A stretch of DNA of 37,576 nucleotides, taken from positions 1 through 37,576 of the IMG/VR virus record IMGVR_UViG_3300032087_004535, one strand, 5' to 3'. A program made the translations under genes and the position numbers. Below, one piece after another: positions 1 to 37,576 of this stretch. Numbering within the stretch: the stretch's first letter is position 1; each line of letters begins with the position of its first letter. The DNA comes from a virus. Below the pieces are notes generated by a model. That model worked only from the letters and a program-made list of their open reading frames with translations, was not told where the DNA came from and did no database searches.

Positions 1-387
1 GTCAGTGGCGCTAATTGATCCAAACTTCCAACCAGCCTTACCGCCATTGGCTTCTGTTGCATTGGGGTCCTCTTCGCCCAACAGGCGAACAACGTTTAGA
101 GTAGGATTATTTCTTAACCAGGCTTGTGCAGCATAAGCAGCGTAGGTTGGCGAAGTCATGTTTCCTTCACGCCAGACATCTCCACTACGACCACCGGGAA
201 CCGGTGCCCCGAATACATCAACAAACTCAGCAAAAGACTCAACTCTAACTGGAGTCATAGCTGGTCCTTTTTGCATACGACCAATAACTAGGGGTCCAAT
301 GTCTCCGGGTTCTCTTGGGATCTCCGAGTTGTCAATCTCGTTGATGAAAACGCCGGGAGACACAAACTTAAACTTTCTTTCAGCCAT
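1..387 (-). CDS. Tail sheath protein, N-terminal part (cut by window edge)
   Basis: Translating the minus strand from the ATG at 387 gives 129 codons open to the window edge. The start reads MAERKFKFVSPGVFINEID, followed by a GPLVIGRMQKGPA segment and VDVFG. The 'SPGV(F/Y)xxExD' opening and the 'G.(A)xxGP' strand are typical of gp18-type contractile tail sheath proteins, which polymerise around the tail tube and contract to drive it through the host envelope. An AGGAG ribosome-binding site stands about 8 nt before the ATG. It follows the gp15-like gene, as sheath follows the 13-14-15 block in T4. The family assignment is strong; the C-terminal part lies outside the window. Confidence 0.88.
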   Translation of the reverse strand, partial: MAERKFKFVSPGVFINEIDNSEIPREPGDIGPLVIGRMQKGPAMTPVRVESFAEFVDVFGAPVPGGRSGDVWREGNMTSPTYAAYAAQAWLRNNPTLNVVRLLGEEDPNATEANGGKAGWKFGSISATD

Positions 388-445
388 TAAACTTTTCTCC
401 TCTAAGACGAGTTGCACTTAGGCGCAATCGCCAGTGCTGTTCCTT

Positions 446-458
446 AGTAAATAGTTGC
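446..458 (-). promoter_or_regulatory. Candidate late promoter element before tail sheath
   Basis: The minus strand reads GCAACTATTTACT here, 59 nt before the sheath ATG in a 97-nt gap. The same 13 bases recur exactly at 6228-6240 before the scaffold gene. An AT-rich element placed like this before late structural genes suggests a phage-specific late promoter. It is not the T4 late TATAAATA box, so the role is inferred. Confidence 0.4.
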
Positions 459-483
459 TTGATATTGCAAACTCCCCGCCGTG

Positions 484-1431
484 TTATGGTTTTCCAAATG
501 GTTTAATTTTACGAGGAATTATCTTTTTACTTGCACGCACTTGATCGGCTAATCTGAACACTCCGCTTTCAAGCTCAACCTTCTGAACAAACTCTACTTC
601 TTCTTCCACCAAGGCTCGCTCGTTTTGAAACACAATCTCTGCTGCCGATTCTCTAATGACAATGTTTGGTTTGTCTTGATTCTTATCACCGCCAATAATA
701 TAACCCAACACATTAATTGTCACATCGGTTTTAAATAATCTTTCATCTTCCCCGAGAGACGCTGCATTGTTTGCCAGTGAAAAGCTAGCATCTACAAACG
801 CCTCGTACCTGTTGCCCTCATGAGAAATAAAGAAACTATTGATCGCACCTTTATCCGTTATGATTGGAGCTAAAATTTGATTCATCTGCTGGACATACTC
901 AGTCGTTATTGATATACTATAAGTGACATCAACGTATACTGGTTGGGGTATGGAGATCACCTCATACACAATCTTACTATTCTCTCTTGGAAATGTTTTA
1001 CGAAACTTATCAGCACCAGACAAACTCCTCCTGATTGAATCAGCGTTTGCTCTAACCGAGGTTTTGCTTTGCTTTACTCTTCTGGCGATAGTAATAGAGC
1101 CGCCTTTCTCATCGTCAACCCCTGGGAAATTACCGTGGTATATGCCACGGTTGCCAGGGTCTTTTGATACAGATGTTCTCTCCAGAGAAATCAAAGGATA
1201 AATTAGCGTTGTGTTGTTGTCTCTAAGATTTACATTATTTTTTATCATGTGTGCCCGCTCCTGTGTAGAGAAGAGCACAGGGACTTTCTTGAATCCTTTG
1301 TTCGTATCACAATGAATATCTAACGTTTCATTAAGATATTTGAACATTGCAAAATCAATGTCCTCAATTTTTGAGGGATTGATTGGCAGTTGGGTTTCTG
1401 TTAACTCGTTTGTTTTAGTCCTACGTGGCAT
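484..1431 (-). CDS. gp15-like tail completion / sheath terminator protein
   Basis: This 315-aa protein has no obvious catalytic motif. Its centre reads SIPQPVYVDVTYSISITTEYVQQMNQIL, in pieces similar to the conserved 'P.P..VDV.Y......Y..QMNQIL' stretch of gp15-type tail terminator proteins, which cap the sheath and tube and join the tail to the neck. T4 gp15 is about 270 aa, so the size fits. The gene overlaps the gp14-like gene by 11 nt and precedes the tail sheath, matching the T4 order 13-14-15-18. The call rests on partial sequence resemblance plus gene order. Confidence 0.6.
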   Translation of the reverse strand: MPRRTKTNELTETQLPINPSKIEDIDFAMFKYLNETLDIHCDTNKGFKKVPVLFSTQERAHMIKNNVNLRDNNTTLIYPLISLERTSVSKDPGNRGIYHGNFPGVDDEKGGSITIARRVKQSKTSVRANADSIRRSLSGADKFRKTFPRENSKIVYEVISIPQPVYVDVTYSISITTEYVQQMNQILAPIITDKGAINSFFISHEGNRYEAFVDASFSLANNAASLGEDERLFKTDVTINVLGYIIGGDKNQDKPNIVIRESAAEIVFQNERALVEEEVEFVQKVELESGVFRLADQVRASKKIIPRKIKPFGKP

Positions 1432-1930
1432 CGAACAGTCCCTCCCTTGCCTTTCTACAGGTGGCTACAATTTCAACTTGTTTGTTATCTTGCCCAAAGA
1501 GTCTTCTAGGTTGAGATAATTTAACAATTTCATAATATTGTTTTTCATATTGCACATAGTCACCGATGCGGGCAAAAAGGTCTTGGTCCTCTGTTAGTCT
1601 GCGTTGATGGAAATGCACGGTTATATTTGCAACCCTGTCGATACCAAATTTCTCACTGGTTTGGTTTGAGCCCTCCCAGACAACCAAAGCATAAATTCGG
1701 ATTGGAGGTAAGAAGGTTTTCTTAATCGCTTCTCCGTATAAGGAGTGAAAATTGGAAGCCTCCATATCAATTGGAAAATAAAGAATCTGTTGACCAACAA
1801 CATTTTCAATAATCTCATCGTTGATTTGCTTAACAAGGTCACGCTCTTTCTCCCCCACAAACATCGGTGGAGGTGGGGCAGAAGGCTGTGTCCATTTGTT
1901 ATCAGGCTTTGACTTTGTGGAATCAGACAT
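1421..1930 (-). CDS. gp14-like neck / head-completion protein
   Basis: The product is 169 aa. It has a proline-rich start, then GEKERDLVKQINDEIIENVVGQ, a 'YFPID...FHSLYGEAIKKTFLPPIRIYALV' segment and an 'ITVHFHQRRLTEDQDLFARIGDYVQY' segment. The 'FG(I/V)xR...I.V' and 'G.D.(V/I).Y' pattern is what T4-like gp14 neck proteins show after their Y.P...N.....GE opening. Such proteins close the filled head and receive the tail. It ends 11 nt inside the gp15-like gene and starts 6 nt after the preceding 419-aa gene. The function is inferred from family pattern and position. Confidence 0.55.
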   Translation of the reverse strand: MSDSTKSKPDNKWTQPSAPPPPMFVGEKERDLVKQINDEIIENVVGQQILYFPIDMEASNFHSLYGEAIKKTFLPPIRIYALVVWEGSNQTSEKFGIDRVANITVHFHQRRLTEDQDLFARIGDYVQYEKQYYEIVKLSQPRRLFGQDNKQVEIVATCRKAREGLFDAT

Positions 1931-1935
1931 TTATC

Positions 1936-3195
1936 CTACCCCACATAAATACCATGAGGAACAACCTTAAGTGTTTCACCAAGAGAGTTCTGGAAGGCAG
2001 CATCGCTTTCAACCAACTTAGCGTAAGTCATCTCATCAAGGACTGTCTTAAGCTCTTCTCTTAGGGCGTTTTGTTCTTCTTTTCCTTCACTTATCAACGC
2101 AGACCCATTTAGGGTTATGTCGTTGCCTGGGATTGGGATGCTACCAAGTTTTGACCTAACCTGTCCCAAGGTCTCCTTGCATAGTGCCAATGCGAACCTT
2201 CTAATCCACTGCTTACCAATAGAGTTAATTCTGTTATAAGGCACATTAGGAAACGGTAACGTGTTCATATTATTGATACCATCAGCACCGTACCTACGAT
2301 CACCCTCTTCATCATAGTTTTCCTCTGGCAATCTAAACCTAACCCACATCTTTTCTGGTGCGATTCCGTCCTTGGGCGCAGGGAAGATTCTTAACTTATT
2401 ATTTCTAAGCTCATATGAGTAATGAGAGCCACGGACTTTAATATTATCCTCATAGGCATTTGCCTGTAGTTTGTTTTGCCAAACTGGGACTAACTGAAAC
2501 GTGCTATCATCTGAATACATACCGTAAGTTGACAAGTTACCAACAATTCCATAAGTGCCACCACCAAAGAATCTCCAGGCGGCAGCGGGGGTTTTATAAT
2601 ATACTTGCTCAATAATAACCTTGTTTTCCCCGACCTGATTAAAGAATCTAGAGGAAGCGTCAGTTGAAGCTGAATATATTACTTGCTGCAAATCATAATC
2701 TTGCTGATCGTCAACTGTGTCAAATGATGCAGAATAAGCTGACTGGTGACCACCAACCCCAGCGAGAACACCCACAGCCTCTGCCATGTGCCTTGGGGCT
2801 TCGAGGGTAAACCTTGGAAACTTCAAGTTAGGCTTAATGTTTGTATCTGTTCTATAGGAAGTAAACTCTCCATCCTCGTCAAAGGAACCGGTAGCCCCCC
2901 CAAGCATATCTGATAGAACGTTCTTAGCTTGGTGTGTGTTGAGAATATAAGAATACTCAAGACACGACTCTTCATACGCTTGATAAACGTTTCTTTCTTG
3001 TAGTTCAATGTCCAGTATATTGCCGCCCAACTTATTGAATACATAAGCCACTTGGTCAACTGCACCACTGACAAATTCAGCAGATCCACTGTATACACCA
3101 ATAGCCAAAGAGCTAGCAACATTTTGGTGCGTGCCAGTTATTGGTAGAACTTTTGCGTTAGTGGTGCTAACTGGACTTAAATTTCTTGCTACCAT
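1936..3195 (-). CDS. gp13-like neck / head-tail connector protein
   Basis: This 419-aa protein contains 'KLGGNILDIELQERNVYQAYEESCLEYSYIL' near residues 50-80. That pattern, a G...(L/V)D(I/V)EL stretch followed by an acidic helix with 'A(Y/I)E...EY', recurs in neck and connector proteins of T4-like marine phages. The middle (about residues 195-300) is rich in aromatic beta segments ending in LRIFPAPKDG. It is the first gene after the capsid gene and its terminator and starts the 13-14-15-like block. It is longer than T4 gp13 (about 309 aa), so an added domain is possible. A CTGGAGG Shine-Dalgarno sequence precedes the ATG. Confidence 0.5.
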   Translation of the reverse strand: MVARNLSPVSTTNAKVLPITGTHQNVASSLAIGVYSGSAEFVSGAVDQVAYVFNKLGGNILDIELQERNVYQAYEESCLEYSYILNTHQAKNVLSDMLGGATGSFDEDGEFTSYRTDTNIKPNLKFPRFTLEAPRHMAEAVGVLAGVGGHQSAYSASFDTVDDQQDYDLQQVIYSASTDASSRFFNQVGENKVIIEQVYYKTPAAAWRFFGGGTYGIVGNLSTYGMYSDDSTFQLVPVWQNKLQANAYEDNIKVRGSHYSYELRNNKLRIFPAPKDGIAPEKMWVRFRLPEENYDEEGDRRYGADGINNMNTLPFPNVPYNRINSIGKQWIRRFALALCKETLGQVRSKLGSIPIPGNDITLNGSALISEGKEEQNALREELKTVLDEMTYAKLVESDAAFQNSLGETLKVVPHGIYVG

Positions 3196-3229
3196 AATAT
3201 GAATAGCCTCCAGATTAATGTAGGAGTAA

Positions 3230-3247
3230 CCTTTACTAACTAGTTTG
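3230..3247 (-). promoter_or_regulatory. Possible late promoter element before neck genes
   Basis: Downstream of the capsid terminator the minus strand reads CAAACTAGTTAGTAAAGG, about 35 nt before the neck gene ATG. It resembles the GCAACTATTTACTAAGG sequence before the tail sheath. A new promoter is expected here because a strong terminator lies just upstream. The match is imperfect. Confidence 0.3.
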
Positions 3248-3270
3248 CCTTTACGTTAACTTGTCCTATA

Positions 3271-3301
3271 AAAACAGAAAACCCCGCCACAAGGGCGGGG
3301 T
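3271..3301 (-). terminator. Rho-independent terminator after major capsid gene
   Basis: On the minus strand CCCCGCC (3300-3294) pairs perfectly with GGCGGGG (3288-3282) around a 5-nt loop, followed by TTTTCTGTTTT. This is a classic intrinsic terminator 30 nt after the capsid stop codon. It would isolate the highly expressed capsid transcript from the neck and tail genes. Confidence 0.9.
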
Positions 3302-3330
3302 CTCTGCGTCATCATCTGACTAGCCTACTA

Positions 3331-5094
3331 TTAGTTGACTAGATCACGGCAGATAACAAGACCGTACATGTCTGAGCGTACCATCTGCTTAGCATACCGA
3401 GTCATCACAGCCTTGGTAGGTGCGAATGTATCGGGGTTAAAGATGGTAGGCGTGACTTGTAGTGGCACGTAAGGTGCGTACACATAGCCGCTTTCAAGGA
3501 AGCTGTTACCCTTACGACCGACCAAAATCAACCCACGAGGGAAGTAAGGATCGACATAAACGTCCATCTTCTTGCTTAGCGAACCAACGTTTTGAGCGCC
3601 CCAAGATCCACCTTCGTCGTCAACAGCGACCGAAGCACGGAATCCAGCGGTAAACTCAAGAATGCTGGCGACCTCTGGTGAGCAAACAATAAAGTTTGCA
3701 CCGCCACGGAGGGTCTTACGATGAATACGAGCACTGACATCATTGATGGTTTCCATCAAAGTCTCGTACCACTCGCTCACGGTACCCGTAAAGTCGGGAG
3801 GAGCGGTAGCCGAAGTAATGTCTGCACCACTTTCACGGTCGAGGAAACGACCAGGGCGACGACTCCAGTAAAGGGTGCCACCAGTTGCGCCTTGAACAAG
3901 ATCGTTAAGAATTTCTTGATCGATCTCAAGAGCAATTTGCTCTGAAAGGACGCTAGTAAGCTCAACCTCAGCGTCAAGGTTGTGATAAGCATTGAGGTCC
4001 TGAGCAAGCTCCGGGGTCCACTTAGCTTTCAACTTACGGGTCATGGCGGTAACAGCAATGCTGTCAACCTTGATATCGATCTCTGGAATGGTATCATTGA
4101 CACCAAGATCGCCACCAAGTTCCAAGCCCCAACCTTCGGCACCGACGACGGAGCCAACAGATCCACCAGCGGAGAACTTATCTTTTCTTCCGAAGAAGAG
4201 AGTACCTGAAACGCCGGCAATGTTACCAACGTTCAACGCACTATTACCATGGACAACCATAGTAAGGTAGTGACTACCATCGGACGAAGCAGAGTGCTGC
4301 GTCAAACGGCGAACAACTCGGGTTGCAGTCGTTGCAAGGTCACTGTTGTCAAGGTCAACGGTCGTAAGGTTGTCAAAGTTAATATCATCCTTAATAGACG
4401 TGACTTCAACACGAATAACACCAAGCTTGTCGGTGTCAGTTTGACCCAAGAGGTCTGCATCATACTCGATGCGCTTGAACAAATCAGCGTTAGCCGAAGC
4501 GGTCAGAGCACGAATCTCGGTTTCAACGGTAAGCTCAGTGAGAAGCCCAGCAGCAACTGCAAAAGTACCCGTTGGGGTGCTGTAGCCGTTAGCCAAGTCG
4601 TAAGCGCCTGCACGGTACGAGCCATCATTGTCAACCAAACCTGCGTCTGGAATCGAAAGATCGACACCGCCAGTGATCTGCGAACCAACTCGACGACCAC
4701 CGTAGATTGATTTTCCTTTTTGGTTATAAGGAATGTCTGAACCACCAGCACGGTCACTACCGAGGGTGAAGTCCAAGAAGAACACGAGTCCACTTGGTAG
4801 ACTCATTGGTTGCACTGACACGAGGTCCTGTGCAAGTAACCCGCCGAATACACGACGTACAATTGGGAATGCGACTGAAGCAAAGCCTTCAACGTCACCC
4901 GCAGCCATGGAGCTAGCTTCTTTAAGAAGTTGAGCAGCCTGGTTTTCTAGAAGACGACTCATCGCCGATCGCTTAGTATCGTCGCCGAGTCCTTCCAAAA
5001 GACCAGTTCTTTCCCACTTCTCTAATAGAGCTTCGCCTTCACGAGCCAGGGAGCGTTCACGAATGCCTTCAGTCAATTTTTCTAAATAAGACAT
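3331..5094 (-). CDS. Major capsid protein, gp23 type
   Basis: This 587-aa protein shows the gp23 pattern. The N-terminal helix region is KWERTGLLEGL (from residue 26) and SRLLENQAAQLL, then FPIVRRVFGGLLAQDLVSVQPM (76-97, in pieces) and GLVFFLDF. A later conserved segment, YHNLDAEVELTSVLSEQ, spans 370-387, and the C-terminus ends in MVRSDMYGLVIC. gp23 proteins form the HK97-fold hexamers of the head, and the first 60-70 residues are normally removed by the prohead protease. The gene follows the scaffold by 15 nt and is followed by a strong terminator. A shortened relative of this protein is encoded at 19465-20043. Confidence 0.95.
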   Translation of the reverse strand: MSYLEKLTEGIRERSLAREGEALLEKWERTGLLEGLGDDTKRSAMSRLLENQAAQLLKEASSMAAGDVEGFASVAFPIVRRVFGGLLAQDLVSVQPMSLPSGLVFFLDFTLGSDRAGGSDIPYNQKGKSIYGGRRVGSQITGGVDLSIPDAGLVDNDGSYRAGAYDLANGYSTPTGTFAVAAGLLTELTVETEIRALTASANADLFKRIEYDADLLGQTDTDKLGVIRVEVTSIKDDINFDNLTTVDLDNSDLATTATRVVRRLTQHSASSDGSHYLTMVVHGNSALNVGNIAGVSGTLFFGRKDKFSAGGSVGSVVGAEGWGLELGGDLGVNDTIPEIDIKVDSIAVTAMTRKLKAKWTPELAQDLNAYHNLDAEVELTSVLSEQIALEIDQEILNDLVQGATGGTLYWSRRPGRFLDRESGADITSATAPPDFTGTVSEWYETLMETINDVSARIHRKTLRGGANFIVCSPEVASILEFTAGFRASVAVDDEGGSWGAQNVGSLSKKMDVYVDPYFPRGLILVGRKGNSFLESGYVYAPYVPLQVTPTIFNPDTFAPTKAVMTRYAKQMVRSDMYGLVICRDLVN

Positions 5095-5109
5095 TTTTTT
5101 CCTCCTAGA

Positions 5110-6195
5110 TTAGTTGTCTTTTAATCCTGCGAGTTTCGCCCATCGATTCTTCACAGGATTATTATCAGTTGATGGAACTTCCTTTCTGGAACTTATAATA
5201 GTTGAAGATTTTCTAGTGATAGCCTCTGACAACGTATTAGCTTTTTTAGCCGGACGGCTGCTATTAGTTCTCTTAAGGGTCTCATAGATCGTCTTCGCCT
5301 CATCAACCGTTTGTGCATTCGTGATGTGTTCGGCAATCTGATTTCTCTGCCGCTCATTCAGGGAGCCATCCTTCAGTACACGATTTGTATAAAGCAGTCT
5401 TGCATTTGAAAGGTTGATTTCTTCCAACCGATCTTTAGCTTGTACAAGCAGTGCTTTAAGTCCGTTATTTTCTTCTAACAAAGTGTTATAATTTAATTCT
5501 AATTGTAGTTTTTCTTCGATAAAGCTTTCCATTGCCTCATCTTTTTCTTGCCCGTCACGAGCATTGCTGACTGGAACCTCTTCTAGTTCTTCTGTATAGC
5601 CGTGCTCATCTTCGTGAGCCATGGCGTCTAGTTCCATTTCAGCCTCTTCGGGGAGATCTAGGTTTAGCATTTCTTTAAATACTTCTACTAGTTCTTCCTC
5701 ATCAATCTCAATATCTTCATCTCTATTTCCAGGCGCAGCCTCTAACTCTTCATCAGAGAACTCTGGTGCGAGTGCTTGCTCTTCATCAGCCAACTCAGGA
5801 ATACCAACTTCATCCGCTAGTTCTTCACGATTAGCCTTTTCATCTTCTGCACCTTCAGCTTTAGCCGCAGACATAATAGCACCTAAATCAATCTCGACCA
5901 CATCCGTCCCGGCAGCCTGCCCCATTGGGAGGCTATCCATAACTGCAACTTGTGCGGGGTCTTCTTCTCCGGCGGGATCAGCGGCAGGGTCAGCCATTGG
6001 GTCAGCAGCGGGATCTTCCATACCAAGGTCCATCTCTTCTGCGTCTTCCTCTCCAGGCTCTTGCTCTAAAAGTTTCTCGACTCTTTCTCTCACTTCGTCC
6101 GAATATTTTTCAACTACCGCAGATTCTGCGTTTCTTAACGCAGCTTCACGCAATTGATCTGCGTCTAAAATAGCTTGATCTAACATGCTTGACAT
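5110..6195 (-). CDS. Prohead core scaffold protein, gp22-like
   Basis: The 361-aa product is extremely acidic between residues 45 and 215, with low-complexity PAADPMADPAADPA and runs of E and D, then has a coiled-coil region (about 225-280) and a basic C-terminal tail. T4 gp22-type scaffolds are acidic, helical proteins assembled inside the prohead and degraded by the gp21 protease before packaging. Placement between the prohead protease and the capsid gene is the standard T4 arrangement. The Pro/Ala/Asp repeat is unusually long. A GAGAGGAAAAC Shine-Dalgarno region precedes the ATG. Confidence 0.8.
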   Translation of the reverse strand: MSSMLDQAILDADQLREAALRNAESAVVEKYSDEVRERVEKLLEQEPGEEDAEEMDLGMEDPAADPMADPAADPAGEEDPAQVAVMDSLPMGQAAGTDVVEIDLGAIMSAAKAEGAEDEKANREELADEVGIPELADEEQALAPEFSDEELEAAPGNRDEDIEIDEEELVEVFKEMLNLDLPEEAEMELDAMAHEDEHGYTEELEEVPVSNARDGQEKDEAMESFIEEKLQLELNYNTLLEENNGLKALLVQAKDRLEEINLSNARLLYTNRVLKDGSLNERQRNQIAEHITNAQTVDEAKTIYETLKRTNSSRPAKKANTLSEAITRKSSTIISSRKEVPSTDNNPVKNRWAKLAGLKDN

Positions 6196-6227
6196 TTGTT
6201 TTCCTCTCTATGATGAGATTTCATCAA

Positions 6228-6240
6228 AGTAAATAGTTGC
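6228..6240 (-). promoter_or_regulatory. Candidate late promoter element before scaffold and capsid
   Basis: The minus strand again reads GCAACTATTTACT, identical over 13 bases to 446-458 before the tail sheath and 33 nt before the scaffold ATG. It would drive the scaffold-capsid pair, whose transcript then ends at the 3271-3301 terminator. The function is inferred from repetition and placement. Confidence 0.42.
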
Positions 6241-6261
6241 AACACTGTCAAAACTCCCTTA

Positions 6262-6729
6262 TTAGACTCCGGGTAAGTAATAGACATAGATATGAAACTT
6301 ACCAGCGGTTAAAGCAGCAGTGCCAATTACAATCCCTACTGGTAGTGCTGCCTGTAGTTTAAGCCCGGCGTTTGGTGGGGCGTTATTATCTAAAATAAGA
6401 CCGGAGGCTCCTGTGTTAAACCCATTAAAAGCTGCGGCATCTCTAAATTGAGCATAAGCCCCTTGAATCCCAATGCCGACAGTCGCTGATCCGTCAGATG
6501 CAAGATTTGTTTCCACATCAATATGTCCGCCAATAACAATGGCGTTATCTGGGATTGAAACACTTAGGTTTTTATTGCCAACATTGCCGTTGTCAACGGC
6601 AAAATCATAGGTTGCCTTAAGGACTCTAGGTACAGCTACCCAAGTTCCCTCAACGGGGACGTTGGATTGACCACTAGCACCGAGATCAATATCTTGAACT
6701 TTCGTGCGACCCGGTGTAAATTTACCCAT
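6262..6729 (-). CDS. Virion structural / head decoration-like protein
   Basis: The product has 155 aa, is rich in Gly, Ala and Val, and has alternating beta-strand character. Segments such as YDFAVDNGNVGNKNLSVSIP and AIVIGGHIDVETNL look like the small jelly-roll-like structural proteins found beside capsid genes in marine myoviruses. No signal peptide or enzyme motif is present. It lies between scaffold and another small structural gene, which supports a capsid surface or fibre role. The exact function cannot be read from sequence. Confidence 0.5.
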   Translation of the reverse strand: MGKFTPGRTKVQDIDLGASGQSNVPVEGTWVAVPRVLKATYDFAVDNGNVGNKNLSVSIPDNAIVIGGHIDVETNLASDGSATVGIGIQGAYAQFRDAAAFNGFNTGASGLILDNNAPPNAGLKLQAALPVGIVIGTAALTAGKFHIYVYYLPGV

Positions 6730-6743
6730 GTGTTAGTGCCCCC

Positions 6744-7190
6744 TTAGCTGTCGATACCATCGCCGGAAAGTGCGAACATTTGGTCTGGATCGATACCTGT
6801 AAGCTCTGCAAAGATTTCAACGTGTCCGTTCGCAGCTTTGGAGGTAACGTAAACTCTCTCGGCTTTTACATCCATTGCGAGACTATCTCCAAAGTTATCT
6901 AGAGTAATGTAATGATTATTAACATCCCAGTTACTAGCTTCAGAGAAGTGTACTTTTAACCCAACATTAGTTGTACTCTTATTAACCACTGTAATGTGCC
7001 TTGATACCGAAGGAAATGAGTATCCCATAGTGCTTCCACTTGCGATCGTAGCACCCGACCCTGTTACATAGGGAATACCTGCAACTTGATAAGAGCCTAC
7101 GTTACTAATTCCCGCTCTATAGGCTGAATGATAGCTTGTGTTGTCTTTCGACTCTGCTCGACCTGTGTGTGCGCCTTTCCTGAAACTCAT
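6744..7190 (-). CDS. Virion structural protein, probable capsid-associated
   Basis: This 148-aa protein contains VGSYQVAGIPYVTGS, a 'FPSVSRHITVVNKS' strand, HYITLDN and a C-terminal EIFAELTGIDPDQM. This pattern recurs in small structural proteins of large marine myoviruses, often as a pair with a gene like the one at 6262-6729. It overlaps the bS21-like gene stop by 4 nt (ATGA), so the two are translationally coupled. A decoration role is inferred. Confidence 0.5.
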   Translation of the reverse strand: MSFRKGAHTGRAESKDNTSYHSAYRAGISNVGSYQVAGIPYVTGSGATIASGSTMGYSFPSVSRHITVVNKSTTNVGLKVHFSEASNWDVNNHYITLDNFGDSLAMDVKAERVYVTSKAANGHVEIFAELTGIDPDQMFALSGDGIDS

Positions 7191-7480
7191 GAGTTCTTTC
7201 TCCTGTTGTGCCTTTTCTTGCTAAGGCTACTATAGTTATATAGTTCCTTTTCTTTTTGATTCAACTTGTTAAGTAGTTTTTGCCTTCTTCTTTTTTCCTC
7301 GTTCTTAACGATGGATGGCTTTTTGTAATATTTTCTATCTCTAACTTCATCTAGGATGCCAGACTTGCGGACTTTCTTGATGAATTTTCTGACCATAATA
7401 TCAGCGTTGTCTCGACACTCCTCAGACCTAACCTCGATAAAGGTTGAGGTTTTTCGCATCTTTGTCTTTTGTCTTCTCAT
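7187..7480 (-). CDS. rpsU: Ribosomal protein bS21 homologue
   Basis: The product is 97 aa. After a short basic leader it shows IEVRSEECRDNADIMVRKF, KKVRKSGILDEVRDRKYYKKPS and a basic KNEEKRRRQK tail. This matches bacterial bS21 (I.VRENE....ALRRFKR...K.GIL.E.RRRE.YEKPS...KR), a small 30S protein next to the mRNA/anti-Shine-Dalgarno contact site. It is about 25 residues longer than E. coli bS21 because of a Lys/Arg/Asn-rich tail. Phage bS21 genes are known in some marine phages and are thought to bias host ribosomes towards phage mRNA. Unusually, this one sits inside the head-gene operon. Confidence 0.85.
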   Translation of the reverse strand: MRRQKTKMRKTSTFIEVRSEECRDNADIMVRKFIKKVRKSGILDEVRDRKYYKKPSIVKNEEKRRRQKLLNKLNQKEKELYNYSSLSKKRHNRRKNS

Positions 7481-7488
7481 TTATAAAC

Positions 7489-7887
7489 TCACTTTCTTTT
7501 GTTCATTTTGTCTAAAATGTTACCCCAGTTAGACATTCCTGGGATGTTTTCAATACCCACTCCTGCACTTGAGGGATCAACACCAATCGGACTTCTGGAA
7601 TCAGCGATTGGCTTCGTCCCTTCAAACAAAGATGGGTTGTCAAATTTTCTTTTAGCGTCCTCATAGCCGCTTTTTCCAATTGAACCAATAACCTTTTTAC
7701 GGCTATCGTTCATCTGTTTCCTGAAATTTTGCTCATGGCTTGGAGCAGGGGCTTGGCGGCTTTCAACAACCAATCCTGCATTTAAACCTTCGGCAACCTC
7801 TGTCACAATTGTTTTTAAAAGACCCTCTTCAAGAATAATTTCTCTCACACACTCTTTGACTAGAGCCTTAAGTTGCGAACGCTTCAT
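7489..7887 (-). CDS. Unknown protein with N-terminal KRSxL..I(I/V)(R/K)E helix
   Basis: The ATG at 7887 overlaps the protease stop (TGATG) and has a GGAGG site, so I prefer it to the TTG three bases earlier; the product is 132 aa. It opens with MKRSQLKALVKECVREIILEE, in pieces an amphipathic basic helix, and then becomes polar, with GVDPSSAGVGIENIPGMSNWG near the end. A similar opening occurs in the proteins at 17867-18331 and 16958-17854. Coupling to the protease suggests a protein that enters the prohead, as T4 internal proteins do. No known function. Confidence 0.6.
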   Translation of the reverse strand: MKRSQLKALVKECVREIILEEGLLKTIVTEVAEGLNAGLVVESRQAPAPSHEQNFRKQMNDSRKKVIGSIGKSGYEDAKRKFDNPSLFEGTKPIADSRSPIGVDPSSAGVGIENIPGMSNWGNILDKMNKRK

Positions 7888-8480
7888 CAATCCTCCAAGA
7901 TTTCGTTTAACGCACGATTAATACGGTCAGCTTTTGTTAAGTTTGACTTAACTTGACTTTCAGCGACCAAATAAGCACCAGTTGTGCTCGGCTCGGACAC
8001 TAAATCAAAACAAAGAAGCTGGAAATCATCCTCAACCATAGTTGTTTTGCCTTGTTGCCGAGTAGATCCAAGCCCTCTAGAGGAAATTCCCAACTGGACG
8101 CCACCTTTTACAAGTTGTTTAGCGACTTTTCCTGCTGGTGTATCAAGAATCTTCAATTTGCCCATAACATCATCACCATTCCACCACACTTCGGTGACAA
8201 GATGACTAGCATTCTTCAATTCTACAACTGAACTGTCTGGGTGGTCGAGTTCTCCGATGGCTCGACCTTCACGAACAAGCTTTTCATAGTTTTTCATCTC
8301 TCGCTCAAGGATTGGTTTAGGATAAATTCTACCATTGCCGTTTTTCTTGCCTGCGGCTTGGATTTTACCTGCTAAAACCAGATGGATACCATTCCTGTTA
8401 CCCTCTCGCTCTTCTTCAGTCAACAATGAGTCGCTGTAATCCAAATTCATAAACTCTTGTAAGACATATTTCTTAGTCAT
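7887..8480 (-). CDS. Prohead core protease, gp21-like
   Basis: The 197-aa product has the hallmarks of T4 gp21-type serine proteases: NGNGRIYP (47-54), GELDHP with the probable catalytic His80, and GISSRGLGS with the probable nucleophilic Ser at 133/134. The family cleaves scaffold, capsid and internal proteins in the prohead and then itself. The position just before the small structural genes and scaffold is as expected. A TAAGGAG Shine-Dalgarno sequence precedes the ATG, and the leader contains a 7-bp hairpin (8496-8514). Confidence 0.9.
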   Translation of the reverse strand: MTKKYVLQEFMNLDYSDSLLTEEEREGNRNGIHLVLAGKIQAAGKKNGNGRIYPKPILEREMKNYEKLVREGRAIGELDHPDSSVVELKNASHLVTEVWWNGDDVMGKLKILDTPAGKVAKQLVKGGVQLGISSRGLGSTRQQGKTTMVEDDFQLLCFDLVSEPSTTGAYLVAESQVKSNLTKADRINRALNEILED

Positions 8481-8495
8481 TGTTTTCTCCTTAGA

Positions 8496-8514
8496 GTGCG
8501 GGCGCTACCCGCAC
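8496..8514 (-). other. Hairpin in leader of prohead protease gene
   Basis: GTGCGGG and CCCGCAC pair perfectly around a 5-nt loop in the 41-nt gap before the protease gene. No U-run follows on the minus strand, so it is not a standard terminator. It may protect mRNA or adjust translation; the Shine-Dalgarno sequence lies just outside it. Confidence 0.4.
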
Positions 8515-8521
8515 GATACTA

Positions 8522-8875
8522 CTACCCCTGCAACACCTGGCGACTGGTCTCAGTCTCCACTTCTGTGTCCACATCCCTCTTAGATCGACATTCATGTTGA
8601 AATCCTCCATCTGATATCAGCATACACAACGCATAAGATGTGCCAGACGACAACCAACCTAACAAGAGGGCGTTAACGACTGTTACATCAAATGTAAATA
8701 GTTCTGTAAATGGGTTTAGGAGCACAAGAAGTACACCAACCCAAAAGCCAACACACATTGGACAATGGAAAAAGTGATGTGAAGGACGATATGGCTCGAA
8801 TAGACTAGAAAAAACTAGTATTTGTGTTAAACCGTATGCACAAAGAATAAAAACCAGTACGCTTACTGCGGACAT
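8522..8875 (-). CDS. Small membrane protein, DUF1360-like
   Basis: This 117-aa protein has about three hydrophobic segments (residues 1-20, 42-60 and 70-90) and the motif FHCPMCVGFWVGVLL. The 'C..C.GFW.G' motif is typical of small DUF1360-type membrane proteins seen in phages and bacteria, whose role is unknown. It lies between a 188-aa unknown gene and the prohead protease. The soluble C-terminal tail is charged. Membrane location is well supported; function is not. Confidence 0.6.
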   Translation of the reverse strand: MSAVSVLVFILCAYGLTQILVFSSLFEPYRPSHHFFHCPMCVGFWVGVLLVLLNPFTELFTFDVTVVNALLLGWLSSGTSYALCMLISDGGFQHECRSKRDVDTEVETETSRQVLQG

Positions 8876-8887
8876 ATATCTCCTGTT

Positions 8888-9454
8888 CTAGAACATATAG
8901 CCGTAGCCGGCAAATGTGTAATAAGGTAAATCACTTTGCCCATGCTTACGTCTAGTTTGTTCTGGTTCAATCTCTCCATACTCAGTAGATTCGTCCGGCT
9001 CTGGGTTGACGAATCTATCCTCGATCTCAGTCTCATAATCTTTGCCAAACTGCTCTTCAATAGCGTACTGTTTCATAAACTTTTCGATCTCAAACAATGC
9101 TACTTGCAGTGGACTAATTTCTTCGTCTAGCGCCTGTGTTAGTGTGCCTTCCAAGACCCCTCTTAGGATACCCCCTTGGATGCTATTAAGACCGAGCACA
9201 CCTGTTCTAGCTAGCGAGTCCAAAAGAAACTTCTGGTAGTAGTAAACTTCGTCACCTAATCCAAATTTAGGCATCGTCATAATTTTACTCTCTGCTGGGA
9301 TCACAACGATGTCCATCATATCGTGATCTTTAATAAGGATGTTACCATCTAAAGTTTTGTGAGCTTTAAGGCGAACAGTAGCCTGTACCTCTTCGACTTC
9401 CTCAACATCAGCACCACCAGCAGCGGCTTTGTTTATCGTAATTTTAATCGCCAT
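8888..9454 (-). CDS. Unknown head-region protein
   Basis: Translation from the ATG at 9454 gives 188 aa (MAIKITINKAAAGG...). An in-frame TTG 21 bases earlier lacks a ribosome-binding site. The protein has a beta-rich N-terminal half (IKDHDMMDIVVIP, PKFGLGDEVYYY), a helical middle and an acidic C-terminal tail ending in aromatic residues. It overlaps the previous gene by 11 nt, between portal and protease. I do not recognise the family; a structural or assembly role is only suggested by location. Confidence 0.6.
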   Translation of the reverse strand: MAIKITINKAAAGGADVEEVEEVQATVRLKAHKTLDGNILIKDHDMMDIVVIPAESKIMTMPKFGLGDEVYYYQKFLLDSLARTGVLGLNSIQGGILRGVLEGTLTQALDEEISPLQVALFEIEKFMKQYAIEEQFGKDYETEIEDRFVNPEPDESTEYGEIEPEQTRRKHGQSDLPYYTFAGYGYMF

Positions 9455-10274
9455 CTTTCTTATACTCGTTAGCAAGTTTTTGTATTTTTAAAACCGTCTT
9501 CAAATCGTCTTGAGAAAACTCCGACATGCTAAAGTTTTCAATAATTCTTAGTACGCTCTTTGTATTCTTAACCATCTGTTCATCGGTCTTCACATCCTCC
9601 ATCACCAAGGAGTTCTTTACTTCACCGTGTAGACGGGTAAGTTCAGAGTTTAGGTAAACTCTAAAGTCAGCACCCCCATCTCTAATCGACAAAATATGAC
9701 GGTTCAACAGTCCCTTTTGTTCAGGTAGTAGGTCTGAGTACTGAGCATTGTATTTTTTGGTAAAGCTTTTAATAACGAGATCATCAATTGGTTTGAGTTC
9801 TGCTTCCGTTTTTTCTTCACTATTTTGGGTTAAGTTTTCTAACACCGTTCTTTCCATTAGCACTTTCTTTTTTACTGGCGTCTGATCACTAAAAATTTGT
9901 GAGATTGTAGCAAGCGCCCTGTAGTTTGGAACAAATGCAGAGAACACATCATTACCAATTTCTTTATTGATGCGTCTAATCATCGCACTTTGCTCTTTAA
10001 ACAGTTGCTTTTGGTTAATGCTTCCATGTTCTACTTTGGTATGATGAACTAACTTTTCAGCGGTATATCCATCAAGATTGTCACTTTCACACAAAGCCTT
10101 ATAACAATCAAGCTCTTTTCTTAGGGCTTTGTTCTTGGCAAACGATTCTTTTAGGATCGATCTAATAGACGAGGCTCTTTTAAAATTCTTTGCTAGCACG
10201 GATTTAGTTAGCTCACGAACGAGAGCTTCAAAAATAAAACCAGTGTTTCTTTTCTTATTGTGCTTGGTCTTCAT
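9444..10274 (-). CDS. Unknown helical protein next to portal
   Basis: The 276-aa product is largely alpha-helical and charged, opening with a basic KHNKKRNTGFIFEALVREL segment. Similar openings occur in uncharacterised proteins beside portal genes of marine T4-like phages, from memory. It overlaps the end of the portal gene by 20 nt. No catalytic motif, signal peptide or membrane segment is visible. A role in prohead core or portal assembly is possible given the location. Confidence 0.6.
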   Translation of the reverse strand: MKTKHNKKRNTGFIFEALVRELTKSVLAKNFKRASSIRSILKESFAKNKALRKELDCYKALCESDNLDGYTAEKLVHHTKVEHGSINQKQLFKEQSAMIRRINKEIGNDVFSAFVPNYRALATISQIFSDQTPVKKKVLMERTVLENLTQNSEEKTEAELKPIDDLVIKSFTKKYNAQYSDLLPEQKGLLNRHILSIRDGGADFRVYLNSELTRLHGEVKNSLVMEDVKTDEQMVKNTKSVLRIIENFSMSEFSQDDLKTVLKIQKLANEYKKDGD

Positions 10275-12180
10275 TTTTAGCCTCCAACTGACTGATCAAA
10301 TTCTTAATCTGATTCTTGGTCTCGAATAAAAGAGTTTCGTCCTTTTCGTACATCTCAGATACCCCAACCGCTAGCCTGTTTATATCTTGTGCCCCTTTAA
10401 ATAGGTTCCTAGTTGCGCTTGAGGCAGTTTGTTGTCCAGCTTGTGCAGCATAACTTCTGCGCCTTGGACCCATTCCCTTCCTGCTGTCCATTGTTTCGGG
10501 GGTATAGAACTTTCCTTTAGCCCCTGGCGTAAGGTAGCCCTCGTCTCTCATACCGGGGGCTGCTAGTAGCGGACTCTCTTCTCCTGCTGGTTCTTCGGCA
10601 GCGGCTTCCTCACCGCCGGCTTCTTCTCCACCTAGCCCCAGGTCTTCGCCACCCATATCTTCTCCACCAGCTTCCTCACCACCAGCGGGAGCAGCAGCAG
10701 CGGCGGCGGTCGCTGCCTCACCTGCTGCTGTAGCGGCAGACTCAATCACAGCGTCAAGTTTAGAGTCGTGATATCTTTCTTCAATAATTCTATCAATCTC
10801 TTGCTCATCAAGCTTGAAGATGTTTTTGTATACCCATCGCTTCGAGAAGAATCCTTCGGTTGCAGCGCCTGCGATATCAAATCTAGTTCTCATGTGTTCT
10901 AGTTCTTGAAGCTCAGCGATCTTAGATGGGTTATTAAGTGATAGCTTGAAAGATAAAAGATCATCACCTCTGTAACCTAGTGTGTAAAGGTGAACAACTG
11001 CCATCTTATGAAGTTCTGCGATAATAACTCTCTGAAGTCTTTGGATAGTTCTAGCAAATCGAATATCTTTTTGTGCCAAAGTGGCTTTGTCTTCCATACT
11101 GTCAGACTGTGCCAGATAAGCCTTTGGAATCTTGAGTGCTGAAAACAACTTATCTCTAAGATACTGCACGTCTTCAATTGCACTGGTGAACTGCCCACCA
11201 GCCAAAGTCTCGACCCTTGATGAGTTGCCGGCTCTAACAGGAATATAATAATCCTCATCAATGCTCATCGCATTGTAACGAAGATCCACCCTGCCAGTGT
11301 CAGCGTCAACAATTTGGTTACGCTTCATTTGAGTTCGTACTTGCTCGATGTACTGCTCAACTTCTTGCGGTGGAATGTTGCCCACGTCAATATAAAAAAC
11401 ACGACGCTCTGGGGAGCGAACCACTCGGTAAGCCATCATGGCATCTTCAATTAGAGTAAGTTGTCTCCAGATCCTTCTTGCTGGCTCCAGCACCGACGTT
11501 CCATACGGGGTATACATTTCATTCCCCAGGACTCTAAAGTGTGCAATCTGCCAGTTCTCGAAGGTAACCCCTGAAGGTGAGTTTTGTCCCCCACTCCAAA
11601 AGTACTGGATGTAATTAGGGTTGGTCGGGTCTGTGCCCTCGACTCTTTCACACTCTCTTAGTGGCAGCGGGACCACATTTGTAATACCAAGTTCCTCATC
11701 GATGTCAAGGTATAAAAAATAATCTCCATACTTACAAGTTGACCGAGCCCAGCCAAATAAGTTAAAATCAATATTCAACACACTATACAACAAAACGTTT
11801 ATGATATGCTTGATCTCTTGGTTTTGACAGTCAACCCTGACGATTGGAGAAATCTCTGAAGAGGTTGTGATCTCATCAGCGTACACATCTAGTGACGAGG
11901 CAATCTCTGGCATGTATTCCATTTGGTCAAAATCGGCATATCGGTATTCCCGATTCTGTTCGGAAAGTTGCTTGCTTTGAAGTGGTTCAAAGATATTATA
12001 GTATTCTTTTTTCTTGAACTCTTTACCTGTACTAGTAGTAAAAGTATAGTTCTTAATACTGGTTGATTTTAGACGCTTAACTTGTTGTTTATTATAATTA
12101 ACAATGGGACCACTGAATAGTCTCGTCAATCTCTTAAACAGGGTAGCTTGTTTATTTCTTGGGTTGCTGTTATCTGCCAT
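10255..12180 (-). CDS. Portal protein, gp20-like
   Basis: This 641-aa protein matches the T4 gp20 pattern: YADFDQMEYMPEIASSLDVYADEIT, then WARSTCKYGDYFLYLDI, LEPARRIWRQLTLIEDAMMAYRVVRSPERRVFYIDVGN, and KIPKAYLAQ with MEDKATLAQKDIRFARTIQRLQ, all in pieces. Portal dodecamers form the channel through which the terminase threads DNA. The C-terminal 150 residues carry a Glu/Gly/Ala-rich low-complexity stretch (about 490-545) not typical of T4 gp20. It directly follows the large terminase (3-nt gap), as is usual. Confidence 0.92.
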   Translation of the reverse strand: MADNSNPRNKQATLFKRLTRLFSGPIVNYNKQQVKRLKSTSIKNYTFTTSTGKEFKKKEYYNIFEPLQSKQLSEQNREYRYADFDQMEYMPEIASSLDVYADEITTSSEISPIVRVDCQNQEIKHIINVLLYSVLNIDFNLFGWARSTCKYGDYFLYLDIDEELGITNVVPLPLRECERVEGTDPTNPNYIQYFWSGGQNSPSGVTFENWQIAHFRVLGNEMYTPYGTSVLEPARRIWRQLTLIEDAMMAYRVVRSPERRVFYIDVGNIPPQEVEQYIEQVRTQMKRNQIVDADTGRVDLRYNAMSIDEDYYIPVRAGNSSRVETLAGGQFTSAIEDVQYLRDKLFSALKIPKAYLAQSDSMEDKATLAQKDIRFARTIQRLQRVIIAELHKMAVVHLYTLGYRGDDLLSFKLSLNNPSKIAELQELEHMRTRFDIAGAATEGFFSKRWVYKNIFKLDEQEIDRIIEERYHDSKLDAVIESAATAAGEAATAAAAAAPAGGEEAGGEDMGGEDLGLGGEEAGGEEAAAEEPAGEESPLLAAPGMRDEGYLTPGAKGKFYTPETMDSRKGMGPRRRSYAAQAGQQTASSATRNLFKGAQDINRLAVGVSEMYEKDETLLFETKNQIKNLISQLEAKNEDQAQ

Positions 12181-12183
12181 TTC

Positions 12184-13743
12184 TTATCCCTTGTAAATCC
12201 AAGGCAAGTAATTGCCTCTGGGGCTTGGCTGTTTTCTCTTATCCGAATACCCTGCCATACCCTTAATTCTAGTATCTAGTTTGCTACTGTCAGATCTCCA
12301 CGCTGTAAACATGGCTTTTCTCTGCTCTACATCTCTTTGATTAACTGTCAACGCCGTGTCCCTAATCCAACAAGCTATCGCCAAGGCAATAACCAAATCA
12401 TCATTATAACCTCTCATCCCCTGCGGGCGACCATTGTGCCAAATGAAAGTTTTAATTTCATTGACCGTCCGCAGAGAGTTCAATGTAAGTAGTTTATTTC
12501 TGACGAACTCTTCAAGTTTTGATATGACAAGAGGTCGAGTTTTCATAGACATCGTAAAACCTGCTACCCCACCTCTTGCTTCAGCCGTAGATCGATCAAC
12601 AAATTCATGTGTTGCTTTAAGGCTGTAGTAGATGTTATCATATCCCATTTCTTCTATTTTGTTTAACACTCCATAGTCGTGATTATTTTCGATAACCAAC
12701 AGTGCGTTATTATATTCACTAGCCATACTAACCAAAAGAGGGGCAAACATATCAGAGGTTACCTTCCCCTGATATTCTGCAACTTGTTCTAGAGTGTCTA
12801 GTCTAATAACCTGTGCAACACTAAAGTCACTACCATCGCCTCGTGCAACATCAGCGCACAAAAGATATTCCGCCCCCTCTTCTACTGGTTTCCAGATCCA
12901 ATAGTTTCTATCAAAGCCAGTCCTGTGTTGTGGCTCGGAGCAGTTCTCTAACAATCTTTTTATATCATCGCCCGACACAACTGTATCACCGGATGCGTTA
13001 AAGTTGCATTCTAACTCTTGAGCTATTTCTCTTGCGGACATGTTTCTTGTTTCTTTTTCAAACCATTTTTCGTCTCTATCTGGGTGAACGGACCAGGGTA
13101 GCTTAATAGTAAAGAAATCGTTTTTATCTTCAATAGCCTCGCTGTAAGTTTTGTGAAACCAGTTACCAACACCATTAGGGGTTGATAGTGCAATACAGCG
13201 ACCACCTGTTGATAGAGTAGGGTACAGACCTGCCCATAATTCATCCATACCCTCAACAAAGGCTGCCTCATCAACGACTAAAAGAGACAGGGCTTCTGAA
13301 CGACCAGCGTCGCCAGAAGTTGATGACGCCTTTACTTGGGAGCCATTGCTCAACTCAAATGATGTTCTGTTGTTGATGCTGATGTCTGCAATCTTCAACC
13401 AGGGCGGCAAATGTTTGTGAATAGATTTAATCTTCTTGACTAAGTTCGTGGCTGTGCTTAGTTTTGTTGCAACAACTAAAACATTCTTTTCACGCTGAAA
13501 CAACATCAACCAACAAACATAAGCTGCGACTGTAGTCGAAATGCCTAACTGCCTAGCTTTCAAGATGACGCTAAACCTGTGCTGTGTAAAATCTTTTAGT
13601 GCCTGTTTTTGAAAGTCATATAAATCAAAAGGGATCAAGCCCCTCATGGGCTCCGAGATTCTTGCGTAGGTATTAGTAAAGTAAACAGGGTCTCGTCCGC
13701 AACGAACAATCTCCTGCATTATCTCCTTTTTTGTGAGAGACAT
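12184..13743 (-). CDS. terL: Terminase large subunit (ATPase and nuclease)
   Basis: The 519-aa product has a Walker A-like ARQLGISTT (63-71), Walker B LLVVDE (154-159), a coupling motif ALSTPNG (185-191) and a nuclease domain starting with LLCADVARGDGSDF, where Asp298 is the likely first metal ligand. Near the C-terminus, GYNDDLVIALAIACW supplies another acidic cluster. This is the T4 gp17 layout: an ATPase motor that packages DNA plus a headful-cutting nuclease. Length is slightly below T4 gp17 (610 aa). It abuts the upstream 184-aa gene. Confidence 0.95.
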   Translation of the reverse strand: MSLTKKEIMQEIVRCGRDPVYFTNTYARISEPMRGLIPFDLYDFQKQALKDFTQHRFSVILKARQLGISTTVAAYVCWLMLFQREKNVLVVATKLSTATNLVKKIKSIHKHLPPWLKIADISINNRTSFELSNGSQVKASSTSGDAGRSEALSLLVVDEAAFVEGMDELWAGLYPTLSTGGRCIALSTPNGVGNWFHKTYSEAIEDKNDFFTIKLPWSVHPDRDEKWFEKETRNMSAREIAQELECNFNASGDTVVSGDDIKRLLENCSEPQHRTGFDRNYWIWKPVEEGAEYLLCADVARGDGSDFSVAQVIRLDTLEQVAEYQGKVTSDMFAPLLVSMASEYNNALLVIENNHDYGVLNKIEEMGYDNIYYSLKATHEFVDRSTAEARGGVAGFTMSMKTRPLVISKLEEFVRNKLLTLNSLRTVNEIKTFIWHNGRPQGMRGYNDDLVIALAIACWIRDTALTVNQRDVEQRKAMFTAWRSDSSKLDTRIKGMAGYSDKRKQPSPRGNYLPWIYKG

Positions 13744-14298
13744 TTACGCTTCTGGCGTATCAGGATTCTTCTTCGATTTGTCGTTTGGTGGTCTTTTGTC
13801 AGACGAAAGCTCTAAGAACTTCTTGAAATTATCGTCAAGCCTGTCTTTATCTGATTTTTGACCGATAGGATCGACTCCCTCTACGCCTCCAATCTTGTAT
13901 GCTTTCTGCGCCTGAATCCAAGTTCTGACACGAGAAATACTTTGTGCATCAACTTTAGCTTCATCGATAGGAGATAAAGATACAGACCCGTTTCCAAGTC
14001 GTCTATACTCTTTTTTAAGATACTTTAAAATATCTGCGAAGCGTGCCTCAACCTCATTAACAAGCTTGTTGGGTGGGTGCATATCTTTCATACTCATCTC
14101 TGAGTGATAAGAAACAATCATTTGGTCTGCGGCGAATCTAATCTTAAATCCATCAAGGGACGCTTTGTCGTAGACACCTCTGCCACTTTCCCGCTTTAGA
14201 CCTAGTTCCAACGGATCACCGTTCTCATCTAGAGCACCATCATATGCGTTTGCCGCTGCTTGAGCCAGACCTTTTACAACATCATTAATATTTGCCAT
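13744..14298 (-). CDS. Unknown protein directly upstream of terminase (possible small-terminase position)
   Basis: This 184-aa protein opens with NDVVKGLAQAAANAYDGALDENGDPLELGLKRE (in pieces), has RFADILKYLKKEYRRLG in the middle, a conserved-looking SRVRTWIQAQKAYKIGG, and a Lys/Pro/Asp-rich tail. It sits exactly where T4 gp16, the small terminase, would be and abuts terL. I see no clear DNA-binding helix-turn-helix or coiled-coil oligomerisation motif, so small terminase is only a positional guess. It overlaps the upstream zinc protein by 14 nt. Confidence 0.6.
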   Translation of the reverse strand: MANINDVVKGLAQAAANAYDGALDENGDPLELGLKRESGRGVYDKASLDGFKIRFAADQMIVSYHSEMSMKDMHPPNKLVNEVEARFADILKYLKKEYRRLGNGSVSLSPIDEAKVDAQSISRVRTWIQAQKAYKIGGVEGVDPIGQKSDKDRLDDNFKKFLELSSDKRPPNDKSKKNPDTPEA

Positions 14299-14713
14299 GC
14301 TGTTTCTTTCTCCTCTTTAATGCGATTTCTACTCGCTCTTCATCAGGTCGCCATCCGTCTTGCCATCTTTCCTCACGGTCGTGAACAAATTCGTAATAGC
14401 ATTCTTGACAACATTTAAACCTATTCATATATAGGTCGTCTTTCATAGAAAATGAATATGTTTTACATACGGGACAAGTCCTATCATATTTTCTTTTGCT
14501 AGCTTTTTTTGAAATGAGAATCCCATCAACATCTACTTTGTCCTGATCGGACTCTCCTTTGGTAAGGGTGGCGTTTTTAAGTTGTGCTAAGTATTCTTTT
14601 TCTTTTTGCTCATCCCATTCAGATCTAAAGTCTTGCACTGTCTGTTTGCCATACTTTTCAGCAATAGCCTTTTCTACTGATGCGACATATTCCCAATCAA
14701 GTTTCTTGTTCAC
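14285..14713 (-). CDS. Zinc-ribbon protein of unknown function
   Basis: The product is 142 aa. An N-terminal helical part (DWEYVASVEKAIAEKYG) is followed by CPVC and, about 25 residues later, CCQEC, which makes a probable four-cysteine zinc knuckle around residues 80-110. The C-terminal part is basic. Such proteins occur near terminase genes of T4-like marine phages, but I know of no function. It overlaps both neighbours by a few bases, so it belongs to the packaging operon. Confidence 0.65.
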   Translation of the reverse strand: MNKKLDWEYVASVEKAIAEKYGKQTVQDFRSEWDEQKEKEYLAQLKNATLTKGESDQDKVDVDGILISKKASKRKYDRTCPVCKTYSFSMKDDLYMNRFKCCQECYYEFVHDREERWQDGWRPDEERVEIALKRRKKQHGKY

Positions 14714-15090
14714 TGTGGATACACCGCATGTACAATACCAATAGAAACACCAACTCCCACTGCTAGCCCAGTAAACAAGCCAACTACACCCCTGTTCCTG
14801 TCAAACCAAGAGTTATTTTTTCTAAGTTGTTGTTCCAGTTTAGATATGGATAATTTGTATGTCTCTTGCATCTGGGTGCAAACCTTTTTATCCACTTGAC
14901 ACTCAGCCATCTGAGCGTTATTATCAATTTTTTTCTGGAGCATATTACGAAAGTCTTCTTCGCTCATCAGTATGCCAACATAGCTACTACCATCCTGCTC
15001 AACAACCGCTGGGCGAGGCTTGAATTTTACAACCTCTGCCGCAGCGGCGTTGAACGAAAATAGTAGTGCAAGTACAACCGTTGTTTTCAT
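14710..15090 (-). CDS. Exported protein with signal peptide and C-terminal membrane anchor
   Basis: This 126-aa protein begins with a signal peptide (MKTTVVLALLFSFNAAAA, cleavage near residue 18). A periplasmic stretch with two Cys follows, including a coiled-coil-like TYKLSISKLEQQLRKNN, and a hydrophobic segment GVVGLFTGLAVGVGVSIGIVHAV ends it. That topology would leave the body in the periplasm. It could belong to the lysis or spanin class, but there is no lipobox and no partner is clear. It overlaps the zinc-ribbon gene by 4 nt and lies directly after the tubulin-like gene. Confidence 0.6.
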   Translation of the reverse strand: MKTTVVLALLFSFNAAAAEVVKFKPRPAVVEQDGSSYVGILMSEEDFRNMLQKKIDNNAQMAECQVDKKVCTQMQETYKLSISKLEQQLRKNNSWFDRNRGVVGLFTGLAVGVGVSIGIVHAVYPQ

Positions 15091-15091
15091 T

Positions 15092-16234
15092 TTACTTTAG
15101 GAACTTTTTCAAACCCTCAATACGTTTGCCAGGTCTCTTAAGTCCACTTACCAAAGTGTAGGTGACGAGCTTGTCTCTCTTGGCGTCTTCATAAATACCA
15201 CGATGAACAATCGCACCACCAGTCAAAGCTGCCAAGGTATCAAAGCCAAACTCGATGTTGTCCATTAGACCTACTGTTTCTTCAAAGATCACTTCCCCGC
15301 CCACAACAATACAGGCAGCACCTGAAGCGGTGGTTAGGTCAAACCCCTCGGCAAGAAGAGTTTTCTCTAGATTCTTCTTAAGGGCGGTCGATACAGCAGT
15401 TTCATTCTCCGGCTCTTTGACTGTGGTTACACCCATAATCATACAACCTGGCTGCTTCATAATACTGTCGTAGTCTGTGGCATCAAAGGTTGTGTACTCA
15501 GAGTCCTTGTTTGCCAATACGTTGAACACATGAAACAAACCAGCGACCGTGTTATTAATGGTCCTCCAGAACTTTTTAACTGTGAGCTTAGGATAAAGCT
15601 TTTTAATCTTTTCGTTGTCCACCATAATAAGTGGAGCGATCTTTCCTTCCTCTGCGAGCCCGCAAAGTTGAGTGATGCGATTGTGAGCATTCTCTGCAAC
15701 CGTTGGTGATGCGGATTCTCCAGCCGTTGGGAGTGAGGCAACCACACCAACACGCTCATCAACGTTCTCAACGCCGATGTAGGTGAAGTACTTCTTGGCT
15801 ACTTTGATAAGGGTGTTAACTGTGCCGCCACCTGAGCCGCCAGAAACACCTAGGCAAATCAAGATGCGATCAACATTGTTCCCAAAGATCTCACGGAACT
15901 TATTAAATACCTCTTGCTCCTTGCGCTCAATAGCCGCCTCAGCTTTGGCTTGGTCTTTACCTGCACCTTGCTCGCCATGCTCATCGACTAAGAACTTTTG
16001 GTTCTCTGGTAAATCAAGTCCGTTTAGATCTGACTTTGCCGTGTTTACCGCAACAGTCTTTGTGTAGCCCATATCATAAAAGGCTTTAGCCATACGACCA
16101 CCGCCTTGACCTGCGCCAACAATTGCATACACTAAAGCACCACCTGATTTATCCTCAACAGACTCTTCCTCTTCGTTTAGTTCAGGATCATAGTCCTCGA
16201 TATCTAACTCAGGAATATCTAAATCAATAGTCAT
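15092..16234 (-). CDS. FtsZ/tubulin-superfamily GTPase
   Basis: The 380-aa product has an acidic 30-residue leader and then a recognisable FtsZ/tubulin fold. IVGAGQGGGRMA (38-49) is the first nucleotide loop; VNTAKSDL stands in the T3 region; LICLGVSGGSGGGT (125-138) is the tubulin signature loop (family form [SAG]GGTG[ST]G). PLIMVDNEKI and FWRTINNTVAGL correspond to the regions contacting the base and activating hydrolysis. Such proteins polymerise with GTP; phage relatives (PhuZ, TubZ) position DNA or heads. The gene overlaps a basic protein gene (ATGA) and lies between packaging genes and a ParB-like gene. The superfamily is clear; the subfamily is not one I recognise. Confidence 0.85.
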   Translation of the reverse strand: MTIDLDIPELDIEDYDPELNEEEESVEDKSGGALVYAIVGAGQGGGRMAKAFYDMGYTKTVAVNTAKSDLNGLDLPENQKFLVDEHGEQGAGKDQAKAEAAIERKEQEVFNKFREIFGNNVDRILICLGVSGGSGGGTVNTLIKVAKKYFTYIGVENVDERVGVVASLPTAGESASPTVAENAHNRITQLCGLAEEGKIAPLIMVDNEKIKKLYPKLTVKKFWRTINNTVAGLFHVFNVLANKDSEYTTFDATDYDSIMKQPGCMIMGVTTVKEPENETAVSTALKKNLEKTLLAEGFDLTTASGAACIVVGGEVIFEETVGLMDNIEFGFDTLAALTGGAIVHRGIYEDAKRDKLVTYTLVSGLKRPGKRIEGLKKFLK

Positions 16235-16449
16235 TTGGTTCTCCTCTTTTTTGGGGCTGCTTTCGCCCTCTTTGTTTTTGTTTTTTTTTGCACAGGCTCA
16301 GTCTCTTTAATCACCTGTGTTCTTTTCTGAGATTGTTTAAGTGCCCTGATAGCATCAGCCTTTTTAGCTTCTTCAGCCTCAAGGCTTTGTTGTTTTTGTT
16401 GCTCCAGTGCAATCGCAACTCTTTGCTTTCTTCTTTTCGGTGCTGGCAT
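16231..16449 (-). CDS. Small, very basic Lys/Arg/Ala-rich protein
   Basis: The 72-aa product is about one-third Lys and Arg, with an amphipathic Gln/Glu/Ala helix (EQQKQQSLEAEEAKKADAIR, in pieces) and a KTKTKRAKAAPKKRRTK tail resembling histone tails. It is probably a nucleic-acid-binding or condensing protein. Its stop overlaps the start of the tubulin-like gene (ATGA), so the two are coupled; it could be the DNA adaptor for that filament, as TubR is for TubZ, although it has no TubR-like fold. That link is inference. Confidence 0.6.
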   Translation of the reverse strand: MPAPKRRKQRVAIALEQQKQQSLEAEEAKKADAIRALKQSQKRTQVIKETEPVQKKTKTKRAKAAPKKRRTK

Positions 16450-16461
16450 AATCTATCTCCA

Positions 16462-16776
16462 TCAAATGTCTAACTCTTCGTGAAGTCTAATAAGTGCGTT
16501 TAGTCTGTCTTCTCGGTTGTCTATTTTCTTTGTATCTTCTAGACGACTCTCGAATACCTTCTTAACAGCCCCTATCTTATCCTTCTCTAAGTCAGCCCTT
16601 AACTTACTTTCTTTAGCATGGATCTTTACTTGTGTTAAGACATCATCAACAACAGGTTGGTTTTTTTCCGCCGGCTTAACCAAGCGATACACATAATAGA
16701 CAATCGCAACGATCAGCAAAGCTGCCGCTACAGTTGACCAAAAGTATTGTTTTACTTTAAGCTTTAACCAATTCAT
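16462..16776 (-). CDS. Single-pass membrane protein with coiled-coil ectodomain
   Basis: This 104-aa protein has a short basic N-terminus, one transmembrane segment (FWSTVAAALLIVAIVYYVYRLV, about 12-33) and a long charged helix ending in RLNALIRLHEELDI. N-in topology with a periplasmic coiled coil is the layout of an inner-membrane spanin, but no outer-membrane partner gene is obvious. It overlaps the holin-like gene by 4 nt. A lysis role is plausible, not shown. Confidence 0.6.
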   Translation of the reverse strand: MNWLKLKVKQYFWSTVAAALLIVAIVYYVYRLVKPAEKNQPVVDDVLTQVKIHAKESKLRADLEKDKIGAVKKVFESRLEDTKKIDNREDRLNALIRLHEELDI

Positions 16777-16958
16777 TTACCATGCTTCCACTTGGATGCA
16801 ATATCTGCTGCGCCTTGAAGCCCAATATAGGCTAGCGAAACAGCAACCCACTGATCACCAGTAAGCATACCAAGTGGCAACAATACAGTAGATGTGCCCC
16901 AAACAATTAACTTTCTTGATGCCCATTTGCCGAGCAGTTTATCAAGTTTACCCGCCAT
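16773..16958 (-). CDS. Small holin-like membrane protein
   Basis: The 61-aa product starts with a basic amphipathic part (KLDKLLGKWASRK), then has two hydrophobic stretches (LIVWGTSTVLLPLGML and WVAVSLAYIGLQGAADIA) and a charged end. The 'SRK..W......L.G......V..YIG.QG..D' pattern is common in small phage holin-type proteins next to lysis genes. No endolysin is visible in this window, so the lysis assignment is tentative. It starts on the last base of the ParB-like gene stop codon. Confidence 0.55.
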   Translation of the reverse strand: MAGKLDKLLGKWASRKLIVWGTSTVLLPLGMLTGDQWVAVSLAYIGLQGAADIASKWKHGK

Positions 16959-17854
16959 TATTTTTCCTCAAGTGCAAACGGTGCCTTGGGTTTATTCCAG
17001 TCAATCTCGCCTTGTGCCAAAGCTTTGGCAGCAATCTTGTCTGCACCTTTGACTCTATCTGGGTCAATCACAGGCATGTCAACTCTATCAGGAGCGCCGG
17101 CTGGTAGCTTAAAAGAAATTTGACCAAGATTATCTACCATCTTCTTGATGGCGGCATCGACCGCTGCATCACCTTTTTGTCCTGTAATCTTCTCTAAGGC
17201 TTGCATCACATCTACAGCCTTCAAAAACTTGTTACCTTCTCTAGCCAACTTACTTAGTTCAGCACGAATTGGACCTTCTTTGAATTGGTCAAAACCACCA
17301 GTGCCCTCTTTACCTTGCATAATACCCAACTTACCAACAGTAATGGCATTAAGCAATCTGATTAAGTCGGTGCCTGGGAAATCTACCAAATATCCCCCAA
17401 CCTCCTTAGAGGGGTCAACCATGCTTGTTGCTACCCATCTGTGGTGTCCGTCCATAATGTGATTATCGTTACTAATAAATGCGCCCAAGTTACCACCAGT
17501 CTCCATCTTGCCTGCCAACATGGAAATAGCCATCCCCATCGCCTTACCAATATTCATACTTGACTGCGATGGTTTAAGTTGAGATACTGGGAAGGTAGCA
17601 TTTGGTGTCACATCAATCACGTCATCTTTTGGATCTCCATCCTGCCTACCCTTAGTCACATTTTGTTTGGCATCGCTCGCATCAGCGGCAACGTCCGATA
17701 GCTTAAGAGGGAACTCTTCTGGGTCCACTTTCTCGTTGAGCAATACTTTTTTAACTGCCCGAGTAACGGACTCTCTTAATTTTTGTTTTCTTTTGGATTT
17801 TAAAACTTGTTCTTTAATAATTCTAGCAAGTCTTTGCTTGTTAATCTTTTTCAT
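16958..17854 (-). CDS. ParB/sulfiredoxin-fold protein with DGHHR motif
   Basis: The ATG at 17854 has GGAAG just upstream and is preferred over the in-frame TTG at 17866; the product is 298 aa. A basic helical leader (KQRLARIIKEQVLKS...) is followed by an N-terminal strand (FPVSQLKPSQ), then ISNDNHIMDGHHRWVA (127-142). The D-G-H-H-R motif is the signature of the ParB/Srx superfamily, which binds nucleotides (CTP in ParB). The C-terminal 130 residues are helical. The opening helix resembles that of the next gene and of 7489-7887. It lies in the same run as the tubulin-like GTPase. A nuclease or partition role is possible. Confidence 0.7.
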   Translation of the reverse strand: MKKINKQRLARIIKEQVLKSKRKQKLRESVTRAVKKVLLNEKVDPEEFPLKLSDVAADASDAKQNVTKGRQDGDPKDDVIDVTPNATFPVSQLKPSQSSMNIGKAMGMAISMLAGKMETGGNLGAFISNDNHIMDGHHRWVATSMVDPSKEVGGYLVDFPGTDLIRLLNAITVGKLGIMQGKEGTGGFDQFKEGPIRAELSKLAREGNKFLKAVDVMQALEKITGQKGDAAVDAAIKKMVDNLGQISFKLPAGAPDRVDMPVIDPDRVKGADKIAAKALAQGEIDWNKPKAPFALEEK

Positions 17855-17866
17855 TTTTTCTTCCAA

Positions 17867-18331
17867 TTAGGTTAGCGCCAGCATTGCATTCATAAATTTA
17901 TCAACGGACTGGTCACCTACTTGCTTGTTCTTTAGACTAAGCAACATCTCTTCAACGCCATCAAAACCACGCTTCGGATCTTTTTCTTTCAAGGCGTTAA
18001 ATTCAGTCATAGCTTTAGCAAGAAGGTTTTCATCGTGGGGGGCTGTCCCTTCACCTTTAGCAAAACCCTTTGCCAAGTTTGAAAATAATTGTGGAATGGC
18101 TTTTGCACCCATGGCTGACATTGCTCCACCAATTTCATTAAAAGCTTTCTGAAGCTGTCCGGTGTGTTTATCGGGATTATCTAAACTAACAACATTGCCC
18201 TTCTTTTTCTTTTTTCCGAAGAGCCCACCTAAGAATTCGTCAACACGACCTTCTTTGATAACTTTCCTACCTACCTCTCGGTAAATCGCCTCTCTAATAA
18301 CTTTGTGCAAATCAGACCTTTTAAATTTCAT
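17867..18331 (-). CDS. Unknown protein with N-terminal KRSDLHKVIREAI helix
   Basis: The ATG at 18331 has GGGAGG 9 nt upstream and is preferred over the TTG at 18340; the product is 154 aa. After the basic amphipathic opening (MKFKRSDLHKVIREAIYREV) there is a glycine/lysine linker GGLFGKKKKKGN and a helical remainder. The opening is the third example of a K(R/Q)..L..(I/L)(I/V)(R/K)E helix in this window, which suggests a shared targeting signal. No enzyme motif is visible. Confidence 0.6.
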   Translation of the reverse strand: MKFKRSDLHKVIREAIYREVGRKVIKEGRVDEFLGGLFGKKKKKGNVVSLDNPDKHTGQLQKAFNEIGGAMSAMGAKAIPQLFSNLAKGFAKGEGTAPHDENLLAKAMTEFNALKEKDPKRGFDGVEEMLLSLKNKQVGDQSVDKFMNAMLALT

Positions 18332-18355
18332 TATTAACAACCTCCCAGGCTAAAA

Positions 18356-18363
18356 TAAATAGT
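18356..18363 (-). promoter_or_regulatory. Weak copy of the ACTATTTA element
   Basis: The minus strand reads CATACTATTTATTTTAG in the gap before the gene starting at 18331, sharing ACTATTTA with the elements at 446 and 6228. It could mark the start of the late transcription unit running left from here. An 8-base AT-rich match is weak evidence. Confidence 0.25.
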
Positions 18364-18367
18364 ATGT

Positions 18368-18574
18368 TCATATCCTTTTCGCCCGCCTATGAATTTGAAC
18401 GTCGCCCGCTCTAATTCTGTATTCCTGCCCATCGCAAATAATGGTTGCTATTTTTTCCCAAGTATGGTATTCTTTAAGCAAACCAATACGCCACTTGGAA
18501 TATACAGTTGGACGATGTAACCCAACGCCATGCTCTAATATTTCCCTGAATCTAACGAGGTCGCCGGCTTTCAT
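18368..18574 (-). CDS. VGDLV-family small protein (copy 1)
   Basis: The 68-aa product opens MKAGDLVRFREI and continues with beta-strand-like segments (WRIGLLKEYHTWEKIATIICDGQEYRIRAGDV), ending in basic residues. The 'GDLV(R/K)' opening with a later G-(I/L)-(L/V) strand and a hydrophobic C-terminal strand suggests a small SH3-like barrel. It is the first of about fourteen related short proteins in the window. It overlaps the DUF523 gene by 23 nt. Function unknown. Confidence 0.6.
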   Translation of the reverse strand: MKAGDLVRFREILEHGVGLHRPTVYSKWRIGLLKEYHTWEKIATIICDGQEYRIRAGDVQIHRRAKRI

Positions 18575-19019
18575 ACTTTTTTATTCTTTCTAGAAAATGT
18601 TGACGGTTCTTGTCAGTGTTCATAGAACTAATTTCCGTACTTGGAAAGTCCCCAACTTGGTGCATCGGAGCTTTAATTGTTCTACCTAAATCTTTTACGC
18701 CCACAGACAAACCACAAGTAGGTGATCTAGCTATACCAATAAAACCAACAACTTCGTCGTGACGCTGTTCTATTTCTTCGCACTTGTCTTTAAGTTGTTT
18801 ATAGACCTCTTGTTTACCAGCGAAGGCTTTTATATCGTCACCAACTGAGCGTAGTCTTATAGTTGAGCGTGGGGTGCCAAACAATTCATGTTCTGGGCAT
18901 ATGGGCACAAGTTCAAATCCATTAGTTTCTGCCCACTCGTGGATTTCTTGATGTCGGCGGTTACTGCCGTTCCATCTTACATCTTGTCCATAAACACATG
19001 CGCTAATTAATATTTTCAT
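18552..19019 (-). CDS. DUF523 / TudS-like Fe-S protein
   Basis: The 155-aa product matches the DUF523 pattern: KILISACVYGQDVRWNG with Cys8, VPICPEHELFGTPR with Cys41, and ARSPTCGLS with Cys102. In the characterised member TudS these cysteines hold a [4Fe-4S] cluster that removes sulfur from 2-thiouracil. The spacing and both flanking signatures are intact, so the protein is probably functional, perhaps acting on thiolated nucleobases or nucleosides. A sigma70-type promoter ends about 12 nt before the ATG, leaving almost no leader and no Shine-Dalgarno sequence. The substrate here is unknown. Confidence 0.8.
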   Translation of the reverse strand: MKILISACVYGQDVRWNGSNRRHQEIHEWAETNGFELVPICPEHELFGTPRSTIRLRSVGDDIKAFAGKQEVYKQLKDKCEEIEQRHDEVVGFIGIARSPTCGLSVGVKDLGRTIKAPMHQVGDFPSTEISSMNTDKNRQHFLERIKKYESRRPR

Positions 19020-19030
19020 TGGGAGACATA

Positions 19031-19059
19031 AGCATACCCATCTTGACGTTCAATGTCAA
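19031..19059 (-). promoter_or_regulatory. Sigma70-type promoter before DUF523 gene
   Basis: On the minus strand TTGACA (19059-19054), a 17-bp spacer and TATGCT (19036-19031) form a good host-type promoter. Transcription would start around 19024, only a few bases before the ATG at 19019. Confidence 0.65.
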
Positions 19060-19067
19060 TAGTCTTT

Positions 19068-19235
19068 TTATTTGTTGCCCGAAATAATCGTCGCATTATG
19101 TTCCCACCACCAGCACGTTTCCCCCTCGGCAAGAACCTGTATGCGGTGGCGATGCTCGGATTCTGCATCAACACACACAACAACCCCAATAGTTTGTACT
19201 TTATTGTGTGCCCTTACCAAGTCACCTACTTTCAT
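19068..19235 (-). CDS. VGDLV-family small protein (copy 2)
   Basis: The start at 19235 gives a 55-aa product, MKVGDLVRAHNKVQTIGVVVCVDAE..., and overlaps the upstream stop as ATGA; a longer in-frame version is less likely. The pattern is GDLVR, then IGVVV, then HRIQVLAEG and a WWW(E) motif: four short strands as in an SH3-like barrel. It ends the five-gene overlapping run that begins at 20711. Confidence 0.6.
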   Translation of the reverse strand: MKVGDLVRAHNKVQTIGVVVCVDAESEHRHRIQVLAEGETCWWWEHNATIISGNK

Positions 19236-19468
19236 TCTTTGTTTTCCCGTTTTCTCGCACACTCAACTGAACAGTTCAACATCGCCAACAAGCTATTCCC
19301 GCCTGTATAACCATTTCCCATATCAATTCCGAGAGCCTCGGCGGCTTTGAACAAGATTGATTTTTCCAGTTCTTTACGAGTTGGAGGTCTGAATGATTTT
19401 CCACACACTTTACACTCTTGATATAAGATTTCTACGTTATTCATTTTATTTTCCTCAATGTTGTTCAT
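19232..19468 (-). CDS. Small zinc-binding protein
   Basis: The 78-aa product has CKVCGKSFRPPTRKELEK and CSVECARKRE, two cysteine pairs about 40 residues apart that probably bind one zinc. Its first residues (MNNIEENK) repeat those of the next upstream gene (MNNIEDIK) at DNA level too, which hints at a local duplication. An alternative start lies eight codons downstream. It overlaps both neighbours by ATGA. Function unknown. Confidence 0.6.
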   Translation of the reverse strand: MNNIEENKMNNVEILYQECKVCGKSFRPPTRKELEKSILFKAAEALGIDMGNGYTGGNSLLAMLNCSVECARKRENKE

Positions 19469-20043
19469 TCTTTATATCCTCCTTCGTGTAATCTTGAACC
19501 TCCTGGTAAAACCGCACAACGATAAGAATAAATCCTTTCGCCGTCCTCTTCTCTCATCATAATTGGATATCCAAAAATAAGATGTTTTCCTTTGTGTTTC
19601 TCGTTAAGTTCGTTTCTGAATCTTTCAGAGAGTTCTGCCGTTAGTCCAACTTCCGCATCCAGAGCATAATAACCATTGGAGCAAATTTCCTCAACCACTT
19701 CTTTGTTTGGCGAGGATTCAAAATCATAAACCTGAATTGTTGCAACACTTGATTCTTCTTCGTCTGGCTTGAAGTAGGTAAATGCTGGTACTACACTTGT
19801 TTCGTATGTGAAAGTGAGTGGGCAATCACCTTCTTCAAAAAAACCTGATGATTGGAATATCCTGCGAATTAAAGGAAAACAAATGTATGCTAATTGACTT
19901 TCATTTACATCTTTGTAAGTAGATAGAATATGTCTTGCTTCATTTTCTAACAATTGACTCATAGAATATTGCTCGTCTTCTGGTAGTTCTTCTAGAAGCA
20001 TTGCGTTCTCCCATTTGTTTTTAATATCCTCAATATTGTTCAT
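19465..20043 (-). CDS. Miniature paralogue of the major capsid protein
   Basis: The product is 192 aa. Residues 10-63 align with capsid residues 26-83 in this window: KWENAMLLEEL versus KWERTGLLEGL, MSQLLENEARHIL versus MSRLLENQAAQLL, and CFPLIRRIF versus AFPIVRRVF. A second block, YYALDAEVGLTAELSE (125-140), matches YHNLDAEVELTSVLSE at 370-385. The roughly 285 capsid residues between those blocks shrink to about 65 here, and the C-terminus (IMMREEDGERIYSYRCAVLPGG) is different. The gene lies in an early-type operon, not with head genes. It is clearly derived from a gp23-type protein, but its role is unknown: decoy, assembly regulator or relic. Confidence 0.75.
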   Translation of the reverse strand: MNNIEDIKNKWENAMLLEELPEDEQYSMSQLLENEARHILSTYKDVNESQLAYICFPLIRRIFQSSGFFEEGDCPLTFTYETSVVPAFTYFKPDEEESSVATIQVYDFESSPNKEVVEEICSNGYYALDAEVGLTAELSERFRNELNEKHKGKHLIFGYPIMMREEDGERIYSYRCAVLPGGSRLHEGGYKE

Positions 20044-20711
20044 TCTTTATTCTCCGCAAGTTTCTGAAATGTTTTGCTATGTTGTTCCATTACTTTATGT
20101 GCTGCTTTGACAGCGGCAGATTCAACTTGATCGACCATCTTGTTTATTTCTTTCTGTTTTGTGATTTTCTTCAACCACTCAATCTGTTCTTCAACTCTTT
20201 CTGGTGTGTTGCCGCCATCGTCAAATATTCCGCAATCACAAGCGTGCCAATCTTTGTGCCATTTACATTCTGGCGGGTGTTCTTGTTTTCGGTAAAAGTC
20301 AGGATGATCAATCTGTGCGTAACCATCTAAAGTTTTCATTTCTAAATGCAGGTCTTCATAGTTCTCAACATAAGCGCCACTGGTTCGTCCATCCAATCGG
20401 TTTAGAAGATTGATTGATGCTTCGCCTGCCCATAGATCATCGTCTTTCCACCCGAGAAACTCTCTTACTTCTGGGAGTTCCTTGGTGATTTTAATAATGG
20501 TATCGTCTAAATCTCTAATCTCATCTGCTGCTCTGCGATTGAGTGATTTCAAGCGAATGATTTCTTTTTTTAACTCTCGCTGATAATCAAGTCGCTCTTG
20601 TGGAACGCCAGTATCAAGAAAATTATGAACTGATAACTCTCGTTGTAGTTCTGTATTCTCTTTTTTGAGTTCTTCTACTTGCTTTTTGAGTTCTTTGATT
20701 TCGTCAGTCAC
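20040..20711 (-). CDS. Coiled-coil protein of unknown function
   Basis: The GTG at 20711 has GGGAG 8 nt upstream, so I prefer it to the GTG at 20750; the product is 223 aa. Residues 1-95 form a long coiled coil (EIKELKKQVEELKKENTELQ in pieces). A middle part contains CKWHKDWHACDCGIFD, a possible metal site of Cys and His, and a C-terminal helix follows. It heads the overlapping run that includes the capsid mini-paralogue, overlapping it by ATGA. I do not recognise the family. Confidence 0.65.
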   Translation of the reverse strand: MTDEIKELKKQVEELKKENTELQRELSVHNFLDTGVPQERLDYQRELKKEIIRLKSLNRRAADEIRDLDDTIIKITKELPEVREFLGWKDDDLWAGEASINLLNRLDGRTSGAYVENYEDLHLEMKTLDGYAQIDHPDFYRKQEHPPECKWHKDWHACDCGIFDDGGNTPERVEEQIEWLKKITKQKEINKMVDQVESAAVKAAHKVMEQHSKTFQKLAENKE

Positions 20712-20773
20712 TCTCTTCTCTCCCAAAAAGGTGTTAGGCAACCAGACCACCTAACTGACTGTTTCCAGTCCCA

Positions 20774-20788
20774 CCCGCTACAAGCGGG
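20774..20788 (-). other. Hairpin downstream of 20811-21068 gene
   Basis: CCCGCT and AGCGGG pair around three bases shortly after the stop at 20811. No U-run follows, so termination would be weak or factor-dependent. Confidence 0.3.
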
Positions 20789-20810
20789 GTAACTTCATTT
20801 AATAGTTCTT

Positions 20811-21068
20811 TTAGTCCTCTGGGACAAAAGCGAAGAGTGGCTGATGATTGTTTCTATCTTGTATCTCAATAATATGGCCATCATCATCCATATAGACTCT
20901 GCCTTTTGAGTAATCAGACAGCCAGCCATTTCGGCGCATAAACTTAAAGAGTTTTCGCGGGGTTGTGTCGTCGGCAATATAAACACCTCGCTCAATGAGA
21001 AAGCTGTTGTTCCATTCCCAACCTCCATCACATCTCCAAGCATCAATACTTCGCAGTTGATACATCAT
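20811..21068 (-). CDS. Conserved small phage protein, unknown function
   Basis: The 85-aa product reads YQLRSIDAWRCDGGWEWNN, FLIERGVYI, then TPRKLFKFMRRNGWLSDYSKG and a final VYMDDDGHIIEIQDR. The pattern (W.WN....L...., TPR....F...GWL) recurs in small early proteins of many phages. No catalytic residues stand out. A sigma70-type promoter lies 30-60 nt upstream (21099-21127). Confidence 0.6.
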   Translation of the reverse strand: MMYQLRSIDAWRCDGGWEWNNSFLIERGVYIADDTTPRKLFKFMRRNGWLSDYSKGRVYMDDDGHIIEIQDRNNHQPLFAFVPED

Positions 21069-21098
21069 TTGTATGACCTTTCTTCACTTTCTAAACAT

Positions 21099-21127
21099 AG
21101 TCTATCACAGGGATTTCAAGAAGTCAA
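21099..21127 (-). promoter_or_regulatory. Sigma70-type promoter
   Basis: TTGACT (21127-21122), a 17-bp spacer and TAGACT (21104-21099) stand upstream of the gene at 21068. The bases before the -35 box (AAAAAACTTC) are the same as in the promoter at 23140-23168. Confidence 0.7.
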
Positions 21128-21283
21128 GAAGTTTTTTACTGGGCTGAGATTAATTCCTTCCCACTCGGGATGGACCTCTTGCAGAAGGGCGATGACACGC
21201 TCATCGTCGCGGTCTGTCTGGACATAGACGACCACTAGTTCCTCGGTCTCGTTATCGTAGGTAGTGACCTTCAAGTATCGCAT
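21116..21283 (-). CDS. Short hypothetical protein
   Basis: A 55-aa reading frame starts with MRYLKVTTYDNETEELVVVYVQ and has IALLQEVHPEWEGI in its second half. It overlaps the end of the next VGDLV gene by 13 nt, and its 3' end overlaps the promoter at 21099-21127. Its beta-then-helix composition looks like a real small protein. Evidence is limited to overlap and composition. Confidence 0.5.
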   Translation of the reverse strand: MRYLKVTTYDNETEELVVVYVQTDRDDERVIALLQEVHPEWEGINLSPVKNFLTS

Positions 21284-21483
21284 ACGCGGCTCACAATTCT
21301 TAGCTCTTCAAGGTGGTAGCCCAACGGGTCAAGGTCCCAGGTATCAAACCAGCGCACCACATAACGCACGCTCCAAGGTCTGTCAAGGGATAGTGGGTTT
21401 CGGGGCTTGATTTCAACTACTACACCTGGCTTGCCCCTGCCTGCGTCATAGCCATTCCAGGTTACAAGGTCCCCCACGTTCAT
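21271..21483 (-). CDS. VGDLV-family small protein (copy 3)
   Basis: The 70-aa product opens MNVGDLVTWNGYDAGRGKPGVVVEI and continues with WSVRYVVRWFDTWDLDPLGYHLEELRIV. The GDLV strand, the GVVVEI strand, the V.W strand and the final L..L.IV strand give the fullest version of the family pattern. It lies one base after the previous copy, so the two look like an adjacent pair. Function unknown. Confidence 0.65.
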   Translation of the reverse strand: MNVGDLVTWNGYDAGRGKPGVVVEIKPRNPLSLDRPWSVRYVVRWFDTWDLDPLGYHLEELRIVSRVCDT

Positions 21484-21484
21484 A

Positions 21485-21724
21485 CTAGTTCTCCGCGCGG
21501 CTGATGACCTTGAGGAAGCTGGTCAGGATGGTCTCAGGTCTAGGGTCGTCATCCCATTGCACCTCTGCCTTGTGCCAGTCGCCTGGCGAGTGTGTATGTA
21601 GCACAATACCTAGCACCTCGGGGTCGTTCATATGCATCACGAGGTCGCCTGGCTCTGGTGGGTCGGGCTTGAGGTTCCCTAGTGCCATTTGTAGAAAGTC
21701 TAGTGTGTCATCATCGTGGTTCAT
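21485..21724 (-). CDS. VGDLV-family small protein (copy 4, N-terminal extension)
   Basis: This 79-aa protein carries an acidic 25-residue leader (MNHDDDTLDFLQMAL...) before PGDLVMHMNDPEVLGIVLHTH and AEVQWDDDPRPETILTSFLKVIS. It overlaps the upstream zinc-ribbon gene by ATGA. The leader may be a separate interaction segment. Same fold pattern as its neighbours, function unknown. Confidence 0.6.
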   Translation of the reverse strand: MNHDDDTLDFLQMALGNLKPDPPEPGDLVMHMNDPEVLGIVLHTHSPGDWHKAEVQWDDDPRPETILTSFLKVISRAEN

Positions 21725-21918
21725 CGTCCTGCGTCCTTTGCTGCCGAGCGGTTGTGGATATATACATAGTTGCCCTTGTTGTATCCTGGCGCACTACATC
21801 GTGACCTACGCACGACCTCCTTAGCTGCGGCTGTGCCTCCGCAGTCGAGACAGGTATCATACCCGATTGCCTTGCGCTTGTCAGAATAGAAATCAAAACA
21901 CCTAACACACTCTGCCAT
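21721..21918 (-). CDS. Small conserved zinc-ribbon protein
   Basis: The 65-aa product reads MAECVRCFDFYSDKRKAIGYDTCLDCGGTAAAKE and ends YIHNRSAAKDAGR. CVRC and CLDC form a zinc ribbon. Proteins of this size and pattern occur in the early regions of many phages with no known function. It overlaps both neighbours; a frame-shifted alternative over the same bases is a shadow. Confidence 0.65.
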   Translation of the reverse strand: MAECVRCFDFYSDKRKAIGYDTCLDCGGTAAAKEVVRRSRCSAPGYNKGNYVYIHNRSAAKDAGR

Positions 21919-22090
21919 CTGTCCTCCGGTAGTATCTCTCTATTTCGTATCTACTATACAGGTATTCTTTCCCGTTGTCAAGCTTAATTTTATAAATATC
22001 TTCCTGTCGGCTCAACACAGTCCCTAGAAAACTGCTGATTGCAGTAAATACTATGACTCGCTCGCCCACAGGAATGGGCTGTGAAAACAT
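21902..22090 (-). CDS. Divergent VGDLV-family protein (copy 5)
   Basis: The 62-aa product has IPVGERVIVFTAISSFLGTVLS, IYKIKLDNGKEYLYSRYEIERYY: the same strand order as the VGDLV proteins, with GERV replacing GDLV. An AGGAGG site lies 10 nt before the ATG. It overlaps the zinc-ribbon gene by 17 nt. Confidence 0.6.
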   Translation of the reverse strand: MFSQPIPVGERVIVFTAISSFLGTVLSRQEDIYKIKLDNGKEYLYSRYEIERYYRRTDGRVC

Positions 22091-22146
22091 TTGTCATTTT
22101 CCTCCTATTAGGATAATGCAGTTTGGTTAAGATTGAAAGGGCACTT

Positions 22147-22368
22147 TTATGCCCGAGGCTGTGAGATTGGCTCCAAGAATCTTCTCATATTGCGAAACTT
22201 GTAAAAGGAGCAAGCTTGAAGCTCAAACCAGTATATTGTGGCAATCTCTTTGGTTATATCGATATGCGTGATAATCCCCATACCGTAGTCACGCCAGCAG
22301 TCCTTTTCATAGTCCCACTGATTCTTACATTCTCGAAGTAAGTCCCCTACCGCATAGTCCATATACAT
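22147..22368 (-). CDS. VGDLV-family small protein (copy 6)
   Basis: The 73-aa product (or 71 aa from a second ATG at 22362) opens with MDYAVGDLLRECKNQ and continues with YGMGIITHIDITKEIATIYWF and FRNMRRFLEPI. The pattern G-I-I-T-H-I then A-T-I-Y-W matches the central strands of the family. A 5-bp GGGCA/TGCCC hairpin follows the stop codon, a weak terminator candidate. Confidence 0.6.
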   Translation of the reverse strand: MYMDYAVGDLLRECKNQWDYEKDCWRDYGMGIITHIDITKEIATIYWFELQACSFYKFRNMRRFLEPISQPRA

Positions 22369-22377
22369 ATATAGACG

Positions 22378-22473
22378 TTAAAATTGAAGAAGTATTATTC
22401 CCGCCGCCAACCCAGCTATGAAAGCCAATACTGAAATAGACAGTAGAGTGACCCATAGCTCCTGCTTCCTCAT
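22378..22473 (-). CDS. 31-aa single-pass membrane micropeptide
   Basis: After MRKQELW the whole peptide is a transmembrane segment, VTLLSISVLAFIAGLAAGII, ending LLQF. A GGGGAG site stands about 8 nt upstream of the ATG. It fits the gap between the LysW-like gene and copy 6. Real coding is likely from its site and composition, but unproven. Confidence 0.5.
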   Translation of the reverse strand: MRKQELWVTLLSISVLAFIAGLAAGIILLQF

Positions 22474-22529
22474 CTTGACACTCCCCGCTACAGTAGGCGC
22501 TCCTACTATAACTATGTCATAATACTACA

Positions 22530-22697
22530 TTATTCGCCCCAGTCCTCATCCTCTTGGGGCGCCTCATCCAGCGTGGCTGGATTTAGCCCTGTCACTTCCA
22601 GCATTCCATCACACTCGGGGCAGTCAATAAGCTCGCCCAGCTCCCAGTCCTCGTCAGAAGTAACAGTTCCGCCACAGATTGGACACTCAGCGTTCAT
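22530..22697 (-). CDS. LysW-like amino-group carrier protein
   Basis: The ATG at 22697 overlaps the upstream stop (TAATG) and gives 55 aa. CPICGG (5-10) and CPEC (26-29) form a zinc ribbon; ELGELIDCPEC and LEVTGLNPATL match LysW closely, and the protein ends exactly in EDWGE. In LysW/ArgW the C-terminal Glu is joined to the amino group of aminoadipate or glutamate by a LysX/ArgX ATP-grasp ligase, and the protein carries the intermediate through lysine or arginine synthesis. No ligase or other pathway enzyme is in this window. The phage copy may feed a host ligase, protect or modify an amino acid, or act differently. Confidence 0.85.
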   Translation of the reverse strand: MNAECPICGGTVTSDEDWELGELIDCPECDGMLEVTGLNPATLDEAPQEDEDWGE

Positions 22698-23008
22698 TAC
22701 ATACCTGCACAATCAGGGGCATCGACACAATCGAGGTCGCCGCAATCGACGATGCCATCGTGGTCATCGTCCATATCGTTATCACAGTTACGCTCGATGA
22801 AGATACGCACCTCATCCATTAGAATCATCTCAGCAGCACTATCATCATCGTCGTCGCCGACAGCGCTGTCATCATCATCTCCGGTGGCATCATCGTCATC
22901 GTCACCTGCTGAATCATCATCGTCGGGAGCCACTGGCGAGCACGCCATCGGGCATCCGATGAGGCAGAAAATAATTGGTAGAACGATTAGATTGGTCATT
23001 AGCTTCAT
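22697..23008 (-). CDS. Asp-rich lipoprotein
   Basis: The ATG at 23008, with AAGGA upstream, avoids overlap with the tRNA-Lys and gives 103 aa. The signal (LIVLPIIFCLIGC) ends in a lipobox. It is followed by repeated DDDDSAGDDDD-type blocks and a C-terminal CDNDMDDDHDGIVDCGDLDC segment that resembles calcium-binding 'CDNG.DDD.DG..DC.D.DC' repeats. Both features are typical of lipoproteins of Myxococcota and relatives, so this is probably host-derived and surface-exposed. It is coupled to the LysW-like gene by a TAATG overlap. Confidence 0.7.
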   Translation of the reverse strand: MKLMTNLIVLPIIFCLIGCPMACSPVAPDDDDSAGDDDDDATGDDDDSAVGDDDDDSAAEMILMDEVRIFIERNCDNDMDDDHDGIVDCGDLDCVDAPDCAGM

Positions 23009-23048
23009 TTGTATTTTCCTTTTCTTTATTGTTTTGTTTATGAAGTGG

Positions 23049-23123
23049 TGAGTCACCTTGGAATTGAACCAAGAACCTACGGTTTAAGAGACCGTTGCTC
23101 TAACCTAATTGAGCTAGTGACCC
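23049..23123 (-). tRNA. tRNA-Lys (anticodon CTT)
   Basis: The minus strand folds into a full cloverleaf: acceptor GGGTCAC with GTGACTC (one G-U pair), D arm GCTC/GAGC, anticodon arm ACGGT-CTCTTAA-ACCGT with anticodon CTT, and T arm CTTGG-TTCAATT-CCAAG. No CCA is encoded. A near-perfect sigma70 promoter lies just upstream. Confidence 0.9.
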
Positions 23124-23139
23124 GTATTTGATTGTTTGT

Positions 23140-23168
23140 ATTATATCCCAGTGCTTTCAGGATGTCAA
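23140..23168 (-). promoter_or_regulatory. Near-consensus sigma70 promoter before tRNA-Lys and LysW operon
   Basis: TTGACA (23168-23163), a 17-bp spacer and TATAAT (23145-23140) are a perfect consensus. It would transcribe tRNA-Lys, the Asp-rich lipoprotein and the LysW-like gene. The AAAAAACTTC before the -35 box is shared with the promoter at 21099. Confidence 0.9.
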
Positions 23169-23617
23169 GAAGTTTTTTCAGAAAGTCTGTGTTTATAGTA
23201 GCCGAAATCTATCGCTGTCTTTCTCCTATGGCAGTTCGCACAGCGAACTTCGCACTTATCTATTTCTTCTACTATACGTTCCCAACCATAGCCAGAGCAA
23301 AGAAGGGAGGAGATGGTGGCGGTCTTATCTCGCTGGTGGTCGAATTCCAATACTCTCGGGTCCGACTCACCGCAATCGACACAAGGATGCGATAAGAAAT
23401 ACTCGTATAGTCTTTCTCTATTAACCTCTTTCCTAGCCTCCTTGCATTCATTAATCTGCCTCACCATCTTTGGCTTGTTAGCAGCGTAATACTTTCTGCT
23501 CTTTTCTCTTTGGCACTTGCGACAATGGGTCTGTAACCCGTCATAGCGACGTTTGTTTTTATTGAATTCAGTTAGCGGGAGAGTCTTCTCGCAAGTATAG
23601 CACTTTTTGTTTTCCAT
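23165..23617 (-). CDS. HNH endonuclease
   Basis: The 150-aa product has an N-terminal zinc part (CYTCEKTLP with a CRKC pair) and a C-terminal HNH domain: CVDCGESDPRVLEFDHQRDK and CEVRCANCHRRKTA. The D-H pair, the later Asn and His and two CxxC pairs are the usual HNH layout. It is probably a free-standing homing-type endonuclease of a kind common in phage early regions; a packaging HNH is less likely because it is far from terL. Promoter at 23644-23672. Confidence 0.8.
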   Translation of the reverse strand: MENKKCYTCEKTLPLTEFNKNKRRYDGLQTHCRKCQREKSRKYYAANKPKMVRQINECKEARKEVNRERLYEYFLSHPCVDCGESDPRVLEFDHQRDKTATISSLLCSGYGWERIVEEIDKCEVRCANCHRRKTAIDFGYYKHRLSEKTS

Positions 23618-23643
23618 ACTTATAAATAGTGTGTTAGACTCTT

Positions 23644-23672
23644 AATCTACCAAGAAAGGTTAAGAATGTCAA
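23644..23672 (-). promoter_or_regulatory. Sigma70-type promoter before HNH gene
   Basis: TTGACA (23672-23667), a 17-bp spacer and TAGATT (23649-23644). The -35 box overlaps the stop codon of the preceding gene. TTCAAAATAACTC before it resembles the upstream element of the promoters at 23956 and 25548. Confidence 0.7.
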
Positions 23673-23926
23673 GAGTTATTTTGAACTTTTCTGAGTCCCT
23701 CTCGGATTGCCTCCTTGATTTCTTGCTTAGCGAGGACGGGGGCTCTTGCCTCGACATCGATTCCTATGAATAGACCAATGCACATCCCAAGATTTAGAGG
23801 GATGCCTTTATTAATCCACAGGTCAAACAAGATTTGACGCGCCCCTGGGCTGAGAAATGGGCTCAGCGATGTAAGCGGGATAAAGAAAGTTAGTGCGAGA
23901 ATGATTCCTACATAGATGGGGTGCAT
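23669..23926 (-). CDS. Small membrane protein of unknown function
   Basis: This 85-aa protein has two hydrophobic segments (YVGIILALTFFIPLTSL and LNLGMCIGLFIGIDV) and a C-terminal amphipathic helix KQEIKEAIREGLRKVQ. It is a single-gene unit with its own promoter at 23956-23984 and another promoter starting at its stop codon. No family recognised. Confidence 0.55.
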   Translation of the reverse strand: MHPIYVGIILALTFFIPLTSLSPFLSPGARQILFDLWINKGIPLNLGMCIGLFIGIDVEARAPVLAKQEIKEAIREGLRKVQNNS

Positions 23927-23955
23927 TGTTGTTTTCCTTTCTTGATTGTGGTCGT

Positions 23956-23984
23956 ATTATCTCACAGTGTTTTGGGAATGTCAA
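23956..23984 (-). promoter_or_regulatory. Sigma70-type promoter
   Basis: TTGACA (23984-23979), a 17-bp spacer and GATAAT (23961-23956). It lies between the methyltransferase stop and the small membrane protein gene. The preceding TTTTTCAAAATAATCC is repeated at 25574-25597. Confidence 0.85.
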
Positions 23985-24004
23985 GGATTATTTTGAAAAA
24001 GTTT
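23981..24004 (-). repeat. Upstream promoter repeat, copy A
   Basis: These 24 bases match 25574-25597 with one difference. They cover the region upstream of, and part of, the -35 box of the promoter. A/T-rich, possibly an UP element or a recombination seam flanking the methyltransferase/nuclease pair. Confidence 0.7.
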
Positions 24005-24908
24005 AAAAGTCAAGAAGCTTTTTGAACCCACGAGCTAAAAGTCGTGCGTTTGCCAACGCGCCGTTGAAGGCTCCCTCGTGCTTTTCGCTTGGTGTTGTCT
24101 GCATTTCGGGGTGCAGCTGAGTCGTCAGCTGGCGCTGCTCGCGTGTAACAGAGTCTTCACACATCTCTATGCGCTTTGTTGAAATGTCAAAATAATCTTT
24201 ATCCAGCTCGATGCCTATAAAATTTCTGTTTGTCATCTTGGCGGCAACACCCGTCGAGCCGGCGCCCATTGTGAAGTCAAGCACCGTATCGCCGGGGTTA
24301 CTATATGTCATAATAAGCCAGCTTAGCACATTAGTTGGCTTTTGCGTGGGATGCACCGTCTGTTGGGCTGAAAAGTTTCGTGAAGCGTGTAGGATACTCT
24401 TTGGGTAGCGTGTCCCTTCATTTTTTAGCTTCATCACTTTGTTGTTGCCGAACCCATAACCATGAGTATTTATGCCTGTGCCATATCCATCCTCGCTCTT
24501 GCAATTTCGCTCATAAGACTGCCCAGCCTCCATGATAGGATTATAGGTTGCAGCACTTCCGTTAGCAAAAACAATAATGTTTTCATGGACTTTCAGGGGA
24601 CGATACTTGGCGAGCCCGGGGCTTCCACACTTGTTTTTGTTCCAAATGAGTTCATATTTAAACCACTTTTCATTAGAAACTATAAGCTTGGAAGTAAATG
24701 GCTGCGAACCAAAAAAGATAGCATGAGTTTTTGGCTTCATAATCCGCCTTAGATGGCGCCAAACTTCATCAAAGTTTAACACATCATCCCACTTAATGGA
24801 TGTTGTTCCATAAGGGGGGTCGGTGAGAACCAAGTCAATAGAATTGTCTGGCAATTCTGCCAGCACCTTCATACAATCATCGTGATAGAGCTTGAAATTA
24901 CTCGTCAT
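24003..24908 (-). CDS. DNA methyltransferase (N6-adenine or N4-cytosine, class beta)
   Basis: The product is 301 aa. Motif IV LVLTDPPYGT (27-36) comes before motif I VLDFTMGAGSTGVAA (near 205-220), the class beta order, with NFIGIELDKDYFDIS after it. DPPY indicates transfer of methyl to an exocyclic amine of adenine or cytosine. The start overlaps the stop of the nuclease-like gene (ATGA), so the two are made together. The pair may protect phage DNA while cutting competing DNA. The C-terminal 50 residues are an extra tail. Target sequence unknown. Confidence 0.9.
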   Translation of the reverse strand: MTSNFKLYHDDCMKVLAELPDNSIDLVLTDPPYGTTSIKWDDVLNFDEVWRHLRRIMKPKTHAIFFGSQPFTSKLIVSNEKWFKYELIWNKNKCGSPGLAKYRPLKVHENIIVFANGSAATYNPIMEAGQSYERNCKSEDGYGTGINTHGYGFGNNKVMKLKNEGTRYPKSILHASRNFSAQQTVHPTQKPTNVLSWLIMTYSNPGDTVLDFTMGAGSTGVAAKMTNRNFIGIELDKDYFDISTKRIEMCEDSVTREQRQLTTQLHPEMQTTPSEKHEGAFNGALANARLLARGFKKLLDF

Positions 24909-25525
24909 ACTGCCAATCCTTTGAGCGCCAAGTAGGGGGCTGCCCTCTTACGCAAAACGTCTTCGAGCAATCCCAAAATAAAAGACGCCTTCTCCTCTTC
25001 GCTTCTCAGCGTAATCTCCAACTCTCTTTTGAGCTGAATTGGGTTAGACGGATTTGTCACAATTGAGCTGGGGGCAATGTCAGTAAGAGAGACGAAAACC
25101 GGTGCGCGATTGCTGCGCTTGTACATTACCAGATAAAAATATTCATTCAAAATACGCTTAGGTCTGGCGGCGCTCAGCTGCTTCACCAGGCTCGTCCAGC
25201 TAGTGCCTCCCGACTTGCCCAGCAAAACATATTGAAAAACCTTGGGTCCTCCGCCATTATATGTTGAGGTGTTCTCGCTCACCATCTTAATGTTAATCGG
25301 ATATACCTTGGACCCAATCTGAATATCGATGTCCCCGAAGGACCTGTTGTGACTCTTTGGGAGAATCGTAAAAGATTGATTGGAACCAAAGCGCTCCCTT
25401 AGCGCGCTAGTAACGGCGTCTTCTGAGTGCAGAGATTCTAGCCTTCCATCGGAATTCTCGGTGAGAGAAATCTCTCGACCACTCAAAAAGTCAGTAAAAA
25501 GGGCTCCCACTTGTCGAATATCCAC
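24905..25525 (-). CDS. Probable type II restriction endonuclease, PD-(D/E)xK-like
   Basis: I place the start at the GTG at 25525 (GAGG site upstream), because an in-frame GTG at 25546 falls beside the -10 box of the promoter; this gives 206 aa. The core reads RSFGDIDIQIGSKVYPINIKMVSEN: Asp residues, a strand, then N-I-K, a likely PD-(D/E)xK centre with Asn replacing the usual acidic residue. Later parts (TSWTSLVKQL, YFYLVMYKR) are ordinary mixed alpha/beta. Overlap with the methyltransferase is the best evidence for a restriction role. Alternatively it could be a repair or nicking enzyme. Confidence 0.6.
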   Translation of the reverse strand: MDIRQVGALFTDFLSGREISLTENSDGRLESLHSEDAVTSALRERFGSNQSFTILPKSHNRSFGDIDIQIGSKVYPINIKMVSENTSTYNGGGPKVFQYVLLGKSGGTSWTSLVKQLSAARPKRILNEYFYLVMYKRSNRAPVFVSLTDIAPSSIVTNPSNPIQLKRELEITLRSEEEKASFILGLLEDVLRKRAAPYLALKGLAV

Positions 25526-25547
25526 CGTTACCTCACTTTCTATCACT

Positions 25548-25576
25548 ATATTATCACTCTAAGAGAATAAAGTCAA
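25548..25576 (-). promoter_or_regulatory. Sigma70-type promoter of nuclease/methyltransferase pair
   Basis: TTGACT (25576-25571), a 17-bp spacer and TAATAT (25553-25548). Transcription would begin near 25541, which rules out the first GTG as a normally initiated start and supports the start at 25525. Confidence 0.8.
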
Positions 25577-25595
25577 GGACTATTTTGAAAAAGTT

Positions 25596-25597
<2 letters not shown>
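25574..25597 (-). repeat. Upstream promoter repeat, copy B
   Basis: Matches 23981-24004 at 23 of 24 bases. The two copies bracket the nuclease/methyltransferase pair, so recombination between them could gain or lose the cassette. Confidence 0.7.
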
Positions 25598-25671
<74 letters not shown>

Positions 25672-25686
25672 AAAAGAATGTAAAAA

Positions 25687-25759
25687 TAGGCTCAGTAGGA
25701 TTCGAACCTACAACCGCCTGGTTCAAAGCCAGGGGCTCTGCCAATTGAGCTATGAGCCT
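25687..25759 (-). tRNA. tRNA-Gln (anticodon TTG)
   Basis: Cloverleaf: acceptor AGGCTCA with TGAGCCT, D arm GCTC/GAGC, anticodon arm CCTGG-CTTTGAA-CCAGG (anticodon TTG, reading CAA), T arm GTAGG-TTCGAAT-CCTAC. No encoded CCA. Its 5' end overlaps the end of a VGDLV gene by about 10 nt. Confidence 0.9.
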
Positions 25760-25959
25760 GTAGAGATTACTGTTAATAGAGTTTGTGCGCCATAGCATTC
25801 ACTATACCTGCGAATGCGATTTCCGAACATGACGTGGATCATCCTGTGGTATGGCTGCTCATCTACAATTCTAATGATGAGCCCATGCATTGGGGCGTCT
25901 GGTCCCTCAACACAATCATACTTATTGCGCTTTACTAGGTCTCCTACTTTCAAGTCCAT
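25750..25959 (-). CDS. VGDLV-family small protein (copy 7)
   Basis: This 69-aa protein opens MDLKVGDLVKRNKYDCVEGPDAPMHGLIIRIVDEQ, then has RMIHVMFGNRIRRYSECYGAQTLLTVIS: GDLVK, HGLIIRIV, IHVMF and a closing hydrophobic strand. It has its own sigma70 promoter and co-transcribes with tRNA-Gln and tRNA-Met downstream. Function unknown. Confidence 0.65.
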   Translation of the reverse strand: MDLKVGDLVKRNKYDCVEGPDAPMHGLIIRIVDEQPYHRMIHVMFGNRIRRYSECYGAQTLLTVISTGS

Positions 25960-25974
25960 ACTTGACTCTCCTAT

Positions 25975-26003
25975 ACTATATCAAAGAGTATCGAGACTGT
26001 CAA
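25975..26003 (-). promoter_or_regulatory. Sigma70-type promoter before VGDLV copy 7 and two tRNAs
   Basis: TTGACA (26003-25998), a 17-bp spacer and TATAGT (25980-25975). It overlaps the end of the short gene at 25981-26148. Confidence 0.8.
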
Positions 26004-26148
26004 GATAAAACTTCAACTCTCTCCAAAAACCCAGCATTTTTACCCTGAGGGTGTCTTGATCGACGTTATTGTAGTCTTCACGTAGAAGGTTATATACACG
26101 GTCTAACTCATCGCACAAGGCTTGCAATTCTTCTCTTGAAACATTCAC
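25981..26148 (-). CDS. Short hypothetical helical protein
   Basis: A GTG at 26148 with GGGGAGAG seven bases upstream opens a 55-aa frame: MNVSREELQALCDELDRVYNL (in pieces), then LREDYNNVDQDTLRVKMLGFWRELKFYLDSL. It is strongly helical and charged. The strong ribosome-binding site supports translation. Possible weak promoter TTGGCT-N16-TAATAT just upstream. Function unknown. Confidence 0.55.
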   Translation of the reverse strand: MNVSREELQALCDELDRVYNLLREDYNNVDQDTLRVKMLGFWRELKFYLDSLDTL

Positions 26149-26230
26149 AGCGAAACTCTCCCCTATATTAATATAGTGCAGTCCAGAGCCAAAACAGCAC
26201 TATTAATAATACCACTACATTGTATTCCAT

Positions 26231-26749
26231 TTAAATAACTTGAAAGGGAGTATCGCCTCGGTGCTCCAAGAACCACGCAGGTATCTTGTTCTCGGGGTAT
26301 CGCATACGCGGCTTGCTGGCGTAAAAGCGACGATAAGATTCTACAATATTATTTGACTTGAACTCCTGTGGCATACATAATGGAAGTCGAGTCTCGTGCT
26401 GCTTGGGGAACCGTGATGGGTCGTAGAGGTCCATCACCTTTTCCAGCACGCCAGCACACTTATGAATCTTGCCGAAGCGCTCGGTGTATTCGTCAAGCAT
26501 AGCGAGCGTGTGCTCCACGAGCAGCTCAAAATTTGCTGACGATTCCCGCACCCACAGCGTGGATGGGTGCTTGGGGTGCGCGTTCTTGTATGGCGTCACC
26601 TGCTCCTCGTGTTGTAGGTTGATTGCGGTGCATAGCATCTGGACTGACTCCAGAATCATCTTGACAACGCGGTAGTTGTCCTGTGACTTGGCTGATGCCA
26701 CCCAGTCAATGTTTCCATCTGCGTCTGCCTCAATGGCGAAGATATTCAT
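26231..26749 (-). CDS. Conserved phage protein of unknown function (HPxxxWVRxSxxN family)
   Basis: The 172-aa product has YRVVKMILESVQMLCTA, KHPSTLWVRESSANFELLVEHTLAMLDEYTERFGKIHKC and a C-terminal ESYRRFYASKPRMRY...IPAWF. This arrangement, a 'HVVKM.LE..Q.L' helix followed by 'HP...WVR.S..N...L......L..EY..R(Y/F)GK.H', is widespread in phages. I know no established function. It overlaps the upstream gene as TAATG. Confidence 0.65.
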   Translation of the reverse strand: MNIFAIEADADGNIDWVASAKSQDNYRVVKMILESVQMLCTAINLQHEEQVTPYKNAHPKHPSTLWVRESSANFELLVEHTLAMLDEYTERFGKIHKCAGVLEKVMDLYDPSRFPKQHETRLPLCMPQEFKSNNIVESYRRFYASKPRMRYPENKIPAWFLEHRGDTPFQVI

Positions 26750-27261
26750 TATGATAGCTCTCTGTCCTTGGGGAATGCCTCAATGTAGCCATTGGGCACG
26801 TGAAGAATCACAACGTCATAGCCGTGGAACTTCATAAATTGATACAGGTACTTGGTGATGTCCTCTTGGGTCTCATCCTCGTATCGTTCTAGACGCACTC
26901 GAATGCGAAGACCGGCTGGGTCTCCCTTGAAGAATACGTCCCACTCATTGTCAATATCGCAATCATCTAGGAAGTCTTCCATAGCTTCTACGGCTTCCTT
27001 GATGGGTAGCTTCTCACTTACGTCAATAGTCATATTACAGATTTGCTCCAATGCTTCTTCGTTTTTAATATAATACACGTATTCAAAAAAGTCTTCAACT
27101 CTTACATACTCGCATTTCCATACGAGATGGCATCGTAGCCAGAAGACAAGACCGGAGAGCCAACGCTTTCCGAAATACCTACCAGGTATTCTATCACGGT
27201 CGCGGGTCTCTTGTCCAGTAAAAAATAACTTCATAAAAAGATGGGGGGCTTGCTCCTGCAC
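26749..27261 (-). CDS. Unknown protein
   Basis: The product is 170 aa from the GTG at 27261, or 161 aa from the ATG at 27234 (MKLFFTG...). A GGTGAGTGA site supports the GTG. The N-terminal third is basic with a hydrophobic stretch (WLSGLVFWLRCHLVW); the rest is acidic alpha/beta, with PAGLRIRVRLERYEDETQ and a final VVILHVPNGYIEAFP. I do not recognise it. Confidence 0.55.
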   Translation of the reverse strand: MQEQAPHLFMKLFFTGQETRDRDRIPGRYFGKRWLSGLVFWLRCHLVWKCEYVRVEDFFEYVYYIKNEEALEQICNMTIDVSEKLPIKEAVEAMEDFLDDCDIDNEWDVFFKGDPAGLRIRVRLERYEDETQEDITKYLYQFMKFHGYDVVILHVPNGYIEAFPKDRELS

Positions 27262-27310
27262 TCACTCACCAAACGCAAACAACAAAGCAAAAGAATTAAG
27301 TGAGACCTTC

Positions 27311-27523
27311 TTAAAGAGCCCGCCCCCCATCGGGGTAACTGTCTCGCCTTATCCTCTTGAATAAACCGGGTCGTAACCAAGGAGAACTCATTTTACTTTT
27401 TTGCCAATATACTTTAATCATAGTTGGCGCCCTCTTCTCCTTTTTAATATCGGTTACAATCCCAACGTCACAGAAGTGAGAATTATGGTTTGAACGTACT
27501 AAATCACCGAGTTTGATTTTCAT
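27311..27523 (-). CDS. VGDLV-family small protein (copy 8)
   Basis: The 70-aa product opens MKIKLGDLVRSNHNSHFCDVGIVTDIKKE and continues with APTMIKVYWQKSKMSSPWLRPGLFKRI. The order GDLVR, VGIVTDI, IKVYW, W..P..(L/F) is the clearest family consensus. It overlaps copy 9 by 20 nt. It is the last of five consecutive family members. Confidence 0.65.
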   Translation of the reverse strand: MKIKLGDLVRSNHNSHFCDVGIVTDIKKEKRAPTMIKVYWQKSKMSSPWLRPGLFKRIRRDSYPDGGRAL

Positions 27524-27752
27524 TAGTAATTATGCACTCATCGACGCTAGGCGCCTCGCTAATAACAATTAATCCCTCGGGTGTGAAAATATCAGCGGGA
27601 TAAACGATGTTTGTTGGTGGAAACTGCCAGCGTACGCGGACCAGTCCGCGCTTACCGTCAGCGCCCATAGAGATTATGTTTGTCACGATGCCCACGCCAA
27701 ACCTGTTGCAATGTGCATCACTGACGTGTTTAACCAAGTCGCCTTGCTTCAT
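27504..27752 (-). CDS. VGDLV-family small protein (copy 9)
   Basis: The ATG at 27752 overlaps the upstream stop (TGATG), giving an 82-aa product: MKQGDLVKHVSDAHCNRFGVGIVTNI, then GLVRVRWQFPPTNIVYPADIFTPEGLIVIS. It is closely similar in layout to copy 8 (VGIVT(D/N)I), which suggests recent duplication. An in-frame extension upstream lacks support. Confidence 0.65.
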   Translation of the reverse strand: MKQGDLVKHVSDAHCNRFGVGIVTNIISMGADGKRGLVRVRWQFPPTNIVYPADIFTPEGLIVISEAPSVDECIITNENQTR

Positions 27753-28078
27753 CACTTCTTCTTCACAGGAACCAGCATAAACTCCCGAATATGTATCGGA
27801 TGTTTTCCTTCTTTTTGCCAAGCAATTTGATAGGCGGGTCCATCGGAGCTAGTCTGTGTGGAATACATAACAATCTTCTTCATAACAACCCCCACATCGC
27901 CCGGCGCAAGACCAACCTGAAAAAACCCAGGAGCGACCTTAATTAAGTCTCCGACCTCAAATTGATACTCAAAATCATCACATTGTGGTCGAATCGTAGC
28001 AGATTGTACTCCAAAGGGGTCTCCCCACATCATATCCCACTCATTTGGGGTTATCCCCAATCCCTTTTTACTGCTCAC
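27752..28078 (-). CDS. VGDLV-family protein (copy 10, N-terminal extension)
   Basis: I choose the GTG at 28078 (GGAAG 9 nt upstream, 11-nt overlap with copy 11), giving 108 aa; ATG starts further upstream are possible. A 40-residue leader (PNEWDMMWGDPFGVQS...) precedes FEVGDLIKVAPGFFQVGLAPGDVGVVMKKI and AYQIAWQKEGKHPIHIREFMLV. Same strand order as the other copies. Confidence 0.55.
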   Translation of the reverse strand: MSSKKGLGITPNEWDMMWGDPFGVQSATIRPQCDDFEYQFEVGDLIKVAPGFFQVGLAPGDVGVVMKKIVMYSTQTSSDGPAYQIAWQKEGKHPIHIREFMLVPVKKK

Positions 28079-28502
28079 CTCGACGTACTTCCTCGTAATG
28101 CGATAGAGCATCTTCCCAATACCACGCCACACTCTGCTGGTCTTGCCACGCGACTTTGCATTGCGTATTGACGAGGGGCTCGTCGGCTTCGTTTGTAAAC
28201 CCGGTGGGAGCATATTCCCTCTTCTCCACTACAAGCCCTGGTCCGGACGAGAGATAGTCAGCACGGTAGAAAACTAGATCGCCTACTTCGATGTTCTTGA
28301 TAGCCATAGATAATATTATAGGGTATAACCCGATGAATGTCCAGAAAAAACTGAACTTGGTTAAGAATAATAAGTTTGTTGCGTGTTCTTCGGTACCGGT
28401 GTATAGTGGTGGATAAAAATAGTATAGCGAGATTGCTAAGGTGGCAAATACGAAGCCACTGATAATAAAGGATTTTCCAGTCGTATCCAGTAGGTCAGTC
28501 AC
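28068..28502 (-). CDS. Two-pass membrane protein fused to a VGDLV domain (copy 11)
   Basis: From the GTG at 28502 the frame encodes 144 aa. Two transmembrane segments (FIISGFVFATLAISLYYF and LTKFSFFWTFIGLYPIIL) are followed by MAIKNIEVGDLVFYRADY, GPGLVVEKREY and CKVAWQDQQSVAWYWEDALSHY. The GTG has GGGGG six bases upstream. If the overlapping promoter at 28513-28541 is used, transcripts would begin only about four bases before this GTG, so a shorter product from the ATG at 28307 (soluble domain only) remains possible, though that ATG has no clear site. Confidence 0.5.
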   Translation of the reverse strand: MTDLLDTTGKSFIISGFVFATLAISLYYFYPPLYTGTEEHATNLLFLTKFSFFWTFIGLYPIILSMAIKNIEVGDLVFYRADYLSSGPGLVVEKREYAPTGFTNEADEPLVNTQCKVAWQDQQSVAWYWEDALSHYEEVRRGEQ

Positions 28503-28508
28503 TTCTTG

Positions 28509-28530
28509 CCCCCTATTAGTAACTAGGGGG
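28509..28530 (-). other. Inverted repeat overlapping promoter and ribosome-binding site
   Basis: A 7-bp perfect inverted repeat, CCCCCTA with TAGGGGG, is separated by 8 bases. One arm contains part of the -10 box and the G-run before the GTG at 28502. No U-run follows, so it is not a terminator. Could be an operator, or a stem-loop resembling the promoter/stem-loop cassettes of T-even phages. Confidence 0.5.
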
Positions 28531-28541
28531 CTCAAAGTCAA
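28513..28541 (-). promoter_or_regulatory. Sigma70-type promoter within inverted repeat
   Basis: TTGACT (28541-28536), a 17-bp spacer and TAATAG (28518-28513). AAATAATCC before the -35 box matches the upstream element at 23956-24004. It would drive VGDLV copies 11 to 8. Confidence 0.6.
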
Positions 28542-28545
28542 AGGA

Positions 28546-28770
28546 TTATTTTTTTACGGGACTTACAACTTCCACAGCCCCTGGGTGCTCCCAAGTCTGA
28601 AAGCCATAGCGCATCCAGAAGACTAGAACTTGTGGGTCATAATAGGTGTCACCGTGCTCTACTTGCTTGATGAGACCGGGGGTGCCGACGCTAAGAGCCA
28701 TATCTCCCTCAAAGCTAGCGTCAGTGGCGATAACCAAATCACCAATATTCATTTCTATTTCTTCTATCAT
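28546..28770 (-). CDS. VGDLV-family small protein (copy 12)
   Basis: The 74-aa product (or 68 aa from the ATG at 28752) reads MNIGDLVIATDASFEGDMALSVGTPGLIKQV (after a short leader) and YYDPQVLVFWMRYGFQTWEHPGAVEVV. GDLV, PGLIKQV, VLVFW and a W-containing final strand follow the family order. It is the upstream-most of the run of five. Confidence 0.6.
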   Translation of the reverse strand: MIEEIEMNIGDLVIATDASFEGDMALSVGTPGLIKQVEHGDTYYDPQVLVFWMRYGFQTWEHPGAVEVVSPVKK

Positions 28771-28778
28771 CGTACATG

Positions 28779-29003
28779 TTAAGCATTGTTAGAGCGGTGC
28801 TCACGCCTGATAACACTGCATTCTCCGCTTTCCGAATAAAGGTCTGGTACGTTTGTGTGCAGATTATGATCTGTCCAAGACCTTTCATAGATGAAATAAA
28901 TCGGTTCCTCACCGTGTCGCTCCTTCACTTGTTGATAGTCTTCCTTGGAGTCCCATTCCAAGTCATCCACTGTATATGAAGTTATTATAACACACTTTTT
29001 CAC
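28779..29003 (-). CDS. Small protein of unknown function
   Basis: The GTG start overlaps the preceding stop (TAGTG) and has GGTGGA upstream. The 74-aa product begins MKKCVIITSYTVDDLEWDSKEDYQQVKERHG and ends in polar residues. It may be a small alpha/beta protein. No family recognised. Confidence 0.5.
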   Translation of the reverse strand: MKKCVIITSYTVDDLEWDSKEDYQQVKERHGEEPIYFIYERSWTDHNLHTNVPDLYSESGECSVIRREHRSNNA

Positions 29004-30013
29004 TAAGATCCACCAAAACCTGCGGGGGCGCTCTTACTTCTTTTATAGGATGGTTTTTGAATATATGGGGAGGTGTTCTTGGCGCCCCCCAAGCCAATCA
29101 AACGCTTTTTCATCTTTGCGTGGCGTGCCTTTACAGCTTGCTGGAACTCTTCTACCTCGGTGATAACAGCTTCATCTACTTTCTCGACGTCTATTATTTC
29201 CAGAGGCGTGGCGATAATCTCATTCCACAAAGACGTTTTGAGGGTGCCATCGCACACATCAAGAGACGGGCAAATGTTTGTCTCCTCGCCGGGATACTCC
29301 AAGCGATGTAGGTTGAGGGCGCGGTTGCCGTTGTCCAGCGCCAGGGACTTGATGTCGCTGCGGAAGGCTGCCTTGACATTTGCCTTCAACGTGAGGATGA
29401 CGTTTGACTTGCTCTTGAAGAATGGAGACACCGCGACAGTGAAGGTAGAGATATCAAAGTCATCGCCTTCGTCGATCGCGCGCTCAATGTTCTTCATTCC
29501 GCGCAGGTCTGTGAAGTGCTTCACCGTCTTCACATTGTCAGCGGAGCCATAGAACTGTGTGGTGAATTCGTCATCTATCTCAACATAGGGTTCTATGTCC
29601 CCACGAGAGGAGAGAAAGCCGAACTTCAACTCATCGATATCTGGGAAGTAATCCTCGTAATGCTTCCGCATCGCCCAGAACCTATGGTTGATAAAGTCTT
29701 CAATAAAGTCTAGTACATTCTTCTCGCTCATCCCGAACTGAGCAGCTTCGACTTCTAACAGGTTGCCAAAATAGTGATCAATCAATCTTAGCCACTCCCG
29801 TGAAGCCACTGGCTTTGCTGGGTCTGTTGTTATTTTCCCTCCCCTTACAGACATTCCTTTCGCCTGCAAAGCGAGCATCTTATTTACCACTTTTTCCCAG
29901 TGCGCCAGCTTATGAAACTGATCAGCGGGACGAACGTAACCATGTACTTTTACTTTTACACCCTCGCGAACGAGGGTTTTCCGGTTGGAATTCATTATGT
30001 TATAATTAGTCAT
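29003..30013 (-). CDS. Unknown 336-aa phage protein
   Basis: The ATG at 30013 lies inside the end of the previous gene (8-nt overlap); another ATG at 29995 is possible. The protein has a helical N-terminal half (KLAHWEKVVNKMLALQAKG, FIEDFINHRFWAMRKHYEDYFPD), a beta-rich middle (TFTVAVSPFFKSKSNVILTLKANVKAAF) and a basic Gly/Ser/Lys-rich tail ending SAPAGFGGS. No catalytic motif is obvious. G/C content appears higher than in neighbouring genes, which hints at separate acquisition. Confidence 0.6.
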   Translation of the reverse strand: MTNYNIMNSNRKTLVREGVKVKVHGYVRPADQFHKLAHWEKVVNKMLALQAKGMSVRGGKITTDPAKPVASREWLRLIDHYFGNLLEVEAAQFGMSEKNVLDFIEDFINHRFWAMRKHYEDYFPDIDELKFGFLSSRGDIEPYVEIDDEFTTQFYGSADNVKTVKHFTDLRGMKNIERAIDEGDDFDISTFTVAVSPFFKSKSNVILTLKANVKAAFRSDIKSLALDNGNRALNLHRLEYPGEETNICPSLDVCDGTLKTSLWNEIIATPLEIIDVEKVDEAVITEVEEFQQAVKARHAKMKKRLIGLGGAKNTSPYIQKPSYKRSKSAPAGFGGS

Positions 30014-30341
30014 AAACTTCTTGTTCGCCGTCCTCAAAGGTAATGATAGTCTTATTTTGCCTATGAGGAAGGACATGGACCTTTAAGAAATCATTAAGTG
30101 AATCAAAGATTGCGATACCACCTCTGGGAGGGGGATAGAGCCAATGAACGATGGCTTGACCAGTGGCAAAGATAGCACCTTCAATAACCACTCCTGTCCC
30201 TGACACGCCTGTCTCGTCGGCTTGGCGACAAACCGTAAATGTCCTGATTCCGCGAGGGGCAAGAGGGGGCGGAGGCTTTGGTTTAAGATCCTCCTGCTCT
30301 TGCAGCTCAGGAGTCCCTTCTTCTATTTCTTGTTCTGACAT
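30006..30341 (-). CDS. Conserved phage protein of unknown function
   Basis: After a Glu- and Pro-rich leader (residues 1-28) this 111-aa protein has RTFTVCRQADETGVSGTGVVIEGAIFATGQAIVHWL and IAIFDSLNDFLKVHVLPHRQNKTIITFEDG. The 'V.R..D.(S/T)GVSGTG.V.EG..F..G...V.W' and 'DS...F..(V/I)H..PH..N.T.I.(F/W)' blocks recur in phage proteins, likely as one compact beta domain. An AGGGA site precedes the ATG. Function unknown. Confidence 0.65.
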   Translation of the reverse strand: MSEQEIEEGTPELQEQEDLKPKPPPPLAPRGIRTFTVCRQADETGVSGTGVVIEGAIFATGQAIVHWLYPPPRGGIAIFDSLNDFLKVHVLPHRQNKTIITFEDGEQEVYD

Positions 30342-30342
30342 A

Positions 30343-30540
30343 TTATTCCCTGCTGGAAGTAGTGACAGCCAAACCCGGCATAGACAATTCTTCTCTGAGC
30401 TGTTGTTCCAGGTTTCTTGGGTTTATGTGGCTGCTTTCAATGTTAATCTCAAAGGAGTCTCGGCACAAACTTATGCCCTTAATCTTCAAGTGTGGGACAA
30501 TTTTCTGTATTCTCTTCTTCAACGTTGCTTGATAGTTCAT
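30343..30540 (-). CDS. Short hypothetical protein
   Basis: The second of two adjacent ATGs has GGAAGGG five bases upstream; the product is 65 aa. It reads MNYQATLKKRIQKIVPHLKIKGISLCRDSFEINIESS and then a short helix. Its first 62 bases overlap the end of the next gene in another frame. A promoter-like TTGACG-N16-TATAAT stands 25-50 nt before it. Moderately supported. Confidence 0.5.
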   Translation of the reverse strand: MNYQATLKKRIQKIVPHLKIKGISLCRDSFEINIESSHINPRNLEQQLREELSMPGLAVTTSSRE

Positions 30541-30796
30541 CATACCCTTCCGAAATTATCTCCATTATACCACAATTTAAAAGTTCGTCAAGATCCATCT
30601 CAGCAACACGAGTCGCTTCTTCACTAAATAGTATCAAATCATAATACCACTGCGGACCGAAGGACCAGTCACCGCCTTTTATCTCCATAATCAGGCGATT
30701 GACAATGATTCCAATTGTAAATTTCTTACTTGGTATAACTCTTGGAATGCACGATATGAGTGTTCCAACCTTATACTTTGGCTTTGGTGCCTCCAT
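30479..30796 (-). CDS. Divergent VGDLV-family protein (copy 13)
   Basis: This 105-aa protein opens with KPKYKVGTLISCIPRVIPSKKFTIGIIVNRLI, then WYYDLILFSEE and a helical acidic tail. VGTLI replaces VGDLV, and TIGIIV and DLILF occupy the second and third strands. The C-terminal 35 residues are an extra acidic tail. Membership is by pattern only. Confidence 0.55.
   Translation of the reverse strand: MEAPKPKYKVGTLISCIPRVIPSKKFTIGIIVNRLIMEIKGGDWSFGPQWYYDLILFSEEATRVAEMDLDELLNCGIMEIISEGYDELSSNVEEENTENCPTLED
30564..30591 (-). promoter_or_regulatory. Promoter-like sequence inside copy 13
   Basis: TTGACG (30591-30586), a 16-bp spacer and TATAAT (30569-30564) inside the coding region, correctly placed for the gene at 30540. 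It also encodes part of the acidic tail, so it may be fortuitous. Confidence 0.35.
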
Positions 30797-30805
30797 AATC
30801 TTGCC

Positions 30806-30892
30806 CTAAGGGATGAGACTGGCAATATACCAGACAGACCAGCCCATCGCAGATACCCCGAACAGTCGCAATGCGCTTGTTGTCTTTCCCAT
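30806..30892 (-). CDS. 28-aa membrane micropeptide
   Basis: An ATG with GGGGGG seven bases upstream opens MGKTTSALRLFGVSAMGWSV and ends WYIASLIP: a single hydrophobic helix. The same GGGGGG-N7-ATG layout precedes the vWA and protease genes. It lies directly after the vWA gene. Translation is likely; function unknown. Confidence 0.5.
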   Translation of the reverse strand: MGKTTSALRLFGVSAMGWSVWYIASLIP

Positions 30893-30904
30893 TCATAAGC
30901 CCCC

Positions 30905-31888
30905 CTAGTAGGTGTAGCCAATCTCTACAAGAGATCCCCCTGGGGGCAGAGTTAGAAACTCTACCGCATTATCCACGGGGTTGTACAACCAATCGCTAAA
31001 TAGAACACCATCGACGAAAACGACAATCGTAGTATCTAGCGGCTCGTGGGTCAGTTCCCAGCGCTCAAGTGGCTGAATGCTGCTAGAAGCCTCTTGGACG
31101 CCCATAGACCAGTCTGTGGTACAAATATCAATCACAACCCCTCCGAGGAGGTTCGTGGCGTCCAGATAGCGCTCTCCGAAGTCTCTGACGCTATAATAGC
31201 ACCCCGAGGTGTAGCCGGGTCCTGGTGTATCGTGAATAATACTGGCTAAGAATACATTTGCTCTCTGCCTCTCATACCAAGTTACGAAGTCAAGAGCGTC
31301 TGGGAAGAAGTTTGTGCTTTGCTCTTCCTCGTCTGATACGAATACGACCAGCAGAGCAGCACTGGGGCGCATCCAAGTGGCAGAGTAGGGGTTGAGTTCC
31401 ATATAATCATGGAGCGCCAGGAACCCCTGTTCTGAGATGGATTCTGGCAAGCTCTGATACATCACCAAAGCATCGCCGGCATCATCGCCTGGGACGAGTG
31501 GAAACTCAGTGGAGATCACTGCTTGCTGTGGAGTCACTGAAATCATATTGAGACGCCAGCTGCCGCCAGCAGGAAGGGCATTCATCATAGTATCAATACC
31601 AGAGAGGACTTGTTCCTCGTCATCCTGCATGGAGCAGCTCTTGTCAATCACCCACACGATATCAATGCCGTCAAAGGGCTCGGGCTGCACAAAGGAATCA
31701 ACCCAGACATCAGCATCCACGGGGTCGCCTGGAACATAAACGTGTTGTGGCTTGGGATCACGAGGCTCATCGTCGTGGATGTCGTGCAAATAATAAGTGT
31801 TGCATCCTGTGAGGCTTAACATAATGCAAGCCATTATTCCCAATACTACTCCTAATAGAATCCAGTTTATCTTCCAAATTTTCCCCAT
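30905..31888 (-). CDS. von Willebrand A-domain lipoprotein
   Basis: The product is 327 aa. A signal peptide ends in the lipobox LSLTGC (Cys29). The vWA domain starts with DIVWVIDKSCSMQDDEE (76-92), whose D-x-S-x-S is the MIDAS metal site, and includes LLVVFVSDEEEQS, typical of the family. After the domain comes a short beta region (IVVFVDGVLFSDWLYNP). Such lipoproteins are characteristic of Myxococcota/Bdellovibrionota envelopes. A phage copy could alter surface adhesion, block receptors or exclude later phages. GGGGGG precedes the ATG by 7 nt. Confidence 0.8.
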   Translation of the reverse strand: MGKIWKINWILLGVVLGIMACIMLSLTGCNTYYLHDIHDDEPRDPKPQHVYVPGDPVDADVWVDSFVQPEPFDGIDIVWVIDKSCSMQDDEEQVLSGIDTMMNALPAGGSWRLNMISVTPQQAVISTEFPLVPGDDAGDALVMYQSLPESISEQGFLALHDYMELNPYSATWMRPSAALLVVFVSDEEEQSTNFFPDALDFVTWYERQRANVFLASIIHDTPGPGYTSGCYYSVRDFGERYLDATNLLGGVVIDICTTDWSMGVQEASSSIQPLERWELTHEPLDTTIVVFVDGVLFSDWLYNPVDNAVEFLTLPPGGSLVEIGYTY

Positions 31889-31914
31889 TGTAATACCCCC
31901 CAGTATTATTATTT

Positions 31915-32673
31915 TTATCTTTGCTGCAATATAGTACGCAGCGTACTGAAATCAATCCTCCAAGCTGGAACAATCCAGACAATATCTTCGATGATCTGAG
32001 GCAAGATTGCTTGTCCCACATCAACTGCGCGCAGAACGCCAACTAGACGTCCCTGGTTATCGAATACACATGATCCAGAGGAGCCTGGCCATGCATAGCT
32101 GTGCATAATTAAGTGCTCTCCACGAGCCATTCCAGAAAGCTCGCCGCTGATTGAAAGCAGGTTGTGACCATTCGGGAAACCCGTATAGGTTACGTGAGCA
32201 CCAACTCTTACTTGCGCCTCTTGCAAAGGACGAAGGCGAAGTGGTGTTCTGCCGGCAATCTCGGGCACCAAAAGAATAGCATAATCTAGTTCGTGATTGA
32301 CCATCAAAGGTGTCCCGAAATATCCAAGACCCTCTGGCGTAGTAACAATAACAGATTGCGCATTCTGTATAACGTGTGCGGCAGTGATAACAACAAACTG
32401 ACCATCAAGCTTGAAGATTGTTCCAGACCCTTGGGCTTGGAAGTCCTCTCCAATATTGATGATTTTAACTGCTGCGTTACGAGCGCGATCGCTGACGTTG
32501 CTGAGGCGGTCAAACGCCTCGCGGAATGTAAGCTCATCAGAAGTTTCAGCTGCTGGGACCGGAAGATTAAACTCCAAAGGACCGCTGCAACTTACCAAAG
32601 TAGCAAATAAAAAGGACACTACCAAACCCTTGATGAGTTTGATTAGCGTCCTTGTGTGTGATAAATTCTCCAT
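31915..32673 (-). CDS. Trypsin-like serine protease lipoprotein
   Basis: The 252-aa product starts with a signal ending in LVSCS (lipobox Cys29). The protease domain has FVVITAAHVI (His100), NHELDYAILLV (Asp130) and WPGSSGSCVFDNQGRLVGVL (Ser199), a complete chymotrypsin-fold triad. The GSSG serine motif is like that of HtrA-type and surface proteases. No PDZ domain follows. It would face the periplasm or the cell surface. Its ribosome-binding G-run lies in a hairpin (32681-32704), hinting at translational control. It lies between the NUDIX/ParB-like pair and the vWA gene. Confidence 0.85.
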   Translation of the reverse strand: MENLSHTRTLIKLIKGLVVSFLFATLVSCSGPLEFNLPVPAAETSDELTFREAFDRLSNVSDRARNAAVKIINIGEDFQAQGSGTIFKLDGQFVVITAAHVIQNAQSVIVTTPEGLGYFGTPLMVNHELDYAILLVPEIAGRTPLRLRPLQEAQVRVGAHVTYTGFPNGHNLLSISGELSGMARGEHLIMHSYAWPGSSGSCVFDNQGRLVGVLRAVDVGQAILPQIIEDIVWIVPAWRIDFSTLRTILQQR

Positions 32674-32680
32674 TTACCAA

Positions 32681-32704
32681 CCCCCCTTATTTTTAACTAG
32701 GGGG
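32681..32704 (-). promoter_or_regulatory. Hairpin enclosing ribosome-binding site of protease gene
   Basis: On the minus strand CCCCCT pairs with AGGGGG across a 12-nt AT-rich loop, and the G-run is the only ribosome-binding candidate, 7 nt before the ATG. No U-run follows. The arms and the TAGTTA in the loop resemble the inverted repeat at 28509-28530. It probably reduces translation until opened. Confidence 0.5.
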
Positions 32705-32719
32705 TAAAAAGAGAAAAGT

Positions 32720-33136
32720 CTAAACTTCGTCTTCGAAGCTGAATAGAACGGGAAGCTGGGCTAGTCCAACCTCCTTTGCTGCCATAACTATTTCTGCATC
32801 TCTATCAATCACAGCTCTTCCATTTTTTCCAACTCTAATCCTTACGGCATTCATCGGATTGCCATTTTGAATCATCTGTTGTGCCAAGTAGGAGTAGTTA
32901 TGGCGACGCATATCTCGCTCAACGTGAAATTCTAATTCGTCAGTTGGGAGAGTGGTGTGGTAAGCCATACCATTAGCGTGGTGTATGGTGTCAAAAAACC
33001 TAACACCTTCTTGTGCCCAGCAATCTACCACATCATTAATCATAGGCGGCGGACCATAGAAAGGATCGGAACCAACGGTATATTGGTCTTCGGCATACCT
33101 ACGCCAGCCCTCAAATATCTTCCATACATTTTTCAT
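32720..33136 (-). CDS. Degenerate ParB-like protein with ENWRR-type N-terminal tag
   Basis: The 138-aa product opens MKNVWKIFEGWRRYAED, similar to [15 protein letters not shown] in the next gene. Near the C-terminus NAVRIRVGKNGRAVIDRDAEIVMAAKEVGLAQLPVLF matches the ParB/Srx pattern 'V.V..NG...IDG.HR..AAK.LG...(V/I)PV', except that the DGxHR residues are changed to DRDAE. It therefore probably lacks the usual catalytic or nucleotide-binding activity. It follows the NUDIX gene by one base. Confidence 0.6.
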   Translation of the reverse strand: MKNVWKIFEGWRRYAEDQYTVGSDPFYGPPPMINDVVDCWAQEGVRFFDTIHHANGMAYHTTLPTDELEFHVERDMRRHNYSYLAQQMIQNGNPMNAVRIRVGKNGRAVIDRDAEIVMAAKEVGLAQLPVLFSFEDEV

Positions 33137-33137
33137 T

Positions 33138-33644
33138 TTATAAAGCTTCTCTCGCCCTTTGGACTAGCATTTCTAGCTCTTCTACTGTATTATAATTAGT
33201 TAAATCTTCGGGATGGACCCACGCAAAATCATCGTGCTCAAAATCGATCTTCACTTCGCCATCATAATCTTTGGCAACATAGTAGTAGATTTCACCATCA
33301 GCAGAAACATGGAATCGCCTGGGATTTGGGACTGCGAGTGTTGTCTCCTCCCGCACTTCGCGGACAGCCGCCATCATTGGCGTCTCCCCAGGTTCAACGT
33401 GACCGCCAGGAAGTGCCCACTTACCGGCGCCCCAGCTGACAGTCTTGGGGCGCAAAAGAATTAATACGCGACCCTCTTCATCAAATATAACAACAACAGA
33501 ACCCCTAGGTGTCATCTCGTCTCCCTCTGTTTCTACAAATAGCCCTAAGTCTATATAGGGCTTAATCTTAGCTTTTTTGAACATTGGGACAGCATTTTTA
33601 CTCTCGCTTAAAAACCGTCGCCAGTTTTCGAGTAATACTCTCAC
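33138..33644 (-). CDS. NUDIX hydrolase with N-terminal tag
   Basis: After the opening [17 protein letters not shown] the 168-aa protein is a NUDIX domain: [28 protein letters not shown] (77-103, in pieces) matches GX5EX7REUXEE, with Thr in place of the later Gly. NUDIX enzymes cleave nucleoside diphosphate-linked compounds such as damaged NTPs, NAD-type cofactors or capped RNA; the substrate cannot be read here. The tag resembles that of the neighbouring gene. The start GTG overlaps the upstream stop (GTGA). Confidence 0.85.
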
Positions 33645-34303
33645 CGCCTGCGCCTCTCCCTGTTGCCATCGCGACTGCGGCGACGGTTACTGTTTGTGCT
33701 GGTTGTCGTGGTCCTTCGGCGAGTTGTGGTCTCAGAGCGCACCGTGCGGCGCTCTTGGGGTGGCGCAGAGGTCCGTGTCGTCCCATAGGTGACAGTGGTC
33801 CTTCGCTGGCGCTCAGGCGCCGTGTATCGCCTTACAGGCGGATTGTAGTTGTAGCGCCGAACCGGAGGGTTGTAGTTGTAGTTCCTGATTATTGTGCGAG
33901 GAAGGATTCCACCATTCCACTCGAACGTAATGCTGGGGGCTCGATGAGGTCGATAGTGATAATACCGCCTTGGAGCTAGCTGGTGCATCAATAAATAATC
34001 CGTGTTATAGCGAAGCATAGTGTCCCAATGGGTATAATAAATGCCGTTGGCAACGTGAAAAAGCTTAACGGGATAGTTGCTTCTCACAAAGAAGCGATAA
34101 TGGTCACGGCAGGTGTAAGTTGAAACCGGGTGTGAATGCAACACATGCACCTCGCCAAACGGGGCTCGGATAGCACAAACATAGCTGTTGCCATTTGTAT
34201 AATATGTATAATCGTATGGGGCGGGCGCCTGGGCTCTTGCCTTACTAGCAAAAAACAAAGCAATTACTAGACTAGTCGCAACAAGTATTAACTTTTTTCT
34301 CAT
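33641..34303 (-). CDS. Secreted Arg/Thr-rich protein
   Basis: The ATG at 34303 has an excellent AAAGGAGAG site, so the in-frame upstream start is rejected; the product is 220 aa. A signal peptide ([20 protein letters not shown]) precedes a domain with [19 protein letters not shown] and [10 protein letters not shown], then repeated NYNPPVRRY and an Arg/Thr/Ser-rich tail of about 65 residues ending RRRR. The two Cys may form a disulfide. The basic tail may bind the cell surface or nucleic acid. No family recognised. Confidence 0.65.
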
Positions 34304-34313
34304 TTTCTCTCCT

Positions 34314-34583
34314 TTATTCTTCAATGAGTTCAAGATAATCAATTGGAATGTTGTGGAATTCGACGGCGTCAGGATAATCGTTTGGGCTGATGGCGACCTT
34401 TGCCATTACACCCCGCATCTTTTCATCGGTATATAATTCCACCACTACCATTAATACGTCAAAGCTAGGAAAAGCGTTACCAGTTTCTGGGTCAATGCCG
34501 AAATCGACAATAGAGCCGACCCGGATGCGAGGAGAGTCATTGCGCTCAAACCAATGATCCGGTCCTCGTATGACAACGCCCAT
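34314..34583 (-). CDS. Divergent VGDLV-like small protein (copy 14)
   Basis: This 89-aa protein has PRIRVGSIVDFGIDPETG, FDVLMVVVELYTDEKMRGVMAKVAI and a final IPIDYLELIEE. VGSIV followed by MVVVEL and a closing L.LI strand fits the barrel pattern loosely. It overlaps the giant gene as TAATG. Weakest member of the family set. Confidence 0.5.
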   Translation of the reverse strand: MGVVIRGPDHWFERNDSPRIRVGSIVDFGIDPETGNAFPSFDVLMVVVELYTDEKMRGVMAKVAISPNDYPDAVEFHNIPIDYLELIEE

Positions 34584-37576
34584 TACATCCTAACCTGTTG
34601 AATATCTCCGATATTATAGACGGCAAGACCCTTGATTTTCTTCAAACCAGGAATAAGTTCTTTTCCTTTATAGTCGAGGGGTCCCTTGCCAGAAAGAAGC
34701 TCGAACTTGATTACGACTGTGGAATAATAGTTTTTATCGTCTTCTCGCGCAGTTCCTTCGACGTCGCGGACAACCGTTACGCCTTCGATGCCACGGATCT
34801 CGTTGAAGGTCTGTGTCTTATCACCACCGAGGTCCTTACTAATAGATATTCTAACAGGGATGGCATACAAAAGCAAGTCATAAGCGTCGTCGTCCTCTTT
34901 TACGAGCTTCTTTGTCTCCAATGTCTTAAACAATGCCTCGCGAATAAGCGGGCTCTTGGTGCCTAGACGCTTCATTACGTTTCTGACGATTCTCTCAGCG
35001 ATGGGACCGCCGACGCCACCTCTTTTTACTTCATCTGACACTTTTTGCTCCTCCGCTGAAAGATCACGAACAATAGATGCCTTCATGTGCCCGAAGGGAA
35101 GGGCGATCGCATCCTCGGGAAGGACTGATTCCATTTCCTTCTTGACTTTTGGCCACCTGTTGCGCACCTTGTTTATCATATCCATCTGGAACTGCTTGAT
35201 GCCATCCGTCATTACTTCGGACATAATCCTCTTGACTTCGCCCGCGTTCTTATCCACATACTTCATAAATGCGATGGCAGCCTCGCCTTCTTCCTCGGTC
35301 ATCCCGGCATCAAAGTTTAAGCCGAAGGCGCCATATACGTTGGACTTATTGGGTCTCCCCGCCGGCGAGAACACCGGAGCCTGACCATATAAAGCCCTGA
35401 AACCAAGAGAGTTGAAGTCTAGGTCATCAACCACATCACCCTTGTCGTGCGTATATTTATCCATAAAGTTTAACTTACGTTGCTCGCCCTTGTCAGCAAA
35501 AGGAAGGTTGAGCTGCTTGGCTGCTGCCTCTTTTGCCTTCTGGTTGAACTCGCCCAATCGCTGCATTACAGCGTTGGAATATTCCTCGCTATATTTAAGG
35601 GCGGCATATTCATTGTCTTGTGACCCGCCCCAAACGTGGGTAAGGGGAATGTTAGACATGCTCTTGCCTCGGTCAAGTTTCATCCGACGCATCATAAGCT
35701 TTATTATTTGATTCTCGTCGGCGGCGTACGGGTACCCCTCAAGCCCTGTGGGCTGTTCCGTATGCGCTATTCTCATTCCTCTAGCTCGGAGAGCCTCGTC
35801 GGAGCCCTGGAAGTCCCAAAGTTCGCGCTCCGTAGCCATAGCCCGCTCAATCGCTGCCTGAGTGGTGTAGCCAAACATACGAGAATCAATGGTGTTCCAT
35901 AGTTTCTTCAAGGTATTGTTCAGCCACGCCGGATTGTATTTGCCAATGACGTTTTGGCTGACCGCTTCCTTCTTCATTCTGAACTCAATCTCGTGCTTGC
36001 CATCCTCGGGATGAACCTCAAAGTTCTCAAACTTGGGGAACTCGTCGTCCTGAATCATTCTCTTGAAGATGTCAAACGGACGCTCGGGGACTGCCTCTTC
36101 CTCTATCAGGGCGAGATAGACTTCATTCTTGACTTCGTCATACTCGCTGTCAAAGTTTTCTCCAATGTCGCGAACAAACTCCTCAAAGCCGTCCGGAGTA
36201 GGCTCATAATTCTCAGTGCTGAACCTTAGCTCCACGTCTAGGCGACCCATAATGGGGTTGTCAGGATCATACTCCAACTCCTGCTCATTAACTTTCTGAT
36301 TTTTGTTGGGGTAGAACTGTACGCTTACTTCTTCTACGTAGGGATCGTCTCCAACCCCCGCGTTTTCAATGGCGCGCTCCAACTCGCTCCTGCTACTCCA
36401 GTCCTTAAACGCGGGGTCGTATGGAATATTGTCATACTCAAACTCCATTGAGCCCCCATACATAACATAAAACTGTCCTTCGTCGTATTCCTCTAACGAG
36501 GCGTAAGCGCTAGCGCGATCTAGGTGCCCCTGTGCCCAGGCGTTGTTCTCTTCAACCGCCTGTTGCAGTTCATTATATTCGCTCTCATCTCGGAACTCTG
36601 TCTCTGCCTCCTCGCGCTGGTGAGGCATGCGAGCATTAGGATTGTATTTCTTGTCTTCTTCGGGCTGGAAGAACTGATTGAACATTTCGCCAGGGCGTGA
36701 GCTAACGTCAAAATACGTTCCACCACGAGAAACGAAGTTGTTTAATCTGGGTCGGGCGCCATCTTCAAAGGCTTTGCCAACCTGTGATTCGTAAGACCAA
36801 TCGCGGAGGGCGTCATAAAACTTTCTGACCTTCTTGCCGTATGTGACCAAGTCAGGAACGAGAATACTGTAACCTTCTTCGCCGGTCGCATCTGTGTCTT
36901 GGTCATTGTCAAAGCGACGAAGACGGTGACGGGCGATTGGCGCAATGCCGTCAATATTTCGGTCAGGGTCTGCAAAGACTTCATCGTCTTGCAGGTCGCC
37001 AACGTCTTCTAGGTCCTCGGTCTTGACCACATAGGCAACACCACCCTGTGCTGCGACTTCGCCAGGAACGCATCTCTGATACTCTCCGCCCTCGCGGTGG
37101 CAAGAGGAGATGCCAGCCCAAGAGAAGTCTGACATTCTCATAATGTCAATCGGGTGACGGCTGACGATGATAGAATACTCTGGAAGCTTGGTGAGTGCGG
37201 TATAGTTGTCGTCTTCTCCGTAGAAGGACTGGTTCTTCTCCCACCACTGATACTCTTTGCTGTTGGGACCGAACTCTTTGCGAATGGTTCGTCCCAGCTT
37301 CTGTGTTGTCGTTCTGGTCTCGCCTGCCTTTGGACCCTTTGGAATGACGCTGTCCTTCTCAGTGAAGAGAGCGTTGCGCGTCACCTCTTCCTGATATTTT
37401 ACGCCACCCTCGCCGGTGCGAGTGATGGTCTGAGTCTCGGGCTTGGCAACAATTCGATAATCTTCTTTGCGTAGCTCGGTGCCAACGTGAAGTGCCATCT
37501 TATCGCCGGTCATAGGAACGACTTGGCGGAACTGCCCATCAAACATATCGTTGAAGGGATAGTCTGCGGGATCAGG
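34583..37576 (-). CDS. Very large phage protein of unknown function (open at window edge)
   Basis: The frame encodes 987 aa from the ATG at 37546 and stays open for ten more codons to the edge (...PADYPFND before the Met), so the true start may lie outside. Segments: IIVSRHPIDIMRMSDFSWAGISSCHREGGEYQRCVPGEV with VAYVVKTEDL, and PIARHRLRRF, a block resembling the 'MS....W.SC....G.....VP.(D/E)I..G..VAYL' domain of other large-phage proteins. The middle is acidic, the C-terminal third helical and then beta-rich. No signal peptide or catalytic motif. It could be a virion or ejected protein. Confidence 0.6.
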   Translation of the reverse strand, partial: PDPADYPFNDMFDGQFRQVVPMTGDKMALHVGTELRKEDYRIVAKPETQTITRTGEGGVKYQEEVTRNALFTEKDSVIPKGPKAGETRTTTQKLGRTIRKEFGPNSKEYQWWEKNQSFYGEDDNYTALTKLPEYSIIVSRHPIDIMRMSDFSWAGISSCHREGGEYQRCVPGEVAAQGGVAYVVKTEDLEDVGDLQDDEVFADPDRNIDGIAPIARHRLRRFDNDQDTDATGEEGYSILVPDLVTYGKKVRKFYDALRDWSYESQVGKAFEDGARPRLNNFVSRGGTYFDVSSRPGEMFNQFFQPEEDKKYNPNARMPHQREEAETEFRDESEYNELQQAVEENNAWAQGHLDRASAYASLEEYDEGQFYVMYGGSMEFEYDNIPYDPAFKDWSSRSELERAIENAGVGDDPYVEEVSVQFYPNKNQKVNEQELEYDPDNPIMGRLDVELRFSTENYEPTPDGFEEFVRDIGENFDSEYDEVKNEVYLALIEEEAVPERPFDIFKRMIQDDEFPKFENFEVHPEDGKHEIEFRMKKEAVSQNVIGKYNPAWLNNTLKKLWNTIDSRMFGYTTQAAIERAMATERELWDFQGSDEALRARGMRIAHTEQPTGLEGYPYAADENQIIKLMMRRMKLDRGKSMSNIPLTHVWGGSQDNEYAALKYSEEYSNAVMQRLGEFNQKAKEAAAKQLNLPFADKGEQRKLNFMDKYTHDKGDVVDDLDFNSLGFRALYGQAPVFSPAGRPNKSNVYGAFGLNFDAGMTEEEGEAAIAFMKYVDKNAGEVKRIMSEVMTDGIKQFQMDMINKVRNRWPKVKKEMESVLPEDAIALPFGHMKASIVRDLSAEEQKVSDEVKRGGVGGPIAERIVRNVMKRLGTKSPLIREALFKTLETKKLVKEDDDAYDLLLYAIPVRISISKDLGGDKTQTFNEIRGIEGVTVVRDVEGTAREDDKNYYSTVVIKFELLSGKGPLDYKGKELIPGLKKIKGLAVYNIGDIQQVRM

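Follow-up and report, generated by a model that had tools for sequence, protein, structure and literature searches.

A putative LysW-type amino-group carrier protein encoded by T4-like phages apart from its pathway enzymes

Amino-group carrier proteins have so far been described in microbial lysine and arginine synthesis and in a few natural-product clusters. Stand-alone carriers of other kinds, such as acyl carrier protein and thioredoxin, are encoded by phages. In the lysine pathway of Thermus thermophilus, LysW is the carrier of alpha-aminoadipate (PDB 3wwl, 3wwn, 5ein, 5eio); the LysW/ArgW proteins of Thermococcus and haloarchaea (PDB 5k2m) are either shared between pathways or arginine-specific, with ArgX/LysX loading glutamate or aminoadipate onto them (PMC10433800). 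These ligases recognize the EDWGE tail of the carrier by means of a GSWGR motif, and mutation of the terminal Glu of haloarchaeal ArgW abolishes arginine synthesis (PMC10433800). Both the globular domain, with its negative charges, and the tail are recognized by the enzymes acting on these carriers (PMC9303977). Homologues are also found outside primary lysine and arginine synthesis, as Vzb22-type carriers for DADH and vazabitide, and as neighbours of family 3 encapsulins (PMC8346489, PMC9303977).

The window analyzed here is an entire IMG/VR record of 37,576 bases. It contains, on the minus strand at 22530-22697, a lysW-like gene of 55 codons with an ATG start, assigned by family profiles and fold prediction. 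Its product, MNAECPICGGTVTSDEDWELGELIDCPECDGMLEVTGLNPATLDEAPQEDEDWGE, had been read in the initial annotation, from the letters alone, as a phage-encoded LysW-like carrier with two CxxC pairs, ELGE and LEV.GL.P-type segments and the exact EDWGE end. Each of these elements is present: the second segment reads LEVTGLNP, and the terminal EDWGE is followed by the stop codon. The lysW equivalog model TIGR01206 matches with 61.1 bits (E 7e-17; curated cut-off 53.2 bits) and PF21344, Zn_ribbon_LysW, with 56.2 bits, more than twice its cut-off of 27 bits; the LysW structures 5k2m and 3wwl are matched at E about 1e-11, identity to structurally solved LysW sequences being about 46-50%. These matches are far stronger than chance would give, and every sequence test run points to a LysW amino-group carrier protein. 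Placement among generic zinc ribbons, tried as an alternative, was not borne out: the LysW models far outscore the remaining zinc ribbons of Pfam and PHROG. No PHROG family was found for the protein.

A predicted structure (AlphaFold2, pLDDT 87, with a flexible tail) suggests a zinc-ribbon fold of the LysW type. PDB matches of this fold at E<=0.001 consist of LysW chains only, coming from complexes with LysZ, LysY and ArgX/LysX and from the free carrier. The phage protein resembles T. thermophilus LysW in sequence (about 50% identity over 54 residues), in its four zinc cysteines, acidic domain and EDWGE tail, and in the same predicted fold; it differs by a Glu32 to Met change, by one additional residue before the second CxxC and by having no lysX, lysY, lysZ or lysJ nearby. 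Tail and zinc ribbon are also shared with the Thermococcus and haloarchaeal carriers, but the archaeal carrier model NF041070 is not reached (47 bits, cut-off 75). Natural-product carriers are clustered with their own enzymes; none accompany the phage LysW. A looser analogy may be drawn with phage acyl carrier protein and thioredoxin, as small carriers which the phage would supply for host enzymes, although family and chemistry are different, LysW carrying an amino group as an isopeptide. Judged by its sequence, the protein is an ordinary bacterial-type LysW, unusual for its phage home and its solitude.

Further copies were sought in viral sequences by alignment- and motif-based scans, because a single-sequence LysW scan of the viral contigs gave no match. 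The alignment-based scan of 2.9 million IMG/VR viral contigs, with the window's own record excluded, found three: L002, L003 and L004. The same three, and nothing else, were returned by scans of IMG/VR for EDWGE directly ahead of any one of the three stop codons, filtered for paired CxxC, and by a second profile scan; such scans miss copies with another tail. GenBank phages (50,697 records) have no LysW match of note. The gene is therefore very rare among phages, unlike many metabolic-boost genes. In open-licence papers, a literature scope which does not prove priority, no report of an amino-group carrier in a virus or phage was found, co-mentions being unrelated.

Genes for the gp20 portal, a gp17-type terminase and the gp23 capsid protein lie on the same strand as lysW; the window is a fragment of a T4-like myophage. 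Cultured phages are only distantly related in their terminase, the best being Flavobacterium phage immuto (42% identity, 160 kb). L002 and L003, which come from other metagenome projects, are sisters of the window phage: in L003, a contig of 161.7 kb, the terminase is 65% and the capsid protein 59% identical to those of the window. The gene order around lysW is common to the window and L003, and synteny extends to L002. The genomes are rearranged, since the remaining part of the window has its counterpart far away in L003. L004 has a different portal family and a divergent LysW, which also ends in EDWGE; it is an unrelated phage. In a LysW tree the three sister-phage copies group together (100/86), with L004 outside that group; its 56 columns are too few to resolve the cellular source of the phage copies. 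Finding the same gene, with the same flanking phage gene order, on three contigs from different metagenome projects already contradicts the idea that host DNA was misplaced in a phage contig, as do the gp20, gp17-type and gp23 genes on the same strand of the window: the probability left to such an artefact is negligible.

In the window, lysW is one of a series of very small genes. Directly upstream is an Asp-rich (DDDDSA) putative lipoprotein gene (22697-23056, minus strand), the true start of which may be an internal ATG (MKLMTNLIVLPIIFCLIGC...), preceded by a tRNA-Lys gene with a CTT anticodon (23046-23123, minus strand); downstream is a 31-aa putative transmembrane peptide (MRKQELWVTLLSISVLAFIAGLAAGIILLQF; 22378-22473, minus strand), which sequence comparison shows to be conserved at the same site in L002. 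Since the lipoprotein and lysW genes are on the same strand, with overlapping stop and start (TAATG), their co-translation is likely; tRNA-Lys, lipoprotein and lysW would also be co-transcribed. In both sister phages the lipoprotein gene is found upstream of lysW, with one 66-aa ORF between the two, and tRNA-Lys(CTT), diverged in sequence, is upstream as well. The adjacency, which the initial annotation considered suggestive of a link to lysine, is thus conserved. However, tRNA-Met and tRNA-Gln lie beside tRNA-Lys, and further tRNAs are found elsewhere in the sister phage: because the region is a general tRNA and small-gene area, tRNA-Lys is weak evidence for a role in lysine metabolism.

Other genes of the window, all on the minus strand, were noted. 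A 192-aa ORF (19465-20043) encodes a paralogue, in miniature, of the major capsid protein (3331-5094); identity is 40% in the N-terminal 63 aa and 48% in a stretch of 27 aa further on, as if a capsid gene had been copied and shortened. At least 11 small proteins encoded between 18368 and 28770 have in common an N-terminal 'GDLV' motif, with SH3-like beta patterns after it; the 161.7-kb sister has about ten more, and the whole looks like an expanded paralogous family. The ORF at 18552-19019 is probably the one that matches DUF523/2-thiouracil desulfurase (PF04463), unusual for a phage, and could affect thiolation of tRNA or nucleotides. A tubulin/FtsZ relative of the TubZ type (15092-16234; PF00091, PF22453), among small genes near the terminase, has no tblastn match in the sister phage. 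At 24003-25546, an N6/N4 DNA methylase gene (PF01555) is followed by an unassigned 213-aa gene; this locus, absent from the sister, is a possible restriction-modification pair.

The four phage proteins were aligned with 82 cellular LysW sequences. The zinc-knuckle cysteines C5, C8, C26 and C29 are present in all four phage copies, and in 98-99% of the cellular ones. The C-terminal Glu, whose conservation among homologues had been put forward as a test of the assignment, is also found in four out of four, as the free end of an EDWGE placed directly before the stop; by position, Glu55 is the expected attachment site. Besides cysteines and tail, the window protein keeps E22, L33, E34 and A46-P47, all conserved across the cellular sequences; E22, L33 and A46-P47 are retained in the other phage copies too. 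In the sister phages lysW is under strong purifying selection: between L002 and L003, dN is 0.096 and dS 1.25 (dN/dS about 0.08). Comparison of either with the window gives a saturated dS and a dN of about 0.32-0.35. Host-like, carried by a phage contig, syntenic in the sisters and under selection, the gene has the attributes of an auxiliary metabolic gene.

Phages often encode small zinc ribbons, and no partner gene is present here. The protein might accordingly be a zinc ribbon no longer working as a carrier, whose tail would serve for binding only, the protein being for example an adaptor that contacts some protein of the host or the phage. We consider this highly improbable: EDWGE with its free Glu is exactly kept in two unrelated phage lineages, and persists in sisters whose synonymous sites are nearly saturated. 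Loading is the known role of this tail and, because LysX/ArgX-type ligases are known to recognize EDWGE, the constraint on it points to constraint by a ligase of that type (PMC10433800).

Some conserved positions are altered. The window protein departs from the alignment at Gly30 and at the near-invariant Glu32 (96% of cellular copies), which is Met in the three sister-phage copies, window included, and Ser in L004. The phage LysW thus combines a fully conserved tail with one altered docking residue, and the change at Glu32 may disturb binding to at least one pathway enzyme. With 17 D/E and no K/R, the globular domain is acidic; at a charge of -17/-18, as opposed to a cellular mean of -13.6, the window and sister proteins are among the most acidic. 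Both features would suit a decoy or inhibitor, which binds to, or is loaded by, host LysX/ArgX and is not processed, so tying up ligase or amino acid and shifting host lysine/arginine metabolism in favour of the phage: Met or Ser at position 32 next to an intact EDWGE fits retained loading with altered downstream binding. Such a role seems quite unlikely, however, as most other conserved positions are kept, and there is no evidence that blocking lysine synthesis helps a phage. Moreover, the alignment of Sulfolobus LysW has Gln at position 32, so a carrier can work with another residue at that site.

Two variants were observed among the cellular sequences. Five of the 82 (L008, L026, L048, L059, L061) end in EDWGQ instead of EDWGE, which might require deamidation before loading, as for Pup, or reflect another linkage. 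A Bdellovibrionales LysW (L053, 4730-4894) lacks all four zinc cysteines but keeps EDWGE; it adjoins LysX/LysY/LysZ/LysJ-type genes, and is apparently a zinc-free carrier.

Partner enzymes were searched for in all four phage records. A RimK/LysX-family domain, found in 13 of 14 control genomes, is absent from all of them. Profiles for LysX, LysY, LysZ, LysJ, homocitrate synthase, aconitase and HICDH, built from genes beside cellular lysW, gave no credible match in the same records (best E 0.13). The profiles do work on cellular DNA: LysX was recovered at 49 cellular lysW loci, many of which are cut by contig ends, and the LysY, LysZ and LysJ profiles also recover cellular genes beside lysW. 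In the sister phage, a Pfam scan covering the majority of its larger proteins, other than large structural ones and ORFs crossing segment borders, lists sugar, nucleotide and replication genes and, among the families listed, no pathway enzyme. The statement that no partner enzyme lies in the window therefore holds, and extends, by RimK-family and profile searches, to the 161.7-kb sister, which is not proven complete and where a strongly diverged ligase could have escaped the profiles. To the extent that sequences tell, the phage records do not amount to a complete LysW pathway for lysine or arginine. The only GSWGR-like string in G001, the record of a sister phage, was discarded, being out of frame and among stops.

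These results also bear on the hypothesis of a repurposed carrier, handling another amino compound with phage or host enzymes unlike LysX; the outcome would be a special amino acid, or else a modification that serves the infection. Reuse for non-lysine products is documented, for instance for actinobacterial DADH (PMC9303977; PMC8346489), and the large set of sugar and nucleotide genes in the sister phage makes unusual chemistry plausible. Yet neither a RimK/LysX-type ATP-grasp ligase nor any other pathway enzyme occurs in the four records, and no conserved enzyme gene adjoins lysW in the phages: this hypothesis is unlikely.

G001 features other metabolic genes. An adenylosuccinate synthetase and an IMP dehydrogenase family protein are encoded close together (L097, 8057-9049 and 10103-11134); the nearest PDB entry to the former is an ordinary PurA, PurZ being far weaker. 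GroEL and Thy1 are also encoded, as are several tRNAs and a tmRNA (L091, 4054-4390) with the tag ANNSNYSELALAA, which could help to identify the host. Comparisons with up to 45 LysW-bearing genomes pointed to no clear host: the lipoprotein has no match, tRNA-Lys has partial matches of 77-86%, GroEL is 40-53% identical everywhere, and tmRNA gives short end matches only.

The reading we prefer is that of an orphan carrier in a T4-like lineage, charged and cycled by host enzymes as a metabolic top-up; we hold it about as readily as we doubt it. According to this model, a T4-like myophage lineage would have captured a LysW gene and kept it without enzymes of its own. A host ATP-grasp ligase of the LysX/ArgX type would join alpha-aminoadipate or glutamate, through its alpha-amino group, to the gamma-carboxylate of Glu55, and host enzymes of the LysZ, LysY, LysJ and LysK types would process and release the product. 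The phage would thus supply a stoichiometric carrier, and not an enzyme, enlarging the carrier pool and raising the flux to lysine, or to ornithine and arginine, during phage protein synthesis. The partner ligase most likely comes from the host, since LysX, LysY, LysZ and LysJ are missing from the phages while the profiles recover cellular LysX. A tail under selection, together with the missing pathway enzymes, supports a host-charged carrier. That the host possesses the pathway and that its ligase performs the loading is inferred, as are the cargo and the benefit to the phage. Of the roles proposed in the initial annotation, we favour the use of a host LysX; sequestration of an amino acid is possible but less likely, and nothing positive speaks for decoration of DNA or protein. 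The Glu32 change and the host comparisons, which gave no clear candidate, weigh against certainty, and rarity in phages, unlike many metabolic-boost genes, counts against a top-up.

A tentative, somewhat unlikely variant takes the Glu32 to Met change as a retuned docking face next to an intact tail: host LysX would charge the carrier, and the cargo would be held back, or diverted to a phage-specific product. If true, a virus would for the first time be seen to encode an amino-group carrier system with a use of its own. Should the preferred top-up model be correct, the hosts of these uncultured T4-like phages would be expected to use the LysW route to lysine or arginine; that a phage brings the carrier alone would imply that in infected cells the carrier pool is limiting, or else worth hijacking.
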